Source of the DNA: Cellulomonas sp. RIT-PI-Y | GTDB lineage: Bacteria > Actinomycetota > Actinomycetes > Actinomycetales > Cellulomonadaceae | DNA: 64,000 bases | Assembly: GCF_025642745.1 (NCBI RefSeq) | Contig: NZ_JANZKP010000015.1 | Location: 1 to 64,000 of the forward strand | Direction of reading: 5' to 3' | Shown here: piece after piece, positions 1 through 64,000 of the stretch | Position numbering within the stretch: the stretch's first letter is position 1 | How the letters are laid out: every line of letters starts with the position of its first letter | Position numbers and translations under genes: made by a program | The notes under the pieces: model-generated | What the model saw: the letters and a program-made list of their open reading frames with translations, nothing else | What the model was told of the DNA's origin: nothing | Databases searched by the model: none

Positions 1-975
1 CCCCGCAAGCGCCGCCACATCGGCCGCCGGATCGCCCTGGTCCTCGTCCTGCTGCTGGTCCTGGTGATCGCCTGGCCGATCGGTCTCGGCTTCTGGGCCA
101 ACGGCAAGATCCAGCACGTCGACGCGCTCTCCGGTGCCGCGAACACCCCCGGCGAGACCTACCTGCTGACCGGATCGGATTCGCGCGCCGACGGCGCGAT
201 CGAGGACACCCAGACCGTCGGCGCCCGGACCGACACCATCCTGCTGCTGCAGGTGCCCGACTCCGGTCCGCCCGCGCTGATCTCGCTGCCCCGGGACACC
301 TACGTCGACATCCCCGGCTACTCCCCCGGCAAACTGAACGCCGCGTTCTCCTGGGGCGGCGCACCGCTGCTGGTGCAGACCGTCGAGCAGCTCACCGGCC
401 TCACCGTCGACCACTACGTCGAGATCGGCTTCGCCGGGGTCGAGGGCGTCGTCGACGCGGTCGGCGGCGTCGACCTCTGCCTCGACGACTCCGTCCTGAC
501 CTTCCCCGTCGCGGACACCAACTCCGGCCTGTTCTGGGATGCCCCCGGCTGCAAGACCGTGGACGGTGTGACCGCACTCGCCTTCGCCCGGATGCGCTAC
601 TCCGACCCGACCGGCGACATCGGCCGGGGCCAGCGCCAGCGCCAGCTGATCAGCGCGATCACCCAGGCGGTCGCGACCCCGGGCACGGTGCTGAACCCGA
701 ACCGGCAGATCTCGCTGATCGACGCGGGCACCAGCGCCCTGACCACCAGCGAGGGCACCGACATCGTCGACATGGGCAAACTCGCCCTCGCCTTCCGTTC
801 CGCCAGCGGTGAGGGCGGCATCACCGGCACCCCGCCGATCAAGAGCCTGGACTACCGGCCCGGCGGAGTGGGCTCCACGGTGCTCCTCGACCCGGACACG
901 ACACCGACGTTCTTCGCCCAGATCCGGGACGGTGAGCTCGCACCCGGGGTGTACGGCGGGATACCCGGTACCTGA
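1..975 (+). CDS. LytR-CpsA-Psr (LCP) family protein, 5' end outside window
   Basis: Probable phosphotransferase that attaches anionic glycopolymers to peptidoglycan on the outer face of the membrane. The frame is open from base 1, so the start lies upstream; the visible part begins with a basic stretch (PRKRRHIGRR) and one membrane segment over about codons 11-31, the usual type II topology. LCP motifs follow: GSDSRAD, the arginine-containing LISLPRDTYVDIPG, a KLNAAFSWGG helix, DHYVEIGF, VDAVGGVDLCLD and FARMRYSDPTGDIGRGQRQR. These match the family's pyrophosphate- and lipid-binding core. The C-terminal extension is short. The neighbouring acyltransferase and GtrA genes are also envelope functions. 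Family assignment is firm; the glycopolymer is unknown. Confidence 0.93.
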   Translation, partial: PRKRRHIGRRIALVLVLLLVLVIAWPIGLGFWANGKIQHVDALSGAANTPGETYLLTGSDSRADGAIEDTQTVGARTDTILLLQVPDSGPPALISLPRDTYVDIPGYSPGKLNAAFSWGGAPLLVQTVEQLTGLTVDHYVEIGFAGVEGVVDAVGGVDLCLDDSVLTFPVADTNSGLFWDAPGCKTVDGVTALAFARMRYSDPTGDIGRGQRQRQLISAITQAVATPGTVLNPNRQISLIDAGTSALTTSEGTDIVDMGKLALAFRSASGEGGITGTPPIKSLDYRPGGVGSTVLLDPDTTPTFFAQIRDGELAPGVYGGIPGT

Positions 976-1038
976 GTCGCGGTCCACGCGACCAGGACCG
1001 TCCGGTCGACAGGTCGCTCGCGATGTGCCCCGGCGGTC

Positions 1039-2238
1039 TCAGCCGGCCCAGCCCACGCCCACGAGCCGCCGGCCGCCGCGCCACGCCTGCACCGCCCCGT
1101 CCCGCAGCCGCTCGCAGCCCCGGGTGGTCGCCCTCCGCAGGCGCGGCCCGAACGGCTTCTCCACGAACCGGTGCACCAGCCAGGCCAGCACCAGCGACAG
1201 CGCGATGGCCGCGCCCAGCACCGCCCACACCGGCAGGCGGTCGTGCAGCAGGTGGATCACGTACAGGCCCCAGTACTCGTGCAGCAGGTACAGCGGGTAG
1301 GTCAGCGCACCGGCGGCGGTCAGGCCGGACCAGGTCCACCGGTTGACCGGGCTGAGCGCCACCACCGCGACCAGCGCGATACAGGCCAGCAGTGCGAGCG
1401 CGAGTCCCAGGGCGACCGGCGGGGCGACCGAGTTCCGGCCGAGCGAGTCCATCCGGGCGGGGACCAGGGCCGCCAGCACGAGGACGGCGTTCCCGGCGAC
1501 GATCAGCCACGGCAGGACCGCGTGACCACACCGATGGATCACGTAGAGCGCCATCCCGGCGGCGAACAGCGGGGCGTAGGGCGCGACCAGCCAGGTCACT
1601 CCGTCCGACCAGCCGAGCACCCGGGCGCCCATCGCCGCCAGCGGCCACAGCGCCGCGAAGGCCAGCACCCGGCGGCGGGTGATGCCGAAGGCCGCGAACA
1701 CCGCGATCAGCAGGTAGAAACGCAGCTCGACCCAGAGGGTCCAGTACACGCCGTCCACGTGACCGACGTCGACCATCGACTGCAGCAGGGTCAGGTTCAC
1801 CAGCACCTGCCCACCGGTGATCTCCTTGCCGGGCCAGATGGCCAGCAGCAGGAACCCGGTGGCCAGCACGGCCACCCAGTACCCGGGGTACAGCCGCCCG
1901 ATCCGGGACCCGATGATGTCCGGCACCGAGCGACCCCACGCGGTCATCAGGATGACGAACCCGCTGATCACGAAGAACAGCTCCGGGCCCAGGGACAGGT
2001 AGGTCGCGACCGGGGCCAGAGCGGGCGCGACCTCGGCCAGGTCGCGGCCCCAGGCGTCGGTCTCCCGCGCGGTGAAGTGGTAGAGCAGCACGCCGAGCGC
2101 GGCCAGGAACCGCAGGCCGTCCAGCGCGGCCAACCGGGAGGCCGGCCGCGCCGTGGCGTGCTCCGCGCGGGGAGCCGGCACGGTGGGCAGGCTCCCCGTC
2201 AGGACGGCAGGGCTGCTGATCGTGGTCGGTGCGCTCAC
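1039..2238 (-). CDS. Acyltransferase family 3 (OafA/YrhL-like) membrane protein
   Basis: A 399-residue multi-spanning acyltransferase expected to transfer an acyl group, often acetyl, to an extracellular sugar. The diagnostic start of the fold is seen after about 35 residues: RLAALDGLRFLAALGVLLYH, then ELFFVISGFV, IGRLYPGYW and WTLWVELRFYLL, with some ten hydrophobic segments and a basic cytoplasmic tail (VEKPFGPRLRRA). There is no SGNH domain at the end, so this is the membrane-only form. The GTG start follows a TAGCGT -10 box at 2245-2250 by only 6 nt, so the mRNA is probably leaderless. It converges on the LCP gene and may modify the same polymer; that link is inferred from position only. 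Confidence 0.88.
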   Translation of the reverse strand: MSAPTTISSPAVLTGSLPTVPAPRAEHATARPASRLAALDGLRFLAALGVLLYHFTARETDAWGRDLAEVAPALAPVATYLSLGPELFFVISGFVILMTAWGRSVPDIIGSRIGRLYPGYWVAVLATGFLLLAIWPGKEITGGQVLVNLTLLQSMVDVGHVDGVYWTLWVELRFYLLIAVFAAFGITRRRVLAFAALWPLAAMGARVLGWSDGVTWLVAPYAPLFAAGMALYVIHRCGHAVLPWLIVAGNAVLVLAALVPARMDSLGRNSVAPPVALGLALALLACIALVAVVALSPVNRWTWSGLTAAGALTYPLYLLHEYWGLYVIHLLHDRLPVWAVLGAAIALSLVLAWLVHRFVEKPFGPRLRRATTRGCERLRDGAVQAWRGGRRLVGVGWAG

Positions 2239-2311
2239 GCTGCGACGCTAGGTCGGCCGCTCCGGGACCGCCCGTCGAGACCGTGGCCTCAGCGCGATCC
2301 GAACCGGACCT

Positions 2312-2860
2312 TCACAACGTGCCGAACCCGATCGACGGGCCCACACCGCCCTGTCCGTGCCGGGCGCGCAGCTTCTCGCCCTTGGCGTCGGCCTGGGCCC
2401 GCAGGTCCTCCTGGAACCGGACCATCGCGGCCGCGACCCGGGTGGCGACGTCGTCGGTGCCGGACCCGAGGATCCGGGCGGCCAGCAGCCCCGCGTTGCG
2501 CGCACCGCCGATCGACACGGTCGCCACCGGGACCCCGGCGGGCATCTGCACGATCGACAGCAGCGAGTCCAGGCCGTCCAGCCGGGCCAGCGGCACCGGG
2601 ACGCCGATCACCGGCAGCGGGGTGACGGCGGCCAGCATGCCGGGCAGGTGCGCGGCTCCCCCGGCCCCGGCCACGATCACCCGCAGCCCGCGAGCCGCGG
2701 CGGTCCGGCCGTAGTCGACCATCTTCTCCGGCTGCCGGTGCGCGGAGACCACGTCGACCTCCACCGGGACGTCGAACTCGGCCAGGGCCTGTGCGGCGTC
2801 CGCCATCACCGGCCAGTCCGAGTCGGACCCCATCACGATGCCGACCAATGGCTGTGTCAC
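2312..2860 (-). CDS. purE: N5-carboxyaminoimidazole ribonucleotide mutase PurE
   Basis: Class I PurE, 182 residues, converting N5-CAIR to CAIR in cytoplasmic purine synthesis. Signature sequences are [13 protein letters not shown] near the N-terminus, the catalytic histidine in [23 protein letters not shown], and the loop [10 protein letters not shown] followed by [22 protein letters not shown] in two overlapping stretches. The GTG start at 2860 overlaps the purK stop (GTGA, 2857-2860), so the two are translationally coupled and purK comes first. The pairing with PurK is what a class I PurE needs, since PurK supplies its substrate. The last 25 or so residues ([12 protein letters not shown] onward) are a poorly conserved tail. 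Confidence 0.97.
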
Positions 2861-4002
2861 GCGTTCTCTCCCCTCACGAGGTCCGCCGCGGCACGGGCCC
2901 GCGCCCGCACGCTGTCCAGGTCGTCGCCGGTGACCGTCACGTGCCCGAGCTTGCGCCCCGGGCGGACGGCCTTGCCGTACAGATGGATCTTGACCTCCGG
3001 GTCGAGCAGGGCCAGGGCGTCGGTCAGGGACTCCCGGCTGCTGCCGAGCACGTTGACCATCACGGTCCACGGCGCACGGGCGGCGGTCCCCCCCAGCGGG
3101 AGGTCCAGCACCGCCCGCAGGTGCTGCTCGAACTGGCTGGTCACCGCTCCGTCGATCGTCCAGTGCCCGGAGTTGTGCGGCCGCATGGCCAGCTCGTTCA
3201 CCAGCAGTCCGCCGTCGGGCAGCTCGAACAGCTCCACCGCCAGCACGCCGGTCACGCCCAGGCCCTCGGCGACGGCACGGCCGATCCGCTCCGCCTCGGC
3301 CGCGGTGGCCGGATCCAGGTCGGGGGCCGGGGCGACCACCTCCGCGCACACGCCGTCGCGCTGCACCGACTCGACGACCGGCCAGGTGCGGACCTCCCCG
3401 GAGGGGGTGCGGGCGACCAGCACGGCCAGCTCCCGGGTGAACGGCACCAGCTCCTCGGCCAGCAGGGGCGCCCCGGTCCCGGACGCGGCGGCGTCGAACC
3501 AGTCCCGCACCTGGTCGGCGTCCCGCACCACCCGCACGCCCTTGCCGTCGTAGCCGCCGCGGGCGGTCTTGACCACCGCGGCGCGTCCACCGGTCGCCCC
3601 GTCCAGGAACCGGTCCAGGTCCGCGGCGGAGTCCAGCGCCGCCCACCGTGGGCACGGGACCCCGAGCGCGGACAGCCGGGTGCGCATCACGATCTTGTCC
3701 TGGGCGTGCACCAGGGCATCCGGTCCCGGGTGCACCGGCACTCCGCGTCGGCCGAGTTCGGCCAGCAGCTCGTTCGGCACGTGCTCGTGCTCGAAGGTCA
3801 GCACCGAGGCGCCGGACACGAGGCGTTCCACCGCCACCGGGTCGCCGGCCTCGCCCACCGGCGCGTCGACCACCACCTGCGCCGCCGACGACACCGCGTC
3901 CTCGACCAGCACCCTCAGGTGCAGGCCCAACGCGGTCGCCGCGGGTGCCATCATGCGGGCGAGTTGCCCACCACCGACCACTGCCACCACGGGAGCTGCC
4001 AC
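2857..4002 (-). CDS. purK: N5-carboxyaminoimidazole ribonucleotide synthase PurK
   Basis: ATP-grasp enzyme that makes N5-CAIR from AIR, bicarbonate and ATP for PurE. I place the start at the GTG at 4002, giving [17 protein letters not shown] at the N-terminus as in most PurK proteins; a longer frame to 4053 exists but a TAGGGT -10 box (4010-4015) lies 7 nt before 4002 and the extra 17 residues look non-homologous. ATP-grasp signs include [34 protein letters not shown] and the metal-binding [18 protein letters not shown]. Length, 381 residues, is normal. It overlaps purE by 4 bp and is divergent from the GtrA gene, whose own leaderless start is 80 bp away. Confidence 0.96.
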
Positions 4003-4083
4003 GACCGGAACCCTAGTCGACGGACCGGCGGGCACGGGACCTTCGCTCAGCACGCACTCAGGAGCCCGGGATACCGTGGGCGG

Positions 4084-4692
4084 ATGACCTCCGGCTCACC
4101 GACCCTCCTCGACGGTCCGCGCACCTCGCGGACGTTCCGGGACCGGTGGAACGACACCCTGCGGGCCCGGGCGGTGGAGCTGGCGCGGTTCGGTTCGGTG
4201 GGCTCGGTGGCCTTCGTGGTCGACATGGGCACCTACAACCTGCTGCGCTTCGGGCCGGTCGCGCTGTTCAGCGAGAAGCCGATCACCGCCCGGATCGTCG
4301 CCGTGGTGATCTCCACCCTGGTGTCCTGGCTGGGCAGCCGGTACTGGACGTTCGCGGATCAGCGCTCCGCGCGTCAGGGCCGCGAGTTCGCCCTGTTCGG
4401 CGCGATCAACGTGGTCGGGATCGCGATCACGGTCGGTGCTCTGGCGTTCTCGCACTACGTGCTGGGCCTGTCCGGACCGTGGTCGGACAACATCGCGAAC
4501 ATCATCGGCATCGTGCTCGGCACCATCGTCCGCTACCTGGGCTACAAGGCCTTCGTCTTCACCGGGACCGCGACGCTGCCGACCCAGCTGGCCGAGATCG
4601 GTCAGCAGTCCGCCGAGCCGCAGGTGGTCGAGGTCATCGGCATCACCCCGGCCCAGGTCACCGAGGACGTCCGGCAGGCCACCGCGGACTAG
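4084..4692 (+). CDS. GtrA-like membrane protein
   Basis: A 202-residue protein of the GtrA/DPMS accessory family, four-helix membrane proteins thought to help flip or present polyprenyl-linked sugars for envelope glycosylation. The GtrA core runs from about residue 35 (ELARFGSVGSVAFVVDMGTY) through ISTLVSWLGSRYWTFADQ and ends at IVRYLGYKAFVFTG, both hallmark stretches. The hydrophilic tail of about 45 residues is extra. The ATG at 4084 is 6 nt after TACCGT (4072-4077), with no Shine-Dalgarno sequence, suggesting a leaderless mRNA. Its TAG stop shares the tetranucleotide CTAG (4689-4692) with the opposing kinase gene. Position next to purK and polymer genes fits an envelope role; the partner enzyme is not visible here. 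Confidence 0.9.
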   Translation: MTSGSPTLLDGPRTSRTFRDRWNDTLRARAVELARFGSVGSVAFVVDMGTYNLLRFGPVALFSEKPITARIVAVVISTLVSWLGSRYWTFADQRSARQGREFALFGAINVVGIAITVGALAFSHYVLGLSGPWSDNIANIIGIVLGTIVRYLGYKAFVFTGTATLPTQLAEIGQQSAEPQVVEVIGITPAQVTEDVRQATAD

Positions 4693-6005
4693 CGCCGGCG
4701 GCGTTCCGCCCGCGGGGAGATCACCGAACCGCGCGGCAGCACCACGTCCGGGTCCATCGCCTTGGGCACACCGGTGAGGAACAGGGCGAAGACCGCCGGT
4801 CGGCGCTGCGCCAGCTCCAGCCGGGCACCGTCCCCCGCAGCCAGGTCCCGGGCCAGCGCGAGACCGAGGCCGGTGCCCTTCCCGCTGGTGACCTCGCGTT
4901 CGAAGATCCGCGGCGCCAGCTCGTCGTCGACGCCCTCGCCCTGGTCGGCGACCTCCAGGACCACAGCCCGGGAGGCGCCCTCCCGGGAGCGCACCGTGGT
5001 GGTGCCGCCGCCGTGCCGCAGCGAGTTCTCGATCAGGGTGGCCAGCACCTGTGCCAGGCCGCCCGGCGTGACGAGCACCTGCGCCCGGGGGTCGACCTCG
5101 ATCACCAGCTCGCGGCCCTCGGCCTCGAAGGTGGGCCGCCACTCCTCCTCCTGCTGGTGCACCACGTCCAGCAGCCGCACCGCCTCGGTGGTGCCGCCCT
5201 GGGCCCGGCGGGAGTTGGTCAGCAGGTCGTCGACCACCCGGACCAGTCGCTCCACCTGCTCCAGCGAGATCCGGGCCTCCTCGCGCACCGCCTCGTCGTC
5301 GGTGGCGAGCATGATCTCCTCCAGCCGCATGGACAGCGCGGTCAGCGGTGTGCGCAGCTGGTGCGAGGCGTCCGAGGCGAACTGCCGTTCCGCGGCCAGC
5401 CGTCCCGCCATCCGGTCCGCGGACCGCGCGAGCTCGGCGGCCACCAGGTCGATCTCCTCCACGCCCGAGGGCTCCAACTGGGGACGCACCTGCCCCGAGC
5501 CGAGCTGCTCGGCGGACGCGGCCAGGTAGACCAGCGGCGCGGCCAGGCGGTTCGCCTGCCAGATCGCGGTCGCGATGCCCGCCGCGAAGGCGACCAGGGC
5601 GGCCGCCACCACCAGCCCCACCACCCGGCCGCTCAGCAGGAACAGGTCCCACCACTCGGCGTACAGGGTGACCCGGGCACCGCTGGCCGAGGTCTCGGTG
5701 ACCGTCTCCGGCCGTGACGGCACCTCCGGGCCGGCCTGGAACCGCGCACCGTCCTCGGTCACCACGTAGATCGACACCGGGGTGCCGTCCCGTTCGACGT
5801 AGGGCTCGAGCATGGCGTCGGACAGCGGGGTGCCCTCGGCCAGCCGGTTGTCGATCATCCGGGCGACGTCACTGGCCCGGGTCTGCAGCTGGGAGACCTC
5901 GGTCTCCCGGATGTACTGGGCGCCGATGAACGCGAGCGGGAAGCCGAGCAGCACCACCGCCACGGTGACGGCCGCGATGGTGGCCTGGAGGACACGGCGA
6001 CGCAC
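4689..6005 (-). CDS. Two-component sensor histidine kinase (OmpR-system type)
   Basis: Membrane sensor kinase of 438 residues paired with the response regulator just upstream. It has an N-terminal membrane helix (about residues 7-30), a short extracytoplasmic sensor region of roughly 100 residues, a second membrane helix (LLSGRVVGLVVAAALVAF), a HAMP linker, a HisKA segment with the phosphorylated histidine in SDASHQLRTPLTAL (His215) and a HATPase domain with N box TLIENSLRHGGG and G boxes DQGEGV and GKGTGLGLALA. The gene starts with GTG 3 nt after the regulator's stop, so both are one operon. The sensed signal cannot be told from sequence. The C-terminal 25 residues are unrelated to the catalytic core. 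Confidence 0.94.
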   Translation of the reverse strand: MRRRVLQATIAAVTVAVVLLGFPLAFIGAQYIRETEVSQLQTRASDVARMIDNRLAEGTPLSDAMLEPYVERDGTPVSIYVVTEDGARFQAGPEVPSRPETVTETSASGARVTLYAEWWDLFLLSGRVVGLVVAAALVAFAAGIATAIWQANRLAAPLVYLAASAEQLGSGQVRPQLEPSGVEEIDLVAAELARSADRMAGRLAAERQFASDASHQLRTPLTALSMRLEEIMLATDDEAVREEARISLEQVERLVRVVDDLLTNSRRAQGGTTEAVRLLDVVHQQEEEWRPTFEAEGRELVIEVDPRAQVLVTPGGLAQVLATLIENSLRHGGGTTTVRSREGASRAVVLEVADQGEGVDDELAPRIFEREVTSGKGTGLGLALARDLAAGDGARLELAQRRPAVFALFLTGVPKAMDPDVVLPRGSVISPRAERRRR

Positions 6006-6008
6006 AGA

Positions 6009-6701
6009 TCAGCCCCGCTGACCCTCTCCGGTCTCGAACCGGAAGCCCATCCCGCGCACCGTGCTGATGTAGCGCGGCGAGCTGGCGTCGTCACCCAGCT
6101 TGCGACGCAGCCAGGAGACGTGCATGTCCAGGGTCTTGGTGGAGCCGGTCGGGTCGGAGCCCCAGACCTCGCGCATCAGGGTCTCGCGGGCCACCACCGT
6201 GCCGACCGAGCCGACCAGCACCCGCAGCAGGTCGAACTCCTTGGCGGTCAGGTGCAGCTCGCGCTCCCCCTGGAAGGCCCGGTGCGCGGCGACGTCCACC
6301 CGGACGTCCTGACCGCGCAGCTCTTCCTCCTCGGCCGGGTCCTGCCCGGTCCGGCGCAGCAGCGCCCGGACCCGGGCGAGCAGCTCGGCCAACCGGAACG
6401 GCTTGGTCACGTAGTCGTCGGCGCCCGCGTCCAGGCCGACCACCAGGTCGACCTCGTCCGCTCGGGCGGTCAGCACCAACACCGGGGTGGTCAGGCCCTG
6501 GTTCCGGATGGCACGGGCCACGTCGAGCCCGTCCATGTCCGGCAGCCCGAGGTCGAGCACCACCAGATCGGCCTCGGAGGCCCGGTCGATGGCACCCTGT
6601 CCGGTGCCCTGCACACGCACGTCGTAACCTTCACGGCCGAGCGCGCGCGCCAAAGGCTCGGCAATCGCGGGATCGTCCTCAGCCAGCAGCACCTGGGTCA
6701 T
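6009..6701 (-). CDS. OmpR/PhoB-family response regulator
   Basis: DNA-binding response regulator, 230 residues, partner of the kinase 3 nt downstream. The receiver domain has the acidic pair in LLAEDDPA, phospho-acceptor Asp50 in VVLDLGLPDMDG, the switch threonine in VLVLTARAD and lysine in ADDYVTKPF. The C-terminal winged helix shows LTAKEFDLLRVLV, STKTLDMHVSWLRRKLG and ISTVRGMGFRFE. A TAACAT -10 box (6708-6713) sits 6 nt before the ATG, so this operon also looks leaderless. It is divergent from the NarL-type kinase at 6855; the 153-bp spacer carries an inverted repeat that could serve either promoter. Confidence 0.95.
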   Translation of the reverse strand: MTQVLLAEDDPAIAEPLARALGREGYDVRVQGTGQGAIDRASEADLVVLDLGLPDMDGLDVARAIRNQGLTTPVLVLTARADEVDLVVGLDAGADDYVTKPFRLAELLARVRALLRRTGQDPAEEEELRGQDVRVDVAAHRAFQGERELHLTAKEFDLLRVLVGSVGTVVARETLMREVWGSDPTGSTKTLDMHVSWLRRKLGDDASSPRYISTVRGMGFRFETGEGQRG

Positions 6702-6773
6702 TGCGCCATGTTAGGTCACGGAACGGTCGAGGACACGGCGAGATCGGGCATGGATTCGGTCGAGTCGCGGTGA

Positions 6774-6803
6774 ACCGCCTCCGACCGGGGTCGTGGAGGC
6801 GGT
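6774..6803. promoter_or_regulatory. Inverted repeat in divergent regulator spacer
   Basis: ACCGCCTCC at 6774-6782 and GGAGGCGGT at 6795-6803 form perfect 9-bp arms around a 12-nt centre. It lies in the spacer between the OmpR-type regulator (start 6701) and the NarL-type kinase (start 6855), upstream of the latter's -10 box. It could be an operator or a weak hairpin. Confidence 0.4.
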
Positions 6804-6854
6804 CAGACCACGGGTGCACGCGCGCGATCCGGTCTCCTGCCTACCCTGATCCGC

Positions 6855-8093
6855 GTGAGCTGGTGGGAGCGCGTGACGCAGTGGCAGGAGCGCCACGGAT
6901 TCGCCATCGACCTGTTGGTGGTGTTCCTCAGCGCGCCCGTCGTGGTGGCGCTCGGCTGGAGCACGCAGGGGCGGCTGGTGGACGCGCTGCTGGCCGCGGG
7001 GCTCTGGCTGCCGCTCGGCTGGCGCCGTCGCAGCCCGGTGGTCTCGGTCGTGCTGGTCTTCGTCGCCGGGGTGTTGTGCCTCCCGGTGAACGGGCCGGTG
7101 TTCTTCCCCGGCACCTTCGCCGTCCTGATCGCGCTGTACTCGGTGACCATCTTCGGCCCGGCCTGGGCGCACCGGACCGCGATCATCTCGGCCGTGGTCG
7201 GCTGCGCGCTGCTCGGCGTGATGTTCGGGCTGACCTCGATGGGCAACGGCTACGGCACCGTCGAGGCCGCGATCGGGGTCACGGTCCTGGTCGGCGGCTT
7301 CAGCATGGCGCTGTGCATCTCCACCTGGGCCTTCGCGCTGACCCGGCGCTCGCGACGTGAACTGATCACCACCCTGCGCGACCGTGCCGAGCGGCTGGAG
7401 GTCGAGCGGGACCAGCAGGCCACCATCGCCGCGGCCGCCGAGCGCACCCGGATCGCCCGCGAGATGCACGACATCGTGGCGCACTCGCTGTCGGTGGTCG
7501 TGGCGCAGGCCGACGGTGGTCGCTACGCCGCCGCCGCGGACCCCGACGCGGCGGTGCGCTCCCTGACCACGATCGCCGAGACCGGCCGCGCCGCCCTGGC
7601 CGACATGCGCCGGCTGCTCGGGGTGCTGCGCGAGGCGCCGGAGCCGCGCACGGGCGCGATCCCGGCGGTCTCGACCCTGGCGCCGTCCACCCCGCAGCCC
7701 GCCGAGCACGATCTGGAGCAGTTGGTCGAGCAGGTCCGGGCCAGCGGCGTCCGCGCCTCCCTGGTCCGGATGGGCACCGCCCGCCGACTGCCGCCCGGCA
7801 TGGGCCTGACCGTCTACCGGATCTGCCAGGAGGCGCTGACCAACGTGCTCAAGCACGCCGGCCCCACGCCCGCGGTGACCGTGCTGGTGCAATGGGGACC
7901 GCGCTCGTTGGTGGTGGAGATCGCCGACGACGGACGCGGCGCCAGCGCGGACTCCGACGGCATGGGCCACGGACTGCTCGGCATGCGCGAGCGGGCGGCG
8001 ATGTTCGGCGGCACCGTCAGCAGCGGCCCCCGGCCGGGTGGCGGGTTCCGGGTCCGTGCGGAGCTGCCGTTGCCGACCGGCTCGGCCACCTAG
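6855..8093 (+). CDS. NarL-type sensor histidine kinase (HisKA_3)
   Basis: Sensor kinase of 412 residues with four to five membrane helices in the first 170 residues and no large extracellular domain, the common actinobacterial 'intramembrane-sensing' layout. The dimerization and phosphotransfer motif RIAREMHDIVAHSLSVVV places the phospho-histidine at His205. The HATPase part shows QEALTNVLKHAG, EIADDGRGAS and GHGLLGMRERAAMFGG. GTG at 6855 is 7 nt after TACCCT (6842-6847), a leaderless arrangement. The regulator gene follows after 10 bp and an ABC exporter after that, so the system probably controls the exporter in response to an envelope-acting compound. That target is an inference from gene order. 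Confidence 0.94.
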   Translation: MSWWERVTQWQERHGFAIDLLVVFLSAPVVVALGWSTQGRLVDALLAAGLWLPLGWRRRSPVVSVVLVFVAGVLCLPVNGPVFFPGTFAVLIALYSVTIFGPAWAHRTAIISAVVGCALLGVMFGLTSMGNGYGTVEAAIGVTVLVGGFSMALCISTWAFALTRRSRRELITTLRDRAERLEVERDQQATIAAAAERTRIAREMHDIVAHSLSVVVAQADGGRYAAAADPDAAVRSLTTIAETGRAALADMRRLLGVLREAPEPRTGAIPAVSTLAPSTPQPAEHDLEQLVEQVRASGVRASLVRMGTARRLPPGMGLTVYRICQEALTNVLKHAGPTPAVTVLVQWGPRSLVVEIADDGRGASADSDGMGHGLLGMRERAAMFGGTVSSGPRPGGGFRVRAELPLPTGSAT

Positions 8094-8103
8094 GCTGACC
8101 GGC

Positions 8104-8817
8104 ATGAGCGACGTGATTCGGGTCGGCCTGGTCGACGACCAGCAGCTGGTGCGCGCCGGGTTCCGGCTGGTGATCGACTCCCAGCCCGATCTCGAGGTGG
8201 TGCTGGAGGCGGGCGACGGTGAGCAGGCGGTGCGGGCGCTGGTCCCGGATACGCCGCAGTCGCGCAGCCTCGGCCCGGTGGACGTGGTCCTGATGGACGT
8301 CCGGATGCCGCTGATGGACGGGTTGAGCGCCACCGCGCGGATCATCGACGCGGCCACACCCGAGCACCCGGCGCCCAAGATCATCGTCCTGACCACCTTC
8401 GACCTGGACGAGTACGTGATGAGCGCGATCCGGGCCGGGGCCAGTGGCTTCCTGCTCAAGGACGCGCCGCCGGAGGACATGCTGCAGGCGATCCGCACGG
8501 TGCACGCCGGGGACGCGGTGATCGCGCCGTCCTCCACCCGGCGCCTGCTGGAGCACCTGGTCACCGCGCTGCCCGCCGAGCAGCCCGAGGCCGGTGCCGC
8601 GCAGGAGGCGCTGGCCAGCCTCACCGACCGCGAGCGCGAGGTGCTGGTCCTGATGGCCCGCGGCCGGTCCAACACCGAGATCGGCGCCGAGCTCTACGTG
8701 GCCGAGGCCACCGTCAAGACGCATGTCGGCCGGGTGCTGGCCAAGCTCGGCGCCCGGGACCGGGTGCAGGCCGTGGTCGTCGCCTACGAGACCGGTCTGA
8801 TCGTCCCCGGCAGCTGA
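8104..8817 (+). CDS. NarL/FixJ-family response regulator
   Basis: Response regulator of 237 residues with receiver motifs VGLVDDQQLVRAGF, Asp65 in VVLMDVRMPLMDG, IVLTTFD and GFLLKDAPPEDM, and a LuxR-type helix-turn-helix (LTDREREVLVLMARGRSNTE, then EATVKTHVGRVLAKLG). It follows its kinase by 10 bp. TAGGCT at 8091-8096, overlapping the kinase stop codon, is 7 nt before the ATG, so the regulator may also have its own leaderless transcript. A receiver insertion (about residues 48-60, DTPQSRSLG) is longer than usual. The ABC exporter genes begin 107 bp downstream and are the likely target. Confidence 0.95.
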   Translation: MSDVIRVGLVDDQQLVRAGFRLVIDSQPDLEVVLEAGDGEQAVRALVPDTPQSRSLGPVDVVLMDVRMPLMDGLSATARIIDAATPEHPAPKIIVLTTFDLDEYVMSAIRAGASGFLLKDAPPEDMLQAIRTVHAGDAVIAPSSTRRLLEHLVTALPAEQPEAGAAQEALASLTDREREVLVLMARGRSNTEIGAELYVAEATVKTHVGRVLAKLGARDRVQAVVVAYETGLIVPGS

Positions 8818-8924
8818 TCAGACCCCGGGATGACACCGGGTCCGGCCTCCGGGCTGACGACCGGCATCGCCGCGCTCCGTAGCGTCAGAGACGACAGTTC
8901 GACGTCTCGCACCAGGAGCATCCC

Positions 8925-9704
8925 GTGGACACTTCCCTCGACCCGCATCCCCGATCCGCCGTCCGGGCCCGGGCCCTGACCAAGGTCTACGGCACCGGCG
9001 CCGCCCAGGTGCACGCGCTGGCCGGGGTGGACGTCGACTTCTCCGCCGGCCGGTTCACCGCGATCATGGGCCCGTCCGGCTCCGGCAAGTCGACGCTGAT
9101 GCACGTGCTGGCTGGGCTGGACGCCGCGACCTCCGGCGCCGCCTACCTGGGCGAGACCGACGTCACCACCCTGAACGACGACGCGCTGACCCGCCTCCGT
9201 CGCGACCGGGTCGGATTCGTCTTCCAGTCCTTCAACCTGCTGCCGATGTTCACCGCCGAGCAGAACATCCTGCTGCCGCTGGAGCTGGCCGGGGCCTCGC
9301 CGGACCGGGCGTGGTTCGACACCCTGGTCGCGACCCTGGGTCTGGGCGAGCGACTCAGCCACCGCCCCTCCGAGCTCTCCGGCGGCCAGCAGCAGCGGGT
9401 CGCGATCGCCCGGGCGCTGATCGCCAAGCCCGAGGTGGTCTTCGCCGACGAGCCGACCGGCAACCTGGACTCCCGCTCCGGCGCGGAGGTGCTGTCCTTC
9501 CTGCGCCGGTCGGTCCGCGAGCTGGGCCGCACCATCATCATGGTCACCCACGACCCGGCCGCCGCCGCCTACGCCGACCGGGTCGTCCTGCTGGCGGACG
9601 GACGGATCGCGGGCGACATCCAGGACCCGACCCCCGAGGCGGTCCTGACCGGCCTGGACGCCCTGCGTCAGCTGGAGACCACCAGCCCGGCGGTGGAGGC
9701 CTGA
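8925..9704 (+). CDS. ABC exporter ATP-binding protein (MacB/LolD type)
   Basis: ATPase of 259 residues for the permease encoded next. It has Walker A IMGPSGSGKSTLMHVL, Q-loop FVFQSFNLLP, signature ELSGGQQQRVAIARAL, Walker B VVFADEPTGNLD and switch histidine IIMVTHDPAAAAYADR, the full set for the MacB/FtsE-like subfamily. The GTG start is supported by AGGAG at 8914-8918. The stop overlaps the permease start by one base (TGATG), so expression is coupled. The two-component system upstream suggests induction by an antimicrobial or envelope stress. The substrate is unknown. Confidence 0.95.
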   Translation: MDTSLDPHPRSAVRARALTKVYGTGAAQVHALAGVDVDFSAGRFTAIMGPSGSGKSTLMHVLAGLDAATSGAAYLGETDVTTLNDDALTRLRRDRVGFVFQSFNLLPMFTAEQNILLPLELAGASPDRAWFDTLVATLGLGERLSHRPSELSGGQQQRVAIARALIAKPEVVFADEPTGNLDSRSGAEVLSFLRRSVRELGRTIIMVTHDPAAAAYADRVVLLADGRIAGDIQDPTPEAVLTGLDALRQLETTSPAVEA

Positions 9705-12373
9705 TGTTCCGGCTCACCCTGGCGCAGATGCGCCGCAGCATCGGCCGTCTGGCCGCGGCCGGGATCGCCGTGCTGATCGGCACCGCGTTCGTCGCCGCCA
9801 CCCTGCTGGCCGGCAGCGCGATCAGCTCGATCAGCACCGATTCGATCACCGCCTCCTTCGGGCAGGCCGACCTGGTCGCGCGCTCCGACTCCAGCCTCAC
9901 CGACGAGCAGCTGTCCGCGTTGCGCGCGCTGCCCGGCGTCGCGGCCGTCGACCCGCAGGTGCAGGCCTACGGGGTCACGTTCAGCTCCGGGGACGCCTCG
10001 GTCAACCAGACCGTCATCCCGGTGTCCAGCTCCTCGCAGCTGCAGAGCCAGGAGCTCACCGACGGCGCGTTCCCCACCCGGGACGGCGAGGTCACGCTGC
10101 CGACCGACACGGCGGAACGGCTCGGCCTGGACGTCGGGGACACGGTGACCGTCGACTACTACGGCTGGGCCGCCGCGGACACCCGCACGACCGACGCCGA
10201 GGCCGTCCCCACCGCCGGCGCGACCGGCGAGGACTCCACCACCGACGACAGCGAGGTGATCAGCGTCGCCCGGCAGGCCGAGGCCACCGTGGTCGGCCTC
10301 ACCGACGACCCCCACTCCGCATGGGCGTCGGTCGGCGGTGCGGCCGAGGCCACCCTGCACGACACCCTGGTCTGGGCGAGCGCCACGGACAGCACCGAGG
10401 ACGGAGTGCCCGTGCTCGCGGCCTCCGCCACCTACTGGCTCACCGTCGCGCTGCGGGACGGCGCCGACCCGGCCACCGTCCGCACCGAGCTGACCTCGAT
10501 CCTCAGCACCGGGGATCCGGCGGACACCTCCGCCCCGGCCGGGGTCTTCACCCGCCAGGAGGCCGCGGAGCAGTCCCTGGGCGGTGACGGCGGCCTCGGT
10601 CCGGTCACCGCGGTGGTGCTCTCCTTCGCGGCGATCGCGCTGCTGGTCGCCGGGCTGGTGATCGCCAACACCTTCCAGGTGCTGGTCGCCCAGCGCACCC
10701 GCACCCTGGCCCTGCTGCGCTGCGTCGGTGCGGTGCGCGGACAGATCCGCGGATCGGTGCTGCTGGAGGCGGCGATCCTCGGCCTGGTGTCCTCGGTCGC
10801 CGGGCTGGCGGTCGGCACCGGGCTGGTCCAGGTCACCCTGTGGGTGCTCGGTCGCACGGATCTGCCGTTCCCGGTGCCGCACTCCGTGCAGGTCACCGCG
10901 GTGAGCGTCCTGGTGCCGCTGGTGGTGGGCGTGCTGGTCACGGTCGTGGCCGCCCTCACCCCGGCCCGGGTCGCCACCCGGGTGGCGCCGATCGCAGCGC
11001 TGCGTCCGGTCGACGCCCCCGCCGCCCGCAGCACGGCCGGCCGGGTCCGCCTGGTCCTCTCGCTGCTGCTGATCGTCGGCGGCGCGGCGCTGTTGGCCGG
11101 CGGGGTGGCCATCGTGGTCCACGCCGGCCAGATCGCCGGGCTGGGGCTGTCCCTGCTCGGCGGTGCCGCCTCCTTCGTCGGACTGCTGGTCAGCGCCACG
11201 TTCTGGATGCCCCGCGTGGTCGCCGGGGTCGGTGCCCTGGCCGGACGGTTCGGCATGCCCGCCCGGCTCGCCACCGCGAACACCGGTCGCAACCCGGCCC
11301 GCACCGCCGCCACCAGCACCGCGCTGCTGATCGGCGTCACCCTGGTCGCGATGATGAGCACCGGCGCGGTCAGTGCCCGGTCCACCCTCAATCACGAGTT
11401 GGACAGCCGCTACCCGGTCGACGTGGCGGTCGGCGGCGCGACCACCGTGGACGCACAGGGCGACGCGTCCTACGCCGCGCTGCCCGCCGGTGCGGTGGAA
11501 CAGCTGGACGAGCTGCCCGGGGTCGAGTCCGTCGCGGGACTGGTGTCCCAGGACATCGAGGTCGGCGGCTCCTCCACTCAGTCGCTGGTGATCTCCACCG
11601 AGCAGGCGGCGACCCTGCTGCGGAACGACGCCGTGATCACCGCCGTCGCGGACGACGCGGTGGTGATGCCGACGGCGATGGCCTCCGTCGACGGAATCTC
11701 CGCCGGGGACACGGTCAAGCTGACGCTGGACGGCGAGGTGGTCGAGCGCACCGTGCGTACCGCCGAGCTGGACGGCTGGAACGTGCTCATCACCCCCGCG
11801 ACCGCCGACGCACTCGGGTTCGGTACCGACCCCGCGGTCGCCTGGGTCAAGCTCGCCGACGTCAACGACTCCGGGGCGGCGGTCCAGGACATCCAGTCGC
11901 TGTTCCTGAACGACGCACTCCCGGTCACCGGCGCCGCGGTGGAGCGGGCCGGGTACCAGCGGGCGATCGACACCGTGCTCGCGGTGGTGATCGGCCTGCT
12001 GGCCGTAGCGGTCGTGATCGCCCTGGTCGGCGTCACCAACACGCTCTCGCTGTCCGTGCTCGAGCGTCGGCGCGAGTCGGCCACCCTGCGGGCGCTCGGC
12101 CTGACCCGGCGCCAGCTACGGGCATCCCTGGCGATCGAGGGCGTGCTGATCGCCGGGGTCGGCGCGGTGACCGGGATCCTGCTGGGCCTGCTCTACGGCT
12201 GGGCCGGGGTCGCGTCCGTGCTGTCCGTGGTCGGTCCGGTCACCCTCGCGGTGCCGTGGTCCGACCTGGGCCTGGTGCTGGCGATCGCGCTGGCCGCCGG
12301 GGTGCTCGCCTCGGTGATCCCGGCCCGGTCGGCGGCCCGCACTCCCCCGGTGGCGGCACTGGCCGAGGCCTGA
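9704..12373 (+). CDS. ABC exporter permease with two FtsX domains
   Basis: Permease of 889 residues, the long two-FtsX form common in Actinobacteria. It begins with a membrane helix (about residues 17-40), has a large extracytoplasmic domain rich in Asp, Thr and Ser, and then a first FtsX block near residue 300 (LLVAGLVIANTFQVLVAQRT, RTLALLRCVGA). A second periplasmic region and a second FtsX block near residue 760 (ALVGVTNTLSLSVLERRRES, ATLRALGLTRRQ) close the protein. It is fused head-to-tail with the ATPase gene by a one-base overlap. A 19-bp perfect terminator stem follows the stop. It resembles MacB/Bce-type exporters of peptides or drugs; nothing shows which. Confidence 0.92.
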   Translation: MFRLTLAQMRRSIGRLAAAGIAVLIGTAFVAATLLAGSAISSISTDSITASFGQADLVARSDSSLTDEQLSALRALPGVAAVDPQVQAYGVTFSSGDASVNQTVIPVSSSSQLQSQELTDGAFPTRDGEVTLPTDTAERLGLDVGDTVTVDYYGWAAADTRTTDAEAVPTAGATGEDSTTDDSEVISVARQAEATVVGLTDDPHSAWASVGGAAEATLHDTLVWASATDSTEDGVPVLAASATYWLTVALRDGADPATVRTELTSILSTGDPADTSAPAGVFTRQEAAEQSLGGDGGLGPVTAVVLSFAAIALLVAGLVIANTFQVLVAQRTRTLALLRCVGAVRGQIRGSVLLEAAILGLVSSVAGLAVGTGLVQVTLWVLGRTDLPFPVPHSVQVTAVSVLVPLVVGVLVTVVAALTPARVATRVAPIAALRPVDAPAARSTAGRVRLVLSLLLIVGGAALLAGGVAIVVHAGQIAGLGLSLLGGAASFVGLLVSATFWMPRVVAGVGALAGRFGMPARLATANTGRNPARTAATSTALLIGVTLVAMMSTGAVSARSTLNHELDSRYPVDVAVGGATTVDAQGDASYAALPAGAVEQLDELPGVESVAGLVSQDIEVGGSSTQSLVISTEQAATLLRNDAVITAVADDAVVMPTAMASVDGISAGDTVKLTLDGEVVERTVRTAELDGWNVLITPATADALGFGTDPAVAWVKLADVNDSGAAVQDIQSLFLNDALPVTGAAVERAGYQRAIDTVLAVVIGLLAVAVVIALVGVTNTLSLSVLERRRESATLRALGLTRRQLRASLAIEGVLIAGVGAVTGILLGLLYGWAGVASVLSVVGPVTLAVPWSDLGLVLAIALAAGVLASVIPARSAARTPPVAALAEA

Positions 12374-12391
12374 GCCAGGAGGTCACGGGCC

Positions 12392-12433
12392 CACGACGCC
12401 CCGGACGGACACAAGTCCGTCCGGGGCGTCGTG
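12392..12433 (+). terminator. Strong hairpin terminator after ABC exporter
   Basis: Perfect 19-bp stem (12392-12410 with 12415-12433) and an ACAA tetraloop, starting 18 bp after the permease stop. It lacks a U-tract, as is usual for terminators at this GC content, and may act in both directions toward the convergent gene at 12547. Confidence 0.85.
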
Positions 12434-12546
12434 GCAGGGGCGGCGCGATCGGCGCGCGTCCTCACGCCCGAGGGCGATCCGGGCGCATCGTCGTGCGCGA
12501 AGCACGACCCGGGCTGCCGATCGCCGGGTTTCCCTGCACTGACCGG

Positions 12547-12966
12547 TCAGTGCGTGGCGGGCAGCGTCCAGGCGACCGTCGGCTTGAGCACCAGCGTCAC
12601 CGCGGACACCGCCGCGACCAGCAGCACGAGCACGGTCCAGAGACTCGCCTCGACGCCCATCCAGCCGAGCGACAGCACGATCAGCAGCACCTGCCAGAAC
12701 ATCACCGGCGACCGGGCCCAGCGCTGACCACCCCGCCACACGGCCCGGAGCGCCGCGACCAGCAGCAGGCCGATCCCCACCGCGACCACCGCCATGAACA
12801 CCAGCGGACCGGGCAGATCGCTCCCCCGCACCACCGTCACGACCGAGGCGACGGCCGCCACCACCAGGGCCGCGACCTCCAGGACGAGCAGGCCGCACAG
12901 CACGACGACGGCAGTGGGTCGAGCGGCGGGGGCGGTGATGGCACGGTCATCGGGACGATCGGTCAC
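12547..12966 (-). CDS. Small hypothetical membrane protein
   Basis: I do not recognise this 139-residue protein. It has a charged N-terminus (TDRPDDRAITAPAARPT) followed by four hydrophobic segments in two pairs: VVVLCGLLVLEVAALVVAAV, then PLVFMAVVAVGIGLLLVAAL, then FWQVLLIVLSLGWMGVEASL and WTVLVLLVAAVSAVTLVLKP, with a basic loop (RAVWRGGQRWARS) between pairs two and three. GTG at 12966 follows TAGGGT (12973-12978) by 6 nt, the leaderless pattern seen at other genes here, which supports it as a real gene. Similar short four-helix proteins are common and uncharacterised in Actinobacteria. It converges on the exporter. Confidence 0.75.
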   Translation of the reverse strand: MTDRPDDRAITAPAARPTAVVVLCGLLVLEVAALVVAAVASVVTVVRGSDLPGPLVFMAVVAVGIGLLLVAALRAVWRGGQRWARSPVMFWQVLLIVLSLGWMGVEASLWTVLVLLVAAVSAVTLVLKPTVAWTLPATH

Positions 12967-13355
12967 GGCCCGACCCTACGCCGAGCGGGACGGTGGTCCC
13001 GGGTGAGAGCCCGCTGACCGCGCCGGTCAGAGTGCGGGTCCGGGACCCTGGTCCCAGCAGCCGGACATCTCGGGGCCGGGATTGGTGTCGGCGCGGCAGA
13101 CCGGGGTACCGTGCACACCAGGCGTTCTGGACTCACACAGCTGTGACCGACGCCTCAACGGTTACGCGCCAGAAACCTCCGCGTAACCCCTTGTGCGCTG
13201 CGAGTCCGCCGTGTGACCCTTGAGGCAGCAGTGATCCCGAGCGCCGACGCTCACGTCCCCCCACGAAATGTGTCGTGAGTCGGTCGTGTCCGTTCGCGCC
13301 AGCCGCCCCACCCCCCACGAGGCGGCTCCCCCCTGTGTGCTGAGGAGTGTTCGAG
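12967..13355. other. Upstream regulatory region of whiB1
   Basis: This 389-bp stretch has no convincing gene. It holds the leaderless start of the membrane protein on the minus strand and the whiB1 control region on the plus strand. Recognisable elements are a CACAGCTGTG palindrome near 13137 and the GGTTACGCG inverted repeat at 13160-13188. The segment 13180-13340 is less GC-rich than the genes around it and probably forms a long whiB1 leader. Confidence 0.6.
13160..13188. promoter_or_regulatory. Inverted repeat upstream of whiB1
   Basis: GGTTACGCG (13160-13168) and CGCGTAACC (13180-13188) are perfect 9-bp arms with an 11-bp centre, so the arm centres are about two helical turns apart, as expected for a dimeric DNA-binding protein. 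It sits about 170 bp before the whiB1 start. The protein that binds is not known from the sequence. Confidence 0.6.
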
Positions 13356-13604
13356 ATGGATTGGCGCCACGAGGCTGCGTGTCTGACCGAGGACCCGGAG
13401 CTGTTCTTCCCGATCGGGAACACCGGCCCGGCCCTTCTGCAGATCGAAGAGGCGAAGGCTGTCTGCCGCCGGTGTGACGTCGTCGACACCTGCCTCAAGT
13501 GGGCGCTGGAGTCCGGTCAGGACGCCGGCGTCTGGGGCGGCCTGTCCGAGGACGAGCGTCGCGCGCTGAAGCGCCGCACCGCCCGCCAGCGCCGCGCCAG
13601 CTGA
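13356..13604 (+). CDS. whiB1: WhiB1-type iron-sulfur transcriptional regulator
   Basis: An 82-residue WhiB-like protein whose sequence closely follows mycobacterial WhiB1 and streptomycete WblE. The [4Fe-4S] ligands are Cys9, Cys37, Cys40 and Cys46 (AVCRRCDVVDTC), followed by the turn GVWGGLSEDERRAL and a basic DNA-contact tail KRRTARQRRAS. WhiB1-type proteins bind the principal sigma factor, react with nitric oxide and are essential in mycobacteria. I choose ATG 13356 (MDWRHEAAC) with GAGGAG at 13342-13347; an in-frame GTG at 13347 overlaps that ribosome site. A terminator follows, so it is a single-gene transcript with a long upstream region carrying an inverted repeat. Confidence 0.97.
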   Translation: MDWRHEAACLTEDPELFFPIGNTGPALLQIEEAKAVCRRCDVVDTCLKWALESGQDAGVWGGLSEDERRALKRRTARQRRAS

Positions 13605-13627
13605 GACTTCCGCCCTCCACGCGGACC

Positions 13628-13667
13628 CGCGATGCCCGCCACTCCTTCCGGGGTGGCGGGCATCGCG
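13628..13667 (+). terminator. Terminator after whiB1
   Basis: Perfect 15-bp stem, 13628-13642 pairing with 13653-13667, loop of 10 nt, beginning 24 bp after the whiB1 stop. No U-tract. Confidence 0.82.
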
Positions 13668-13714
13668 CGTTGACCCCCGAGGCGGCACGGTGTTCCGCCG
13701 GGTAACGGAGCACG

Positions 13715-13789
13715 CCGCGAGATCGGTACATCGGTCGTGAGGTCGGTACCCCGGGGACCGAAGTGGCCACCGATGTACCGATGTCGCGG
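13715..13789. repeat. 75-bp palindromic element, copy A
   Basis: Twenty-one-base arms (13715-13735 and 13769-13789) pair at 20 of 21 positions, ending in CCGCGA and TCGCGG. The centre contains GGTCGGTACC and GGGGACCGA, which can extend the stem. Copy B at 14060-14134 has the same length and is identical at 64 of 75 positions by my hand alignment. No coding frame explains it. It lies between convergent genes, 50 bp beyond the whiB1 terminator. Confidence 0.85.
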
Positions 13790-13927
13790 AGAGCCGACGT
13801 CGCTTGGGAGCGTCTGCCACCGGGACGCACAGGCGTCGAACGGCCGGACGGCGTCCCCACCTGGAGTCGCCGCGCGTCGGCCGGTGGTGACCGCACCTGC
13901 GGGGCGAGCCCGCACGGCGGCCAGCCC

Positions 13928-13965
13928 GAGGTCGGCCCTTCACCCTGAGGTCGGCACTTCACCGC
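13928..13965 (+). repeat. Two tandem 19-bp units, core GAGGTCGGCACTTC
   Basis: Units at 13928-13946 and 13947-13965 begin GAGGTCGGCCCTTCACC and GAGGTCGGCACTTCACC. The same unit occurs as a five-copy array on the other strand at 37422-37514. The nearby GCCGACCTCGG at 13986-13996 is a further inverted half. Confidence 0.75.
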
Positions 13966-14059
13966 CGTCCCATAGGACGCAACCGCCGACCTCGGCGACG
14001 GGCAGCCCCGTCGCCCGCCCCCGGAGACCCTCGGAACCAGGGCCGGGCAGCGAGGTGCG

Positions 14060-14134
14060 CCGCGAATTCGGTACCTCGGTCGTGAGATCGGCACCTCGGA
14101 GACCGAAGTGGTCGCAGATGTACCGAAGTCGCGG
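14060..14134. repeat. 75-bp palindromic element, copy B
   Basis: Same layout as copy A: arms at 14060-14080 and 14114-14134 pair at 17 of 21 positions, again with CCGCGA and TCGCGG at the ends. Centre to centre the copies are 345 bp apart in the same orientation. The arms are less perfect than in copy A, so it may be older or relaxed. Confidence 0.82.
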
Positions 14135-14192
14135 GGGGACCGAAGTTGGGGGGGCCGACGCCGCGCAGGGGGACCGGAGCCGAGCAGGAGGT

Positions 14193-14229
14193 ACCGACGG
14201 CGCGTAGGGGTCACCGACGGCGCGTAGGG
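14193..14229 (+). repeat. Direct repeat ACCGACGGCGCGTAGGG, two copies
   Basis: The 17-mer at 14193-14209 recurs exactly at 14213-14229, a 20-bp period. It is the last repeated element before the kinase gene end at 14332 and may be a remnant of the same repeat family as the 75-bp elements (ACCGA core). The rest of 13605-14331 (727 bp) shows no gene. Confidence 0.7.
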
Positions 14230-14331
14230 AGCGACTCTCCCCGGGCACCGCCCACGCGCCCGCCCCACCGGACGGTGTTCGCCGCGCAACCGGTCGGATC
14301 CCGCACCCAGGCGGTTCCCGCTCCCCGACGG

Positions 14332-15819
14332 TCAGGCGACCGTGTTCGCCTCGCGCCCCGGTGCTCGCAGGTGTGCGCGCAGCAGGACCTGCGTGCCTCC
14401 GCCCGTGCGCGGGGCCCAGTCGATGGAGCCGCGCAGCTCGTTGGTGACCAGGGTCGAGACGATGGTGGTGCCCAGACCCGTGCCGGCACCGGCGTCGGCG
14501 GGGATGCCGGCGCCGTCGTCGGAGACCGTGACGGTGAGCTCGTCGTCCTGGCGGTCGGCGCTGATCTCGACGGTGCCGGAGTCGCGTCCGGCCAGGCCGT
14601 GCTCGACCGCGTTGGTGACCAGTTCGGTGAGCACCAGCGCGAGTGCGGTGGCGTCCTCGGCCGAGACCGCGCCGAACGAGCCCTGCACGACGGTGCGGAC
14701 GCTGGCGCCGGCGGAGGCGACGTCGGCCGCCAGACGCAGGCTGCGACCGACCAGATCGTCGAACTGGACGGTCTCGTCCAGGGTCTGGGAGAGGGTCTCG
14801 TGCACCAGGGCGATGGTGGCGACCCGGCGCATCGCCTCCTCGAGCGCGGCGCGGGCCTCCGGCACGTCCATCCGGCGGGCCTGCAGGCGGAGCAGAGCGG
14901 CCACGGTCTGCAGGTTGTTCTTCACCCGGTGGTGGATCTCCCGGATGGTGGCGTCCTTGGTGATGAGCTCCCGCTCCCGACGGCGCAGCTCGGAGACGTC
15001 GCGGCAGAGCAGGACGGCACCGATCCGCTCCTTGCCCTCGGACAGCGGGACCGCGCGCAGGGAGAGCGCCACGCCGTGCGCCTCGATGTCGGTGCGCCAG
15101 GGCGCGCGCCCGGTGAGGACCAGCGGCATCGACTCGTCGACCTGGGAGTGCTGCTGCTCGATCAGATCGGCGACCACCTCGACCAGGGAGCGGCCGACCA
15201 GGTCGTCCATGGCGCCGAGGCGGTGGAAGCAGCTGAGGGCGTTCGGGCTGGCGTACAGCACCTCCCCCTCGGAGTTCAGCCGGATCAGGCCGTCGCCGAC
15301 CCGGGGGGCGCCACGCCGGGGACCGGTGGCGGCGTCCGGCAGCGGGAACTCGCCGCGGGCGATCATGCCCATCAGGTCGTCGGCCGCCTCGACGTAGTTC
15401 AGCTCCAGGCGGCTCGGGGTCCGGACACCGCCGAGGTTGGTCTGCCGGGCGATCACCGCGACGGCGCGGCCGTCCCGGACCACCGGCACCGCCTCCTCGC
15501 GCACCGCGTAGGAGCCGAACCAGCGCGGTTCGCGGGAGCGCTGGGCGCGCATCTCGGACAAGGACTGCCGGAGCTGACCGCGCTGGCCCTCCGGCGGGTG
15601 CGAGCCCACGACGTCGTCGTAGTGCACGGTGGCGCCGGTGGACGGACGGCACTGGGCGATCGCCACGAAGTCGCCGTCCCGGGTGGGCAGCCACAGCACC
15701 AGGTCCGCGAAGGCCAGGTCGGAGATGACCTGCCAGTCGCCGACCAGCAGGTGCAGCCATTCCAGGTCGGCCGCATCGAGGTCGCTGTGGCGCTGCACGA
15801 GTTCGCTGAGGGTTGACAC
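14332..15819 (-). CDS. Cytosolic sensor histidine kinase, PdtaS-like (GAF-PAS-HisKA_2)
   Basis: A soluble 495-residue kinase with no membrane segment. The order is an N-terminal GAF-like domain (about residues 10-150), a PAS domain (about 165-285, IRLNSEGEVLYASPNALSCF) and a HisKA_2/HATPase unit with phospho-His296 in REIHHRVKNNLQTVAALLRL, then VLTELVTNAVEHGLAG and DDGAGIPADAGAGTGLGTTI. This matches mycobacterial PdtaS, which works with an ANTAR regulator that binds RNA. The ANTAR protein at 47343 in this window has a PAS rather than a receiver domain, so it need not be the partner. GTG at 15819 is 6 nt after TACCCT (15826-15831), leaderless. It runs toward whiB1 across the repeat-rich spacer. 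Confidence 0.92.
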   Translation of the reverse strand: MSTLSELVQRHSDLDAADLEWLHLLVGDWQVISDLAFADLVLWLPTRDGDFVAIAQCRPSTGATVHYDDVVGSHPPEGQRGQLRQSLSEMRAQRSREPRWFGSYAVREEAVPVVRDGRAVAVIARQTNLGGVRTPSRLELNYVEAADDLMGMIARGEFPLPDAATGPRRGAPRVGDGLIRLNSEGEVLYASPNALSCFHRLGAMDDLVGRSLVEVVADLIEQQHSQVDESMPLVLTGRAPWRTDIEAHGVALSLRAVPLSEGKERIGAVLLCRDVSELRRRERELITKDATIREIHHRVKNNLQTVAALLRLQARRMDVPEARAALEEAMRRVATIALVHETLSQTLDETVQFDDLVGRSLRLAADVASAGASVRTVVQGSFGAVSAEDATALALVLTELVTNAVEHGLAGRDSGTVEISADRQDDELTVTVSDDGAGIPADAGAGTGLGTTIVSTLVTNELRGSIDWAPRTGGGTQVLLRAHLRAPGREANTVA

Positions 15820-15916
15820 CGGTCCAGGGTAGGCGGCGTCGCTGAACGCCGGGCGACGCGTCCGGGTCCCGGGCTAGAGTCGTCCCCACCCCGAACGTCC
15901 CGAAGGAGCCTTCGCC

Positions 15917-16420
15917 GTGCACCTGCAGGTCCCGCTCGCCCTCGACACCGATGCGCTGTCCGCCGGCCGGATGCTGGCCGATCCGGTGTACGTCCGGGCC
16001 AAAGTCGCGGCGGGCGGCGGCGAGGTGCTGCACGTGGACGTGACCCCGGGCGACGGCGGCGCGTTCACCGTCACGACCCGGCGGTCACTGCCGACCGACC
16101 TGATCCCGCCGCAGGCCCGCGCGTTCATCGGCGACCGGCTGGAGGTGCGGCAGGCCGAGGCATGGGAGGCCGCGGGGCCGGACGGCGGCCGGCGCGGGAC
16201 GGTGGCGGTGGAGATCGCCGGCGCTCCGGTCCGGCTGACCGGCACGGTGGCCCTGATCCCGGGCGGCGAGTCCTCCCGGGTGGTCTACGACGGCGACCTC
16301 AAGGCGAACGTCCCGCTGTTCGGCGCCTTGGTGGAGGAGGCCGCCGCGAAGGCGGTCCGGTCCGCGCTGGAGGCCGAGGAGGCCGTGGCCCGCGAGTACG
16401 TCCGCACGACCGAGGCCTGA
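15917..16420 (+). CDS. DUF2505 family protein
   Basis: A 167-residue protein of the DUF2505 family, which has an SRPBCC-like lipid/ligand-binding fold and no known function. It lacks a signal peptide or membrane helix. Visible features are the N-terminal VHLQVPLALDTDALSAGRML, a strand-rich middle (TVAVEIAGAPVRLTGTVALI) and a long C-terminal helix beginning LFGALVEEAAAKAVRSALEA, as expected for a helix-grip fold. GTG 15917 has AAGGAG at 15903-15908, a normal ribosome site in contrast to the leaderless kinase gene divergent from it. Family call is good; function unknown. Confidence 0.82.
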   Translation: MHLQVPLALDTDALSAGRMLADPVYVRAKVAAGGGEVLHVDVTPGDGGAFTVTTRRSLPTDLIPPQARAFIGDRLEVRQAEAWEAAGPDGGRRGTVAVEIAGAPVRLTGTVALIPGGESSRVVYDGDLKANVPLFGALVEEAAAKAVRSALEAEEAVAREYVRTTEA

Positions 16421-16514
16421 GCCGCCCGAGGCGACGGCCGACTGCACAGCCGAGGCATAACGATTCCGTAACACAGGCCGGGGCTTCGACGCTCTGACCA
16501 GTGGTTTCGCACCG

Positions 16515-16528
16515 TGGGATCGCTTCCA
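16515..16528. promoter_or_regulatory. CebR-like operator 1
   Basis: TGGGATCGCTTCCA, a near-palindrome that matches the CebR/CelR consensus TGGGAGCGCTCCCA at 12 of 14 positions. It lies 25 bp upstream of the -35 box of the sugar importer promoter. Confidence 0.8.
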
Positions 16529-16552
16529 TCACCCCGTTGCCGCGGCAGCCGC

Positions 16553-16582
16553 TTGACACTGTCCCACGATTCGGACGAGAGT
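16553..16582 (+). promoter_or_regulatory. Promoter of sugar ABC importer
   Basis: TTGACA at 16553-16558 is a consensus -35 box. The best -10 candidate is GAGAGT at 16577-16582 with an 18-bp spacer, which is weak. Operators flank it on both sides. Confidence 0.6.
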
Positions 16583-16595
16583 CGGCCGCACGCCG

Positions 16596-16609
16596 TGGGA
16601 ACGCTCCCG
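16596..16609. promoter_or_regulatory. CebR-like operator 2
   Basis: TGGGAACGCTCCCG, 12 of 14 to the CebR-type palindrome, positioned just downstream of the predicted transcription start so that a bound repressor would block elongation. Confidence 0.82.
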
Positions 16610-16618
16610 CACCCTCCT

Positions 16619-16632
16619 TGGGAACGCTTCCA
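16619..16632. promoter_or_regulatory. CebR-like operator 3
   Basis: TGGGAACGCTTCCA, 23 bp (about two helical turns) from operator 2, so two repressor dimers could sit on the same face of the DNA. Confidence 0.82.
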
Positions 16633-16708
16633 CGACCGGCATCGACGCCCCCCTCGGGCGTCGTTACTCAACGGCGATGACGCCGTTCGATCGACAAGGG
16701 AGTCCCCA

Positions 16709-17998
16709 GTGCGCCGAAGCACGAGAACCACCTGGATGGCCATCGCCGGAGCCACCTCCGTCGCCCTGCTCGCCACCGCCTGCTCCTCCGGCGGCTCGGG
16801 TGACAGCGAGAGCAGCGACGGGAAGATCACGCTCACCGTCTCCACCTTCAACGAGTGGGGCTACGACGACCTGCTCGACGAGTACATGGAACTCAACCCC
16901 GACATCACGGTCGTGCACGACAAGGCCGCGACCTCGGACGAGGCCCGGGAGAAGTTCAACACCGGGATGGCCTCCGGTTCCGGCCTGGCGGACGTCGCCG
17001 GCGTCGAGGTCGACTGGATGCCCGAGATCATGCAGTACGAGGACCAGTTCACCGACCTGACCTCGGACAGCGTCGAGGGTCGCTGGCAGGACTGGAAGAC
17101 CGCCCAGGCCACCACCCCGGACGGCAAGCTGCTCGGCTACGGCACCGACATCGGCCCGGAGGCCATCGCCTACCGCGCCGACCTGTTCGAGGCGGCCGGC
17201 CTGCCCAGCGACCCGGCCTCGGTCGCGGAGCTCTTCGGCGGCGACAGCTCCACCTGGGACGACTTCTACGACGTGGGCGACCAGTTCATGGCGGCCGGCA
17301 CCGGCGTGCCGTTCTACGACGCCTCGTCGACCATCTACCAGGGCCAGATCAACCAGGTCGAGGAGTCCTACGAGGACCCCGACACCAACGAGATCATCGC
17401 GCTGGACAACCCCGAGGTGAAGGACATCTACCAGGGCGTCCTGGACCACGCGGAGCTGTCCGCCGGTCTGAGCCAGTGGTCCGAGGACTGGGTCGCAGCG
17501 TTCCAGAACAACGGCTTCGCCGTGATGCTGGCGCCGTCCTGGATGCTCGGCGTGATCGAGGGCAACGCGGACGGTGTCGAGGGCTGGGACATCGCCAACG
17601 TCTTCCCCGGCGGCGGCGGCAACTGGGGCGGTTCCTTCCTGACCGTCCCGGCGCAGTCCGAACACCCGGAGGAGGCCCAGGCGCTGGCCGACTGGCTGAC
17701 CGCCCCGGAGCAGCAGATCAAGGCGTTCCAGACCACGGGCAACTACCCGAGCCAGGTCGAGGCGCAGAAGTCCGAGGAGCTCGCCGGCATCACCAACGAG
17801 TTCTTCAACGACGCCCCGATCGGTGAGATCTTCGCCGAGCAGGCCGACCGGATCTCGGTGAACCCCTACAAGGGCCCGAACTACTTCGCGATCAACTCCG
17901 CGATGGCCGACGCCATCGCCCGGGTGACCGTCGACAAGACCGACGACGCGGACTCCTCCTGGAAGCAGTTCGAGGACGCGGTGAACGCGCTGGGCTGA
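16709..17998 (+). CDS. Sugar ABC transporter substrate-binding lipoprotein
   Basis: Extracellular solute-binding protein of family 1, 429 residues, anchored as a lipoprotein: the signal peptide is RRSTRTTWMAIAGATSVALL followed by the lipobox LLATAC, with Cys at about residue 28. The mature protein begins with a Ser/Gly-rich linker, then ITLTVSTFNEWGYDDLLDEY. Aromatic-rich stretches (GNWGGSF, NPYKGPNYF) are consistent with stacking on an oligosaccharide. GTG 16709 has AAGGGAG at 16696-16702. The three CebR-like operators upstream and the LacI-family gene downstream suggest a beta-glucan-derived oligosaccharide such as cellobiose, but the substrate is inferred. A hairpin after the stop probably raises its level over the permeases. 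Confidence 0.9.
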   Translation: MRRSTRTTWMAIAGATSVALLATACSSGGSGDSESSDGKITLTVSTFNEWGYDDLLDEYMELNPDITVVHDKAATSDEAREKFNTGMASGSGLADVAGVEVDWMPEIMQYEDQFTDLTSDSVEGRWQDWKTAQATTPDGKLLGYGTDIGPEAIAYRADLFEAAGLPSDPASVAELFGGDSSTWDDFYDVGDQFMAAGTGVPFYDASSTIYQGQINQVEESYEDPDTNEIIALDNPEVKDIYQGVLDHAELSAGLSQWSEDWVAAFQNNGFAVMLAPSWMLGVIEGNADGVEGWDIANVFPGGGGNWGGSFLTVPAQSEHPEEAQALADWLTAPEQQIKAFQTTGNYPSQVEAQKSEELAGITNEFFNDAPIGEIFAEQADRISVNPYKGPNYFAINSAMADAIARVTVDKTDDADSSWKQFEDAVNALG

Positions 17999-18013
17999 TC
18001 CTCGCCCCTCGCG

Positions 18014-18051
18014 GAGCGGCTCGTCGGCTGACCCCAGCCGGCGGGCCGCTC
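18014..18051 (+). terminator. Attenuating hairpin between binding protein and permease genes
   Basis: GAGCGGC (18014-18020) pairs with GCCGCTC (18045-18051), and CGGCTG with CAGCCG inside it, giving an interrupted stem. Such a hairpin between the binding-protein and permease genes is known to protect the upstream message or stop part of transcription. Confidence 0.6.
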
Positions 18052-18091
18052 CCCCGCCCCGCCGTTCCCACTCGTTCCGCGAAGGACCCCC

Positions 18092-19219
18092 ATGGCCACC
18101 TCGACAGCCTCAGCTCCGGTCACCCCCGGCAGCGTCGACGACCCCCGCCCGCCGCGGAAGATCGGCTTCCGGCAGCAGCTGGGCAAGTGGGACGTCAAGC
18201 TCTCCCCCTATCTGTACATCTCCCCGTTCTTCCTGCTGTTCGCCGTCGTCGGTCTGTTCCCGCTGATCTACACCGCGTGGGTCTCGGTGCACGAGTGGAG
18301 CCTGCTGGGCGGCCAGGGCGAGTTCGTGGGGATGGAGAACTTCCAGTTCATCCTCGGCCAGCCCAACTTCTGGAAGGCGCTGGGGAACACCTTCAGCATC
18401 TTCGTGCTGTCGACCGTGCCGCAGATGATCGCGGCCCTGATCATCGCGGCGATGCTGGACGCGAACCTCCGCGCCAAGACCTTCTGGCGGATGGGCGTCC
18501 TGCTCCCCTACGTGGTGGCCCCGGTGGCCGTCGCGCTGATCTTCTCCAAGCTGTTCGCGGACGGCTCCGGCGTGATCAACACCCTGCTCGGCCAGATCGG
18601 CATCGACCCGATCGGCTGGCACTCCCAGTCGCTGCCGTCGCACATCGCGATCTCGACCATGGTCAACTTCCGCTGGACCGGCTACAACGCGCTGATCTTC
18701 CTGGCCGCGATGCAGGCCATCCCGCGTGATCTCTACGAGGCCGCCACCATCGACGGCGCGGCCCGCTGGCGTCAGTTCCGGTCGATCACCATCCCGATGC
18801 TGCGCCCGACCGTGATCTTCGTGGTCATCACCTCCACCATCGGCGGTCTGCAGATCTACGACGAACCCCGGATGTTCGACCAGGCCGGCAAGGGCGGGTC
18901 CAGCGGCCAGTGGCTGACGCTGACCCTGTACCTGCGCGACCTCGGCTGGCGGACGAACAACCTGGGCCGGGCCGCCGCGGTCGCGTGGCTGCTGTTCCTG
19001 GTGATCATCGTGTTCGCGATCCTGAACTTCACGCTGACCCGGTTGATCGCGTCCAGCGGTGCGAAGAAGGACAAGAAGGGACAGCTGCGGGTGTCCGCCT
19101 CGGGCGCCGCGATCCCGTCCGCTCCCTCCCCCGCCTCGACCCCGGTGGTCGAGACCAGTCCGGCGACCGGCGAGCCCGGGTCCGGCACCGACGGCACCAC
19201 CGGAAGGACCGCGCGATGA
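18092..19219 (+). CDS. Sugar ABC transporter permease 1 (MalF type)
   Basis: Inner-membrane permease, 375 residues, of the CUT1 sugar family. After a hydrophilic 35-residue start there are six membrane helices beginning at SPYLYISPFFLLFAVVGLFP. The EAA loop that docks the ATPase reads YEAATIDGAARWRQFRSITI. The C-terminus carries an unusual cytoplasmic tail of about 55 residues, lysine-rich (GAKKDKKGQ) and then Ser/Pro/Thr-rich, which many homologues lack. The stop overlaps the start of the second permease (ATGA at 19216). No ATPase gene is in the cluster, so a shared MsmK/MsiK-type ATPase elsewhere is expected, as in Streptomyces cellobiose and maltose systems. Confidence 0.93.
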   Translation: MATSTASAPVTPGSVDDPRPPRKIGFRQQLGKWDVKLSPYLYISPFFLLFAVVGLFPLIYTAWVSVHEWSLLGGQGEFVGMENFQFILGQPNFWKALGNTFSIFVLSTVPQMIAALIIAAMLDANLRAKTFWRMGVLLPYVVAPVAVALIFSKLFADGSGVINTLLGQIGIDPIGWHSQSLPSHIAISTMVNFRWTGYNALIFLAAMQAIPRDLYEAATIDGAARWRQFRSITIPMLRPTVIFVVITSTIGGLQIYDEPRMFDQAGKGGSSGQWLTLTLYLRDLGWRTNNLGRAAAVAWLLFLVIIVFAILNFTLTRLIASSGAKKDKKGQLRVSASGAAIPSAPSPASTPVVETSPATGEPGSGTDGTTGRTAR

Positions 19220-20133
19220 GCACCTCGATCCCCATGCTCGAGCAGAGCGCCGGACGTGGCGCCGCCCGGGCCGCCGCACGCCGGCGCAAGCACCAGACCC
19301 AGACCTCCGAGGGCCGCCGCGCCGGGTGGGTGACCTACACGATCCTCGCGATCGTGGTGCTGGGCTCCGCCTACCCGCTGTACTACTCGCTGCAGCTGGC
19401 CAGCTCGACCGCCAGCCAGATCGCGCAGAACCCGATCCCGGGCCTCGGCCTGGGCGGCAACCTGCTGGAAAACCTTCAGCGGGTGATGGACGCGAACATC
19501 AACCTGCCGCAGGCGTTCGTGAACTCGGTGATCGTCGCCGTGGTCACCTCGGCCTCCGTGGTGCTGTTCTCCACGCTGGCCGGATTCTCCTTCGCCAAGC
19601 TGCGGTTCCGTGGCCGCGGTCCGCTGCTGGTGTTCGTGATCGCGACGATGGCGGTGCCGACCCAGCTCGGTGTGGTGCCGCTGTTCATCGTGATGCGGGA
19701 GCTCGGCCTGGTCGGGAACCTGCTCGCGGTGATTTTGCCCGGCCTGGTCACCGCCTTCGGGGTGTTCTGGATGACCCAGTACCTGGAGTCGGCCCTGCCG
19801 TACGAGCTGATCGAGGCCGCCCGGGTGGACGGCGCGTCGATGATCCGGACGTTCTGGCACATCGCGCTGCCCGCCGCCCGACCGGCCGCAGCGATGCTGG
19901 CGCTGTTCACCTTCATCGGTTCCTGGACCAACTTCTTCTGGCCGTCCATCGTGCTCGGGACCCAGAACCCGACCCTGCCGGTGGCGTTGCAGCTGCTGCA
20001 GGCGTCCTTCTTCAAGGACATGTCCCTGATCATGGCGGGCGTGGTCATCTCGGTGATCCCGCTGCTGGTGCTGTTCGTGATCGCCGGCCGGCAGCTGGTC
20101 GCCGGGATCATGGCCGGCGCGGTCAAGGGCTGA
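19216..20133 (+). CDS. Sugar ABC transporter permease 2 (MalG type)
   Basis: Partner permease of 305 residues, six membrane helices starting at VTYTILAIVVLGSAYPLYYS, with the EAA loop LIEAARVDGASMIRTFWHIA. The basic N-terminus (AARRRKHQTQ) lies in the cytoplasm. It is translated by overlap with permease 1 and is followed by a terminator-like hairpin at 20147-20172, closing the importer operon before the regulator gene. The pair with the binding protein makes a CUT1 importer lacking its own ATPase. Family assignment is firm; substrate is inferred from the operators. Confidence 0.93.
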   Translation: MSTSIPMLEQSAGRGAARAAARRRKHQTQTSEGRRAGWVTYTILAIVVLGSAYPLYYSLQLASSTASQIAQNPIPGLGLGGNLLENLQRVMDANINLPQAFVNSVIVAVVTSASVVLFSTLAGFSFAKLRFRGRGPLLVFVIATMAVPTQLGVVPLFIVMRELGLVGNLLAVILPGLVTAFGVFWMTQYLESALPYELIEAARVDGASMIRTFWHIALPAARPAAAMLALFTFIGSWTNFFWPSIVLGTQNPTLPVALQLLQASFFKDMSLIMAGVVISVIPLLVLFVIAGRQLVAGIMAGAVKG

Positions 20134-20146
20134 CGCTAGGCTGCCT

Positions 20147-20172
20147 CGCGGGGCCGGATCCCCGGCCCCGCG
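20147..20172 (+). terminator. Terminator after sugar importer
   Basis: Perfect 11-bp stem CGCGGGGCCGG / CCGGCCCCGCG with an ATCC loop, 14 bp after the permease stop. Some read-through to the regulator gene 65 bp on is possible. Confidence 0.78.
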
Positions 20173-20236
20173 TCCCAGCCGCGTATCCACTACTGCGACG
20201 TCGTCCGACGAGCACCATCAGCAGAGGGGGACCATC

Positions 20237-21265
20237 GTGGTCGACCAGGCGATGACGCCGCTGCACACCGCTCCCACACTCGAACAGGTCGCCGAGCGCG
20301 CCGGGGTCTCCCGGTCCACCGCCTCCCGCGCGATCAACGGCGGCGACCGGGTCTCCCCGGAGGCGATGGCCGCCGTGGCCGACGCCGTGTCCGCACTGGG
20401 CTACACCCCGAACCGCGCGGCGCGGTCCCTGGTCACCCGGCGTACCGACTCGGTGGCGCTGGTGGTCCCGGAGCCGGACGAGCGCGTGCTCTCCGACCCG
20501 TTCTTCGCCGGGGTGCTGAACGGTGTCAGCCTGGCGCTGTCCGACTCCGACCTCCAGCTGCTGCTGCTGATCGCCCGGCCGGACGACGCCGCCCGCACCG
20601 TGCGCTACCTGCGGGCCGGGCACGTGGACGGCGCGATCATCGTCTCCCACCACCGCGACGACACCATCGACCGGGCCCTGGAGGACTCCGGCCTGCCCAC
20701 GGTGTTCATGGGCCGCCCGTTCACCACCCGCACGCAGCTGTCGCTGATCGACACCGACAACGTGGGCGGCGCCCGCCTGGCCACCGAGCACCTGATCGAG
20801 CGCGGACGCCGCCGGATCGCCACCATCACCGGCCCGGCGGACATGAGCGCGGGCATCGACCGGCTGGAAGGCTGGCGGCAGGCGCTCCGCGCCGCCGGGC
20901 TGTCCGACGACGCGGTCGTGGTCGGCGACTTCACCCTGGACGGTGGCGCGTCCGCCGCCCGTGAGCTGGTGGAGCGCTTCCCGGACGTCGACGGGGTGTT
21001 CATCGCGTCGGACCTGATGGCGGCGGGCGCCGTGCCGGTGCTGTCGGCGGCCGGGCGCACCATCCCCGACGACCTGGCGATCGTCGGCTACGACAACAGC
21101 GGCCTGGCCGTCACCACCAAGCCCGCGCTGACCACGATCACCCAGCCGGTGGTCGCGATGGCCCGGGCCGCCGGTGCCGAGCTGATCGCCCAGCTGCGCG
21201 GCGAGCTGCCGCGCACCGCGCCGATGATCTTCGAGCCCGAGCTGGTGGTGCGCGACTCCGCGTGA
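20237..21265 (+). CDS. LacI-family repressor, CebR/CelR-like
   Basis: Transcriptional repressor of 342 residues. The N-terminal LacI helix-turn-helix reads TLEQVAERAGVSRSTASRAI, followed by the hinge YTPNRAARSLVTRRT, which inserts in the minor groove at the CG centre of the operator. The rest is a periplasmic-binding-protein-like sensor domain ending DLAIVGYDNSGLAVTTKPAL. GTG 20237 has AGAGGGGG at 20223-20230. It most likely binds the three TGGGA-type operators at 16515-16632 and leaves them when the imported sugar binds; this is inferred from linkage and from the known CebR/CelR operator sequence. I see no matching site in front of its own gene. Confidence 0.92.
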   Translation: MVDQAMTPLHTAPTLEQVAERAGVSRSTASRAINGGDRVSPEAMAAVADAVSALGYTPNRAARSLVTRRTDSVALVVPEPDERVLSDPFFAGVLNGVSLALSDSDLQLLLLIARPDDAARTVRYLRAGHVDGAIIVSHHRDDTIDRALEDSGLPTVFMGRPFTTRTQLSLIDTDNVGGARLATEHLIERGRRRIATITGPADMSAGIDRLEGWRQALRAAGLSDDAVVVGDFTLDGGASAARELVERFPDVDGVFIASDLMAAGAVPVLSAAGRTIPDDLAIVGYDNSGLAVTTKPALTTITQPVVAMARAAGAELIAQLRGELPRTAPMIFEPELVVRDSA

Positions 21266-21277
21266 CCCGGTGCCGCG

Positions 21278-21309
21278 ACGGGGGCCGGACCTGGTGGTCC
21301 GGCCCCCGT
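21278..21309. terminator. Bidirectional terminator between lacI-type gene and putA
   Basis: Perfect 14-bp stem (21278-21291 with 21296-21309) and a TGGT loop, centred in the 48-bp gap between two convergent stop codons, so it serves both genes. Confidence 0.9.
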
Positions 21310-21313
21310 GCTG

Positions 21314-24300
21314 TCAGCGGGTGGGGTCGATGTGCCCGAACCGGTGCCGGGTCCGGCTGACCGCCTGCTCCCGCAGCACCGTCAGCAGCTCGCGCTCCCC
21401 CGACGCCAGCACCGGTCCGTCCAGCACGGTCACCTCCCCGACCCGTCCGGCGGCCGCCTCGCGCAGACCGGGCGCGGAACCGATCACCCGGATCCGTCCG
21501 GTGATCTCCCCCGCCGCGACCCGCCGCTCGACGTCGTCGCCGCGCAGCACGGTGACCGGGACGTCCGCGACCCGGGCAGCCGCCAGCACCCGGCGCAGGT
21601 CCCGCTCCCGGCCGTCGTCGCCGACCCGCACGGTCAGGGACGGGATCGGCCGGTAGCGCAGCGTGTTCTCCTCCGAGGCGAGCCCGGTCGGGTCGTGGTC
21701 GATCCCGAACTCCTCCGCCCAGCACCGGGCGTCGTCGCGCACCGCCCAGGCCAGCCAGGCGTCGTCGTCCAGCGCCGCGACCTCCGGGTCGTCCTGCCAG
21801 CGACCCAGCTGCGCCACGTAGTGCGGACCACCGGCCTTCGCCCCGGGTCCGACGACCGAGGCCTTCCACCCGCCGAACGGCTGGCGCTGGACCACCGCGC
21901 CGGTGATGTGCCGGTTCACGTAGGCGTTGCCGACCTCGACCCGGTCCAGCCAGTGCGCGATCTCCGCCGGGTCCAACGAGTGCAGCCCGCCGGTCAGGCC
22001 GAGGGCGACGTCGTTCTGCACCGCGATGGCCTGGTCCAGGGTGTCCACCCGGATGACGCCGAGCACCGGGCCGAAGCACTCGGTGCGGTGGAACCAGGAG
22101 CCGGGCCGCACGTCGACCTTGACCCCGGGCGACCAGAGCCGGCCCTCCTCGTCCAGCCGCCGCGGCTCGACGAGCCAGTGCTCGCCCGCGTCCAGCGTGG
22201 TCAGGGCGCGCAGCAGCTTGCCCTCGGCGGGTGCGATCAGCGGGCCCATCGTGGTGCCCAGGTCGTCGGCCGGCCCGACCCTGAGCGAGGTCACCGCGTC
22301 GGCGAGCTGGCGCCGGAGCCGGTCGGACCGGCCGGCGGAGCCGACCAGGATCGCCAGTGAGGCCGCCGAGCACTTCTGCCCGGCATGGCCGAAGGCGGAG
22401 CGCACCAGGTCCGCCACCGCCAGGTCGACGTCCGCCGAGGGCGTGATGACCAGCGCGTTCTTGCCCGAGGTCTCGGCGAACACGTCCAGCTCCGGCCGCC
22501 AGCCCGCGAACAGCCGGGCGGTGTCCAGCGCGCCGGTGAGCAGCAGCCGGTCGACGCCGGGGTGGGTGATCAGGTGCCGGCCGGTGTCGTTCTCCTCGGT
22601 CAGCACCACCTGGAGCGCGTCCTCGGTCACCCCGTGCGCGTCCAGGGCGCGCTGCACGGCCGCCATCGCCACCCGGACGCAGCGCGGGGTCTGCGGCGCG
22701 GGCTTGATCAGCACCGGCGAACCGGCCGCGAGCGCCGCCAGCACCGAGCCGGTCGGGATCGCCACCGGGAAGTTCCACGGCGGGGTGACCAGGGTGACGC
22801 CCTCGGACCGGAACCGGGCACCGGGCACCGCGCCGTCGGTCAGGTCCAGCGCCCGGGCGGCGTAGTACCGGGCGAAGTCGATCGCCTCGCTGACCTCCGG
22901 GTCGGCCTCGGCGACGGTCTTGCCGCCCTCGTGCACCATCGTCGCCACCAGGTCGCCGCGCACGGCCTCCAGTTCGGCCGCGGCCCGGTGCAGCACCGCG
23001 GCCCGCTCGGCCGGGGGGCGGGCCGACCAGGCGGGGGCCGCGGCCCGGGCCCGGTCGACGGCGGCGTCCACCTGCTCCGGGGCGGTCAGCTCCTGGGCTC
23101 CGGGCGGGGCGGCGACGTCGTGGGCGACCAGGGCGGCGGCCCACTCCCGGGAGGCCGACACCGCGGGGTCGGTGTCGCTGGCGTTGCGGAACGGACCCGG
23201 CTCCCCGGTCGGATCGACCGCCGGGCGGGCCACCCGGCGCGGGGTGGTGTCCACCGTGGCCGCGTCGGCGACCGCGGACCGGAAGGCGGCCAGCTGTGCG
23301 TCCAGCCCGGTGACCTGCTCCCCGGCGAACAGGGCGTGCAGGAAGTTCTCCGGCGCCGCGTTCTCCTCCAGCCGCCGGACCAGGTAGGAGATCGCCACGT
23401 CGAAGTCGTCCCGGGACACCACCGGCGTGTAGAGCAGCACCTGCCCGGCGTCCCGCTGCACCGCACGGGCCTGTGCGGGCGCCATGCCCTGCAACATCTC
23501 GATGTCGACGCCCTCGCCCACCCCACGGTCCGCGGCCAGCAGGTGGGCGTAGGCGACGTGGAACAGGTTGTGGCTGGCCACGCCGACCCGCAGCGCGCCG
23601 ATCCGTGCCGGGTCCAGCGCTGTCGACACCAGGCGCAGGTAGTGGGCGTCCACCTCGGGCTTGCCGGCGAACGGAGCCTGTGGCCAGTCGTGCTGGGCGG
23701 CCTCGACCCGCTCCATCGCCAGGTTGGCGCCCTTGACCAGCCGCACCTTCAGCGGTGCGCCACCGGCGGCGGTCCGGCGCAGGGCGAGCTCGGTCAGCTC
23801 GTCGAGCGCGGCGGAGGTGTCCGGCAGATAGGCCTGCAGCACGATCCCCGCGGAGTGGTCGCGCAGCTCCGGGTCCGCGAGCAGCCGGTCGAAGACCCGG
23901 ACGGTCATCTCCAGGTCCCGGTACTCCTCCATGTCCAGGTTGAGGAAGGTCCCGTGCGCCGCGGCCACCCGGTAGAGCGGGCGCAGCCGGTCGACCACCC
24001 GGTCCACCGATCCCGCGGTGTCCCAGGTGGAGAGCTGACTGGCGACCGCGGAGACCTTCACCGACACGTAGTCGACGTCCGGCCGCACCACCAGGTCCTG
24101 CACCCGGCGCAGTCGGCGACGGGCCTCGTCCTCCCCGAGCACCGCCTCGCCCAGCAGGTTCAGGTTCAGCCGGAAGCCGTCCCGACGGGCGCGGGCGATG
24201 TGGCCGGCCAGGCCCGGACCGGCGTCGGCGACCAGGTGGCCCACCAACTGCCGGAGCCGGATCCGAGCGGCCGGGACGACCACCTGCGGCAGCAGCGGGG

Positions 24301-24619
24301 CGACCCGCGACCCGATCGTCAGCAGTCCGCGGTCCGCGGCGCCGAGGAAGCCCCGGGCGTCCGCTGCCCGGTCGCCGAGCTCGACCAGCTCCTGCGCGGC
24401 CACCCGCACGTCCTCCGGCCGGGCGACCCGGTCGACGAACCGCACCGCCAGCTCCAGTCCCGCCGGGTCCGCGACCAGCGCGGCCAGCCGTTCGGTGGCC
24501 CGGCGCTCGGCGGGGGTGGCGTCCGCCTCGGTGGCCTCGGTCCACCGGCCCGCCAGCTCGATGGCACGCTCGGTCAGGTCGGCGCGCGGCGGCGCGGCCG
24601 GCTCGTGGGTCGTCGTCAT
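21314..24619 (-). CDS. putA: Bifunctional proline dehydrogenase / P5C dehydrogenase
   Basis: A 1101-residue PutA that oxidises proline to glutamate in two steps. The N-terminal FAD-binding PRODH barrel covers about residues 60-430 (DMEEYRDLEMTVRVFDRLL, LKVRLVKGANLAMERVE, GVASHNLFHVAYA). The NAD-dependent aldehyde dehydrogenase covers about 490-950, with PWNFPVAIPTG, general base Glu716 in AETSGKNALVI and catalytic Cys750 in GHAGQKCSAAS. There is no ribbon-helix-helix DNA-binding domain, so it is not the autoregulatory PutA of enterics. The C-terminal 130 residues resemble the trifunctional-type extension. It is divergent from a PAS-AraC regulator, the likely controller. The start at 24619 (TTTHEPA) has only a weak ribosome site. 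Confidence 0.95.
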   Translation of the reverse strand: MTTTHEPAAPPRADLTERAIELAGRWTEATEADATPAERRATERLAALVADPAGLELAVRFVDRVARPEDVRVAAQELVELGDRAADARGFLGAADRGLLTIGSRVAPLLPQVVVPAARIRLRQLVGHLVADAGPGLAGHIARARRDGFRLNLNLLGEAVLGEDEARRRLRRVQDLVVRPDVDYVSVKVSAVASQLSTWDTAGSVDRVVDRLRPLYRVAAAHGTFLNLDMEEYRDLEMTVRVFDRLLADPELRDHSAGIVLQAYLPDTSAALDELTELALRRTAAGGAPLKVRLVKGANLAMERVEAAQHDWPQAPFAGKPEVDAHYLRLVSTALDPARIGALRVGVASHNLFHVAYAHLLAADRGVGEGVDIEMLQGMAPAQARAVQRDAGQVLLYTPVVSRDDFDVAISYLVRRLEENAAPENFLHALFAGEQVTGLDAQLAAFRSAVADAATVDTTPRRVARPAVDPTGEPGPFRNASDTDPAVSASREWAAALVAHDVAAPPGAQELTAPEQVDAAVDRARAAAPAWSARPPAERAAVLHRAAAELEAVRGDLVATMVHEGGKTVAEADPEVSEAIDFARYYAARALDLTDGAVPGARFRSEGVTLVTPPWNFPVAIPTGSVLAALAAGSPVLIKPAPQTPRCVRVAMAAVQRALDAHGVTEDALQVVLTEENDTGRHLITHPGVDRLLLTGALDTARLFAGWRPELDVFAETSGKNALVITPSADVDLAVADLVRSAFGHAGQKCSAASLAILVGSAGRSDRLRRQLADAVTSLRVGPADDLGTTMGPLIAPAEGKLLRALTTLDAGEHWLVEPRRLDEEGRLWSPGVKVDVRPGSWFHRTECFGPVLGVIRVDTLDQAIAVQNDVALGLTGGLHSLDPAEIAHWLDRVEVGNAYVNRHITGAVVQRQPFGGWKASVVGPGAKAGGPHYVAQLGRWQDDPEVAALDDDAWLAWAVRDDARCWAEEFGIDHDPTGLASEENTLRYRPIPSLTVRVGDDGRERDLRRVLAAARVADVPVTVLRGDDVERRVAAGEITGRIRVIGSAPGLREAAAGRVGEVTVLDGPVLASGERELLTVLREQAVSRTRHRFGHIDPTR

Positions 24620-24725
24620 GGCCTGATCGTTCCCGTCCACCCCCGGCCGCGTCTTGCACCGATCCGCGCTCACCGCGCCGGGGATCCGTCCTGTCGACCT
24701 GCTGACCGCCTACGCTGCCCCGATC

Positions 24726-25541
24726 ATGGTCAGCCGTCCACCGCATCCCGTCCCGCCGCTGGTGCGCGCGCTCACCCCCGCCCTGCTCACCCTGGCCGAG
24801 GACCTGACCGGCACCATGTTCTGCGCCAAGGACACCGAGGGGCGCTATCTGCTGGTCAACGACGCCTTCGTCCGGCGGACCGGCGAACGGTCCCGGCGCG
24901 CGGTGGTCGGCCGGACCGCGGACCAGCTGTTCGACCCGCTGCTGGCCGCCCGGTACGACGAGCAGGACCGCGCGGTCCTGACCGAGGGCCGGGAGCTGCG
25001 CCGTGAACTCGAGCTGATCCGTCGTCCGGGCGGCACCCCCGGCTGGTACCTCACCTCCAAGTCACCGGTGCGGGCGGAGGACGGCGCCGTGCTCGGCCTG
25101 GTCTCGATCTCCCAGGCGCTGCGCGGCCAGGACGCCGACCCGGCGACCGTGGCGGCGCTGACCCGGGTGGCCACGCTGGTCCGCGACCGGATCGCCACCC
25201 CGCCGACCGTCGCCGAGCTCGCCGCCGCGGCGGACTGCTCCCCCGCCACCCTCGACCGCCGCCTGCGCCGGGTGTTCGCGCTCTCCCCGCAGCAGTACGT
25301 GCTGCGCGCCCGGGTCGATCACGCGGCCACCCTGCTCGGCACCACTCGGCTGCCGGTGGCGGAGGTCGCCCGGGAGTCCGGTTTCTACGACCAGGCGTCC
25401 TTCACCCGGACGTTCGGGCGCCTGACCGGGGAGACCCCCGCGCAGTTCCGCCGCGCGGCCCGCGACGCCGGCACCGGGCACCCCGTCACCGGCGGACTCC
25501 CCTGGCCGACACCGCCCGGGCGGGACACGATGGAGACATGA
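24726..25541 (+). CDS. PAS-AraC family transcriptional regulator
   Basis: A 271-residue regulator joining a PAS sensor (about residues 20-135; AEDLTGTMFCAKDTEGRYLL, WYLTSKSPVRAEDG) to an AraC/XylS DNA-binding domain (about 150-245) with both helix-turn-helices: PTVAELAAAADCSPATLDRR and LPVAEVARESGFYDQASFTR. The PAS pocket suggests a small cytoplasmic ligand or redox signal. It is divergent from putA across 106 bp and probably regulates it. The nearest -10-like box, TACGCT (24711-24716), is 9 nt before the ATG. The stop overlaps the aldo-keto reductase start (ATGA, 25538-25541), so the regulator also leads an operon. Confidence 0.9.
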   Translation: MVSRPPHPVPPLVRALTPALLTLAEDLTGTMFCAKDTEGRYLLVNDAFVRRTGERSRRAVVGRTADQLFDPLLAARYDEQDRAVLTEGRELRRELELIRRPGGTPGWYLTSKSPVRAEDGAVLGLVSISQALRGQDADPATVAALTRVATLVRDRIATPPTVAELAAAADCSPATLDRRLRRVFALSPQQYVLRARVDHAATLLGTTRLPVAEVARESGFYDQASFTRTFGRLTGETPAQFRRAARDAGTGHPVTGGLPWPTPPGRDTMET

Positions 25542-26317
25542 CCGCAGCGAACATCCCCACCATCCAGCTGCCGAACGGCCCGATGCCCCTGCTCGGGCTC
25601 GGCACCTGGCAGTCCGAGGGCGACGACGCCGAGCGTGCGGTGATCACCGCACTGGAGCTCGGCTACACCCACATCGACACCGCCACCGGCTACGGCAACC
25701 AGGCCCAGGTCGGACGTGCCCTGGCCGCCGTCGGCATCGACCGGGACAGCGTGTTCGTCACCACCAAGCTCCCGCCGGACCACGCGGGCCGCGAGCGCCA
25801 GACCCTCACCGAGTCGCTGGCCGAGCTCGGCACCGACCACCTGGACCTGTGGCTGATCCACTGGCCGCCCAACAAGCAGGCCACCCCCGACACCTGGCGG
25901 GAGTTCATCGCCGCCCGGGACGAGGGCCGGGTGCGCAACATCGGGGTGTCGAACTACTCCCTCGACCAGATCGACGAGCTGATCGCCGCCACCGGCGAGG
26001 CTCCCGCGGTCAACCAGATCCCGTGGAGCCCCACCGACTGGGACGCCGACCTGGTGGCCGGGCACGCCGACCGAGGTGTGGCGATCGAGGGCTACAGCCC
26101 GTTCAAGCGCACCGACATGTCCGCACCCGTCCTGGCCGAGATCGCCGAGACGCACGGCGTCAGCCCGCAGCAGGTCGTGCTGCGCTGGCACCTGGACCAC
26201 GGCATCGTCGTGATCCCCAAGTCGGTGCACCGCGAGCGGATCGAATCCAACCTCGACGTGCTGGGCTTCCAGCTGTCGCCCGAGGAGCTGGCGCGGATCG
26301 ACGCGCTCGGGAAGTGA
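25538..26317 (+). CDS. Aldo-keto reductase
   Basis: NADPH-dependent carbonyl reductase of 259 residues, family AKR5-like. The catalytic tetrad is visible: Asp and Tyr in HIDTATGYGN, Lys in VFVTTKLPPDH and His in LWLIHWPPNK. Cofactor-binding parts are VGVSNYS-like IGVSNYSLDQ, EGYSPFKR and VVIPKSVHRERIESNLDV. The gene is translationally coupled to the AraC-type regulator before it and to the VanY-type gene after it (GTGA, 26314-26317). The physiological substrate is unknown; the link with the regulator suggests aldehyde or keto-compound detoxification. Confidence 0.94.
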   Translation: MTAANIPTIQLPNGPMPLLGLGTWQSEGDDAERAVITALELGYTHIDTATGYGNQAQVGRALAAVGIDRDSVFVTTKLPPDHAGRERQTLTESLAELGTDHLDLWLIHWPPNKQATPDTWREFIAARDEGRVRNIGVSNYSLDQIDELIAATGEAPAVNQIPWSPTDWDADLVAGHADRGVAIEGYSPFKRTDMSAPVLAEIAETHGVSPQQVVLRWHLDHGIVVIPKSVHRERIESNLDVLGFQLSPEELARIDALGK

Positions 26318-27273
26318 GCCCCGCGGTGGTGGACGACGGATCGGCGGGACGCCGCGACCGGCGCGCCCGGACCCGTCGCCACCACCGCACCCGGCTGATC
26401 GCCGCCGGGGCCGCGGTGCTGCTGATCGCCACGGGCGCGGTGGCCGGTGCGCTCGCGCTGCGCGGCGGGCCGTCCGCACCTCAGGTGGACGCCGACGCGC
26501 TCGCCCTGTCGGCGGAGCTGACCGCACAGGAGCAGGACTTCCTGTCCGACCGGTCGCGGACCGCCGACGTCGCGGCCTCCCGCCAGGTCCAGCAGCGCGC
26601 CGCCGACCGGGCCGCCGCGGCCGCGCAGGCACAGGCCGAGGCCGAGGCGGCCGCAGCAGCGGCCGCAGCCGCCGCAGAACAGGCCGCCGCCGAGGAGGAG
26701 GCCGCCCGCGCTGCTGCTGCCGAGGCCACCTCCGCCCCGCCAGGAGCCCCCACGAGCTCCCGGATCGCCGGCTGGGTCGACGGCCGTCCGGTCGACGCGA
26801 ACGGCAACGTCCTGTGGGTCACCTCCGTGCCCACCGCGGACGGCGACGGCTCCAACGGCCACATGCCGATGTCCGCCATGTGCGCGATCGGCTGGGGCAC
26901 CGACCAGCTCGGCTTCACCCAGTACCTGCGCTGCGATGCCGCCGACGCGCTCACCGCGCTGAACGACGCCTATCGCGCGGCCTTCGGCGCCTCCCTCGAC
27001 CTGGATCTGACCTACCGCTCCTACGAGGACCAGGTCGCGATGAAGGCCGCACTCGGCGGCCTGGCCGCCACCCCCGGCACCTCCAGCCACGGTCTCGGTC
27101 TCGCGCTCGACGTGCAGGAGTGGCCGCAGACCTACGGCTTCGGCACCGAGCGGTACCAGTGGCTGGTGGCGAACGCGCCGACCTACGGCTGGTACGCACC
27201 GGACCGGGTGCGCGAGGGGCAGCCCTACGCGGAGTACTGGCACTTCGAGTACGGGCCGGGGCGGAGCAGCTGA
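26314..27273 (+). CDS. VanY-type D,D-carboxypeptidase with Ala-rich coiled coil
   Basis: Membrane-anchored M15 peptidase of 319 residues, acting on peptidoglycan stems outside the cell. A basic cytoplasmic start (RRDRRARTRRHHRTR) precedes one membrane helix (LIAAGAAVLLIATGAVAGAL). Next comes a 70-residue Ala/Glu/Gln-rich predicted coiled coil (about 90-140), then the catalytic domain with DLTYRSYEDQ, the zinc motif SSHGLGLALDV and the final YWHFEYG. A Cys pair (MCAIGWGTDQ and RCDAADA) may form a disulfide. GTG 26314 overlaps the preceding stop; a GTG at 26326 is an alternative. The coupling to a reductase operon is odd for a cell-wall enzyme. Confidence 0.9.
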   Translation: MSPAVVDDGSAGRRDRRARTRRHHRTRLIAAGAAVLLIATGAVAGALALRGGPSAPQVDADALALSAELTAQEQDFLSDRSRTADVAASRQVQQRAADRAAAAAQAQAEAEAAAAAAAAAAEQAAAEEEAARAAAAEATSAPPGAPTSSRIAGWVDGRPVDANGNVLWVTSVPTADGDGSNGHMPMSAMCAIGWGTDQLGFTQYLRCDAADALTALNDAYRAAFGASLDLDLTYRSYEDQVAMKAALGGLAATPGTSSHGLGLALDVQEWPQTYGFGTERYQWLVANAPTYGWYAPDRVREGQPYAEYWHFEYGPGRSS

Positions 27274-27391
27274 CGACACCCGGTGCACCCGCCCGCGCTG
27301 TGGCACAGTGGCCAGGTCCGGCGGCCCGGCGTCGAGGCGGCGCGACGAGGCCCCGCCCGCGGGCCGTCCAGCATCGCCCAGGAGGCATCGC

Positions 27392-28705
27392 ATGACAGCG
27401 TCCGTCCCCGATCCGCACACCCCAGCGGCTCCGGCCACCGACGACCAGACCCGGCACCCGAGCCGATCGGGTCCGTTGGACACCGCGCAGGATCAGCTGC
27501 GCTCCGCGGTCCGGCTGCTCGGCTACGACGAGGGCATGCACGCCATGCTCGCCACCCCGCGCCGGGAACTGCACGTGGCGGTGCCGCTGCGCCGGGACGA
27601 CGGCAGCGTGCAGGTGCTGGCCGGGTACCGGGTGCAGCACAACATCTCCCGCGGACCGGGCAAGGGCGGACTGCGGTACGCCCCCGGGGTCGACATCGAC
27701 GAGGTGCGCGCGCTGGCCATGTGGATGACCTGGAAGTGCGCGGTGGTCGACCTGCCCTACGGCGGTGCGAAGGGCGGGGTGGCGATCGACCCCCGCGGGT
27801 ACTCGACGGCGGAGCTGGAGCGGGTGACCCGGCGGTACACCTCGGAGCTGATGCCGGTGATCGGTCCGGAACGGGACATCATGGCGCCGGACATCGGGAC
27901 CACCGAGCAGACCATGAGCTGGGTGATGGACACCTACTCGGTGAACACCGGGTTCACGACCCCCGGGGTGGTGACCGGCAAGCCATTGGCGGTCGGTGGC
28001 TCGCTGGGCCGGGCGACCGCGACCTCACGCGGGGTGGTGCACGCGGCGGAGGCAGCGCTGGCCGATGCCGGGACCGGGCTGCCGGAGGTGACCTGCGCGG
28101 TGCAGGGCTTCGGCAAGGTCGGGTCGCATGCCGCCCGGTTCCTGGCGGACGGCGGCGCCCGGGTGGTCGCGGTCAGCGACGAGAACGGCGGGGTGTACGC
28201 GGCGGACGGTCTGGACCTGGCCGCGTTGCAGCGGCACGTGGCGGAGACAAGCTCCGTGCAGGGGTTCCCGCAGGCGGACCCGATCGGCAACGACGAGCTG
28301 CTGGGACTGGACGTCGACGTGCTGGTGCCGGCCGCGGTGGAGAACGTGCTGGACGCCGACTCCGCCCGGCGGGTGAAGGCGCGCTGGGTGGTGGAGGGCG
28401 CGAACGGCCCCACCACCTCCGAGGGCGACCGGGTGCTGGCCGAGCGCGGGATCACCGTGGTGCCGGACATCCTGGCGAACGCGGGCGGCGTGGTGGTGTC
28501 CTACTTCGAGTGGGTGCAGGCCAACCAGGCGTACTGGTGGAGCGAGGTCGAGATCGCGGAGAAGCTGGCCCAGCGGATGCGGACCGCGTACCAGGCGGTG
28601 GCGACCCGGGCCCGGGCGGACGGGATCACGCTGCGCGACGCCGCCCTGGTGATCGGGGTGTCGCGGGTGGCGGAGGCGCACCAGCTGCGGGGCCTGTATC
28701 CGTGA
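27392..28705 (+). CDS. Glu/Leu/Phe/Val dehydrogenase (glutamate dehydrogenase type)
   Basis: Cytoplasmic amino-acid dehydrogenase of 437 residues, most like NAD(P)-glutamate dehydrogenases. It shows substrate-binding GPGKGGLRYAP, the catalytic lysine region MTWKCAVVDLPYGGAKGG, the catalytic Asp in IMAPDIGTTE, and a Rossmann fingerprint CAVQGFGKVGSHAARFL. ILANAGGVVVSYFEWVQANQ is typical of the family's C-terminal helix. The ATG at 27392 has AGGAGG at 27380-27385, one of the best ribosome sites in the window. With PutA nearby it could join proline catabolism to 2-oxoglutarate, but they are not co-transcribed. Confidence 0.93.
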   Translation: MTASVPDPHTPAAPATDDQTRHPSRSGPLDTAQDQLRSAVRLLGYDEGMHAMLATPRRELHVAVPLRRDDGSVQVLAGYRVQHNISRGPGKGGLRYAPGVDIDEVRALAMWMTWKCAVVDLPYGGAKGGVAIDPRGYSTAELERVTRRYTSELMPVIGPERDIMAPDIGTTEQTMSWVMDTYSVNTGFTTPGVVTGKPLAVGGSLGRATATSRGVVHAAEAALADAGTGLPEVTCAVQGFGKVGSHAARFLADGGARVVAVSDENGGVYAADGLDLAALQRHVAETSSVQGFPQADPIGNDELLGLDVDVLVPAAVENVLDADSARRVKARWVVEGANGPTTSEGDRVLAERGITVVPDILANAGGVVVSYFEWVQANQAYWWSEVEIAEKLAQRMRTAYQAVATRARADGITLRDAALVIGVSRVAEAHQLRGLYP

Positions 28706-28759
28706 TCGGGATCAGCGGGCCCGGGAAGCGGTGACGGGTCGGGGACGTTGCGACCTGAT

Positions 28760-29782
28760 GTGACCGATCAGCGCACCGTCCCCCTCTCCGTCCTCGACCT
28801 GTCCGGTGTCGGCACCGGACGCACCTCCGCCGATGCCCTGGCGGACTCGACCGCCCTGGCCCGGACCGCCGACCGGCTGGGCTTCCACCGGTTCTGGGTG
28901 GCGGAGCACCACTCGATGCCCGCCGTGGCCTCCACCTCCCCGGCGGTGCTGCTGGCCCACCTGGGCGCCCACACCGACCGGATCCGGCTGGGTTCGGGCG
29001 GCGTGATGCTGCCGAACCACCCCTCGCTGGTGATCGCGGAGCAGTTCGCCATGCTGGAGGCGCTGCACCCGGGACGGATCGACCTGGGGATCGGCCGGGC
29101 GCCGGGCGCGGATCCGATGACCGCCGCGGCGCTGCGGCGCACCGGTGAGGAGGACTTCCCGACCGAGCTGGTCGACGTGCTGGCGCTGCTGGGCCAGCCC
29201 GCCGCCGGGCTCTCCCCGACCCCCGCCGCGACCCGCCTGATCGCCACCCCGTCGGCGTCCGGGACCCCGCAGGTGTGGCTGCTCGGCTCCAGCCTGTACA
29301 GCGCCCAGCTGGCGGCCCGGCTGGGGCTGGCGTTCAGCTACGCGCACCACTTCAACACCGGCCTGACCGAGCAGGCGGCGGCCGCCTACCGCAGCGGGTT
29401 CCAGCCGTCCGCGGTACAGGCCCGGCCCCGGTTCATGGTGTCGTCGTCGGTGATCGTCGCGGACTCCGAGGAGCGGGCGGCCTGGCTGTCCGGTCCGAGC
29501 CGGGTGATGATGCTGCGGCTGCGCACCCGCGGCCCGCTGGCCCCGGTCGTCACGCCGGAGGAGGCCGAGCAGCTGCTGGACACCCTGGCGGCCGACCCGG
29601 ACGGCCGCGCGGTCATGGCGCAGATCCCCGGCACCCAGATCACCACCACCGCCGAGCCCGCGGTCGCGGCGCTGCGCGAGCTGGTGGACCGGGTGGACGC
29701 CGACGAGCTGATGCTCACCGCGACGACCTACGACGTCGCGGACCGGATCCACACGCTGGAGCGGATCGCCGAGCTCTGGTGA
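28760..29782 (+). CDS. Luciferase-like flavin monooxygenase (LLM class)
   Basis: A 340-residue TIM-barrel protein of the bacterial luciferase family that probably uses reduced FMN. Diagnostic parts are SVLDLSGVGTG at the N-terminus, GFHRFWVAEHHSMPAVASTS, IRLGSGGVMLPNHPSLVIAE, LHPGRIDLGIGRAPG and FSYAHHFNTG. This is the LLM subgroup 'MsnO8' type widely annotated without known substrate. I choose GTG 28760 (TDQRTVPLSVL) over a TTG at 28748. It ends 29 bp before the META gene in the same direction. No partner flavin reductase is adjacent. Confidence 0.88.
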   Translation: MTDQRTVPLSVLDLSGVGTGRTSADALADSTALARTADRLGFHRFWVAEHHSMPAVASTSPAVLLAHLGAHTDRIRLGSGGVMLPNHPSLVIAEQFAMLEALHPGRIDLGIGRAPGADPMTAAALRRTGEEDFPTELVDVLALLGQPAAGLSPTPAATRLIATPSASGTPQVWLLGSSLYSAQLAARLGLAFSYAHHFNTGLTEQAAAAYRSGFQPSAVQARPRFMVSSSVIVADSEERAAWLSGPSRVMMLRLRTRGPLAPVVTPEEAEQLLDTLAADPDGRAVMAQIPGTQITTTAEPAVAALRELVDRVDADELMLTATTYDVADRIHTLERIAELW

Positions 29783-29811
29783 GCGCGGCCCGGCGATGAC
29801 ATCATCGGCGG

Positions 29812-30162
29812 ATGGACGAGGTCGTCGGTCGCAGCTGGATGGTCACGGATCTGTCCGGGGAGGCGGTCGGCGACCGGCCCCCGACCCTGCACTTCGAGGA
29901 GGACGGGCAGGTCTACGGCAACGGCGGGGTGAACCGGGTGCGTGGCACCTGGGCGCTGACCGACGGACGGCTGACCTTCGGCCCGATCGTCGCGACCCTG
30001 ATGGCCGGTCCGCCGGAGCGGATGGCGGTGGAGCGCGCGGTCCTCGGGCTGCTCACCGGACCGCTGACGGTGACCGTCGCCGACGACGAGCTGCTGCTGT
30101 CCGCCGAGGACGGCCGCACCGCCCGTCTGGTGCCCGCCCCGCCGGAGTCCGAGCTGCTCTAG
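29812..30162 (+). CDS. META domain-containing protein (HslJ-like)
   Basis: A 116-residue protein consisting of one META domain: WMVTDLSGEAVGDRPPTLHF, the GNGGVNRVRGTWALTDGRLT turn that replaces the usual GCN element, and TVADDELLLSAEDGRTARLV. Unlike many homologues it has no signal peptide, so it is cytoplasmic as annotated. META proteins such as HslJ are linked to heat or drug tolerance in E. coli, but the biochemical role is unknown. It faces hemQ across a 37-bp gap with no clear terminator. Confidence 0.85.
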   Translation: MDEVVGRSWMVTDLSGEAVGDRPPTLHFEEDGQVYGNGGVNRVRGTWALTDGRLTFGPIVATLMAGPPERMAVERAVLGLLTGPLTVTVADDELLLSAEDGRTARLVPAPPESELL

Positions 30163-30199
30163 GCGCACGGCGACCGGCGAGGACTCCGGCGGCGATCGC

Positions 30200-30934
30200 T
30201 CAGGCGCGCGGCTGGCGCTCCGCCCACGCGCCCAGGTCGACCTTCGGCCCGGTGTAGAACGGGGTCTCCTCCCGCACGTGCAACCGGGCGCCGGTGGCCC
30301 GCAGATCACGCATCAGGTCCACGATCCGGTGCAGCTCGTCCGCCTCGAAGCCGAGGATCCACTCGTAGTCGCCCAGCGCGAAGGACGACAGGGTGTTGGC
30401 CCGGACGTCGGCGTAGTCCCGGGCGGCGTGCCCGTGCTCGCGCAGCAGCTCCCGGCGCTCGGCCTCGGGCAGCACGTACCAGTCGTAGGACCGCACGAAG
30501 GGGTACACGCACAGGTAGGCGCGCGGTTCCTCGCCGGCCAGGAACGCCGGGACGTGACCGCGGTTGAACTCGGCCGGACGGTGCATCGCCACGACGGACC
30601 AGACCGGGAGCAGGTGCGCGCCGAGCTCGCTGGCCCGCAGCCGGTGGAAGGCGTCCTGCACCGACTCGATCGTCGGACCGTGCCACCACACCATCAGATC
30701 CGCGTCGGCCCGCAGACCGGCGACGTCGTACCAGCCGCGCACCACCAGGTCCTCGGGGCGGTCGTCACCGGTCAGCGTGTCCAGCACCTCGGCCACGGCG
30801 CGCTGACGGGCGGCGGCGTCGGCCGGCAGCGGGCTGGAGACCTCGAACACCGCGTACATCGCGTAGCGCAGTGAGGCGTTGATCTGGTCGGCGACCTCGG
30901 GGGTGTGGCCGCCGGCTTCCGGGGTGGTGCTCAT
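30200..30934 (-). CDS. hemQ: Coproheme decarboxylase HemQ (ChdC)
   Basis: Last enzyme of the coproporphyrin-dependent heme pathway of Gram-positive bacteria, decarboxylating coproheme III to protoheme with peroxide. The 244-residue sequence has the chlorite-dismutase-like fold, with [34 protein letters not shown], and [20 protein letters not shown], in which the Tyr of SYDWY is the catalytic radical site of the actinobacterial enzymes. Its ATG overlaps the cpfC stop (30931-30934), so ferrochelatase is made first and HemQ is coupled to it, matching pathway order. Regulation would follow the palindrome before cpfC. Confidence 0.96.
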
Positions 30935-32166
30935 CGTGCAGTCGTCTCCTCCGTGGTGGCGCGGTCCGCGTCGTCGCGGCCCGCGTGATCCGATCCGGCG
31001 GTCGCCGGGATGCCGGTGTCCTGCCCGGCGCGCTGGAAGCAGCAGCCGGCGGCGCAGCGGTCGGGCCAGGCGCCCAGGTCGCCGACGGTGACCGGGGTGA
31101 CGTCCTCGCCGCGTTCGCGCGCCGCGCGCTCGGTGATCATGTCGACCAGGCCGGAGACGAAGGGCGCGCGGGTGGAGGCCGATCCGGCCCGGACCGCGGT
31201 CATGCCCAGCGACTCGGCGGTGGCCATCGCCTCGGTGTCGAGGTCGAAGGCGACCTCCATGTGGTCGGAGACGAAACCGATCGGGGACATCACCACGGCG
31301 GTCGTCCCCGCGCCGGCCCGCTCGGTCAGGACGTCGTTGATGTCCGGCTCCAGCCAGGGCTGCTGCGGCGGACCGGAGCGGGAGCAGAACGCCAGGCTGG
31401 ACTCCGGCATCACCCCGAACCGCTCGGCGACCAGCCCGGCCACCTCGCGGGCGACCTCCTGGTGCTGGGTGAGGTACGACGGGCGGCGCGCACCGGAACC
31501 CGCCTCCATCGCCTCCGGGATGGAGTGGGTGACGAACAGCAGCGGCGCCTCGGAGAGCAGCGCGGTGACCGGCCTGCCGGTCTTCCCGGCCAGCGCGGTG
31601 TACGCCTCGATCACCGCGTCGGCGTTCGCCCGGACGAAGCCCGGGTTGTTGAAGTAGTGCCGGAGCTTGTCGACCCGGATGCCGGCGGTGCCCTGGTCAC
31701 CGGTCGGGTCGGTGTCGTCCGCGCCGAGCCCCTGGAGCGAGGCGGCCAGGTGCTCGCGGTACTGCCGGCAGCCCGAGTACGAGCCGTAGGCGCTGGTCAC
31801 CACGGCGAGCACCCGGCGGTGTCCCGCCTCGCGCAGCGACTCCAGGGCACCCTCGGTGTACGGCTCCCAGTTCCGGTTGCCCCAGGCGATCGGCAGGTCG
31901 GTCAGGCCGCGGGCGTCCAGCTCGGCGCGCAGCGCGGCGATCAGGGCCCGGTTCTGGTCGTTGATCGGGCTCTTGCCGCCGAACAGCGCGTAGTGCTGAC
32001 TGACCTCGACCAGGCGCTCCTCCGGGATGCCCTTGCCGCGCGTCACGTTCCGCATGAACGGCAGCACGTCCGCGGGCTGCTCGGGACCACCGAAGGACAA
32101 CAGGAGCACGGCGTCGTACGGGGCGAGCGACGACGTCGTCGGGGCAGCAGAAGTCACGTCCTGCAT
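30931..32166 (-). CDS. cpfC: Coproporphyrin III ferrochelatase CpfC
   Basis: Inserts iron into coproporphyrin III; adjoining HemQ shows this is the coproporphyrin rather than protoporphyrin branch. The 411-residue protein has [20 protein letters not shown], the iron-site histidine in [12 protein letters not shown] and glutamate-bearing [19 protein letters not shown] Cys in [13 protein letters not shown] and three near the C-terminus (RCAAGCC) are the likely [2Fe-2S] ligands described for actinobacterial ferrochelatases. Two ATGs lie side by side; I take the inner one at 32166 because CAAGAT (32173-32178) would be a -10 box 6 nt before it. That -10 box is inside a 17-bp palindrome. Confidence 0.95.
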
Positions 32167-32173
32167 CATGTCA

Positions 32174-32190
32174 TCTTGAACAGTTCAAGA
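32174..32190. promoter_or_regulatory. 17-bp palindrome over cpfC promoter
   Basis: TCTTGAAC-A-GTTCAAGA, perfect 8-bp arms around one base, 8 bp upstream of the cpfC start and covering its likely -10 box. TTGAA/TTCAA-type palindromes of this length are typical of MarR-family operators, and a MarR gene lies 0.7 kb away. Confidence 0.75.
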
Positions 32191-32249
32191 ATTTCCAACG
32201 GCGGGGCCTCCGGCCGTGATCTTGTCCTGACGCGTCGTCAGCTCCTTGG

Positions 32250-32759
32250 TCAGGCGACGGTCTGCTCCCGCACCACGGCCAGCTGACCTGCGATGTCACG
32301 CGCCCAGGCGGCGACCGCCTCGAAGTCGCGGTGGTCGCCCTCCTTGGCCCGGGCGCCGGCGATCAGCGCCCGCTCCGCGAACGCCAGCTCGCTGCGCTGC
32401 AGCCGTCCGGCGAACGACCGGTGGCCGAGGGCACCGACCCGCTCGCGCAGCGCCAGCAGCTCGTGCGGCGAGTTCGCGGAGGCGGCCGGCTGGGTGGCCA
32501 GGCCGGAGGAGAACACCCACACCCGGCGGGCCAGCAGCTCGTCCTGCCACTGCCGGGCGAACTCCCGCGCGGCGGGCAGCCAGTGCGCGGTGTAGACCGC
32601 GGAGCCGAGCACCACCACGTCGACGTCGTCGAGCGAGGTGACCTCCTCCGGCGCGGACTCCACCACCTGGTGTCCGGCCTCGGTCAGCACTCGACCGATC
32701 GCCGAGCCGATCTCTGCGGTGGCGCCATGACGCGAGGCCACGGTGATCAGGACTCGCAT
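32250..32759 (-). CDS. Flavodoxin-domain protein (HemG-like)
   Basis: A 169-residue long-chain-like flavodoxin. The FMN phosphate loop is VASRHGATAEIGSAIG and the second FMN contact LGSAVYTAHWLPAARE; both are characteristic of the protoporphyrinogen-oxidase HemG / flavodoxin_5 subgroup, as is the Trp in AHWL. In this subgroup the enzyme passes electrons from porphyrinogens or other donors to the quinone pool. It lies 83 bp upstream of cpfC-hemQ on the same strand, which makes a role in heme synthesis attractive, though the coproporphyrin pathway normally uses the unrelated HemY/CgoX. Start 32759 has AGGGGG nearby. Confidence 0.82.
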   Translation of the reverse strand: MRVLITVASRHGATAEIGSAIGRVLTEAGHQVVESAPEEVTSLDDVDVVVLGSAVYTAHWLPAAREFARQWQDELLARRVWVFSSGLATQPAASANSPHELLALRERVGALGHRSFAGRLQRSELAFAERALIAGARAKEGDHRDFEAVAAWARDIAGQLAVVREQTVA

Positions 32760-32909
32760 GGGTCCCCCTCTACGGCTGATGCGGCGACGGGGCGAGGAAC
32801 GCACCCGACCCGATCAATCGTCAGTGCCGGGACGGCGCAGGTCGTGGGCCGGAGGTCCCCGATCGCCGCCGCGCGCCGTGTCGCCGGTCACGATCGGTGG
32901 ACGTGCGGG

Positions 32910-33377
32910 TCAGAGGTCCCGATCCAGGTCCGGGATCAGGCCCTGCCCCTGCCGGAGCGCCGCGGTCACCCGGCGCAGGGTCCGCAGCCCGTCCTCGTCC
33001 AGCGCCCCGCCGACGTAGTGCGCGATCGCCTCGACGTGCCGACGGCCCACCGCGCGCTGCAACGCCGCGCCCTCCGGGGTCAGGCCGACCAGGACGCCCC
33101 GGCCGTCCTCCGGCGACCGGTCCCGGCGCACCCAGCCCGCCGCCTCCAGCCGCTCGACCATCCGGCTCAGGCTGGGCTGGCTGAGCAGACTCGACTCGGC
33201 CAGCTCCCGCAGCCGCAGCCGCTGCTCGGGCGCACCGGACAGCGTGAACAGCACGTCGTACTCCCGCAGCGAGACCCGGTCCCAGATCGGGTCGCGCTGG
33301 AGCCGTCGCATGATCGCCACCTGGGTGCGGAACAGCTCCTCCCAGGCCTCGGCCGCCAGACGTGCGTCGCCGGTCAT
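32910..33377 (-). CDS. MarR-family transcriptional regulator
   Basis: A 155-residue winged-helix dimer. The recognition region is LRLRELAESSLLSQPSLSRM, followed by the wing VRRDRSPEDGRGVLVGLTPE; flanking helices form the dimer interface. I start it at the ATG 33377 (TGDARLAAEAW), which has GGAGG four bases upstream, not at the longer frame. It precedes the flavodoxin gene by 150 bp on the same strand. A palindrome of MarR type lies before cpfC, so this protein is the best local candidate to control the heme genes; this has not been shown. Confidence 0.9.
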   Translation of the reverse strand: MTGDARLAAEAWEELFRTQVAIMRRLQRDPIWDRVSLREYDVLFTLSGAPEQRLRLRELAESSLLSQPSLSRMVERLEAAGWVRRDRSPEDGRGVLVGLTPEGAALQRAVGRRHVEAIAHYVGGALDEDGLRTLRRVTAALRQGQGLIPDLDRDL

Positions 33378-33439
33378 CCGTCCTCCGTTCGCGGGGCGTG
33401 CAGCCCCCATTCTGGCCGACCGGCCGTACGCTGAGCCGC

Positions 33440-33991
33440 ATGCCCACCACCTACGTCCTGGTCGACGGCGAGAACATCGACGCCACCCTTGGGTCCTCGA
33501 TCCTCAACGGTCGGCCGACGCCGGAGCAGCGACCGCGGTGGGAGCGGGTGCTCGACTTCGCCCAGCGGACCTGGGGCCAGGACACCAAGGGGCTGTTCTT
33601 CCTCAACGCGACCAGCGGCACCCTGCCGATGTCCTTCGTCCAGGCGCTGCTGGCGATCGGATTCCAGCCGATCCCGCTGTCCGGCGAGGGCAAGGTCGTC
33701 GACATCGGCATCAAGCGCACCCTGGACGCGCTCGCCGACCGCGAGGGCGACGTCCTGCTCGCCTCGCACGACGGCGATTTCGCGCCGGAGATGGAGGCGC
33801 TGCTCGAGGACGACGACCGCAAGGTCGGCCTGCTGGCGTTCCGGGAGTTCACCAGCACCCAGCTGGCCCACCTGGTCGAGCAGGGCCTGGAGACCTTCGA
33901 CCTGGAGTCGGACGTCAAGGCGTTCAACGTGACGCTCCCCCGGCTGCGGATCATCCCGCTGGAGGAGTTCGACCCGCTGCGGTTCCTGTAG
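33440..33991 (+). CDS. NYN domain protein (PIN-like RNase fold)
   Basis: A 183-residue protein of the NYN/LabA-like group, PIN-fold nucleases that cleave RNA with a metal ion. The acidic triad sits in YVLVDGENIDATLG at the N-terminus, in DIGIKRTLDALADREGD and in LLASHDGDFAPEM. It has no extra RNA-binding domain. ATG 33440 follows TACGCT (33427-33432) by 7 nt, leaderless, and is divergent from the MarR gene. DUF1697 and HIT genes follow closely on the same strand, so the three may be one transcript. The RNA target is unknown. Confidence 0.88.
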   Translation: MPTTYVLVDGENIDATLGSSILNGRPTPEQRPRWERVLDFAQRTWGQDTKGLFFLNATSGTLPMSFVQALLAIGFQPIPLSGEGKVVDIGIKRTLDALADREGDVLLASHDGDFAPEMEALLEDDDRKVGLLAFREFTSTQLAHLVEQGLETFDLESDVKAFNVTLPRLRIIPLEEFDPLRFL

Positions 33992-33999
33992 GCACGGCC

Positions 34000-34563
34000 G
34001 TGGACACCCCGGTCGTCGCCCTGCTCCAGGCGGTGAACCTGGGCGGGCGCGGCATGGTGCCGATGGCCCGGCTCCGGGAGGTCACGGCGGCGCTCGGGCA
34101 CCGGGACGTGTCCACCTGGCTGGCCACCGGGAACCTGCTGCTGCGGCCCCGGCCGGACTTCACCGGGGACCGCGCGGAGCTGGTCGACGAGCTCACCGGC
34201 CGGTTCCGCGCGGAGCTGGACCTGCCGCTGGGACTGGTCGTGCGCACGCTGGACCAGATGTCCGCGGTGGTCGCCGCCAATCCTTATCCCGAGGCCGCCG
34301 CCGACCGGCCGTCCCGACTGATCGTGATGTTCTACGACGGTCCGGTCGCCGAGGGCAGTCCGGACCTGACCCGCTACGGACCGGAGTCGGCGACCTTCCA
34401 CCACGAGGAGGGCTACATCGACTACGTGGACGGCATCGGGCGGTCGAAGCTCACAGGGAAGGTGCTGGACCGGGCCGCGGGGGCGAAGGGCTCCGGGCGG
34501 AACTGGAACACGGTGCTCGCCCTCACCCGCAAGCTCGCCGACCTGGGTACCGTGGCCGGATGA
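34000..34563 (+). CDS. DUF1697 family protein
   Basis: A 187-residue member of DUF1697, a widespread family of unknown function with a ferredoxin-like alpha/beta fold. Hallmarks are the start PVVALLQAVNLGGRGMVPMA, WLATGNLLLRPR (the family's 'TGNV/LL' strand) and the end IGRSKLTGKVLDRAAG with GSGRNWNTVLALTRKLAD. GTG 34000 is 8 bp after the NYN stop. The stop overlaps the HIT gene start by ATGA (34560-34563). Nothing in the sequence suggests its substrate. Confidence 0.87.
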   Translation: MDTPVVALLQAVNLGGRGMVPMARLREVTAALGHRDVSTWLATGNLLLRPRPDFTGDRAELVDELTGRFRAELDLPLGLVVRTLDQMSAVVAANPYPEAAADRPSRLIVMFYDGPVAEGSPDLTRYGPESATFHHEEGYIDYVDGIGRSKLTGKVLDRAAGAKGSGRNWNTVLALTRKLADLGTVAG

Positions 34564-35006
34564 GCACCCTGTTCACCCGCATCATCGACGGTGAGATCCC
34601 CGGCCGGTTCGTCTGGGCCGACGAGACCTGTGTCGCGTTCGCCACCATCGCGCCGATCACCGACGGGCACGTGCTGGTGGTGCCGCGTGCGGAGGTGGCC
34701 CGGTTCACCGACGCCGACGACGACCTGCTCGCGCACCTGACCCGGGTCGCCAAGCGGATCGGCACCGCCCAGCAGGAGGCGTTCGACGCCCCACGGGCCG
34801 CGCTGCTGGTCGCCGGGTTCGAGGTGCCGCACCTGCACCTGCACGTGCTGCCGGCCTGGGGCGAGGAGCAGCTCAGCTTCGCCAACGCCCGGCAGGACCT
34901 GCCCGCCGCGCAGCTGGACGCCTCGGCCGAGCGGCTGCGCGACGCGCTGCGGGCCGGTGGGCACGGGACCCAGGTTCCGGCCGCGCTCGGCTCCTCCGCG
35001 CTCTGA
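34560..35006 (+). CDS. HIT family hydrolase
   Basis: Histidine-triad nucleotide-binding protein, 148 residues, likely hydrolysing AMP-linked compounds. The core runs from TLFTRIIDGEIPGRFVWADE to the catalytic triad HLHLHVLPAW. A hydrophobic loop typical of HIT proteins (VLVVPRAEVARFTDADD) precedes a long helix. It is coupled to DUF1697 by a 4-bp overlap, but TACCGT (34548-34553) lies 6 nt before the ATG and could start its own leaderless message. The stop is one base from the stop of the convergent SDR gene. Confidence 0.93.
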   Translation: MSTLFTRIIDGEIPGRFVWADETCVAFATIAPITDGHVLVVPRAEVARFTDADDDLLAHLTRVAKRIGTAQQEAFDAPRAALLVAGFEVPHLHLHVLPAWGEEQLSFANARQDLPAAQLDASAERLRDALRAGGHGTQVPAALGSSAL

Positions 35007-35007
35007 G

Positions 35008-35826
35008 TCAGGCGACCGGGTCGTCCTCGCCCCAGGCGGCCAGCCGCAGGGTCCGGGCGTCCGTCGCCACGATGCGGTCGGCCCGGGACCGCAGCGACTC
35101 CTCGGTGTCGGTGCCGGCACGCACGAACCGACCGGACAACGCGTCCAGCCGCCCGGAGCCGAAGGCGTCGATCAGGTCCACGCTGGCCTCGACCGGCGTC
35201 CACTCCGCCCGGCCGTCGTGCAACGGCATCGCCTGGGTCATGTCCGTGACCACCACGCCGGGCGCGACGTCCAGCACCCGCACGCCGCGGTCGGCGACCT
35301 GGGTGTGCACCAGCGTGGTCAGCCGGGCCAGCGCCCCCTTGCTGATCCCGTAGCCGGTGTAGACCCCGGACGGCCGGTGCCCGGAACCGGAGTTGATGTT
35401 GACCACGTGTCCGGCGCCGCGGGCCAGCATCCCGGGCAGCACGGCATGGGTGACCAGCAGCGGACCGCGGACGTTGACCTCGATCACCCGCCAGACGTCC
35501 TCCACGTCGTCCGCGGCCAGGTCGACCTCCTGGCGCTCGATCACCCCGGCGTTGTTCACCAACAGGCCGATGCCGCCGGGCAGCCCCCGCTCGGCGGCGG
35601 CGACCACCTCGGCGACCTGGGCGGCGTCGGTGACATCGGCGGGCAGGGCGAGCACGGTGCGGTCGGGGTGCGCGGCGCCGATCTCGGCCGCCACAGCCTC
35701 CAGGTGCCCGGGGGTGCGACCGACCAGGGCCAGATCCCACCCGGCGGACCCGAGCCCGAGCGCGAGGCCGCGGCCGATCCCCCGTCCGGCTCCGGTGACG
35801 AGTGCGGTGCGGGGGTGGCTGCTCAT
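35008..35826 (-). CDS. Short-chain dehydrogenase/reductase
   Basis: Rossmann-fold oxidoreductase of 272 residues, classical SDR. Visible are the cofactor motif TALVTGAGRGIGRGLALGLG, LLVNNAGVIE, the catalytic serine in VVNINSGSGHRPSG and the Tyr-x3-Lys pair in YTGYGISKGALARL. DVAPGVVVTDMTQAMPLHDG follows as usual. The absence of an acidic residue right after the second strand (LALVGRTPGH) suggests NADP(H). Starts at ATG 35826, divergent from nhaA by 102 bp. Substrate cannot be told. Confidence 0.92.
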   Translation of the reverse strand: MSSHPRTALVTGAGRGIGRGLALGLGSAGWDLALVGRTPGHLEAVAAEIGAAHPDRTVLALPADVTDAAQVAEVVAAAERGLPGGIGLLVNNAGVIERQEVDLAADDVEDVWRVIEVNVRGPLLVTHAVLPGMLARGAGHVVNINSGSGHRPSGVYTGYGISKGALARLTTLVHTQVADRGVRVLDVAPGVVVTDMTQAMPLHDGRAEWTPVEASVDLIDAFGSGRLDALSGRFVRAGTDTEESLRSRADRIVATDARTLRLAAWGEDDPVA

Positions 35827-35928
35827 CGGGCCATCGTCGCATCCGTCCGCGGCGGTGGGCATACTGACCGGACCAGGGGCGTTGGCACCCGTCGGGCACA
35901 CACCAGCAGACGCACGAGGGAGCCGCCC

Positions 35929-37362
35929 GTGACGACCGAGGGACCCGAGACGGACCGGCCCGTCGTCCAGGCGGACCCCGATCCCCGACCGCCCGCCGGT
36001 CCGCTGACCCCGGGACCGTCGCTGCGGGTCCGGCTGCCGTCGGTGAACACCTCGGTGCGGGACTTCCTGGTCACCGAGTCCGGGTCCGCACTGGCGCTGC
36101 TGGCCGCGACCGTGCTCGCATTGGTCTGGGCGAACAGCCCGTGGTCGGCGGCCTACGACGCGCTGTGGTCGACGTCGGCGGGCTTCCACCTCGGGTCCTG
36201 GGGGCTGGACCTGGACCTGCACCACTGGGTGAACGACGCCGCGATGGCGGTGTTCTTCTGCGTGGTCGGCCTGGAGATCAACCGGGAGGTCACCAGCGGC
36301 GAGCTGCGCGACCGGCGGACCATCGCGGTCCCGGCGCTCGGGGCACTCGGCGGTCTGGCGGTGCCCGCGCTGATCTACCTGGCCTTCAACGGCGGGACCG
36401 AGGCCGCGCACGGCTGGGGCGTGGTGATGAGCACGGACACCGCGTTCCTGGTCGGGATCCTGGCGCTGTTCGGTCCCGCGTGCCCGGACCGGCTGCGGCT
36501 GTTCCTGCTCACGCTGGCGATCGTGGACGACATCGGCGCGATCACGGTGATGGCGGTGTTCTACACCGACGGCGTGCGCTGGCTGGCGCTCGGTGTCGCG
36601 GCGGTGCTGCTGGCCGGTCTGCTGGCCCTGCGCTGGCTCGGCGTCTGGCGGCTGACCCCCTATGCGCTGATCGGGATCGCGCTCTGGCTCGCGGTGAACG
36701 CGTCCGGGGTGCACGCCACGCTGGCCGGGGTGCTGGTCGGCCTGCTGCTGCCGTCCCGGTCGACGGCCCGCGAACACGTCGAACAGGTGCCGCAGTGGGC
36801 GGACGGGCTGGTCGCCGAGACCACCGCGGACCGCGAGCACCTGACCGAGCTGGCCGCCCGGGCCGCGGTGCCCGCCAGCGAGCGGCTGCAACGGATCCTG
36901 CACCCGTGGAGCGCGTTCGTGATCGTGCCGGTATTCGGCCTGGCGAACGCCGGGGTGCGCCTGGACGCCGAGGCGCTGCGCGCGGCGGCGACCTCCCCGG
37001 TGAGCATCGGGGTGGCGGTGGCGCTGGTGGCCGGCAACACGATCGGGATCACCGGTGCGGCCACGATCGCGATCCGCACCGGGCTGGGCCAGCTGCCCGG
37101 CCGGGTGCGCTGGGGACACCTGCTCGGCGGCGCGGTGCTGGCCGGGATCGGGTTCACCATCTCCCTGTTCATCGCCGAGCTGGCGTTCGAGGGGGCGATC
37201 CGGGAGCAGGCGAAGATCGGCATCCTGGCCGGATCGCTGCTCGCCGCGGTCCTGGGCAGCGTCCTGCTCCGCGCGCTCGGCAACCGTCTGCCGCTGTGCT
37301 CCCCCGACGAGGAGCTCCCCCCGCGCCTGCCCACCGGGCCCTGGGCGGTCGGCACCGTCTGA
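35929..37362 (+). CDS. nhaA: Na+/H+ antiporter NhaA
   Basis: Electrogenic sodium/proton antiporter of 477 residues with twelve membrane helices. The two-aspartate ion site is in LAIVDDIGAITVMAVFY, the pH-sensor/early region in AMAVFFCVVGLEINREVTSG, STDTAFLVGILALFG and the conserved ASGVHATLAGVLVGLLLP. An extra hydrophilic N-terminus of about 35 residues (DRPVVQADPDPRPPAG) is present. GTG 35929 is supported by GAGGGAG at 35916-35922. Many actinobacterial NhaA proteins carry a C-terminal DsbA-like domain; here the protein ends normally and a DsbA-like gene lies just beyond, in the opposite direction. Confidence 0.95.
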   Translation: MTTEGPETDRPVVQADPDPRPPAGPLTPGPSLRVRLPSVNTSVRDFLVTESGSALALLAATVLALVWANSPWSAAYDALWSTSAGFHLGSWGLDLDLHHWVNDAAMAVFFCVVGLEINREVTSGELRDRRTIAVPALGALGGLAVPALIYLAFNGGTEAAHGWGVVMSTDTAFLVGILALFGPACPDRLRLFLLTLAIVDDIGAITVMAVFYTDGVRWLALGVAAVLLAGLLALRWLGVWRLTPYALIGIALWLAVNASGVHATLAGVLVGLLLPSRSTAREHVEQVPQWADGLVAETTADREHLTELAARAAVPASERLQRILHPWSAFVIVPVFGLANAGVRLDAEALRAAATSPVSIGVAVALVAGNTIGITGAATIAIRTGLGQLPGRVRWGHLLGGAVLAGIGFTISLFIAELAFEGAIREQAKIGILAGSLLAAVLGSVLLRALGNRLPLCSPDEELPPRLPTGPWAVGTV

Positions 37363-37421
37363 GCCCGCGCCGCCGTGCCGTCCGTGACCATCGAGCTCGG
37401 CAGCTCGCCCCGCAGAGGGCC

Positions 37422-37514
37422 CGGCGGACTGCCGACCTCGGGCAGAAGTGCCCACCTCGGGCAGAGCTGCCGACCTCGGGCGGACTGCCGACCCCGGGAG
37501 GAAGTGCCCACCTC
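37422..37514 (-). repeat. Five tandem 18-19-bp units between nhaA and dsbA-like gene
   Basis: Read on the minus strand each unit begins GAGGT(C/G)GGCA and most continue (C/G)TTC or GCTC then a CC-rich tail; on the plus strand the units end at 37439, 37458, 37477, 37495 and 37514. Unit length is 19, 19, 18 and 19 bp for the last four. The same unit occurs twice at 13928-13965. The spacing differs from the codon period and no frame is conserved, so this is a non-coding array filling most of a 181-bp convergent spacer. Confidence 0.8.
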
Positions 37515-37543
37515 GGGCGGGGCGACGGCGGGGGCGGAGCGGG

Positions 37544-38116
37544 TCAGGCGGGCAGTGCGCGCCTCAGGCCCGCGAGGGTGAGCGGGCCGTCGTACGGCAT
37601 CCCGTCGACGTAGATCGTCGGGGTCCCCGCCACGCCGAGGTCCAGGCCGGCGACGTAGTCCGCCTCGACCCGAGCGGCCAGCGGCTGGGCGGCCGGGCCG
37701 GTGACGGCGTCCGGGTCCAGCCCCAGGGTGCGGGCGACCGCACGCAGGTCCGGCTCGGTGAGCCGGTTCTGCTGGGCGAACAGGGCCTGCTGCATCGGCC
37801 AGAACATCCCCTGGTCTGCGGCCGCCTCCACCGCGAGCGCCGCGACCAGCGCGTGCGGGTGCACCTGGAACAGCGGGAAGTGCCGCCACACCAGGCGCAC
37901 TCCCCCGTCGGACTCCGCGACGAGCCGGCGCAGCGGTTCGGCGGCCTGGCGGCAGTACGGGCACTCCAGGTCGCCGAACTCGGTGATCGTCACCGGGGCT
38001 CCCGGGTCGCCGAGCACCAGGCGGGCCGGGCCCTCCGGGCGCGGTGCGGCGCCGGGCAGACCGCCGGGTCCGGCCTCGCAGCGCAGGACGTCGTCGGGAG
38101 TCGCGGGAGTGGTCAC
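37544..38116 (-). CDS. DsbA-like thioredoxin-fold protein
   Basis: A 190-residue DSBA-like oxidoreductase with the active-site CPYC in TEFGDLECPYCRQAAEPLRR and the cis-proline loop GVAGTPTIYVDG. There is no signal peptide or membrane anchor, so it is cytoplasmic as annotated. HFPLFQVHPHALVAALAVEA resembles the DsbA domain that is fused to NhaA in many Actinobacteria, and its gene faces nhaA here. GTG 38116 has AGGA five bases before it. Likely role is thiol-disulfide exchange, possibly in sodium/pH or oxidative stress, which is inferred. Confidence 0.88.
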   Translation of the reverse strand: MTTPATPDDVLRCEAGPGGLPGAAPRPEGPARLVLGDPGAPVTITEFGDLECPYCRQAAEPLRRLVAESDGGVRLVWRHFPLFQVHPHALVAALAVEAAADQGMFWPMQQALFAQQNRLTEPDLRAVARTLGLDPDAVTGPAAQPLAARVEADYVAGLDLGVAGTPTIYVDGMPYDGPLTLAGLRRALPA

Positions 38117-38153
38117 GGGTCCTGCAACGCCGGGTGGGCCGGATCCATGCCGG

Positions 38154-39182
38154 TCACGGCTTGAGCGGCGGGCTCGCGGTCCCGGCGCCGTGCACCAGGC
38201 CGTCCATCAGGTCCCGCATCGCCGCCACCGACGACCACCGCGGCCGGAACGCCAGTTCGCGCTCCGCCCGTGAGGTGTCCAACAGCGGGGCACCGACCGC
38301 CATGTCGAACCAGCCGGGTCCGACCGGGGCCAGCCGCAGCCGCCAGGCCGCCCAGAGCGCCCGGCGCACCGGGGTGTGCGGCACCTCCCGCCAGTCGCCG
38401 CCGGAGACCACGTCCGCCACATCGGCGGCCCGGACCACCCCGGTGCCCGCCAGGTTGAACGGACCGGTGGCCTGCCGGACCACCACCTCGCGGATCGCGT
38501 CGGCCAGATCGTCCCCGTGCACCGCCTGCACCCGCAGACCCGCCGGCCAGGGCAGCACCGGGAGCCGGCCGTCCAGCAGCTGCCGGGGCACGAGCGGCCC
38601 GAGGAACAGGCCCTTGATCTCCGACCCGGCCGCGCGCTGGAACACCAGGGCCGGCCGGACCCGTGCGATGCGCAGCCCGGGGTGCCGGCGCTCCGCCTCG
38701 TCCAGCAGTCGTTCCTGGGCCACCTTGTCCTGGCTGTAGGACGAGCTGCGCAGCCCGTCGGTCGGCCAGTCCTCGGCGCGGGGGTCGTCGTCGTAGGCCG
38801 GGGAGTAGGCGCCGACCGAGGACACCACCACCAGGTGGGGCACGCCGGAGAGCACCGCCGCCTCGATCACCCGGCGGGTGCCGTCCACGTTCACCCGGCG
38901 CAGTCGGTCGCGGTCCCGGCTCGGCTGGATCGCCCAGGCCAGGTGCACGACGGCATCGGCCCCGGCGAACGCCCGCCGCAGATGATCGACGGTCCGCTCA
39001 TCCGGTCCGCTGGCGCCCAGGTCGACCGGCCACCACTCGGCCACGTCATAGGGCGCCGGCGGCGTGGCGTGCGGCACCCGGCGGGCCAGCGCACGGACCG
39101 AGGTGACCGACTCGTCCGCACGCAGACGGCGCAGCACCGCGGTGCCGACATTTCCGCTCGCCCCGACCACGACGACTCTCAT
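38154..39182 (-). CDS. NAD-dependent epimerase/dehydratase-like protein
   Basis: Extended SDR of 342 residues. The nucleotide-binding loop RVVVVGASGNVGTAVLRRLR opens the protein; VVHLAWAIQPS, VNVDGTRRVIEAA, VVVSSVGAYSP and the catalytic YSQDK (Tyr-x3-Lys within SSSYSQDKVAQERLL) follow. The C-terminal half that would define the sugar or other substrate is not diagnostic. ATG 39182 overlaps the upstream helical-protein stop (ATGA), so it is the third gene of a coupled set beginning with the small acidic protein. Function beyond oxidoreductase is unknown. Confidence 0.88.
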   Translation of the reverse strand: MRVVVVGASGNVGTAVLRRLRADESVTSVRALARRVPHATPPAPYDVAEWWPVDLGASGPDERTVDHLRRAFAGADAVVHLAWAIQPSRDRDRLRRVNVDGTRRVIEAAVLSGVPHLVVVSSVGAYSPAYDDDPRAEDWPTDGLRSSSYSQDKVAQERLLDEAERRHPGLRIARVRPALVFQRAAGSEIKGLFLGPLVPRQLLDGRLPVLPWPAGLRVQAVHGDDLADAIREVVVRQATGPFNLAGTGVVRAADVADVVSGGDWREVPHTPVRRALWAAWRLRLAPVGPGWFDMAVGAPLLDTSRAERELAFRPRWSSVAAMRDLMDGLVHGAGTASPPLKP

Positions 39183-39682
39183 CCTCGGCCCCCTCCGGCT
39201 CGGAACGCCTGCTGGCGGGCGCGGTCGCCCAGCCTGCTCAGGGTGGTGATCTGCTCGTCCGCGGCCGCGATCAGCTCCGCGGCGCGGGCCGGGTCGAGCC
39301 CCAGGTCCGCCGCGTGCACCGCGAGCGTCTCCCACACCCCGCGCTTGCCCAGCACCGCCGACCGCATCAGCTCCAGCTCCAGCAGCGCGGTCATCGGGGC
39401 GGGGTTCAGCACCCGGCCGTTCGGCTTCAACCGGCCGAGGCGTTCTCCGATTGTGGTCGCCAGCTGCTTGGCCCGGCTCGGCGGCAGGCCCCACTCCCGC
39501 ATCGAGCGCTCCAACCAGTCACGTTCCGCGGGGATCGACTCGGCCAGCTCCGCGAGCTCCGGCCCGAGCGGGGTGTCCCGATAGGCGTGGGCCATTCGGC
39601 GCACACGCGCGGCACCGGCGGACGCCCCGGCCAGGTGGTCCGACAGGTAGATCCGCAGCTGTTGCCGGTCGAGCGCGCTCAC
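39179..39682 (-). CDS. Hypothetical all-helical protein
   Basis: I do not recognise a named family. The 167 residues are predicted almost entirely helical with no membrane segment or signal peptide: LDRQQLRIYLSDHLAGASAG, ARVRRMAHAYRDTPLG, ELAELAESIPAERDWLERSM and a C-terminal ELMRSAVLGKRGVWETLAVH helix. Spaced Asp, His and Glu residues (SDHLAGA, AESIPAE, LLELELM, VHAADLG) could suit a ferritin-like four-helix bundle, but I cannot establish that. It is wedged by 4-bp overlaps between the small acidic gene (GTGA) and the epimerase gene (ATGA), so it is certainly part of one translation unit. Confidence 0.75.
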   Translation of the reverse strand: MSALDRQQLRIYLSDHLAGASAGAARVRRMAHAYRDTPLGPELAELAESIPAERDWLERSMREWGLPPSRAKQLATTIGERLGRLKPNGRVLNPAPMTALLELELMRSAVLGKRGVWETLAVHAADLGLDPARAAELIAAADEQITTLSRLGDRARQQAFRAGGGRG

Positions 39683-39846
39683 GTCGTCGGGCGCGGGTTC
39701 AGGTTGTCCGGATCGGCGTCGGTGTCCTGGTCCGGGTCCTGGTCACCGCCCGCCGCCTGGCTGCCGGTGCGCGGGTTGAGCATCTCCGGATCGGAGTCGG
39801 GGTCCTGTTCCGGGTCGTAGCCCCGGGTGCCGTCGTCGGTGGTCAT
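39679..39846 (-). CDS. Small acidic protein with duplicated DPD..LNPR motif
   Basis: A 55-residue, strongly acidic protein that looks like a tandem duplication: DPEQDPDSDPEMLNPR and then DQDPDQDTDADPDNLNPR. Seventeen of 55 residues are Asp or Glu. The spacing of Asp at alternate positions could bind Ca2+, but no known EF-hand or calcium-binding loop is matched. Its stop overlaps the start of the helical protein gene (GTGA, 39679-39682), and GGAG precedes its ATG, which argues for a real gene. Homology or function unknown. It is divergent from mqo. Confidence 0.6.
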   Translation of the reverse strand: MTTDDGTRGYDPEQDPDSDPEMLNPRTGSQAAGGDQDPDQDTDADPDNLNPRPTT

Positions 39847-39999
39847 CGCTCCACGGTGGCACCGGGTCGCACGGTCCGCACCCGCAGATGTGCCGGGGCC
39901 GCGGAGTGCCGGTCCGGACCCGGGGTCGAGGTCGGGCGCGGAGCACAGATTCTGGTCAACCGGGTCGAAGGTCCCTGTTCGGTCGTTACCATCGACCTC

Positions 40000-41442
40000 G
40001 TGTCTGAGGTCGATGTCGCCCTGGTCGGCGGTGGCGTGATGAGCGCCACCCTCGCCACCCTGCTGTCCGAGCTGGAACCCACCTGGTCGATCGAGGTGAT
40101 CGAACGCCTCGACGCCGTCGCCCGGGAGAGTTCGGACGCCTGGAACAACGCCGGGACCGGCCACGCCGCCCTGTGCGAGCTGAACTACACGCCCGAGGGC
40201 CCGGACGGGTCGATCGACATCGCCAAGGCGGTGCGGATCAACGAGCAGTTCTCGCTCTCCACCGAGCTGTGGGACCACCTGATCGCGCAGGGGCGGCTGC
40301 CCGGCGACGACTTCCGGACCCCGGTGCCGCACATGACCTTCGTGCAGGGCGAGCGGGACGTGGACTACCTGCGCCGTCGGCACGCCGCGTTGAGCGCGCA
40401 CCCGCGGTTCGCCGCGATGGAGTTCAGCGACGACCCGGCGACCATCGCCGAGTGGGTGCCGCTGATCATGGCCGGTCGCGAGCCCGGACCGGTGGCCGCC
40501 ACCCGGGCACCGGACGGCTTCGACGTGGACTTCGGCGCGCTCACCCGGCATCTGCTGGACGACCTGGGCGACCGGGGCACGACGATCCGTACCGGACAGG
40601 AGGTCCGCGACCTGCGCCGTGGGCCGGACGGCGGGTGGCAGCTGCTGATCCAGGACCGGTCCTCGGGCCGGTCACGGGTGCTGAACGCCCGGTTCGTGTT
40701 CGTCGGCGCGGGCGGTGGGGCGCTGCGGCTGTTGCAGCGCTCGGGCATCCGGGAGATCCGCGGGTACGGCGGCTTCCCGATCGCCGGGCAGTTCCTGCGG
40801 ACCCGCAACCCGTCGTTGGTCGCGGAGCACCGGGCCAAGGTGTACGGCAAGGCCGCGGTGGGCTCCCCGCCGATGTCGGTGCCGCACCTGGACGCCCGCG
40901 CGGTGGGCGGTGGCCAGGCCCTGCTGTTCGGCCCCTACGCGGGCTGGAGCATGAAGTTCCTCAAGCACGGCTCCTGGGGCGACCTGCTGCGCACCATCCG
41001 CCCGGACAACGTCTGGCCGATGGTGTCGGTCGGCCTGAAGAACGTCGGACTGCTGCGCTATCTGATCACCGAGGTGCTGGCCGGGCGCGCGCAGCGGATG
41101 GCGAGCCTGCGGGAGTACCTGCCCGACGCGGCGGACGCGGACTGGGAGCTGATCACCGCCGGTCAGCGGGTCCAGGTGATCAAGCCGGTGCGCGGGGGCG
41201 GCGTGCTGGAGTTCGGCACCGAGCTGGTCACCGCGGCGGACGGCAGCATCGCCGGCCTGCTCGGGGCCTCCCCTGGCGCGTCCACCGCGGCGTCGGCGAT
41301 GGTCGATCTGCTGGGACGCTGCTTCCCGGCCCGGATGGCCGGGTGGCAGCCGCGGCTGCGGGCGATGATGCCGTCGCTGACCGACGAGGACGCGGACGCC
41401 GACGCGCCGTCCGAGGACCCGGACCTGGTCGACCAGCCCTGA
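40000..41442 (+). CDS. mqo: Malate:quinone oxidoreductase
   Basis: Membrane-associated FAD enzyme of 480 residues oxidising malate to oxaloacetate and reducing quinone, the usual TCA-cycle route in Actinobacteria. The FAD fingerprint is VDVALVGGGVMSATLATLL; then SSDAWNNAGTGHAALCELNY, FVFVGAGGGALRLLQRSGI and GGFPIAGQFLRTRNP, all standard Mqo. The C-terminus (GVLEFGTELVTAADGSIAGL) is complete, followed by an acidic tail. GTG 40000 is 7 nt after TACCAT (39987-39992), a leaderless start. A long hairpin ends transcription at 41467-41508. Confidence 0.97.
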   Translation: MSEVDVALVGGGVMSATLATLLSELEPTWSIEVIERLDAVARESSDAWNNAGTGHAALCELNYTPEGPDGSIDIAKAVRINEQFSLSTELWDHLIAQGRLPGDDFRTPVPHMTFVQGERDVDYLRRRHAALSAHPRFAAMEFSDDPATIAEWVPLIMAGREPGPVAATRAPDGFDVDFGALTRHLLDDLGDRGTTIRTGQEVRDLRRGPDGGWQLLIQDRSSGRSRVLNARFVFVGAGGGALRLLQRSGIREIRGYGGFPIAGQFLRTRNPSLVAEHRAKVYGKAAVGSPPMSVPHLDARAVGGGQALLFGPYAGWSMKFLKHGSWGDLLRTIRPDNVWPMVSVGLKNVGLLRYLITEVLAGRAQRMASLREYLPDAADADWELITAGQRVQVIKPVRGGGVLEFGTELVTAADGSIAGLLGASPGASTAASAMVDLLGRCFPARMAGWQPRLRAMMPSLTDEDADADAPSEDPDLVDQP

Positions 41443-41466
41443 CGGCGGGCGGCCCCGGACACAGGG

Positions 41467-41508
41467 GCGGCCCGCCGGAGTCGCCCCCTGCAGACTCCGA
41501 CGGGCCGC
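41467..41508 (+). terminator. Terminator after mqo
   Basis: Arms of 16 bases (41467-41482, 41493-41508) pair at 15 positions around a 10-nt loop, starting 25 bp after the mqo stop. Confidence 0.83.
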
Positions 41509-41566
41509 ACACGGTTGAGTGCCCTCCACACGTGACCGTGTCATCCCGTTCATCCGGTGAGGGGCG

Positions 41567-41603
41567 CGATGTGTCACATCGACCTTCTGTGATCTGAGTC
41601 ACA
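41567..41603. promoter_or_regulatory. Double CRP/GlxR-like site
   Basis: TGTGATCTGAGTCACA at 41588-41603 is a perfect TGTGA-N6-TCACA palindrome. Seven bases upstream is CGATGTG-T-CACATCG (41567-41581), a shorter perfect palindrome with the same half-site letters. Both are in the spacer between mqo and the phosphatase gene, 190-225 bp before the latter. Confidence 0.75.
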
Positions 41604-41617
41604 GCGGTCGGGACAAG

Positions 41618-41656
41618 GCGAAGGCCCCGGAGCAGGGGGTGATCCGGGACCTTCGC
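41618..41656. terminator. Second hairpin in mqo-phosphatase spacer
   Basis: Fourteen-base arms (41618-41631, 41643-41656) match at 13 positions around an 11-nt loop. It could end transcripts from either direction or be an attenuator for a leader starting near the CRP-like sites. Confidence 0.6.
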
Positions 41657-41705
41657 GCGGCGAGCCTAGCGTCCCGTCGCGCGGCGCGGGAGGTGTTCGG
41701 TCGAA

Positions 41706-41759
41706 CTCACCCGGGTGAGCACCTGCGTGTATCCAGCAGGAACATCCCGATTCGGGATG
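41706..41759. promoter_or_regulatory. Two perfect palindromes upstream of phosphatase gene
   Basis: CTCACCCGGGTGAG (41706-41719) and CATCCCGA-T-TCGGGATG (41743-41759) are both perfect. They lie 34-87 bp before the ATG at 41793, a normal operator position. The 350-bp spacer 41443-41792 thus carries two hairpins and four palindromes but no gene. Confidence 0.6.
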
Positions 41760-41792
41760 CGGAGCCCGCCGGGGGCTGCGAGCGTGGCCCGC

Positions 41793-42527
41793 ATGGTCAG
41801 CGAGCTGTGGCTGGTACGGCACGGGGAGAGCACCGGCAATGTCGCCGCCACCCGCGCGGAGCGCTCGGGTGAGCAGGAGGTCGGTGTCCTCACCCGGGAC
41901 GCCGACACCCCGCTGTCCGAGAACGGGCGGGACCAGGCGGCGGCGCTCGGCACGCACTGGGCCGACGCCCGGATCCTTCCGCAGAGCCTCTGGTGCTCGC
42001 CGTACCAGCGCGCCCGTGAGACCGCCCGCATCGCTCAGAGCCACGCCGGGATCACACTGCCGACCGTGGTCGACGAACGCCTGCGTGATCGCGAGCTGGG
42101 CGTCGTCGACGGCTTGACCAGTCACGGGATACGGGCACGGTGGCCGCAGGAGGCCGCTCGACGCGATCACCTGGGCAAGTTCTACTACCGGCCGCCCGGC
42201 GGGGAGTCCTGGGCGGATGTCGCGCTCCGGCTCCGCTCGGCGCTGCGGGACATCGACGACGCGCCCCACGAGCGGGTGCTGATCGTCGCGCACGACGCGG
42301 TGATCTGGCTGCTGCGCTACGTGCTGGAGGGCCTGGACGAGGAGGGCCTGTTCGACCTGATCGGGCGCGGCAGCGTGCGCAACACCTCGGTGACGGTCCT
42401 GACCCGCGGCCCGGAGGGCTGGGCGGCCCAGCGCTCCGACGATGTGCGCCATCTGGCCGGCGCGGATGCCGAGGTCACCGAGCACGCCGGGAGCGACGAG
42501 GCCGAGCACGGGCGGCCGGCCCGATGA
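41793..42527 (+). CDS. Histidine phosphatase family protein
   Basis: Phosphatase of the phosphoglycerate-mutase-like superfamily, 244 residues. The phospho-histidine is in ELWLVRHGESTGNVAA; partner residues are in LWCSPYQRARETARIA, RDRELGVVDGLT and the second histidine in VLIVAHDAVIWLLRYVLEG. Unlike mutases it lacks the longer insertions, so it is probably a broad or specific phosphatase. The C-terminal 40 residues are variable. Start ATG 41793 is preferred over a GTG at 41784. It overlaps nnrD by ATGA (42524-42527), making a two-gene unit. Confidence 0.92.
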   Translation: MVSELWLVRHGESTGNVAATRAERSGEQEVGVLTRDADTPLSENGRDQAAALGTHWADARILPQSLWCSPYQRARETARIAQSHAGITLPTVVDERLRDRELGVVDGLTSHGIRARWPQEAARRDHLGKFYYRPPGGESWADVALRLRSALRDIDDAPHERVLIVAHDAVIWLLRYVLEGLDEEGLFDLIGRGSVRNTSVTVLTRGPEGWAAQRSDDVRHLAGADAEVTEHAGSDEAEHGRPAR

Positions 42528-43384
42528 CCGACCCGATTCCGCTCACCCCGGCGACCCTGCGGGACTGGCCCCTGCCCGCACGCAGCGGCAGCAAGGACGA
42601 CCGCGGCGGGGTGCTGGTGATCGGCGGCGCCCGGCCCACGCCCGGGGCGGTGCTGCTGGCCGGGTCCGCCGCGCTGCGGATCGGCGCCGGGCGTCTGACG
42701 CTCGCCGTGGCCGCCTCGGTCGCCCCGGCGTGCGCGGCCCAGTTCCCGGAGGCGGGGGTGCTCTCCCTGCCCGAGGACCGTGATGGATCGCCCACCGGCG
42801 CCGGCGCCCCCCGCCTGGATCAGGAGCTGAGCCGGACCGACGCGGTGGTGGTCGGCCCCGGGCTGGACGAGCCGGACGGGTCGACCACGCTCCTCGCCTC
42901 GGTGCTCGCGGCGGCCGCGGACTCGACGGAGTCCGCCCTGCTGATCGACGCCTTCGCCCTCGGGGTGCTGCCGGGGCTGGACGCGGACCTCCCCCCGCGC
43001 ACGGTGCTCACCCCGAATCTCACCGAGGCCGCCCGGCTGGTGGGCCGCGAGGACGTCGAGCCGTCGCACGCCGCGATCCGGGTGGCCGAGAGGTACGGTG
43101 CGGTGGTCTCCTGCGCCGGTCTGATCGCCCATCCGGACGGCCGCCTGTGGACCACGGCGTCCGGTCACCCGGGTCTGGCCACCTCGGGCAGCGGCGACGT
43201 GCTCTCCGGTGCCATCGCCGGGCTCCTCGCCGCCGGCTGCCCACCGGAACAGGCCGCCGCCTGGGGCACCGCAGTGCACGCGAGCGCCGGGGACCGCCTG
43301 GCGGCCCGGATCGGGCCGTTGGGCTTCCTGGCCCGCGAGCTGACCGAGGAGTTCCCGGGTCTGCTGGTGGAGCTCGGCGCCTAG
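42524..43384 (+). CDS. nnrD: ADP-dependent NAD(P)H-hydrate dehydratase
   Basis: Ribokinase-like repair enzyme, 286 residues, that dehydrates damaged NADHX/NADPHX. The core begins SGSKDDRGGVLVIGGARPTP, with GSAALRIGAGRLTLAVA, LLIDAFALGVLPG and the anion-hole GHPGLATSGSGDVLSGAIAG. The usual TPH metal-region motif appears as VLTPNLTEAARLVG, a mild divergence. The epimerase half (NnrE) is not fused, so it must be elsewhere. The TAG stop shares CTAG (43381-43384) with the opposing gene. Coupled to the phosphatase upstream; the functional link is not obvious. Confidence 0.92.
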   Translation: MTDPIPLTPATLRDWPLPARSGSKDDRGGVLVIGGARPTPGAVLLAGSAALRIGAGRLTLAVAASVAPACAAQFPEAGVLSLPEDRDGSPTGAGAPRLDQELSRTDAVVVGPGLDEPDGSTTLLASVLAAAADSTESALLIDAFALGVLPGLDADLPPRTVLTPNLTEAARLVGREDVEPSHAAIRVAERYGAVVSCAGLIAHPDGRLWTTASGHPGLATSGSGDVLSGAIAGLLAAGCPPEQAAAWGTAVHASAGDRLAARIGPLGFLARELTEEFPGLLVELGA

Positions 43385-44508
43385 CCCTGGCTCGGACCCG
43401 TCACGTCGGTCCAGCCGACCGACAGGTCGTACCGGAACTGGGTGACCGTGGGGTCGTCGATGTCGAGCAGCTCGGAGGACAGCGTGACCTCCTCGCGTCC
43501 GGCGATCGAGCCGGTGCTCGGGTCGATCAGCAGCACCCGGACGAGCGGGTCGCTGTCCCAGTCCGCGGCGGGGAAGGCCAGCGCCACCGCGCCTTCGCCC
43601 AGCCGGTCGGTGACCGTCCCGGCAAGGGTGAGTCCGGGCTCGTCCGCCAGCACCTGCCACAGCGCGGCGTCCAGATCGGCGGGCAGCACCAGGCGGTCGG
43701 CCAGGTCGGTGATCGCCAGGTAGAGGCAGACCGCGGCGTTCGGCGAGTCCGGGAGGTCGCAGCCCAGCATGGAGAGGCTGCGGAGCAGTTCGGCGCGCAG
43801 CTGGACCGGGTCGCGGGAGAGCCGCGCCGCCTGCTGGGCGTCGAAGGTCCCGGCGGGCAGCAGGTCGACCGCGGCGTTGTCCGGAGCGGTGTCCACGGTC
43901 TGGTCGAACACCAGCTCGCCGGAGGGCGCCAGACCGGGGCCGCGCCACTGCACGAAGGTGGCCGAACCGTCCTCGGCGGTCCAGGTCTCCCCGATGGTGG
44001 GCTCGACGGCCATCGTGGTGGTGTCGTCGTCGACCTCGACCGACAGCAGCCAGCTCTGGGACAGCGTGTGCTGCACGGTACCGGTGGGCTCCGGGTCGAC
44101 CCTCGCGGCGGCGGTGGCGGCCAGGGCGGTGAGCTCGTCGGTGGCGGGCGCACCCTCGCCCGCCGCCAGGGACTCCGGGTCGATGGGGTACGCCAGCATC
44201 GGCGGGGCGGCGGCCACCGCGGGCGGGTCGCCGAGTTGACTGGGCACCAGGGTCACGCCGACCGCGAGCAGCACCGCGGCCGCGACCCCCGCGGCCAGGG
44301 ACCACGGCGACCGGCGACGGCGCAGCGGGATCACGGTCGCCGGCTCGGCAGCGGGCCGGCGCCCGACGATCGCGGCGATCTCCCGCTGCATCGCGTCGTC
44401 GTCGACCGCGGCGGCCGGCGCGGGTCCCCCCAGGCCCACGCCGTCCAGCAGCACGGCCAGCTCGTCGATCTCGGCACGCGCACGGCGTTCCTGCGGCGTC
44501 TCGGTCAT
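43381..44508 (-). CDS. CU044_5270 family protein (ECF sigma-associated membrane protein)
   Basis: A 375-residue single-pass protein of the CU044_5270 family, commonly encoded after an ECF sigma factor. A cytoplasmic domain of about 100 residues (ERRARAEIDELAVLLDGVGL) resembles anti-sigma entry regions. One membrane helix follows (SPWSLAAGVAAAVLLAVGVT), then an extracytoplasmic domain with a Cys pair (LGCDLPDSPNAAVCLYL). It overlaps the sigma gene by ATGA, so the amounts are coupled, as is usual for sigma/anti-sigma pairs. Whether it really restrains the sigma factor is inferred. Confidence 0.85.
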   Translation of the reverse strand: MTETPQERRARAEIDELAVLLDGVGLGGPAPAAAVDDDAMQREIAAIVGRRPAAEPATVIPLRRRRSPWSLAAGVAAAVLLAVGVTLVPSQLGDPPAVAAAPPMLAYPIDPESLAAGEGAPATDELTALAATAAARVDPEPTGTVQHTLSQSWLLSVEVDDDTTTMAVEPTIGETWTAEDGSATFVQWRGPGLAPSGELVFDQTVDTAPDNAAVDLLPAGTFDAQQAARLSRDPVQLRAELLRSLSMLGCDLPDSPNAAVCLYLAITDLADRLVLPADLDAALWQVLADEPGLTLAGTVTDRLGEGAVALAFPAADWDSDPLVRVLLIDPSTGSIAGREEVTLSSELLDIDDPTVTQFRYDLSVGWTDVTGPSQG

Positions 44509-45059
44509 CGTGCACCTCCGTCCCGGTCGAGCTCGTCCTGCAGTGCGGTCGCCAGCCGGGCACGAGCCCGGGACAATCTGCTGGTCACGGCGGTGACGCT
44601 CACGCCGAGCTCACGCGCCGCCTCGGTCGCGGTCAGTCCACCCCAGATGGTCAGCGTCATCGCGTCGGCCTCCGCCTCGGGGAGCAGCGCGACCAGGCGT
44701 CGGGCCCGGTCGTCGGCGGCGAGACCGTCAGCGGGGTCGGGCGCGTGGACGAAGGCGTCGGCGGCGACCAGGTCCGCCCCGAGCGCGGTCCGGCCGCGCT
44801 GGCTGTGCGCGTGCCGGATCTTGTTGCGGGCCACGCCGTAGATCCACGGCCGGACCCGCTCGGGCGCGGGCAGTCCGGACCACCGCTGCCAGACCACCAG
44901 GAAGACCTCCGCGAGCACGTCGTCGACCTGCTCCTCCGGCACCTGGCGCCGGACGAAGGCGCGCAGTCCCGGCGCGACCTCGCGGTAGAGGTCGCCGAAG
45001 GCAGCGACGGCACTCGCCGCCGCGGCGGGTTCGCCCGCGTCGTCGCCCCCTGCTGACAC
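44505..45059 (-). CDS. ECF-type RNA polymerase sigma factor
   Basis: Alternative sigma factor of 184 residues with only the ECF regions sigma2 and sigma4. Region 2 reads FGDLYREVAPGLRAFVRRQV and EVFLVVWQRWSGLPAPERVR then PWIYGVARNKIRHAHSQ; region 4 shows LTATEAARELGVSVTAVTSR LSRARARLA in two stretches. GTG 45059 is preceded by AAGG. It lies 19 bp downstream of the I36-like gene and overlaps the CU044_5270 gene, so the three may form one transcript. Target promoters are unknown; a self-regulated promoter was not recognised. Confidence 0.93.
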   Translation of the reverse strand: MSAGGDDAGEPAAAASAVAAFGDLYREVAPGLRAFVRRQVPEEQVDDVLAEVFLVVWQRWSGLPAPERVRPWIYGVARNKIRHAHSQRGRTALGADLVAADAFVHAPDPADGLAADDRARRLVALLPEAEADAMTLTIWGGLTATEAARELGVSVTAVTSRLSRARARLATALQDELDRDGGAR

Positions 45060-45078
45060 GTCACCTTCAGATCACTCA

Positions 45079-45471
45079 CTAACAGCCGGTCGTGGTCATC
45101 GTACGGACCGACGAGCTGGAGATGGAGGTCGAGGTGAGCAGGGCACCGGACGCGACACAGGTCCACGAGCCGGTGCCGTCGTCGCTGGCGTAGAGCCGCA
45201 CCGCGACGCCCGAGCGGTTCCACACGGTGCGCGCGGTGGCGACGGGCGTGGACTGGACACCGGCGCTCGCAGTGCTCCAGAACGCGCCGGCGTACCCGGC
45301 GGCCGACCAGATGCAGAACCGGCCGGCCGCGCACTGACCGGCGCTGAACGCCGTCACGGTGTCGTCGTCCGCGCTGTCGTCGGCCCGGGCGAGGGCGGGC
45401 AGCGCGAACATCATCGAACAGGACAGGGCGACGGCGGCGAGACGGCGGCGCAGCGCGGGGCGGGGGCTCAT
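45079..45471 (-). CDS. Secreted peptidase-inhibitor I36-like small protein
   Basis: A 130-residue exported protein. The signal peptide is RPALRRRLAAVALSCSMMFA ending LPALARA, with cleavage expected near residue 30. The mature part is Asp-rich at first (DDSADDDT) and then has the crystallin-like I36 motif GQCAAGRFCIWSAAGYAGAF. Four cysteines (two in GQCAAGRFC, one in SWTC, one as the last residue) probably make two disulfides. The family includes the streptomycete metalloproteinase inhibitor SMPI; inhibition here is not shown. I start at ATG 45471, not the longer frame, which would read through the CRP-like site at 45517. Confidence 0.8.
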   Translation of the reverse strand: MSPRPALRRRLAAVALSCSMMFALPALARADDSADDDTVTAFSAGQCAAGRFCIWSAAGYAGAFWSTASAGVQSTPVATARTVWNRSGVAVRLYASDDGTGSWTCVASGALLTSTSISSSSVRTMTTTGC

Positions 45472-45516
45472 ACCCCGGACATCCCGCGAGCCCTTCCCGA
45501 CGTCACAGCGGCCAAA

Positions 45517-45532
45517 TGTGATTTTCGTCACA
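45517..45532. promoter_or_regulatory. Perfect CRP/GlxR-like site
   Basis: TGTGATTTTCGTCACA, a perfect TGTGA-N6-TCACA palindrome with one more paired base on each side (45516-45533). It is between the divergent I36-like gene (start 45471) and Nudix gene (start 45557), 24 bp before the latter, overlapping the position expected for its -35 box. Confidence 0.8.
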
Positions 45533-45556
45533 TCCGTGCACTGCCATACTCGGCGG

Positions 45557-46039
45557 GTGACCGAGCACTACGCCCCCGACGACCACATCGACGGCCGCAG
45601 CCTGCTGGTGGCCGCCTCCTACCTCCTGGTCCTGGACGGCAGCCGGCTCCTGCTCCAGCTGCGTGCGGGCACCGGGTACCGGGACGGGCACTGGGCCACC
45701 GTGGCCGGACACGTCGACCCCGGCGAGTCCGCGCACGAGGCCGCGATCCGCGAGGCGCAGGAGGAGGCCGGCATCGTGGTCGACCCGGCGGACCTGGTGC
45801 CGTTGACCACCCTGCACCGGTTCGAGCGGACCGGACCGCAGGTCGAGCAGCGGGCGGATCTGTTCTTCCTCACCCGGCGGTTCACCGGCGACCCCGGACT
45901 GCGCGAGCCGGACAAGGCGGCCCGGATGGCCTGGTTCGACCTGGACGCGCTGCCCGAGCCGATGGTGCCGCACGAGGCCGCGGTGATCGCCGCCTGGCGG
46001 TCGGGCGAGCTGCCCGCCGTGTGGTCGATGCCGAGCTGA
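45557..46039 (+). CDS. Nudix hydrolase
   Basis: Nucleoside-diphosphate-linked compound hydrolase of 160 residues. The Nudix box is complete: GHVDPGESAHEAAIREAQEE followed by AGI, with the REUxEE metal ligands. Upstream SYLLVLDGSRLLLQLRAGTG and downstream DLFFLTRRFTGDPG are typical strands of the fold. GTG 45557 is 6 nt after CATACT (45545-45550), so the transcript is probably leaderless and the CRP-like palindrome sits just upstream of that box, where binding would affect initiation. Specific substrate is unknown. Confidence 0.93.
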   Translation: MTEHYAPDDHIDGRSLLVAASYLLVLDGSRLLLQLRAGTGYRDGHWATVAGHVDPGESAHEAAIREAQEEAGIVVDPADLVPLTTLHRFERTGPQVEQRADLFFLTRRFTGDPGLREPDKAARMAWFDLDALPEPMVPHEAAVIAAWRSGELPAVWSMPS

Positions 46040-46041
46040 GC

Positions 46042-46428
46042 TCAGCCCAGGACCGCGATCAGCAGCAGGACCACGGTGATCAGCGGGAAGAGGCCCTGGG
46101 TGACCGCCGCCCGGCGCTTGTCGGGCGAGGTCACCGCCAGCACCAGCGCCGCCGCCAGCATCGAGCCGGTCCCGGCCAGCGCCAGCGCGGCGCCGACCCC
46201 GTCGGACCCGGCCGCCAGCCCGCCCACCCCGCACAGCGTGACGATCGCCAGGAACAGGTTGTAGAAGCCCTGGTTCAGCGCGAGCGAACGCGTGACCTGC
46301 GCCTCCTCCTCGGTGGTGCCGAAGATCCGGCGGGCCCGCGGGCCGGTCCAGAGCACGGACTCCAGCACGAAGATGTACACGTGCACGAGGGCCGCGAGCA
46401 CGGCGGGGATCAGGGCGACGACGGTCAT
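46042..46428 (-). CDS. DUF1304 family membrane protein
   Basis: A 128-residue inner-membrane protein of DUF1304, four helices: VVALIPAVLAALVHVYIFVL, FYNLFLAIVTLCGVGGL, ALALAGTGSMLAAALVLAV and LFPLITVVLLLIAVLG. The conserved family elements HVYIFVLESVLWT and LNQGFYNLFLA are present. Function is unknown in the family. It starts with ATG 46428, 63 bp from the divergent ArsR start, so the palindrome at 46480-46503 could also affect it. It ends 2 bp from the Nudix stop. Confidence 0.88.
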   Translation of the reverse strand: MTVVALIPAVLAALVHVYIFVLESVLWTGPRARRIFGTTEEEAQVTRSLALNQGFYNLFLAIVTLCGVGGLAAGSDGVGAALALAGTGSMLAAALVLAVTSPDKRRAAVTQGLFPLITVVLLLIAVLG

Positions 46429-46479
46429 GCGCCGATTGTGCCGGTTCCGGCCTCTTGTCCGGCGCCGGCGCGCGGCGTA

Positions 46480-46503
46480 ACGTACAACAACATGGTTGTA
46501 CGT
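46480..46503. promoter_or_regulatory. ArsR-type palindrome containing the start codon
   Basis: ACGTACAAC (46480-46488) and GTTGTACGT (46495-46503) are perfect 9-bp arms around AACATG. The ATG of the ArsR-family gene (46492) is inside the centre. Occupation by the repressor would block transcription start as well as cover the initiation codon. Confidence 0.8.
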
Positions 46504-46845
46504 CAGTGGGAGCAGGCCGAGGTGGACCGGGTGTTCGCGGCCCTCGCCGACGCCACTCGCCGCGACATCGTCAGCCGGGTGCTGCGGGCGGAGTCCTCGG
46601 TCACGGCCCTCGCCGAGGGCTACGACATGAGCTTCGCCGCGGTGCAGAGGCACGTCGCCGTGCTGGAACGGGCACATCTGGTGACCAAGCACCGACGCGG
46701 CCGTGAGCAGCTGGTCCGCCCCGACCTGGGGACCATCCGCTCGGCGGCCGCACTGCTGGAGGAGTACGAGCGGGTCTGGCGCGGGCGGATGGACCGCTTC
46801 GGCCAGATCCTGGACGAGCCACCCACCGAAGGGGACCACTCATGA
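46492..46845 (+). CDS. ArsR-family transcriptional regulator
   Basis: Small winged-helix repressor, 117 residues: VDRVFAALADATRRDIVSRV, SSVTALAEGYDMSFAAVQRH VAVLERAHLV as the recognition region, and the wing TKHRRGREQLVRPDLGTI. There are no Cys/His clusters of metal sensors, so it belongs to the group paired with AHSA1/SRPBCC proteins. Start ATG 46492 lies within a perfect palindrome that is probably its own operator. The stop overlaps the next gene by ATGA, so repressor and ligand-binding protein are co-translated. The inducer is unknown. Confidence 0.92.
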   Translation: MVVRQWEQAEVDRVFAALADATRRDIVSRVLRAESSVTALAEGYDMSFAAVQRHVAVLERAHLVTKHRRGREQLVRPDLGTIRSAAALLEEYERVWRGRMDRFGQILDEPPTEGDHS

Positions 46846-47330
46846 CCGTCATCAGCGCCACCCCCGACACCGACGCCCGCACCCTGACCATCGTCAGCGA
46901 GTTCCGGGCCACCCCCGAGCGGGTCTGGGAGCTCTGGGCCGACCCGCGCCAGCTCGAGCGCTGGTGGGGTCCGCCGACCTGGCCGGCCACCTTCACCGAG
47001 CTCGATCTGCGACCCGGTGGCCGGGCGTCGTACTACATGACCGGCCCGGAGGGCGAGAAGGCCGGCGGGTGGTGGGAGTTCGTCACCGTCGACGCACCCC
47101 GCACGCTGCACTTCGACGACGGCTTCGCGGACGAGGACGGCCGACCCAGCACCGAGATGCCGGTGACCCGGGCCGAGGTCGCGATCGAGCCCGTCGCCGA
47201 CGGCACCCGGATGACCATCGTGTCCCGGTTCGCCGACGCTGAGCAGATGCGCCAGCTGACCGACATGGGGATGGTCGAGGGGATGTCCGAGGCGCTCGGG
47301 CAGATCGACCACCTCCTCACCGGGGACTGA
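46842..47330 (+). CDS. SRPBCC (AHSA1-like) protein
   Basis: A 162-residue protein with the helix-grip (START/Bet v1-like) fold, AHSA1 subgroup. Typical pieces are LTIVSEFRATPERVWELWAD, QLERWWGPPTWPATFTELDL, GRASYYMTGPEGEKAGGWWE and a C-terminal helix MVEGMSEALGQIDHLL. Such proteins bind hydrophobic ligands in a central cavity; linked ArsR regulators are thought to control them. Its ATG overlaps the ArsR stop. It converges on the PAS-ANTAR gene with a 12-bp gap. Confidence 0.92.
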   Translation: MTVISATPDTDARTLTIVSEFRATPERVWELWADPRQLERWWGPPTWPATFTELDLRPGGRASYYMTGPEGEKAGGWWEFVTVDAPRTLHFDDGFADEDGRPSTEMPVTRAEVAIEPVADGTRMTIVSRFADAEQMRQLTDMGMVEGMSEALGQIDHLLTGD

Positions 47331-47342
47331 TCACTCAGGAGT

Positions 47343-48083
47343 TCAAGCCGAGGCGAGGTCGTAGGAACGCCGGGCACGCCTGGCACCCGGCCCGATCGGC
47401 GGTTCGTCCGATGCGGCCCGCCGATCGGTCCGCACCCGCACCTTCTCCGCGGGATCGACCGGACGCCCGTCGCCGCCCAGCAACGGCGAGTCCAGGCCCA
47501 GCGCGCCGAGCTCACCCCGCGCCGCCGCCTCCACTACGCCGGCCGCCAGCAGCCGCAGCGGGATGTTGCGGTCCATCGACGTGCGCCGCATCAGGACGAA
47601 GCTGTCCTCCACCGACTTGCCGGTCATCGCCGCCAGGATGCCCTTGGCCTGCTCGATCGCGGCGTGACTGGCGGCGGCCTGCTGGATCTGCCGCGACGCC
47701 TCCGCGGCCGCCAGGGTCCGGATCGGGGCGGACATGTCGACCAGGTAGCCGTGCACCAGACCGCCGGGCTGGTCCACCACGGAGCCCACGACCAGCGCCT
47801 CGAACCGGCGTCGGCGGGCATCGACCATCGCGATCACCGAGGCCCAGGTGCTGATGCTCCGGTCCCAGAAGTCCAGGGCGTCCCGCCACTTGGCGCGGTC
47901 GTCCGCCTCGGTGTGCGCGCGCACCAGCCCGGTGGTGGGTGCGATCTCGCCCGGCTCGAAGCCGAACAGCTGGAAGCACTCCTCGTTCCACCACCAGTGC
48001 TCCTGGCGCAGCTCGATGGTGAAGTGGCAGCCGGTGGCCCCGGCGGTGCGCGCCGGAGGGCGGATGGTCGTGTCGTCGGTCAT
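47343..48083 (-). CDS. PAS-ANTAR RNA-binding antiterminator
   Basis: A 246-residue regulator with an N-terminal PAS fold (about residues 15-125; WWWNEECFQLFGFEPGEIAP) and an ANTAR domain (about 140-195; SHAAIEQAKGILAAMTGKSV then EDSFVLMRRTSMDRNIPLRL). ANTAR domains bind paired RNA hexaloop hairpins and prevent termination. A C-terminal 50-residue tail is Arg/Asp-rich and not conserved. ATG 48083 was chosen over longer frames that run into the ABC ATPase gene. Its RNA targets were not found by eye. The cytosolic kinase at 14332 is a PdtaS type whose known partner is an ANTAR protein, but that partner carries a receiver domain, absent here. Confidence 0.9.
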   Translation of the reverse strand: MTDDTTIRPPARTAGATGCHFTIELRQEHWWWNEECFQLFGFEPGEIAPTTGLVRAHTEADDRAKWRDALDFWDRSISTWASVIAMVDARRRRFEALVVGSVVDQPGGLVHGYLVDMSAPIRTLAAAEASRQIQQAAASHAAIEQAKGILAAMTGKSVEDSFVLMRRTSMDRNIPLRLLAAGVVEAAARGELGALGLDSPLLGGDGRPVDPAEKVRVRTDRRAASDEPPIGPGARRARRSYDLASA

Positions 48084-48193
48084 GGTGGGGTACCGCCCTT
48101 CCGGAGGCCGAGCCCGCTCGTGCCGACCAGCTCCTTGCTGACCCCAGACGCTAGGCGGCCCCGGACCCCGCGTCCAGCGCACCGGGGAATCGG

Positions 48194-48964
48194 TCAGCCC
48201 AGCCCTGGCAACGTCCCGCCCAGCTCCGGCACCGCCGCCCGCAGCCACGCGGTGTAAGGGTGCTGCGGTTCGTCCAGCACCCGGCGGGCGGGGCCACGCT
48301 CGACCACCCGCCCGGCCTCCAGCACCACCGCGTCGTCGCACAAGCGGTCGACCACGGCCAGATTGTGCGTGATCAGCAGCATCGCGATCCCACGCTCGGC
48401 CCGCAGCGCGTCCAGCAGGTCGAGGATCCGGGCCTGCACCGTCACGTCCAGCGCGCTGGTCGGCTCGTCGAGCACCAGGAGCGCCGGGTCGACGGCCAGC
48501 GCACGGGCGATCCCGACCCGCTGACGCTGCCCACCGGACAGCTCGTGCGGGCGGCGCTCGGCCAGCTCCGGATCCAGGCCGACGTCGGTGAGCAGGCGTC
48601 GCACCCTGGTGCGACGCTCGTCCCGGGGCAGTCGCAGCCCCTCGGCCACCGCGGAGCCGACCCGCTGCCGGGGATCGAGGGTCTCCGGGCCGTCCTGGAA
48701 CACCGGCTGTACGGCGCCGCGGTAGGCCCGGCGACCGGCGGCATCCAGCGATCCGAGCGCCGTGCCCCGGAACCGGACCTCCCCGGCACCCGGCGCCAGC
48801 AGGCCGAGCGCGGCCCGGGCCGCGGTGGACTTGCCGGAGCCGGACTCGCCGATCAGCGCGAGCGACGCCCCCTCCGCGACCGCCAGGTCCAGTCCGTGCA
48901 CGACGGTGGTCTTCCCGTAGGCCAGGTCGACACCGGCCAGCTCCAGGATCGGATGGACGGTCAT
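48194..48964 (-). CDS. Dipeptide-type ABC importer ATPase 2 (DppF type)
   Basis: ATPase of 256 residues: Walker A LALIGESGSGKSTAARAALG, Q-loop VQPVFQDGPETLDPRQ, signature ELSGGQRQRVGIARAL, Walker B LLVLDEPTSALD and the switch MLLITHNLAV. The Q-loop and 'FQD' match the DppF/OppF branch. Its start overlaps the preceding ATPase stop (ATGA, 48961-48964), and it is the last gene of the seven-gene operon. It ends with PQHPYTAWLRAAVPELGG, the usual oligopeptide-ABC C-terminus. Confidence 0.95.
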   Translation of the reverse strand: MTVHPILELAGVDLAYGKTTVVHGLDLAVAEGASLALIGESGSGKSTAARAALGLLAPGAGEVRFRGTALGSLDAAGRRAYRGAVQPVFQDGPETLDPRQRVGSAVAEGLRLPRDERRTRVRRLLTDVGLDPELAERRPHELSGGQRQRVGIARALAVDPALLVLDEPTSALDVTVQARILDLLDALRAERGIAMLLITHNLAVVDRLCDDAVVLEAGRVVERGPARRVLDEPQHPYTAWLRAAVPELGGTLPGLG

Positions 48965-49740
48965 CGAGGGCCTCCGAGCGTGGGCACCGCGTCCAGCAGC
49001 GCGCGGGTGTACGGCACGGTCGAGCGGTGCAGCACGTGGTCGACGTCCCCGGCATCCAGCACCGCGCCGTCCTTCATCACCACGATGTGGTCGGCGACGG
49101 TGGAGACCAGGGCCAGGTCGTGCGAGACGAAGAGCAGCGCGGTGCCCTGCTCCCGGCGCAGCCGGTCCAGCACTCCCATCACCTCGGCCTGCACCGTGAC
49201 GTCCAGGGCACTGGTCGGCTCGTCGGCGGCGATCACCGGGGCGCCGAGCGCGACGGCGGTGGCGATCGCGAACCGCTGCGCCTGCCCTCCGGAGACCTGG
49301 TGCGGGTAACGCCGGACGATGTCCGCGGGCAGCCGGACCGCGTCCAGGGCCTCGGTGGTCCGGCTGCGGGCCTCGGCTCCGCGGATGCCGTGCCGACGCA
49401 GCGCGAGGTCCAGCAGCCGGCCGAGCCGCATGGTCGGGTTCAGCGATCCCTGCGGGCTCTGCAGCACCAGGGAGATCGCCGAGCCGCGCAGGTCGCGGGC
49501 CGCGTGCTCTCCCGCCCGCAGGATGTCCGTCCCCCCGATCAGCACCGAGCCCTCCACCCGGGCCGCGGTGCCGGTGAGCAGGCCCAGCACCGCGAGCAGC
49601 AGAGTGGACTTGCCCGACCCGGACTCGCCCACGACCGCGACGCACTGACCCGGCCGCACGTCGAGCTCCGGCACCGCGGAGACCACCCGGTCGCCGTAGC
49701 GGACGACCAGATCACGGACGCTGACCAGCGGGGCCGTCAC
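48961..49740 (-). CDS. Dipeptide-type ABC importer ATPase 1 (DppD type)
   Basis: ATPase of 259 residues, with Walker A AVVGESGSGKSTLLLAVLGL, Q-loop LVLQSPQGSLNPTMRLG, a slightly altered signature QVSGGQAQRFAIATAV (Gln and Phe where Arg and Val are usual), Walker B IAADEPTSALD and switch LLFVSHDLALVS. GTG 49740 overlaps the permease stop by GTGA and its own stop overlaps the next ATPase, so all ABC parts are translated in chain. Heterodimer with the DppF-type ATPase is expected. Confidence 0.94.
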   Translation of the reverse strand: MTAPLVSVRDLVVRYGDRVVSAVPELDVRPGQCVAVVGESGSGKSTLLLAVLGLLTGTAARVEGSVLIGGTDILRAGEHAARDLRGSAISLVLQSPQGSLNPTMRLGRLLDLALRRHGIRGAEARSRTTEALDAVRLPADIVRRYPHQVSGGQAQRFAIATAVALGAPVIAADEPTSALDVTVQAEVMGVLDRLRREQGTALLFVSHDLALVSTVADHIVVMKDGAVLDAGDVDHVLHRSTVPYTRALLDAVPTLGGPR

Positions 49741-50636
49741 GAGGCGCTCCGCGGGTCCAGGGCGTCGCGCAGTCCCTCGCCCAGCATGTTGAAGCAGAAC
49801 GCAGTCACCAGGATGGCCAGGCCGGGGAAGGCGGCCACCCACCAGTGCGTGGTGAAGAGCGACTGTCCGGACTGCACCATGAGTCCCCACTCGCTGGTCG
49901 GTTCGGTGGCGCCCAGCCCCAGGTAGGACAGGGACGCCGCGGTCAGGATCACTCCGCCGGCGTCCAACGAGAGCTGCACCAGCACCGGGGTCAGGCTGTT
50001 CGGCAGCACGTGCCGGCCGACGATCCGGATCGGGTGCACGCCCAGGCATCGCGCGGCGTCGACGTAGGGCCGGGTGCGCACGCCGGCGGCCACCGCGGCG
50101 GACAGCCGGGCGTACCAGGGCCACCAGGTCGCGGCGATGGCGATGATCGTGGTCTGCACACTGGGGCGCAGGATCGAGGCCAGCGCCAGGGACAGCAGCA
50201 GAGCCGGGAAGGCCAGGAACACGTCGGTGACCCGCATGATCACGTCCCGGACCCAGCCACCGGCGAATCCGGCCACGACGCCCAGCGTCACGCCGACCAG
50301 CGCCGAGATCACCAGCACCGCGGCGGCGATCCCCAACGAGGTCCGTGCGCCGTAGAGCACCCGGCTCAGCAGGTCACGACCGACCTGGTCGGTGCCGAAC
50401 CAGTGCTCGGCACCGGGGGCCGACAGCCGGTCGGCGGGATGGGTGGCCAGGGTGCCGTCCGCGGGGAACGGCGCGATCCACGGCGCGAACAGCGCGGCCA
50501 GCACGATGACCACCAGCACCACGGCACTCGCCGCGGCGAGCGTGTCCCGGCCCACGACCCGGACCAGTCGACGGGCGAGCGCGCCGCCGCCGGGCAGCCG
50601 GGTCGCGGGGGCGACGGTGTCGGGATGGATGCTCAC
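49737..50636 (-). CDS. Dipeptide-type ABC importer permease 2 (DppC type)
   Basis: Permease of 299 residues with six membrane helices and the usual DppC N-terminal extension (GGALARRLVRVVGRDTLAAA). Family motifs are HWFGTDQVGRDLLSRVLYGA, SLGIAAAVLVISALVGV and the ATPase-docking YVDAARCLGVHPIRIVGRH. The GTG at 50636 overlaps the DppB-type stop by GTGA. The short tail DALDPRSAS matches DppC proteins. Identity of the solute depends on the binding protein. Confidence 0.94.
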   Translation of the reverse strand: MSIHPDTVAPATRLPGGGALARRLVRVVGRDTLAAASAVVLVVIVLAALFAPWIAPFPADGTLATHPADRLSAPGAEHWFGTDQVGRDLLSRVLYGARTSLGIAAAVLVISALVGVTLGVVAGFAGGWVRDVIMRVTDVFLAFPALLLSLALASILRPSVQTTIIAIAATWWPWYARLSAAVAAGVRTRPYVDAARCLGVHPIRIVGRHVLPNSLTPVLVQLSLDAGGVILTAASLSYLGLGATEPTSEWGLMVQSGQSLFTTHWWVAAFPGLAILVTAFCFNMLGEGLRDALDPRSAS

Positions 50637-51652
50637 GTCAGCCTCACCCGGGGGTCGAGAGCGGTCTGCGCCAGGTCCACGGCCAGGTTCAGCACCACGT
50701 AGACCAGCGCCACGGTCAGCGTGACCCCGGCGATCGCGGGGGTGTCCACCGAGGAGATCGCGGTGGCGGTGTAGCTGCCCAGTCCGGGCCAGTTGAACAC
50801 CGACTCGACCAGGAAGCTGTTCACCAGGGCGTAGGCGAACACCAGAGCCACCAGTTGCAGCACCGGTGCCGAGGCCGCTCGCAACGAGAACCGGACCAGC
50901 ACCGCCATCCGGCCGAAGCCCAGCGCCCGCTCCATCCGGGCGTGGTCCTGCGCGCCCTCCTCGACCAGCGCCGCCCGGGTCATCTGGGCGATCACCCCGG
51001 TCGGGTAGGCGGCCAGGGCCAGGGCGGGCAACGCGAGGTGGTGCAGGACACTGCCGAGCATCGGCCAGTTGCCGGTGATCAGGGCGTCCACCGCGGTGAT
51101 GTCGGTCCACACGGTGAGCGGACTGCTGCTGTCCAGCGAGCGGGCGTACTCCCCCGCGGTCGGGAACCAGCCGAGCCGGGTCGCGAACACCAGCTGCAGC
51201 ACCAGCGCGAGCAGGAACACCGGCGCGGACACCGCCAGCACCGATCCGACCCGGACCGTGACGTCCACCGGCCCGGGCCGCCAGCGCGCCGCCAGCACCC
51301 CGAGTGGGATGCCGATCAGCACCGCGAGCAGCATGGCCGCGCCGACCAGCTCCAACGACGCGGGCAACGCGTTGCCCAGGTCCGAGGCGACCGGCTGCCG
51401 GGTGTGCAGGCTGGTACCCAGGTCGCCGGTGACCAGGTTGCCCAGGTAGCGGCCGAGCTGGACCAGGAGCGGCTGGTCCAGTCCCAGCCGCTCCCGGGCG
51501 GCGGCCAGCTCCGACGCGCTGGCTCGCGCGCCGGTGGCCGAGACGGCCGCGTCACCGGGCACCGCCCGGGCGACGAGGAAGCTCACGACCACCACGCCGA
51601 CCACGACGACGACGGACTGCGCCAGACGGCGCACCAGGTGACGGGCCATCAC
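50633..51652 (-). CDS. Dipeptide-type ABC importer permease 1 (DppB type)
   Basis: Permease of 339 residues: HLVRRLAQSVVVVVGVVVVS, RLGLDQPLLVQLGRYLGNLV, GDLGTSLHTRQPVASDLGNA and the docking element QDHARMERALGFGRMAVLVR, then VFNWPGLGSYTATAISSVD, which is a DppB signature. The 51652 GTG and the ATG at 51649 are adjacent alternatives; neither has a clear ribosome site, but the binding-protein stop is only 3 bp before, so reinitiation is likely. Confidence 0.94.
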   Translation of the reverse strand: MMARHLVRRLAQSVVVVVGVVVVSFLVARAVPGDAAVSATGARASASELAAARERLGLDQPLLVQLGRYLGNLVTGDLGTSLHTRQPVASDLGNALPASLELVGAAMLLAVLIGIPLGVLAARWRPGPVDVTVRVGSVLAVSAPVFLLALVLQLVFATRLGWFPTAGEYARSLDSSSPLTVWTDITAVDALITGNWPMLGSVLHHLALPALALAAYPTGVIAQMTRAALVEEGAQDHARMERALGFGRMAVLVRFSLRAASAPVLQLVALVFAYALVNSFLVESVFNWPGLGSYTATAISSVDTPAIAGVTLTVALVYVVLNLAVDLAQTALDPRVRLT

Positions 51653-51654
51653 GG

Positions 51655-53235
51655 TCAGTGGCTCAGCTCGTGCACGAAGACCACGTTCGGGTACGCCGGG
51701 TTGTCGGTGTAGCCCTGCACGTCAGCGGCGAAGGCCCGCTGGTAGGTGTCGGTCCACAGCGTCGTGACCGCCGCGTCCTGGACCTCGATCCTCTGCTGGA
51801 GCTCGACGTACGCGGCCTGCGCGGCGTCGGTGTCGGTGGCGGTCAGCGTCGGCAGCTGGTCGATCAGCGCGTCGACCTCGGGATCGGCCAGGTACGACAG
51901 ATTGAAGTACGGGTCGTCGGAGGAGCGGAACACATTGACGAACCAGGAGTAGGCGTCCGCGTAGTCCGGGTACCAGTACATGACGAACACGTCCTGGCGG
52001 TCACCGGTCCGGGCCTGGTCCCACTGCGCGTTCCACTGCAGCGGCTGGGCGTCCAGCGTGACGCCGATCTCGGCCAGCGCGGAGGTCAGCAGTGTGACGT
52101 AGAGCTGCTGGTTGTCGTCGCCCTGGGCGTAGGTGAGGGTCAGGGTCAGCGGGTTCGAGGCGTCGTAACCCGCCTCGGCGAGCAGCGCGGCCGCCTGGTC
52201 CAGGTCCTGGGTGTGCGTCACCCCGGCGCCGGAGCCGAGCAGACCGTCCGGCACCAGGCCCTCGGCCTCGACCGCGGCACCGTTCAGCGCCTCGACCACG
52301 CCGGCGGTGTCGGTGGCCAGCTGCACGGCCTGCCGTACCCGGACGTCGGCCATCGGTCCGTCGGCGGTGTTGTAGAGCGCCAGGAGGTTCTGCAATGAGC
52401 TGGTCTCCGAGGTCGCCACCGCGTCGGTGCTCTCCGCCTGGGTGAAGATCTCCGGGTTCAGTGTCTCGACGAAGTCCACCTCACCGTTCTGCAACAGCTG
52501 CCAGGCGGTGGTGGTCTGCGGGGTCACCCGGTACTCGACGGTGGTGTACTGCCCGTCCGCCCAGCCGCCCCAGTAGTCGTCGTAGGCGCTCAGGGTCAGC
52601 TCGTACTCCTGCCCGCTGTTCCACTCGGCGACGGTGTAGGGACCGGTGCCGGCCTCCTGCCCCTCCGCGAACCAGGAGTCCAGGTCCCCGCCGTCACCGG
52701 CCGCGTCCACGTCGTAGATGTACGCCGCGTAGGCCGAGGACGCGATCAGGTCGATCGGTGCCGCGTAGGACAGGTGGAACACCAGGGTCGTGGCGTCCGG
52801 GGCTTCGATCGAGTCGACCGCGTCCCAGATGTACGCCGCGCCGCCGGCCTTCTCGATCGTGCGGTCCAGCGCCTCCTTGGCGGCGGTGGCGTCGAGCGGC
52901 CGGCCGGTGTGGAAGGTGACGTCGTCGCGCAGGGTGAAGGTCCAGGTGGTGCCGTCCTCGGAGGAGGTCCACTCGGTGGCCAGCCGGGGCTCGACGGTCT
53001 CGGTGGCGGAGTCGTAGGAGGTCAGCGACTCGTAGACGTTCTCCATCGAGCGGATCTCGTTGGAGTAGGACAGCGCGGGGTCCCACTCGGTGACGATCTC
53101 GGTGTTGGTCACGTAGGTGAAGGTGTCGTCCGAGGACGATCCGGCGCTGGCGTCACCGCGGACCTGACCCCCGCCGCAAGCGGCGAGGAGGACGAGGGCG
53201 GCGACCGCACCGGTGGCGGTCAGGATGCGTCGCAC
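51655..53235 (-). CDS. ABC importer substrate-binding lipoprotein, family 5
   Basis: Lipoprotein of 526 residues from the DppA/OppA family. Signal and lipobox are RRILTATGAVAALVLLAAC with the Cys at about residue 20. Family 5 motifs are VTEWDPALSYSNEIRSMENV, YESLTSYDSATETVEPRLAT and WTFTLRDDVTFHTGRPLDAT. A Tyr/Asp-rich pocket region (WYPDYADAYSWFVNVFRSSD) differs from classical dipeptide binders and could suit a small cyclic ligand. Its gene lies 37 bp after the hydantoinase gene, in the middle of the operon, so catalysis and uptake are made together. The ligand is inferred. Confidence 0.92.
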   Translation of the reverse strand: MRRILTATGAVAALVLLAACGGGQVRGDASAGSSSDDTFTYVTNTEIVTEWDPALSYSNEIRSMENVYESLTSYDSATETVEPRLATEWTSSEDGTTWTFTLRDDVTFHTGRPLDATAAKEALDRTIEKAGGAAYIWDAVDSIEAPDATTLVFHLSYAAPIDLIASSAYAAYIYDVDAAGDGGDLDSWFAEGQEAGTGPYTVAEWNSGQEYELTLSAYDDYWGGWADGQYTTVEYRVTPQTTTAWQLLQNGEVDFVETLNPEIFTQAESTDAVATSETSSLQNLLALYNTADGPMADVRVRQAVQLATDTAGVVEALNGAAVEAEGLVPDGLLGSGAGVTHTQDLDQAAALLAEAGYDASNPLTLTLTYAQGDDNQQLYVTLLTSALAEIGVTLDAQPLQWNAQWDQARTGDRQDVFVMYWYPDYADAYSWFVNVFRSSDDPYFNLSYLADPEVDALIDQLPTLTATDTDAAQAAYVELQQRIEVQDAAVTTLWTDTYQRAFAADVQGYTDNPAYPNVVFVHELSH

Positions 53236-53272
53236 AGGGGGGTGCTCCGTTTCTTTCGGGAGGGGACGTCGG

Positions 53273-54850
53273 TCAGAGTCGGCCGAGCGGGCCGGCGGCC
53301 TTGACCTGGACGCGGGCTGCGGGTTCGGGCAGATAGGACAGCGGGACCTCGGTCAGCTCGACGATCTCGACCTGTTCCGGGTCGGCACCGGCCTGGATCG
53401 CGCGGCGGCAGGCCATCGACTTGGCCTCCTCCAGCGCCTCGGTGCGACCGGTCCCGGACGGGATGATCGCCTCCCAGCGGCCGGAGGCCAGGGCGATGGC
53501 GGCACCGACGGCGTTGGCCACCTGACCGAAGTCCGGCCGCAGCACGGCGGCTACCCCCGGCACCTGGTCCGGCACCAGGAACGCTCCACCGCCGACCGCG
53601 ACCAGCGGATGCTCGGTCCGGCCCATGGTCACCATGTCGACCGCCTCGGCGATCGCCTCGTCCGCGGCGCTCAACCCCGCAGCGAGCAGCGGACGGTCCC
53701 CCTCGACCACCCGGCTCGGATCGGCGATGCCGATCGCGGTGCGCCCGGCGACGAGACCCGCGTCGGTCAGGGTCGCCGTGTCACCGCCGAAGGCCAGTCC
53801 GTGCTGCGGCAGGGCGTAGCCCACCGAGTCCGGGCCCAGCACCAGCTCGTCCACGCCGCCGTGGATCCGGGTGCCACCACCGATCGCGATGCCCAGGATG
53901 TCCGGCATCCGGAAGTTGGTCCGAACCCCGCCGATGTCCACCGCCAGCGCCGACTCGCGCGGGAAGCCCCGCAGCAGCACGCCCAGGTCGCTGGAGGTGC
54001 CGCCGACGTCGATCACCACGGCGTCCTCGACCTGGGACAGGTACGCGGCACCGCGCAGTGAGTTCGCGGGACCGGAGCCGATGGTCAGCACCGGGTAGCG
54101 GGCCGCGTAGTCCGGGGCCATCAGGGTGCCGTCGTTCTGCGCGAAGTAGGTCACCACGTCGAGGCCGTGCGCCGCCACCACCTGCTCCAGTGCCCGGGTG
54201 ACGTCCCGGGCCACGCCATAGAGCGCGGCGTTCAGCGCGGTGGCGTTCTCCCGCTCGACCAGGCCGAGCGAGCCGATCTCGTGGCTGAGCGACACCGGCA
54301 CGTCCGCGCCGGCCTCCTCGGCGACGATCGCGGCGACCTCGAGCTCCTGCTCCCGGAACGCCGGGCTGAACACGCCGGTCACCGCGAAGGCGTCGGCCGT
54401 CGCCGCATGGGTCCGGACGAACGCCCGGATCGCCTCGGTGTCCAGCTCCGCGATCGGGTAGCCGTCGATCAGGTGCCCGCCACGGACGATCACCGCGTCC
54501 ACCAGGGCCGCGTCGCGCAGCTCCTTCGGCCACGAGTAGAGCGGCGGCACCGCGGTGGTGGCCGGGGCACCGATCCGGATCACGCCGACCCGGCCGAGGC
54601 CGCGGCGTTCCAGGATGGCGTTGGTCGCGTGCGTGGTGCCGAGCATCACCCGGCCGACCCGCTCGCGGTCGTCGCCGATCGCGGCCAGCACCGCGCCGAC
54701 CGCGGTCTGCAGGCCGGTGGTGACATCGGCGCTGGTGGCCTGCTTGGTCCAGGCGAGCACGGCGCCGTCGGCGTCCAGCACGACCGCGTCGGTGTTGGTG
54801 CCGCCGACGTCGATCCCGATGCGCAGCGGGCGCTGCCGCAGGTCAGCCAC
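53273..54850 (-). CDS. Hydantoinase/oxoprolinase A-type protein
   Basis: ATP-dependent ring-opening enzyme subunit, 525 residues, of the HyuA/oxoprolinase-N family with an actin-like ATPase fold. Motifs: IGIDVGGTNTDAVVLDADG (phosphate 1), MLGTTHATNAILERRGLGRV, VTYFAQNDGTLMAPDYAARY, VVIDVGGTSSDLGVLLRGFP (phosphate 2) and AVGGGAFLVPDQVPG. It is the single-chain short form found with DUF917, not the long oxoprolinase. There is no HyuB partner; DUF917 takes its place. GTG 54850 overlaps the DUF917 stop by 8 bp. Substrate is probably a hydantoin-like or oxoproline-like lactam. Confidence 0.92.
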   Translation of the reverse strand: MADLRQRPLRIGIDVGGTNTDAVVLDADGAVLAWTKQATSADVTTGLQTAVGAVLAAIGDDRERVGRVMLGTTHATNAILERRGLGRVGVIRIGAPATTAVPPLYSWPKELRDAALVDAVIVRGGHLIDGYPIAELDTEAIRAFVRTHAATADAFAVTGVFSPAFREQELEVAAIVAEEAGADVPVSLSHEIGSLGLVERENATALNAALYGVARDVTRALEQVVAAHGLDVVTYFAQNDGTLMAPDYAARYPVLTIGSGPANSLRGAAYLSQVEDAVVIDVGGTSSDLGVLLRGFPRESALAVDIGGVRTNFRMPDILGIAIGGGTRIHGGVDELVLGPDSVGYALPQHGLAFGGDTATLTDAGLVAGRTAIGIADPSRVVEGDRPLLAAGLSAADEAIAEAVDMVTMGRTEHPLVAVGGGAFLVPDQVPGVAAVLRPDFGQVANAVGAAIALASGRWEAIIPSGTGRTEALEEAKSMACRRAIQAGADPEQVEIVELTEVPLSYLPEPAARVQVKAAGPLGRL

Positions 54851-55937
54851 GGGTGGCTCCGATCTCCTCGACGGGGACGTAGTCCAGGTCGTAGCCGAAG
54901 GCCCGCGGGCCGACGACCTCCAACCCACGAGTGGAGCGCCACAGCGGGTGGCAGGCCCAGGCGAGCACGCTGACCCGCTGGCCGTACCGCAGCCCCTCGG
55001 TCTGGATGGCGCGGGCGCTGGCCGTGTCGACCACGGTGATCAGGTCCGGCACCGAGGCCAGCAGGGTGCCCTCGTCGAGCACCACCAGGTTCTCGTTCTG
55101 GATCTCGACCCGGACCAGGCGGCCCCGGTCGTCGCCGAGCCCGTCGATCACCACCGAGCCGCGGACGAATCCGCCCCCGGTGCGCCGCTCGATGTCGATG
55201 ATCTTCCCGGTGACCAGCACCCTGGCGTCCAGTGCCCGGACCAGCGCGGCCAGCGGGTCCTCGGCGCCCTCGGTGGCGTGCCCGAGCCGCACCGCCTGGG
55301 TCACCGTCCGCGGGATCACGGCGCCGTCCAGCTGCGCGCCGTCCAGCAGGTAGTCCGCCATCAGCGCGTGCGACCCGGCCGCCACCGCCACCGACCGGGC
55401 CAGGCGCTCGGCCCAGAGCCCGTCCACCGGCTTCATGGTGGTGACATTGCCCAGGTTGTCCGCGAGCGCGATCGAGTTCACCGGCAGCCCGGCCACGTAC
55501 ATCGAGATCATCTGCACCTCGGGGAACGCCCGGCCCATACCGTCGGCGTCCACCAGCGGCACGCCGAGCCGGGCGGCCCAGGCCACCGGCTGCACGCCGT
55601 TCGACCCGCCGATCTCCGAGGACATCACGGCAGCGACCTCGCGGCCGGTCAGCTCCTCGATCGCATCCCGCAGCCGGAGCACGTCGTCGGCGTCGGCGAT
55701 CATCTCGGTGGAGACCGTCGGGGCGCCGATGCCGGACAGCGGGACCACCAGGGCGTCGGGGGCGACGTCCTCGATCTGGATCACCTCGACCGGCCCGTGC
55801 TGTTCCAGGGCGTAGCCCGCAGCCAGCAGACCGGTCTCGACGCCGCCGCCTCCGCCGGTGCTGAGCACGGCGCAGCCGCGCCCGAGGGCACCGACCGACT
55901 CCGCGTCGATGGACTGGATGGGGGGAATCACGCTCAC
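54843..55937 (-). CDS. DUF917 family protein (S-methyl thiohydantoin desulfurase-like)
   Basis: A 364-residue protein of DUF917, whose members usually accompany hydantoinase A genes and are now named after S-methyl-thiohydantoin desulfurase. The start ESVGALGRGCAVLSTGGGGG VETGLLAAGYAL contains the conserved Gly-rich loop and a Cys; next come IGAPTVSTEMIADADDVLRL, ELTGREVAAVMSSEIGGSNG, PLVDADGMGRAFPEVQMIS and ALADNLGNVTTMKPVDGLWA. It is the first gene of the operon, starting with GTG 55937. A CAGACT box 8 nt upstream may be the -10 element. The reaction here is not established. Confidence 0.9.
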   Translation of the reverse strand: MSVIPPIQSIDAESVGALGRGCAVLSTGGGGGVETGLLAAGYALEQHGPVEVIQIEDVAPDALVVPLSGIGAPTVSTEMIADADDVLRLRDAIEELTGREVAAVMSSEIGGSNGVQPVAWAARLGVPLVDADGMGRAFPEVQMISMYVAGLPVNSIALADNLGNVTTMKPVDGLWAERLARSVAVAAGSHALMADYLLDGAQLDGAVIPRTVTQAVRLGHATEGAEDPLAALVRALDARVLVTGKIIDIERRTGGGFVRGSVVIDGLGDDRGRLVRVEIQNENLVVLDEGTLLASVPDLITVVDTASARAIQTEGLRYGQRVSVLAWACHPLWRSTRGLEVVGPRAFGYDLDYVPVEEIGATRG

Positions 55938-55993
55938 GAGCCGAAAGTCTGCGGCGCGTGCCCGACCGGCTCAATGTCGTCTCATCACTGTTC

Positions 55994-56023
55994 TTGCCCG
56001 GGAACTGTGCTCAGGACACAATT
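55994..56023 (+). promoter_or_regulatory. pucR-type promoter with imperfect palindrome
   Basis: TTGCCC (55994-55999), a 17-bp spacer, and CACAAT (56017-56022) form a good promoter that would start 6 nt before the GTG at 56029. AACTGTG (56003-56009) and CACAATT (56017-56023) pair at 6 of 7 bases across the spacer and -10 box, so a repressor or activator dimer could sit on it. It is in the divergent 91-bp gap shared with DUF917. Confidence 0.6.
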
Positions 56024-56028
56024 CAGTC

Positions 56029-57564
56029 GTGGCGACAGTGGGTGAACTCGTGGCGCGTGGCGCCCACCACGGGCTCCGGATGATGGGCCCGCGGGCCGAG
56101 GACGGCCCGGAGGTGCGCGAGATCGCCACCGTCGGCGACCTGTCGTCGGTCGGCTCCCCCGGAGTGGGCGCCCTGGTGGTGCTGCTGGCCAGTGTGCTGC
56201 GCCGGGTCGAGCCCTATGAGCTGGACGTCGCGGTCCGCCGGTCCGCCCAGCGCGGGCACGCCGGCCTGATCCTGGTCGGTGCCGAACAGGTGCCGGTCAC
56301 CGCCGCCCGGATCGCCGAACGCGCCGAGCTCCCGCTCCTGTCCGTGCCTGCCGAGGCCGACGTGAACGAGCTGATCGTCTGGCTGAACCGCACCGTGCGC
56401 GGCGGCACCTCCGACACCATCGCCCGGGCCGAGGCGGTGCTCGACGTCCTCGCCCGCGCGCAGGCCGACCCGGACGCCACCGACACCAGCGACGACGGCG
56501 GGGTCGCCGCTCTGCTGCACGCCGCCGGGGACGCGCTGGGGCGTCCCCTGGAGTTCCGCGGCGGCGCCGGACGGCTCGGACCCGTGGAGGGCCCCACCGA
56601 CCCCGGCGCGGTCCTGGTCGGTGACCGGGTGGTGGGCGTGGTGCGCTGCGCGGCCCCGGACCGTGCCGCCGACCTGGTCATCCCGTCGGTGGCCGCCGCC
56701 GTCGGTCGTCTGGTGCGCCGCATCCTGGAACGCCGGTTCGCACCGTCCCAGACCCGCTCAGAGCTGCTCGCCCAGATCGTGGTCGCCGAGCCCACCCACC
56801 TGGTCGGCCTCACCGAACAGGCCCGGAGCATCGGCCTGCCGATCGACTCCACCCACATCGCGTTCTGGCTCGACCTGCGCCCCCGGCACTCCGGCGGGGG
56901 CGAGGCCCCGATCGCGGAACGCCGACGCCTGCTGTCCGGGGCGGAGATGATCTGCCTGGAGATCATGCATCCCTCCGGGACCTGGTGGCACGTGGTCCGG
57001 GTCGGCGGCAGCCTGCTGCTGCTGGCCAGCGACGACGACGGCGGCGACGGTCGGCTGCTGATCGAGGCCGCCCGCCCGGAGGTCGAGCTGGCCGTGGCCC
57101 GGCTGGTCACCGACGCGCACGCCGTGGTGCACATCGGCATGGGCACCGACCAGCGCGGGCTCGGCGGCATCCGGCAGTCCTCGGTCGAGGCCCGCTCCGC
57201 GGCCGAACTGGCCCTGCGCACCGGCCGCGAGGGCCGGATCACCGTGATGGACACCACCGGCCTGCGCCGGGTACTCGCCGACCTGCACGCCTCCCCGCTC
57301 AGCCGCCGGGTGATGGACGAGCTGCTCGCCCCGATCGACGCCCTCGACCCGGCCCGCGCCGGCACCGCGGTGCGCACCCTCACCGCCTACCTGGACCACC
57401 AGTGCTCGCCCAAGCACACCGGCGCCGCCCTGCACCTGCACCCGAACGCGGTGACGTACCGGATCCAGCGGATCACCGAGAGGCTCGGTGTGGACCTGGC
57501 CGACCCGGACGTCCGGCTGGGGCTACACCTGGCGTGCCGGATGCGCGGGCTGCTGGAGTCCTGA
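56029..57564 (+). CDS. PucR-family transcriptional regulator
   Basis: A 511-residue regulator of the PucR family. The N-terminal PucR domain covers about residues 1-130 (GELVARGAHHGLRMMGPRAE, LLSVPAEADVNELIVWLNRT), a GAF-like/GGDEF-like middle spans to about 430, and the C-terminal helix-turn-helix is LTAYLDHQCSPKHTGAALHL with HPNAVTYRIQRITERLGVDL. PucR proteins often respond to purine or ring-nitrogen breakdown. It is divergent from the hydantoinase/ABC operon and probably activates it. GTG 56029 is chosen; frames extending to 55858 run against DUF917 and its own promoter. Confidence 0.93.
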   Translation: MATVGELVARGAHHGLRMMGPRAEDGPEVREIATVGDLSSVGSPGVGALVVLLASVLRRVEPYELDVAVRRSAQRGHAGLILVGAEQVPVTAARIAERAELPLLSVPAEADVNELIVWLNRTVRGGTSDTIARAEAVLDVLARAQADPDATDTSDDGGVAALLHAAGDALGRPLEFRGGAGRLGPVEGPTDPGAVLVGDRVVGVVRCAAPDRAADLVIPSVAAAVGRLVRRILERRFAPSQTRSELLAQIVVAEPTHLVGLTEQARSIGLPIDSTHIAFWLDLRPRHSGGGEAPIAERRRLLSGAEMICLEIMHPSGTWWHVVRVGGSLLLLASDDDGGDGRLLIEAARPEVELAVARLVTDAHAVVHIGMGTDQRGLGGIRQSSVEARSAAELALRTGREGRITVMDTTGLRRVLADLHASPLSRRVMDELLAPIDALDPARAGTAVRTLTAYLDHQCSPKHTGAALHLHPNAVTYRIQRITERLGVDLADPDVRLGLHLACRMRGLLES

Positions 57565-57565
57565 G

Positions 57566-57955
57566 TCACCGCGGGTCCAGCGTCACCCCCTCCCCCTCGT
57601 CGGCCCACTCCTCGTCCGTGAGCAGCCGCGACCGGATCAGGAACCGCACCCCCTCCGGCGCCTCCAGCGAGAATCCCGCCCCGCGGCCCGGCACCACATC
57701 GATGGTCAGGTGGGTGTGCCGCCAGTACGCGAACTGGCTCCGGCTCATCCACACCGGGACGGTGAACCCCTCGTCGACCCGCAGCTCACCGAGGAGCACG
57801 TCCGCGTCACCGGTCAGGAACTCCCCCGCCGGGTAGCACATCGGCGAGGAACCGTCGCAGCAGCCGCCGGACTGGTGGAACATCAGCTCGCCGTGCTGGT
57901 CGTGCAGCCGCCGGAGCATGCCCGCGGCAGCAGGGGTGTGATCGACCCTGCTCAT
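57566..57955 (-). CDS. DUF779 family protein
   Basis: A 129-residue protein of DUF779, a family whose genes usually lie beside ExaC-type aldehyde dehydrogenases. The Cys-rich motif HQSGGCCDGSSPMCYPAGEF (three Cys) may bind metal, and FAYWRHTHLTIDVVPGRGAG FSLEAPEGVRF are the rest of the domain. It may be a chaperone or activity factor for the dehydrogenase; that is not known. ATG 57955 has GGGAG before it, after a strong hairpin. Confidence 0.9.
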   Translation of the reverse strand: MSRVDHTPAAAGMLRRLHDQHGELMFHQSGGCCDGSSPMCYPAGEFLTGDADVLLGELRVDEGFTVPVWMSRSQFAYWRHTHLTIDVVPGRGAGFSLEAPEGVRFLIRSRLLTDEEWADEGEGVTLDPR

Positions 57956-57969
57956 GGTGTCTCCCTCCC

Positions 57970-58001
57970 CCGTGGGACCCCGGTCTCCCGGGGCCCCACG
58001 G
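57970..58001 (-). terminator. Hairpin between aldehyde dehydrogenase and DUF779 genes
   Basis: Fourteen-base arms (57970-57983, 57988-58001) pair at 13 positions with a 4-nt loop. It lies between the dehydrogenase stop and the DUF779 ribosome site, so it could reduce DUF779 expression relative to the enzyme. Confidence 0.72.
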
Positions 58002-58009
58002 AACGCCGG

Positions 58010-59533
<1,524 letters not shown>

Positions 59534-59611
59534 CTGCATGCCTCCGTGCAGGGTCACCGGACATCGCGTCGTTGCGATGCACCGTGCTCGCGACGGTAGG
59601 CCGGACAGGGT

Positions 59612-59626
59612 TGCAACGGCGTTGCA
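59612..59626. promoter_or_regulatory. Palindrome TGCAACG-G-CGTTGCA before aldehyde dehydrogenase gene
   Basis: Perfect 7-bp arms around one base, 79 bp upstream of the dehydrogenase ATG and 8 bp below the regulator stop. A partial half-site GTTGCG lies at 59570-59575. Candidate binding site of the GAF regulator. Confidence 0.65.
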
Positions 59627-59633
59627 CCCCCGG

Positions 59634-60869
59634 TCAGCGCAGGCCGAACCGCCGCCGGAGCAGGTCGAGCCGGCCGGTGGCCCGCGCCCGGGAGACGGAG
59701 CCGGGCGCGCTCAGCCGGGCCAGCTGCTCCCAGGCGGTCCAGTCGTCGGCGCCCTCCTCCCGGTCCAGCCAGCGCTCCAGCAGCACCGGGTCGGCGGCGT
59801 GCAGCACCGCGGCCCGCACATCGGCGGCCAGACCCTCCCGCACGAGCTCGACCCCCGGCGCCCGCGAACGCGGCAGCACCGGACCCGGGTAGCGGTCCAG
59901 CGCCGAGCGGACCTCGCCCGCGTGCAGGGACTCCCGCACCGCACCGACGTCGGTGCTCAGCGCCCCCGCGAGCCGGTACGGCCGGGAGTGGTCGAGCAGC
60001 GGACCCGCGACCCGCCGCAGCCGGGACACCTCCGCGCGCACCGCCACATCCGACATCGCGTCCGGGTGCAGCAGCACCGCCAGCTCGTCCGCGTGCAGCC
60101 CGCGCGGGTGCTCGGACAACAGCAACAGCAGCTCGGCGTGCCGCAGGGACAGCGCCCGGGCCCCGGGTCCCGGGCCGTGCAGCACCCCGGAGTCGGCGCG
60201 CATCAGCTCCAGGCGGGCGGCGGTGGCGGTCGACGGGTGGTTCAGCGCGTCCAGCGCCCGGAGCTCGGACTCCACCGCGGTCGCGGTGGCCCGGACCAGG
60301 GACAGCATGAGCAACGACGCCGCCCCCTCCCGACCGGTGACGTCCAGCGCCCCGAGCACCCGGCCGCCCGGGTCGCGCAGCACCGCGGCGGTGCAGCTCC
60401 ACGGCTGGACCGCCCGGCTGAAGTGCTCGGCGGCCCGCACCTGCACCGTGCCACCGGTGACCAGCGCGGTGCCCGGAGCGTTCGTCCCCGCATGCCGCTC
60501 GTCCCAGGACGCGCCCTCGACGAAGCCGACCCCGGCCACCGCCTCCCGCACCCGGGAGTCCCCCGCGATCCAGAGCAGCCGACCCTCGGCGTCGGTCAGG
60601 GCGACCAGGAACTCCTCGCTCACCGCGGCGTCCAGCAGCAGCCCGCGCACCACCGGCAACGCCTGCCGCAGCGGGTGGGTGTCCCGATGGGCGTACAGCT
60701 CCGCGCCGGACAGGACCACCGGCGGGGAGGGGCGTTCGGGATCGACCCCGCCACGCAGGCTGCGGCGCCAGGACTCGGCGACCAGCGGCCGGACGTCGGA
60801 GGTCGCGCCGGTGGTCAGGAAGCGCTCGTGGGCGGCGAGGGTCCGGGCCACGGTGCGGTCGGTCGGCAC
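59634..60869 (-). CDS. GAF-domain transcriptional regulator (AcoR-like, no AAA+)
   Basis: A 411-residue regulator. An N-terminal helical stretch [20 protein letters not shown] and a GAF domain (about 80-230; [43 protein letters not shown]) are as in AcoR-type activators, but the sigma54-interacting ATPase is absent. Instead the C-terminal half looks like a winged helix ([20 protein letters not shown]) with a BTAD-like helical end. The GTG at 60869 has GGGGGG upstream; longer frames to 61910 overlap the D-aminoacylase. It lies before the dehydrogenase and probably activates it on sensing an aldehyde or alcohol. Confidence 0.86.
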
Positions 60870-60901
60870 GCTCGCCCCCCTTCGACGTCGGTGGCGTGGG
60901 G

Positions 60902-62515
60902 TCAGTCTGACCCGGGGGTGTGCGGGGCGCCAGGGTGAGATCCGTGCCGCAGCGCCCGCCCGGCCCGCCGATCGGTCCGCACCCCGTCGTCCACCACGGT
61001 CTCCCCGCCGACGACCACCCAGGGGATCCCCACCGGCCCCAGCCTCGGCTCCGCGAACGTCGCCCGGTCGGCCACCGTCGTCGGGTCGAACAGCACCAGG
61101 TCCGCGACGTAGCCCGCTGCCACCCGCCCCCGGTCGGTCAGCCCGAGTCGGGCCGCCGGGGTGCCGGACAGGTGCCGCACCGCCTCGGCGAGGGTCAGCA
61201 CGCCTTCCTCCCGCACGTAGCGGCCGAGGTAGCGCGCGAACGTCCCGGCCCCGCGCGGGTGCGGCTTGGCGCCGACGAGGATGCCGTCGCTGCCCGCGGT
61301 GTGCCGGGGGTGCCGCGTGACCGCCCGGACGTTCGCCTCGTCGCCGACGTGCTGCAGGATCCCGGTGCCGAGGCGGTCGGCGATCAGCAGGTCGAGGAAG
61401 GCCGTTCCGGGCGGGGTCGCGGTGTCCCGGGCGATCGCCGCGACGGTACGACCGACCCGATCGGACAGCGCGGGGTCGCGCACACCGGCGATCTCGATGG
61501 TGTCCCAGTCGACCGGGACGCCGTGGCAGCCGTCGCTCCCCCGCACCTCGACGTCCTCCAGCACACGGGAGCGCACGGACGGATCGCGCAGCCGCTGGAC
61601 CGTGGCGGCGGGCCCACCGGTCGCGATCCAGCTCGGCAGCAGGGCGGACAGGGTGGTGGCTCCGGGCAGGTAGGGGTAGGAGTCGAGCGTGACGTCCACG
61701 CCGTCCGCGAGCGCGTCGTCGACCAGGGCCAGCAGCTCCCCGGCCCGGCCGCGGTTCTCCGGGAAGTTCATCGTGGCGTGGGTGAGGTGCAGGGCGACCG
61801 ACGACCGGTGGGCGACCTCGACCATCTCCGCGTAGGCGGCCAGCGCCCCGGCGCCGTAGGACCGCTGGTGCGGCGCGTAGAACCCGCCGTGCCGGGCGAC
61901 CACCGCGCACAGGGCCGCCAGCTCGGCGGTGTCCGCGAACATGCCGGGCACGTAGGTCAGCCCGGAGGACATCCCGAACGCGCCCTCGATCATCCCGCGA
62001 TCGACCTGGGCGGCCATCGCGGCCAGCTCGTCCGGGGTGGCCCGGCGGTCCTCGGTGCCCACCACGTTGAGCCGGATCGTGCCCTGCGGGAGCAGGTACG
62101 CGACGTTCGTGGCACTGCCCCGGCGGTCGATCTCGGCCAGGTACTCCGCGACGCCGCGCCAGTCGAAGGCGAGGTCCGGGGTGCCGTTCCAGCCGGCGAT
62201 CTGCTCCCGGACCACGGCCATGCTCGCGTCGGTGGTCGGCGCGTAGGACAGCCCGTCCTGGCCGAGCACCTCGGTGGTGACGCCCTGGAGTGTCTTGGCC
62301 AGGTGGGCGCCGTCGGTGAGCACGGCCAGGTCGGAGTGCGCGTGCATGTCGATGAACCCGGGGGCGACCACCAGACCGTCGGCGTCGATCACCCGGTGAC
62401 GGCCCGGGTCCAGCCGGCCCCCGACCGCGACGATCCGGCCCTCCTCGACCAGCACGTCACCCGTGAACGGCTCGTGGCCGGTGCCGTCCACCACCTGTCC
62501 GCCACGCAGCAACAT
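60902..62515 (-). CDS. D-aminoacylase / N-acyl-D-amino-acid deacylase-like amidohydrolase
   Basis: Metal-dependent amidohydrolase of 537 residues. The HxH motif is in VVAPGFIDMHAHSDLAVLTD, followed by GVTTEVLGQDGLSYAPT, then FYAPHQRSYGAGALA, VALHLTHATMNFPENRGRAG, HTAGSDGILVGAKPHPRGAG and the end AAGYVADLVLFDP. Classical D-aminoacylases have GNCG where this has GQDG, so the Cys that bridges metals is replaced by Asp. Its start is 5 bp after the GH5 stop, so both are in one operon. Substrate may be an N-acyl-D-amino acid or a related amide. Confidence 0.88.
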   Translation of the reverse strand: MLLRGGQVVDGTGHEPFTGDVLVEEGRIVAVGGRLDPGRHRVIDADGLVVAPGFIDMHAHSDLAVLTDGAHLAKTLQGVTTEVLGQDGLSYAPTTDASMAVVREQIAGWNGTPDLAFDWRGVAEYLAEIDRRGSATNVAYLLPQGTIRLNVVGTEDRRATPDELAAMAAQVDRGMIEGAFGMSSGLTYVPGMFADTAELAALCAVVARHGGFYAPHQRSYGAGALAAYAEMVEVAHRSSVALHLTHATMNFPENRGRAGELLALVDDALADGVDVTLDSYPYLPGATTLSALLPSWIATGGPAATVQRLRDPSVRSRVLEDVEVRGSDGCHGVPVDWDTIEIAGVRDPALSDRVGRTVAAIARDTATPPGTAFLDLLIADRLGTGILQHVGDEANVRAVTRHPRHTAGSDGILVGAKPHPRGAGTFARYLGRYVREEGVLTLAEAVRHLSGTPAARLGLTDRGRVAAGYVADLVLFDPTTVADRATFAEPRLGPVGIPWVVVGGETVVDDGVRTDRRAGRALRHGSHPGAPHTPGSD

Positions 62516-62520
62516 GGCGG

Positions 62521-63744
62521 TCAGTGCACCTCGGCGTGGACCAGCTCGTCGATCCCACGGGTGGCGGGGTCCTGCAGGCTGCTCACCAGGGTGACCGCGG
62601 CGCCCTGCTCGCGGAGCTGGTGCCAGAGCTCGAAGACCGCGCCCCCGGGGGCCAGCGACGCCCGGGAGGTCGGCAGGTGCCGCTCGTCCACCTCGACCAC
62701 GACGCCGACCGTGCGCGGCTGCGCGGTGGGCAGGGCACCCCGGCGGGCGTCGGCGATCAGCTCGGCGAACCGGCGGCCCAGCGGCTTGACCCGGTTCTCG
62801 GTGTCGAGCAGCCCGAGCGAGTACTCCAGGTCCTTGTAGTCGCCCAGCTCACGGGTGACGTCGTGCGAGCACCACCAGGTGACCGCGTACAGGTCCGGGC
62901 TGGTCAGCGCGGCCTCGACCGTGCGGGTGCAGAACTCCGGCATCTCCTCCTCGGCCAGGTTCATCGACGGGGCGCCGACCTCCTGGAGCCAGACCTGCCG
63001 GCCGGGGTCGGTGGCGAAGGCCTTGGACAGCTCGATCATCCACTCGGCGTGCCGGACCGACTGCGGGGACAGCGCGCCGTAGCGGGCCGCGGTGCCGTTG
63101 AAGATCCAGGAGTGCACCGTGGTCAGGTCGCCCAGCCGGGACGCGTGCACGGGCTGGAACGGGTGCTCGTCCCGGTACCAGAGGTGGTCGTTCTCCGAGT
63201 GGGTGACCAGGTGGCGCGGGTCGCGGTCGACCGGGGCGGCCAGCAGCGAGCGCAGCCAGTGCGTGACCTGCTCGGGCTCGGCGGGCATCGCGGCGGGGTT
63301 GGGCCGCTGGAACTGGTTCAGCTCGTTGCCGAGGGTCAGTCCGAGGAGGTTCGGCCGGTCCCGCACCGCGTCGTAGATCGCGGCGACCAGGGCGGCCTGC
63401 GCGTCGATCGCCCCCTGATCGGTGAACATGTTGCCGTCGTGCCAGTTGACCAGCCAGGCGGGCACGAAGTCGAAGCCGGACATGTGCCCCTGGATCGCGT
63501 CGACCGCGATGTCCAGGTCGAACTCGGCGGCCAGATCGGCGACCAGCGCGATGTCGTCCAGCGCCCGGCGGCGGATCAGGGTGCGGTTCGGCTGCAGCAC
63601 CGGCCAGAGCGGGAACACCCGGACGTGGTCGACGCCCAGGGCGGCGATCGCCTCGAAGTCCGCGCGCACGGCGTCGGGTTCGACCGCCATCCACTGGAAC
63701 ATCCAGTCCTGGGAGGGGGTGTAGTTCACGCCGAATCGGGTCAC
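62521..63744 (-). CDS. GH5-like glycoside hydrolase
   Basis: A 407-residue (beta/alpha)8 glycosidase of clan A, most like GH5-type beta-mannanase/cellulase relatives. It begins FGVNYTPSQDWMFQWMAVEP and RVFPLWPVLQPNRTLIRRRA; the acid/base is Glu141 in LTLGNELNQFQRPN and the nucleophile Glu255 in VWLQEVGAPSMNLAEEEMPE. It has no signal peptide, so it probably acts on imported oligosaccharides. GTG 63744 overlaps the LacI-type stop (GTGA), with GGAG before it. The regulator likely senses a product; the actual sugar is unknown. Confidence 0.88.
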   Translation of the reverse strand: MTRFGVNYTPSQDWMFQWMAVEPDAVRADFEAIAALGVDHVRVFPLWPVLQPNRTLIRRRALDDIALVADLAAEFDLDIAVDAIQGHMSGFDFVPAWLVNWHDGNMFTDQGAIDAQAALVAAIYDAVRDRPNLLGLTLGNELNQFQRPNPAAMPAEPEQVTHWLRSLLAAPVDRDPRHLVTHSENDHLWYRDEHPFQPVHASRLGDLTTVHSWIFNGTAARYGALSPQSVRHAEWMIELSKAFATDPGRQVWLQEVGAPSMNLAEEEMPEFCTRTVEAALTSPDLYAVTWWCSHDVTRELGDYKDLEYSLGLLDTENRVKPLGRRFAELIADARRGALPTAQPRTVGVVVEVDERHLPTSRASLAPGGAVFELWHQLREQGAAVTLVSSLQDPATRGIDELVHAEVH

Positions 63745-64000
63745 AGTGCGTCTCCTCGGGGCGGTGCGGGTGCTGCAGGTGCGGTCGAGTCGCGGATCAC
63801 CAGGCGGCGGCCGCTGACCGTGGTCGAACCGGCCGGCTCCCCGCTCACCAGCCGGGCGAGCAGGGCCACCGCGGTGCGGGCGCTCTCCTCCACCGGGGCG
63901 TCGAAGGCGGTCAGCCGGGGCCGGACGATGGTGGAGACCCAGGAGTCCTCCCAGGCCACCACCGACAGCTGTTCGGGCACCCGCACGCCGACCTCCGGCG
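63741..64000 (-). CDS. LacI-family regulator, 5' part outside window
   Basis: The last 86 codons of a sensor domain: PEQLSVVAWEDSWVSTIVRP and RLTAFDAPVEESARTAVALL with the end VSGRRLVIRDSTAP match the C-terminus of LacI-family repressors. The start and DNA-binding domain lie beyond the window. It overlaps the GH5 gene by GTGA and so is translated first in this operon. Confidence 0.82.
   Translation of the reverse strand, partial: PEVGVRVPEQLSVVAWEDSWVSTIVRPRLTAFDAPVEESARTAVALLARLVSGEPAGSTTVSGRRLVIRDSTAPAAPAPPRGDAL

Follow-up and report, generated by a model that had tools for sequence, protein, structure and literature searches.

A dispersed, REP-like family of four-box palindromic DNA elements in Cellulomonas

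The whiB–kinase gap and its two element copies

The window analysed here, a stretch of 64,000 nucleotides from Cellulomonas sp. RIT-PI-Y, contains a WhiB-family regulator gene and a sensor histidine kinase gene that converge on a long gap, in which two copies (A and B) of a palindromic element lie among other box-like repeats. The features, including one related array elsewhere in the window, are:

13356..13604, + strand: WhiB-family regulator gene, upstream of the elements (PF02467, E 5.1e-27)
13625..13670, unstranded: ordinary terminator-like hairpin just 3′ of whiB (21-nt arms, 90% complementary, 4 nt between them)
13715..13789, unstranded: four-box element, copy A, with boxes at about 13718-13726 (+), 13738-13746 (+), 13758-13766 (-) and 13778-13786 (-)
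13922..13959, + strand: pair of 19-bp boxes in direct orientation, of a second type (GAGGTCGGC...), in the whiB–kinase gap, from a repeat search
14060..14134, unstranded: four-box element, copy B, more decayed than A, from sequence and repeat comparison
14193..14229, - strand: two identical 17-mers 20 bp apart, ACCGACGGCGCGTAGGG, a box-like unit in the whiB–kinase gap, from reading the sequence
14332..15819, - strand: PdtaS-type sensor histidine kinase gene, convergent with whiB (PF12282, PF07568, PF02518)
37428..37518, - strand: direct array of about five 19-bp boxes of the second type (TRF period 19, 4.8 copies), in the convergent gap 37363-37543

The preliminary description of this locus had given A and B as equal in length and identical at 64 of 75 bases, and this is confirmed: across 200 dinucleotide shuffles of 13605-14331 the best pair matched at 46 of 75 positions, with a mean of 40.1. 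The ungapped likeness extends a further 18 bp upstream (93 nt in total, 82%). Copy A also has the 21-bp arms with one mismatch (at position 7) and the ends CCGCGA/TCGCGG that had been read from it, while B is the poorer palindrome, with mismatches at positions 7, 16, 19, 21 and on. When folded as RNA, A reaches -50.8 kcal/mol (z -6.56, none of 200 shuffles as good) and B -34.4 kcal/mol (z -3.16, 2 of 200 as good); once its flanks are included, the fold of B is unremarkable (z -0.32, 66 of 200).

At 727 bp the gap is unusually swollen, given that its orthologues in the genus have a median of 147.5 bp and a maximum of 301 bp (26 of 30 gaps, those with readable lengths). Among named records the closest kinases are those of Cellulomonas massiliensis (82%) and Cellulomonas sp. 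HZM (80%); other genomes of the genus reach 90%, and one of these, G023, contains 300 bases identical to strain HZM, on which grounds the genus is taken as Cellulomonas. By eye, the same gap in several Cellulomonas species (loci L208-L237) holds species-specific tandem arrays with units of 10, about 14-16, 19 and about 22 bp, and in an Isoptericola MAG (L063, about 5480-5580) the orthologous gap has about five direct 19-20-bp units of the CGAGGTAGCGCGTCCCTCGC type. The whiB–kinase gap is array-prone in general.

Copies, box versions and gene context

With copy A as the query, 16 places in the genome match at E 6e-4 or better. From 18 oriented copies, collected by similarity to copy A and to a consensus, we built a covariance model (R1), which returns 49 matches in the same genome with both strands counted, corresponding to about 25 places and at least 20 distinct full-length copies. 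Both A and B are themselves among the model copies, and score 84.2 bits (- strand) and 71.8 (+), and 78.1 (- strand) and 59.8 (+), respectively; the second-type boxes in the gap give weak matches at 13924-13997 and 13943-13997 (E about 0.04). Four further copies are severed at contig ends (the end of C17 and the starts of C60, C20 and C1; L268-L271), where an arithmetic estimate expects about 0.1 by chance, so the palindromes probably break draft assemblies, and may account for some of the contig breaks seen in them.

A covariance-model search of this genome and its relatives had been proposed earlier as a check, and it finds many copies in both: at E 0.01, R1 matches 57 of 81 Cellulomonas genomes (this one included), with ten or more matches in 28 and none in 24. 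These counts take the best 60 candidates per genome with both strands counted and rough E-values, and part of the 57 rest on one weak match. A strict DNA consensus at E 0.001 matches only 2 of 39 genomes and the exact box-pair pattern 10 of 58 (none for a backwards control), owing to the fact that box versions differ between genomes. An order-wide search matched 20 of 396 genomes, and 15 of the 20 loci were inspected. These comprise G015 (L256), three intergenic arrays in family f13 (L251, L252, L254), and eleven others, nine of them within called genes, one (L260) with three boxes in direct orientation at 17-bp intervals where a gene ends, and one (L248) with no gene called around it. The f13 arrays, from three genomes of the same order outside the genus, have boxes of the form CGAGTTCGGG, and L254 has two forward and two reversed. 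Rfam gives no match over copy A or B up to E 1. A plasmid or phage origin was also tried and set aside, as copy A with its flanks has no match at E 0.01 in collections of either.

Chance, or a duplication confined to the whiB–kinase gap, would be consistent with the weak likeness of the 18 bp upstream of A and B. The shuffle test (46/75 at best, against 64/75) and the copies across the genome and in relatives reject both forms of this explanation, and we give it next to no probability.

The element is about 70-76 bp long and consists of four boxes of CGAG-N-TCGG (9-10 bp), each with a variable tail, two in forward and two in reversed orientation. Boxes of the same arm are 19-20 bp apart, and the two that face each other over the centre 21-22 bp. 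All 18 copies in this genome align without gaps at equal length, their boxes being of the GCGAGTTCGGTAC type, two forward and two reversed. The genomes G042 and G009 show the same layout with the box CCGAGATCGGTGSTTC at offsets 0/19/41/60. Allowing spacers of 0-30, the start-to-start distance is 19 or 22 bp for 24 of 27 exact box pairs in G009, and 19, 20 or 22 bp for 15 of 18 in G015. Both among our own copies and in G042/G009 the box columns are near-invariant and the spacers variable, though the latter elements were selected through exact box pairs, which partly forces their fixed letters to be constant but leaves the variable base free. At 40 sites in 13 other genomes, taken from the top of the R1 match list, the layout is kept and each has its own box: CGAGTTCGGCAC in G447 and G451, CGAGATCGG followed by TC or TG in G431 and G432, CGAGTTCGTCAC at one of two sites in G438, and CGAGCTCGG in G440 and G435. 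Box versions thus vary between genomes, and also inside one genome. For instance, a second subfamily, with the box CGAGATAGGACC/GCC in the same layout, occurs beside the main type in G042, G009 and G015 (L173, L185, L191, L238, L256, L274, L275). Exact pairs of second-type boxes 19 bp apart were also seen on contigs C9, C13, C22, C23, C38, C56 and C64 of the genome under study.

The number of boxes also varies (3+2, about 5 direct), as would be expected if the array were a local minisatellite, its boxes multiplying in place by replication slippage and strand switching with no dispersal. The other unit lengths seen by eye in the whiB–kinase gap of other species (10 bp, about 14-16 bp) point the same way. 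However, the same box and layout recur at many unrelated sites of one genome, and we regard this explanation as very improbable.

The copies are largely intergenic, with 17 of the 18 examined in this genome outside called genes. Throughout, genes were called by a codon-usage script rather than taken from curated annotation. Eleven of the 18 lie between convergent genes, 5 between genes of the same direction and 1 between divergent genes, and 1 overlaps a called gene (A and B are counted separately, though they share a gap), compared to 12, 39 and 11 of the 62 gaps in the window as background. In G042 (27 copies) the corresponding numbers are 16 convergent, 7 same-direction, 1 divergent and 3 overlapping genes; in G009 (12 copies) 4, 5, 2 and 1; and in the set of 13 genomes (40 copies) 16, 15, 5 and 2, with a further 2 at edges. 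The convergent excess is clear in this genome and in G042, and weaker in G009 and the 13-genome set. Among same-direction copies in G042 and G009, 10 of 12 are nearer to the 3′ end of the upstream gene, and the elements overall sit mostly behind stop codons. We found no convincing candidate for a partner gene within 700 bp of 96 loci; the gene clusters common to element loci, named largely by inspection, consisted of ABC transporters, LacI-type regulators, one group with a weak likeness to AbiEi, and true orthologous sites. In G042 (L180), G447 (L306) and G451 (L311) the elements have similar genes nearby, that of G451 weakly resembling AbiEi_4 and that of G447 MTES_1575, both below the cut-off, with no match for that of G042.

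Pairing, orthologous sites and movement

The main rival to a DNA-level reading is an RNA-level element, in which the palindrome is transcribed from either side into a long hairpin that ends or protects convergent transcripts, as a bidirectional terminator or 3′ stabiliser; we judge this rather unlikely. Its placement downstream of stop codons, in many cases at a distance of some tens of bp or less, speaks for it. The compensatory pairing that had been named as a check does not, being absent among the copies of this genome: 74.9% of cells are paired compared to 77.7% in shuffles, of which all 500 were at least as high, and a first count on 15 unoriented copies and a separate script both agree. 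Selection for a hairpin inside this genome is thus rejected, the arms pairing no better than when shuffled.

For the 34 elements of G042 and G009 the picture is mixed. Pairing is 82.9% compared to 81.7% shuffled (27 of 500 shuffles), while the covariation score, 0.129 against 0.097, is above all 500 shuffles, with the largest excess at the variable base of the box and smaller excesses elsewhere. Spacer positions within the stem are often unpaired (24 of 34 at columns 17/54, for instance), which counts against a hairpin. The variable base agrees at 0.84 within an element compared to 0.54 between elements (35 windows, two overlapping), so that elements come in box types. Direct box pairs, which are unable to base-pair, agree as well (0.88 against 0.61 and 0.74 against 0.53 in the 34 elements), so the complementarity kept across orthologues at one site (below) does not single out a hairpin. 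Boxes that are kept, spacers that drift and the lack of compensation among our own copies fit phased DNA sites better than an RNA family.

Orthologous sites allow the same question to be asked of single elements. One such site, flanked by a UDG and an SDR gene (L007; PF03167 and PF00106), could be used in 25 of 30 genomes (G434 had no match, G443 a match in two pieces, and G001, G423 and G014 were truncated or partial), and in 15 of the 25 the next gene, whatever its identity, is convergent. A box scan of these 15 gives scores of at least 25 in seven; G431 has two boxes by eye, and seven have none. The score is 32, with four clear boxes, in G447, G451 and G448, and 26 in G009 and G015 and 25 in G432 and G453, where three boxes are clear and the second forward box is lost. 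In 391 160-bp chunks of the window outside known arrays the scan reached 25 four times and never 26 or more, so the scores of 25 for G432 and G453 rest also on visible 18-bp repeats. The array nearly fills the gap in G447 (gap of 81), G009 (82) and G453 (82), which speaks for the RNA reading. The eight aligned elements, each from a different species and our own included, show four box versions, with TCGGTAC and TCGGCAC close to one another, and predicted hairpins of -45 to -63 kcal/mol, which again favour an RNA reading. So does the complementarity of the first and last box, which is 86.8% paired against 76.3% over 17 pairs, with 17 double-change cells compared to 7.1 expected and none of 500 shuffles as high; the rows are related, so few independent events lie behind this count. 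Four box versions at one gap with complementarity kept argue that each element evolves in concert.

Many element gaps also contain a separate strong hairpin, as behind whiB, which weakens the case for a terminator. In a length-matched test other strong hairpins are not depleted in element gaps (20 of 58, compared to 22.0 (sd 2.6) expected). The idea that elements replace terminators is not used here, as a positive signal without length matching vanished once the pieces were length-matched; of two length-unmatched tests of hairpin substitution, one was positive and one not significant overall.

Other sites are less persistent. An array in the NUDIX–CtaA gap (L009; PF00293, PF02628) is found in only 2 of 29 usable genomes besides our own (of 30, G423 being truncated). 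Set against G009, ten of the 27 sites in G042 were comparable; for L169, L182 and L189 the stretches examined did not cover the site. Six of the ten carry the same kind of element, but these were found by pattern in both genomes, so the sharing is overstated. The other four pairs comprise one with another box type (L174/L238), one degenerate (L176/L239), and two whose G009 counterpart is without an element, L177/L241 and L170/L242, the latter with what by eye is an ordinary hairpin instead. In the reverse direction the one G009 site tested, L202, is kept in G042 (L246), and its counterpart in the window, near 12374-12546, has a plain hairpin and no array. Clustering of flanking genes gives further shared sites, for example L187 of G042 with L319 of G432.

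This turnover is among the points in favour of a second rival, a selfish miniature element without host function, copied by a transposase or by recombination and tolerated at gene ends, where insertions are least harmful, which we consider unlikely. Dispersed copies have unrelated flanks, and subfamilies coexist inside one genome. Additionally, seven copies overlap called genes, three of them at the C-terminal end, with coding log-odds of -0.12 to -0.55 in the element compared to 0.21 to 0.37 before it. For instance, an MFS transporter gene (PF07690) has a mid-gene element in G042 (L171, 2040-2109) and in its G009 orthologue (L203, 1971-2040) with the frame open in both, and in an alignment with chain 6kkk the element stretch is where the query is longer. 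Against a selfish element, no target-site duplication was found in sets of 18, 33 and 40 elements, at most two elements sharing a flanking direct repeat of at least 5 bases at any one offset. Y1 transposase (PF01797), the only transposase family searched, is absent from all nine genomes with boxes, our own included, while the same search was positive in 5 of 14 control genomes; mobilisation of the Y1/RAYT kind is thus rejected. Filled and empty orthologous gaps differ by more than the element (104 compared to 7 bp, for example), with no clean insertion, and some sites are kept between species. Movement of the element is nevertheless likely, given the dispersal with unrelated flanks, the gene overlaps and the filled and empty orthologous gaps. 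The earlier suggestion of a small mobile palindrome or a structured RNA family therefore stands as regards a family, whose copies are dispersed, and indirectly as regards mobility, while structured RNA is not supported by the copies of this genome.

Interpretation and comparison with known repeats

Copies A and B are members of a box-based, REP-like family of DNA elements dispersed in Cellulomonas. As to what the family does, we tentatively prefer, at somewhat less than even confidence, a phased-box DNA element that would be read by a DNA-binding protein and act at gene ends. Phased DNA boxes are favoured since the core letters and the pitch are kept, the spacers are free and the arms in this genome lack covariation. 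The functional unit would be the double-stranded box, bound by a putative protein, perhaps a dimer as the box is nearly symmetric, which could occupy a single face of the helix at two-turn intervals. With all four boxes bound, the element might then serve as a barrier or topological node at the meeting point of two transcription units, and of the mechanisms considered a protein-bound barrier would be the likeliest. Arrays would spread as whole units. The boxes within an element may be kept alike by template switching or recombination inside the palindrome, and template switching would explain joint change of the boxes whether the element is read as DNA boxes, RNA hairpin or selfish DNA. In yeast, template switching is described as making the arms of an imperfect palindrome identical (PMC8604942); a like action in Cellulomonas is our inference.

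Several observations count against DNA boxes, namely the strong predicted hairpin of copy A, the covariation in G042/G009, the complementarity kept among orthologues and the weak convergent excess elsewhere. Against a protein in particular, a single binding protein would not readily tolerate the differing box versions. It is possible, though we hold it doubtful, that the family represents an undescribed actinobacterial class, a four-site phased DNA array at gene ends in which the layout and some sites would persist over species while the box sequence switches blockwise, by site and by species, through concerted evolution in each palindrome, the reader seeing the layout or only the core CGAG-N-T-N-G.

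The known REP-type repeats come chiefly from other phyla and are linked to Y1 transposases or gyrase. Here the family is actinobacterial and genus-wide, is without Y1 and has a fixed two-turn pitch and concerted box switching at one orthologous gap, and these features make it a natural test case for the spread, the lasting symmetry and the intergenic action of extragenic palindromes. Its layout persists while the box letters differ among species and among sites. RepRanger counted palindromes in three Actinomycetota genomes, for instance 5,512 in Arthrobacter livingstonensis; as far as the excerpted text of that paper goes, this is a broad count running to thousands per genome, unlike the four-box family, and Cellulomonas is not mentioned (PMC12306157). 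The family looks undescribed, there being no description of it among the matches listed in open-access PMC text.

Like MITEs with terminal inverted repeats, the elements are small, non-coding and dispersed and have inverted repeats; unlike them, they are without a target-site duplication in the three sets examined and no parental transposon was identified. The ends of Tn7, Mu and IS21 have two direct boxes about two helical turns apart, in opposite orientation at the other end. In the Cellulomonas element, however, the two ends abut without cargo, direct-only arrays exist and no transposase is linked.

The closest known kind is that of the REP, BIME and REPIN repeats, BIMEs being marked by the binding of DNA gyrase or IHF. 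Like these, the elements are short, palindromic and extragenic, lie mostly in convergent or same-direction gaps near 3′ ends, often form inverted pairs, are species-specific and in some cases fall within genes; their dispersed copies, at least 20 of them full-length in this genome, are a further likeness. PMC3733652 places REP families in gaps flanked by convergent or same-direction genes, close to 3′ ends, and its passages on distribution give GTAG repeats in Proteobacteria, Cyanobacteria, Chloroflexi and PVC, and CGTC repeats in five phyla without Actinobacteria. A second source reports that BIMEs bind DNA gyrase and that REP copy number is usually above 100 per genome (PMC2817692). Unlike REP, the Cellulomonas element has, on our reading of the alignment, no GTAG or CGTC tag at the ends of its consensus, has no Y1/RAYT transposase in the nine genomes searched, numbers tens rather than hundreds of places in this genome (counts elsewhere taking the best 60 candidates) and has a fixed four-box layout with a constant pitch. 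Owing to the differences in tag, transposase and copy number we do not file it as REP, though it works like one.
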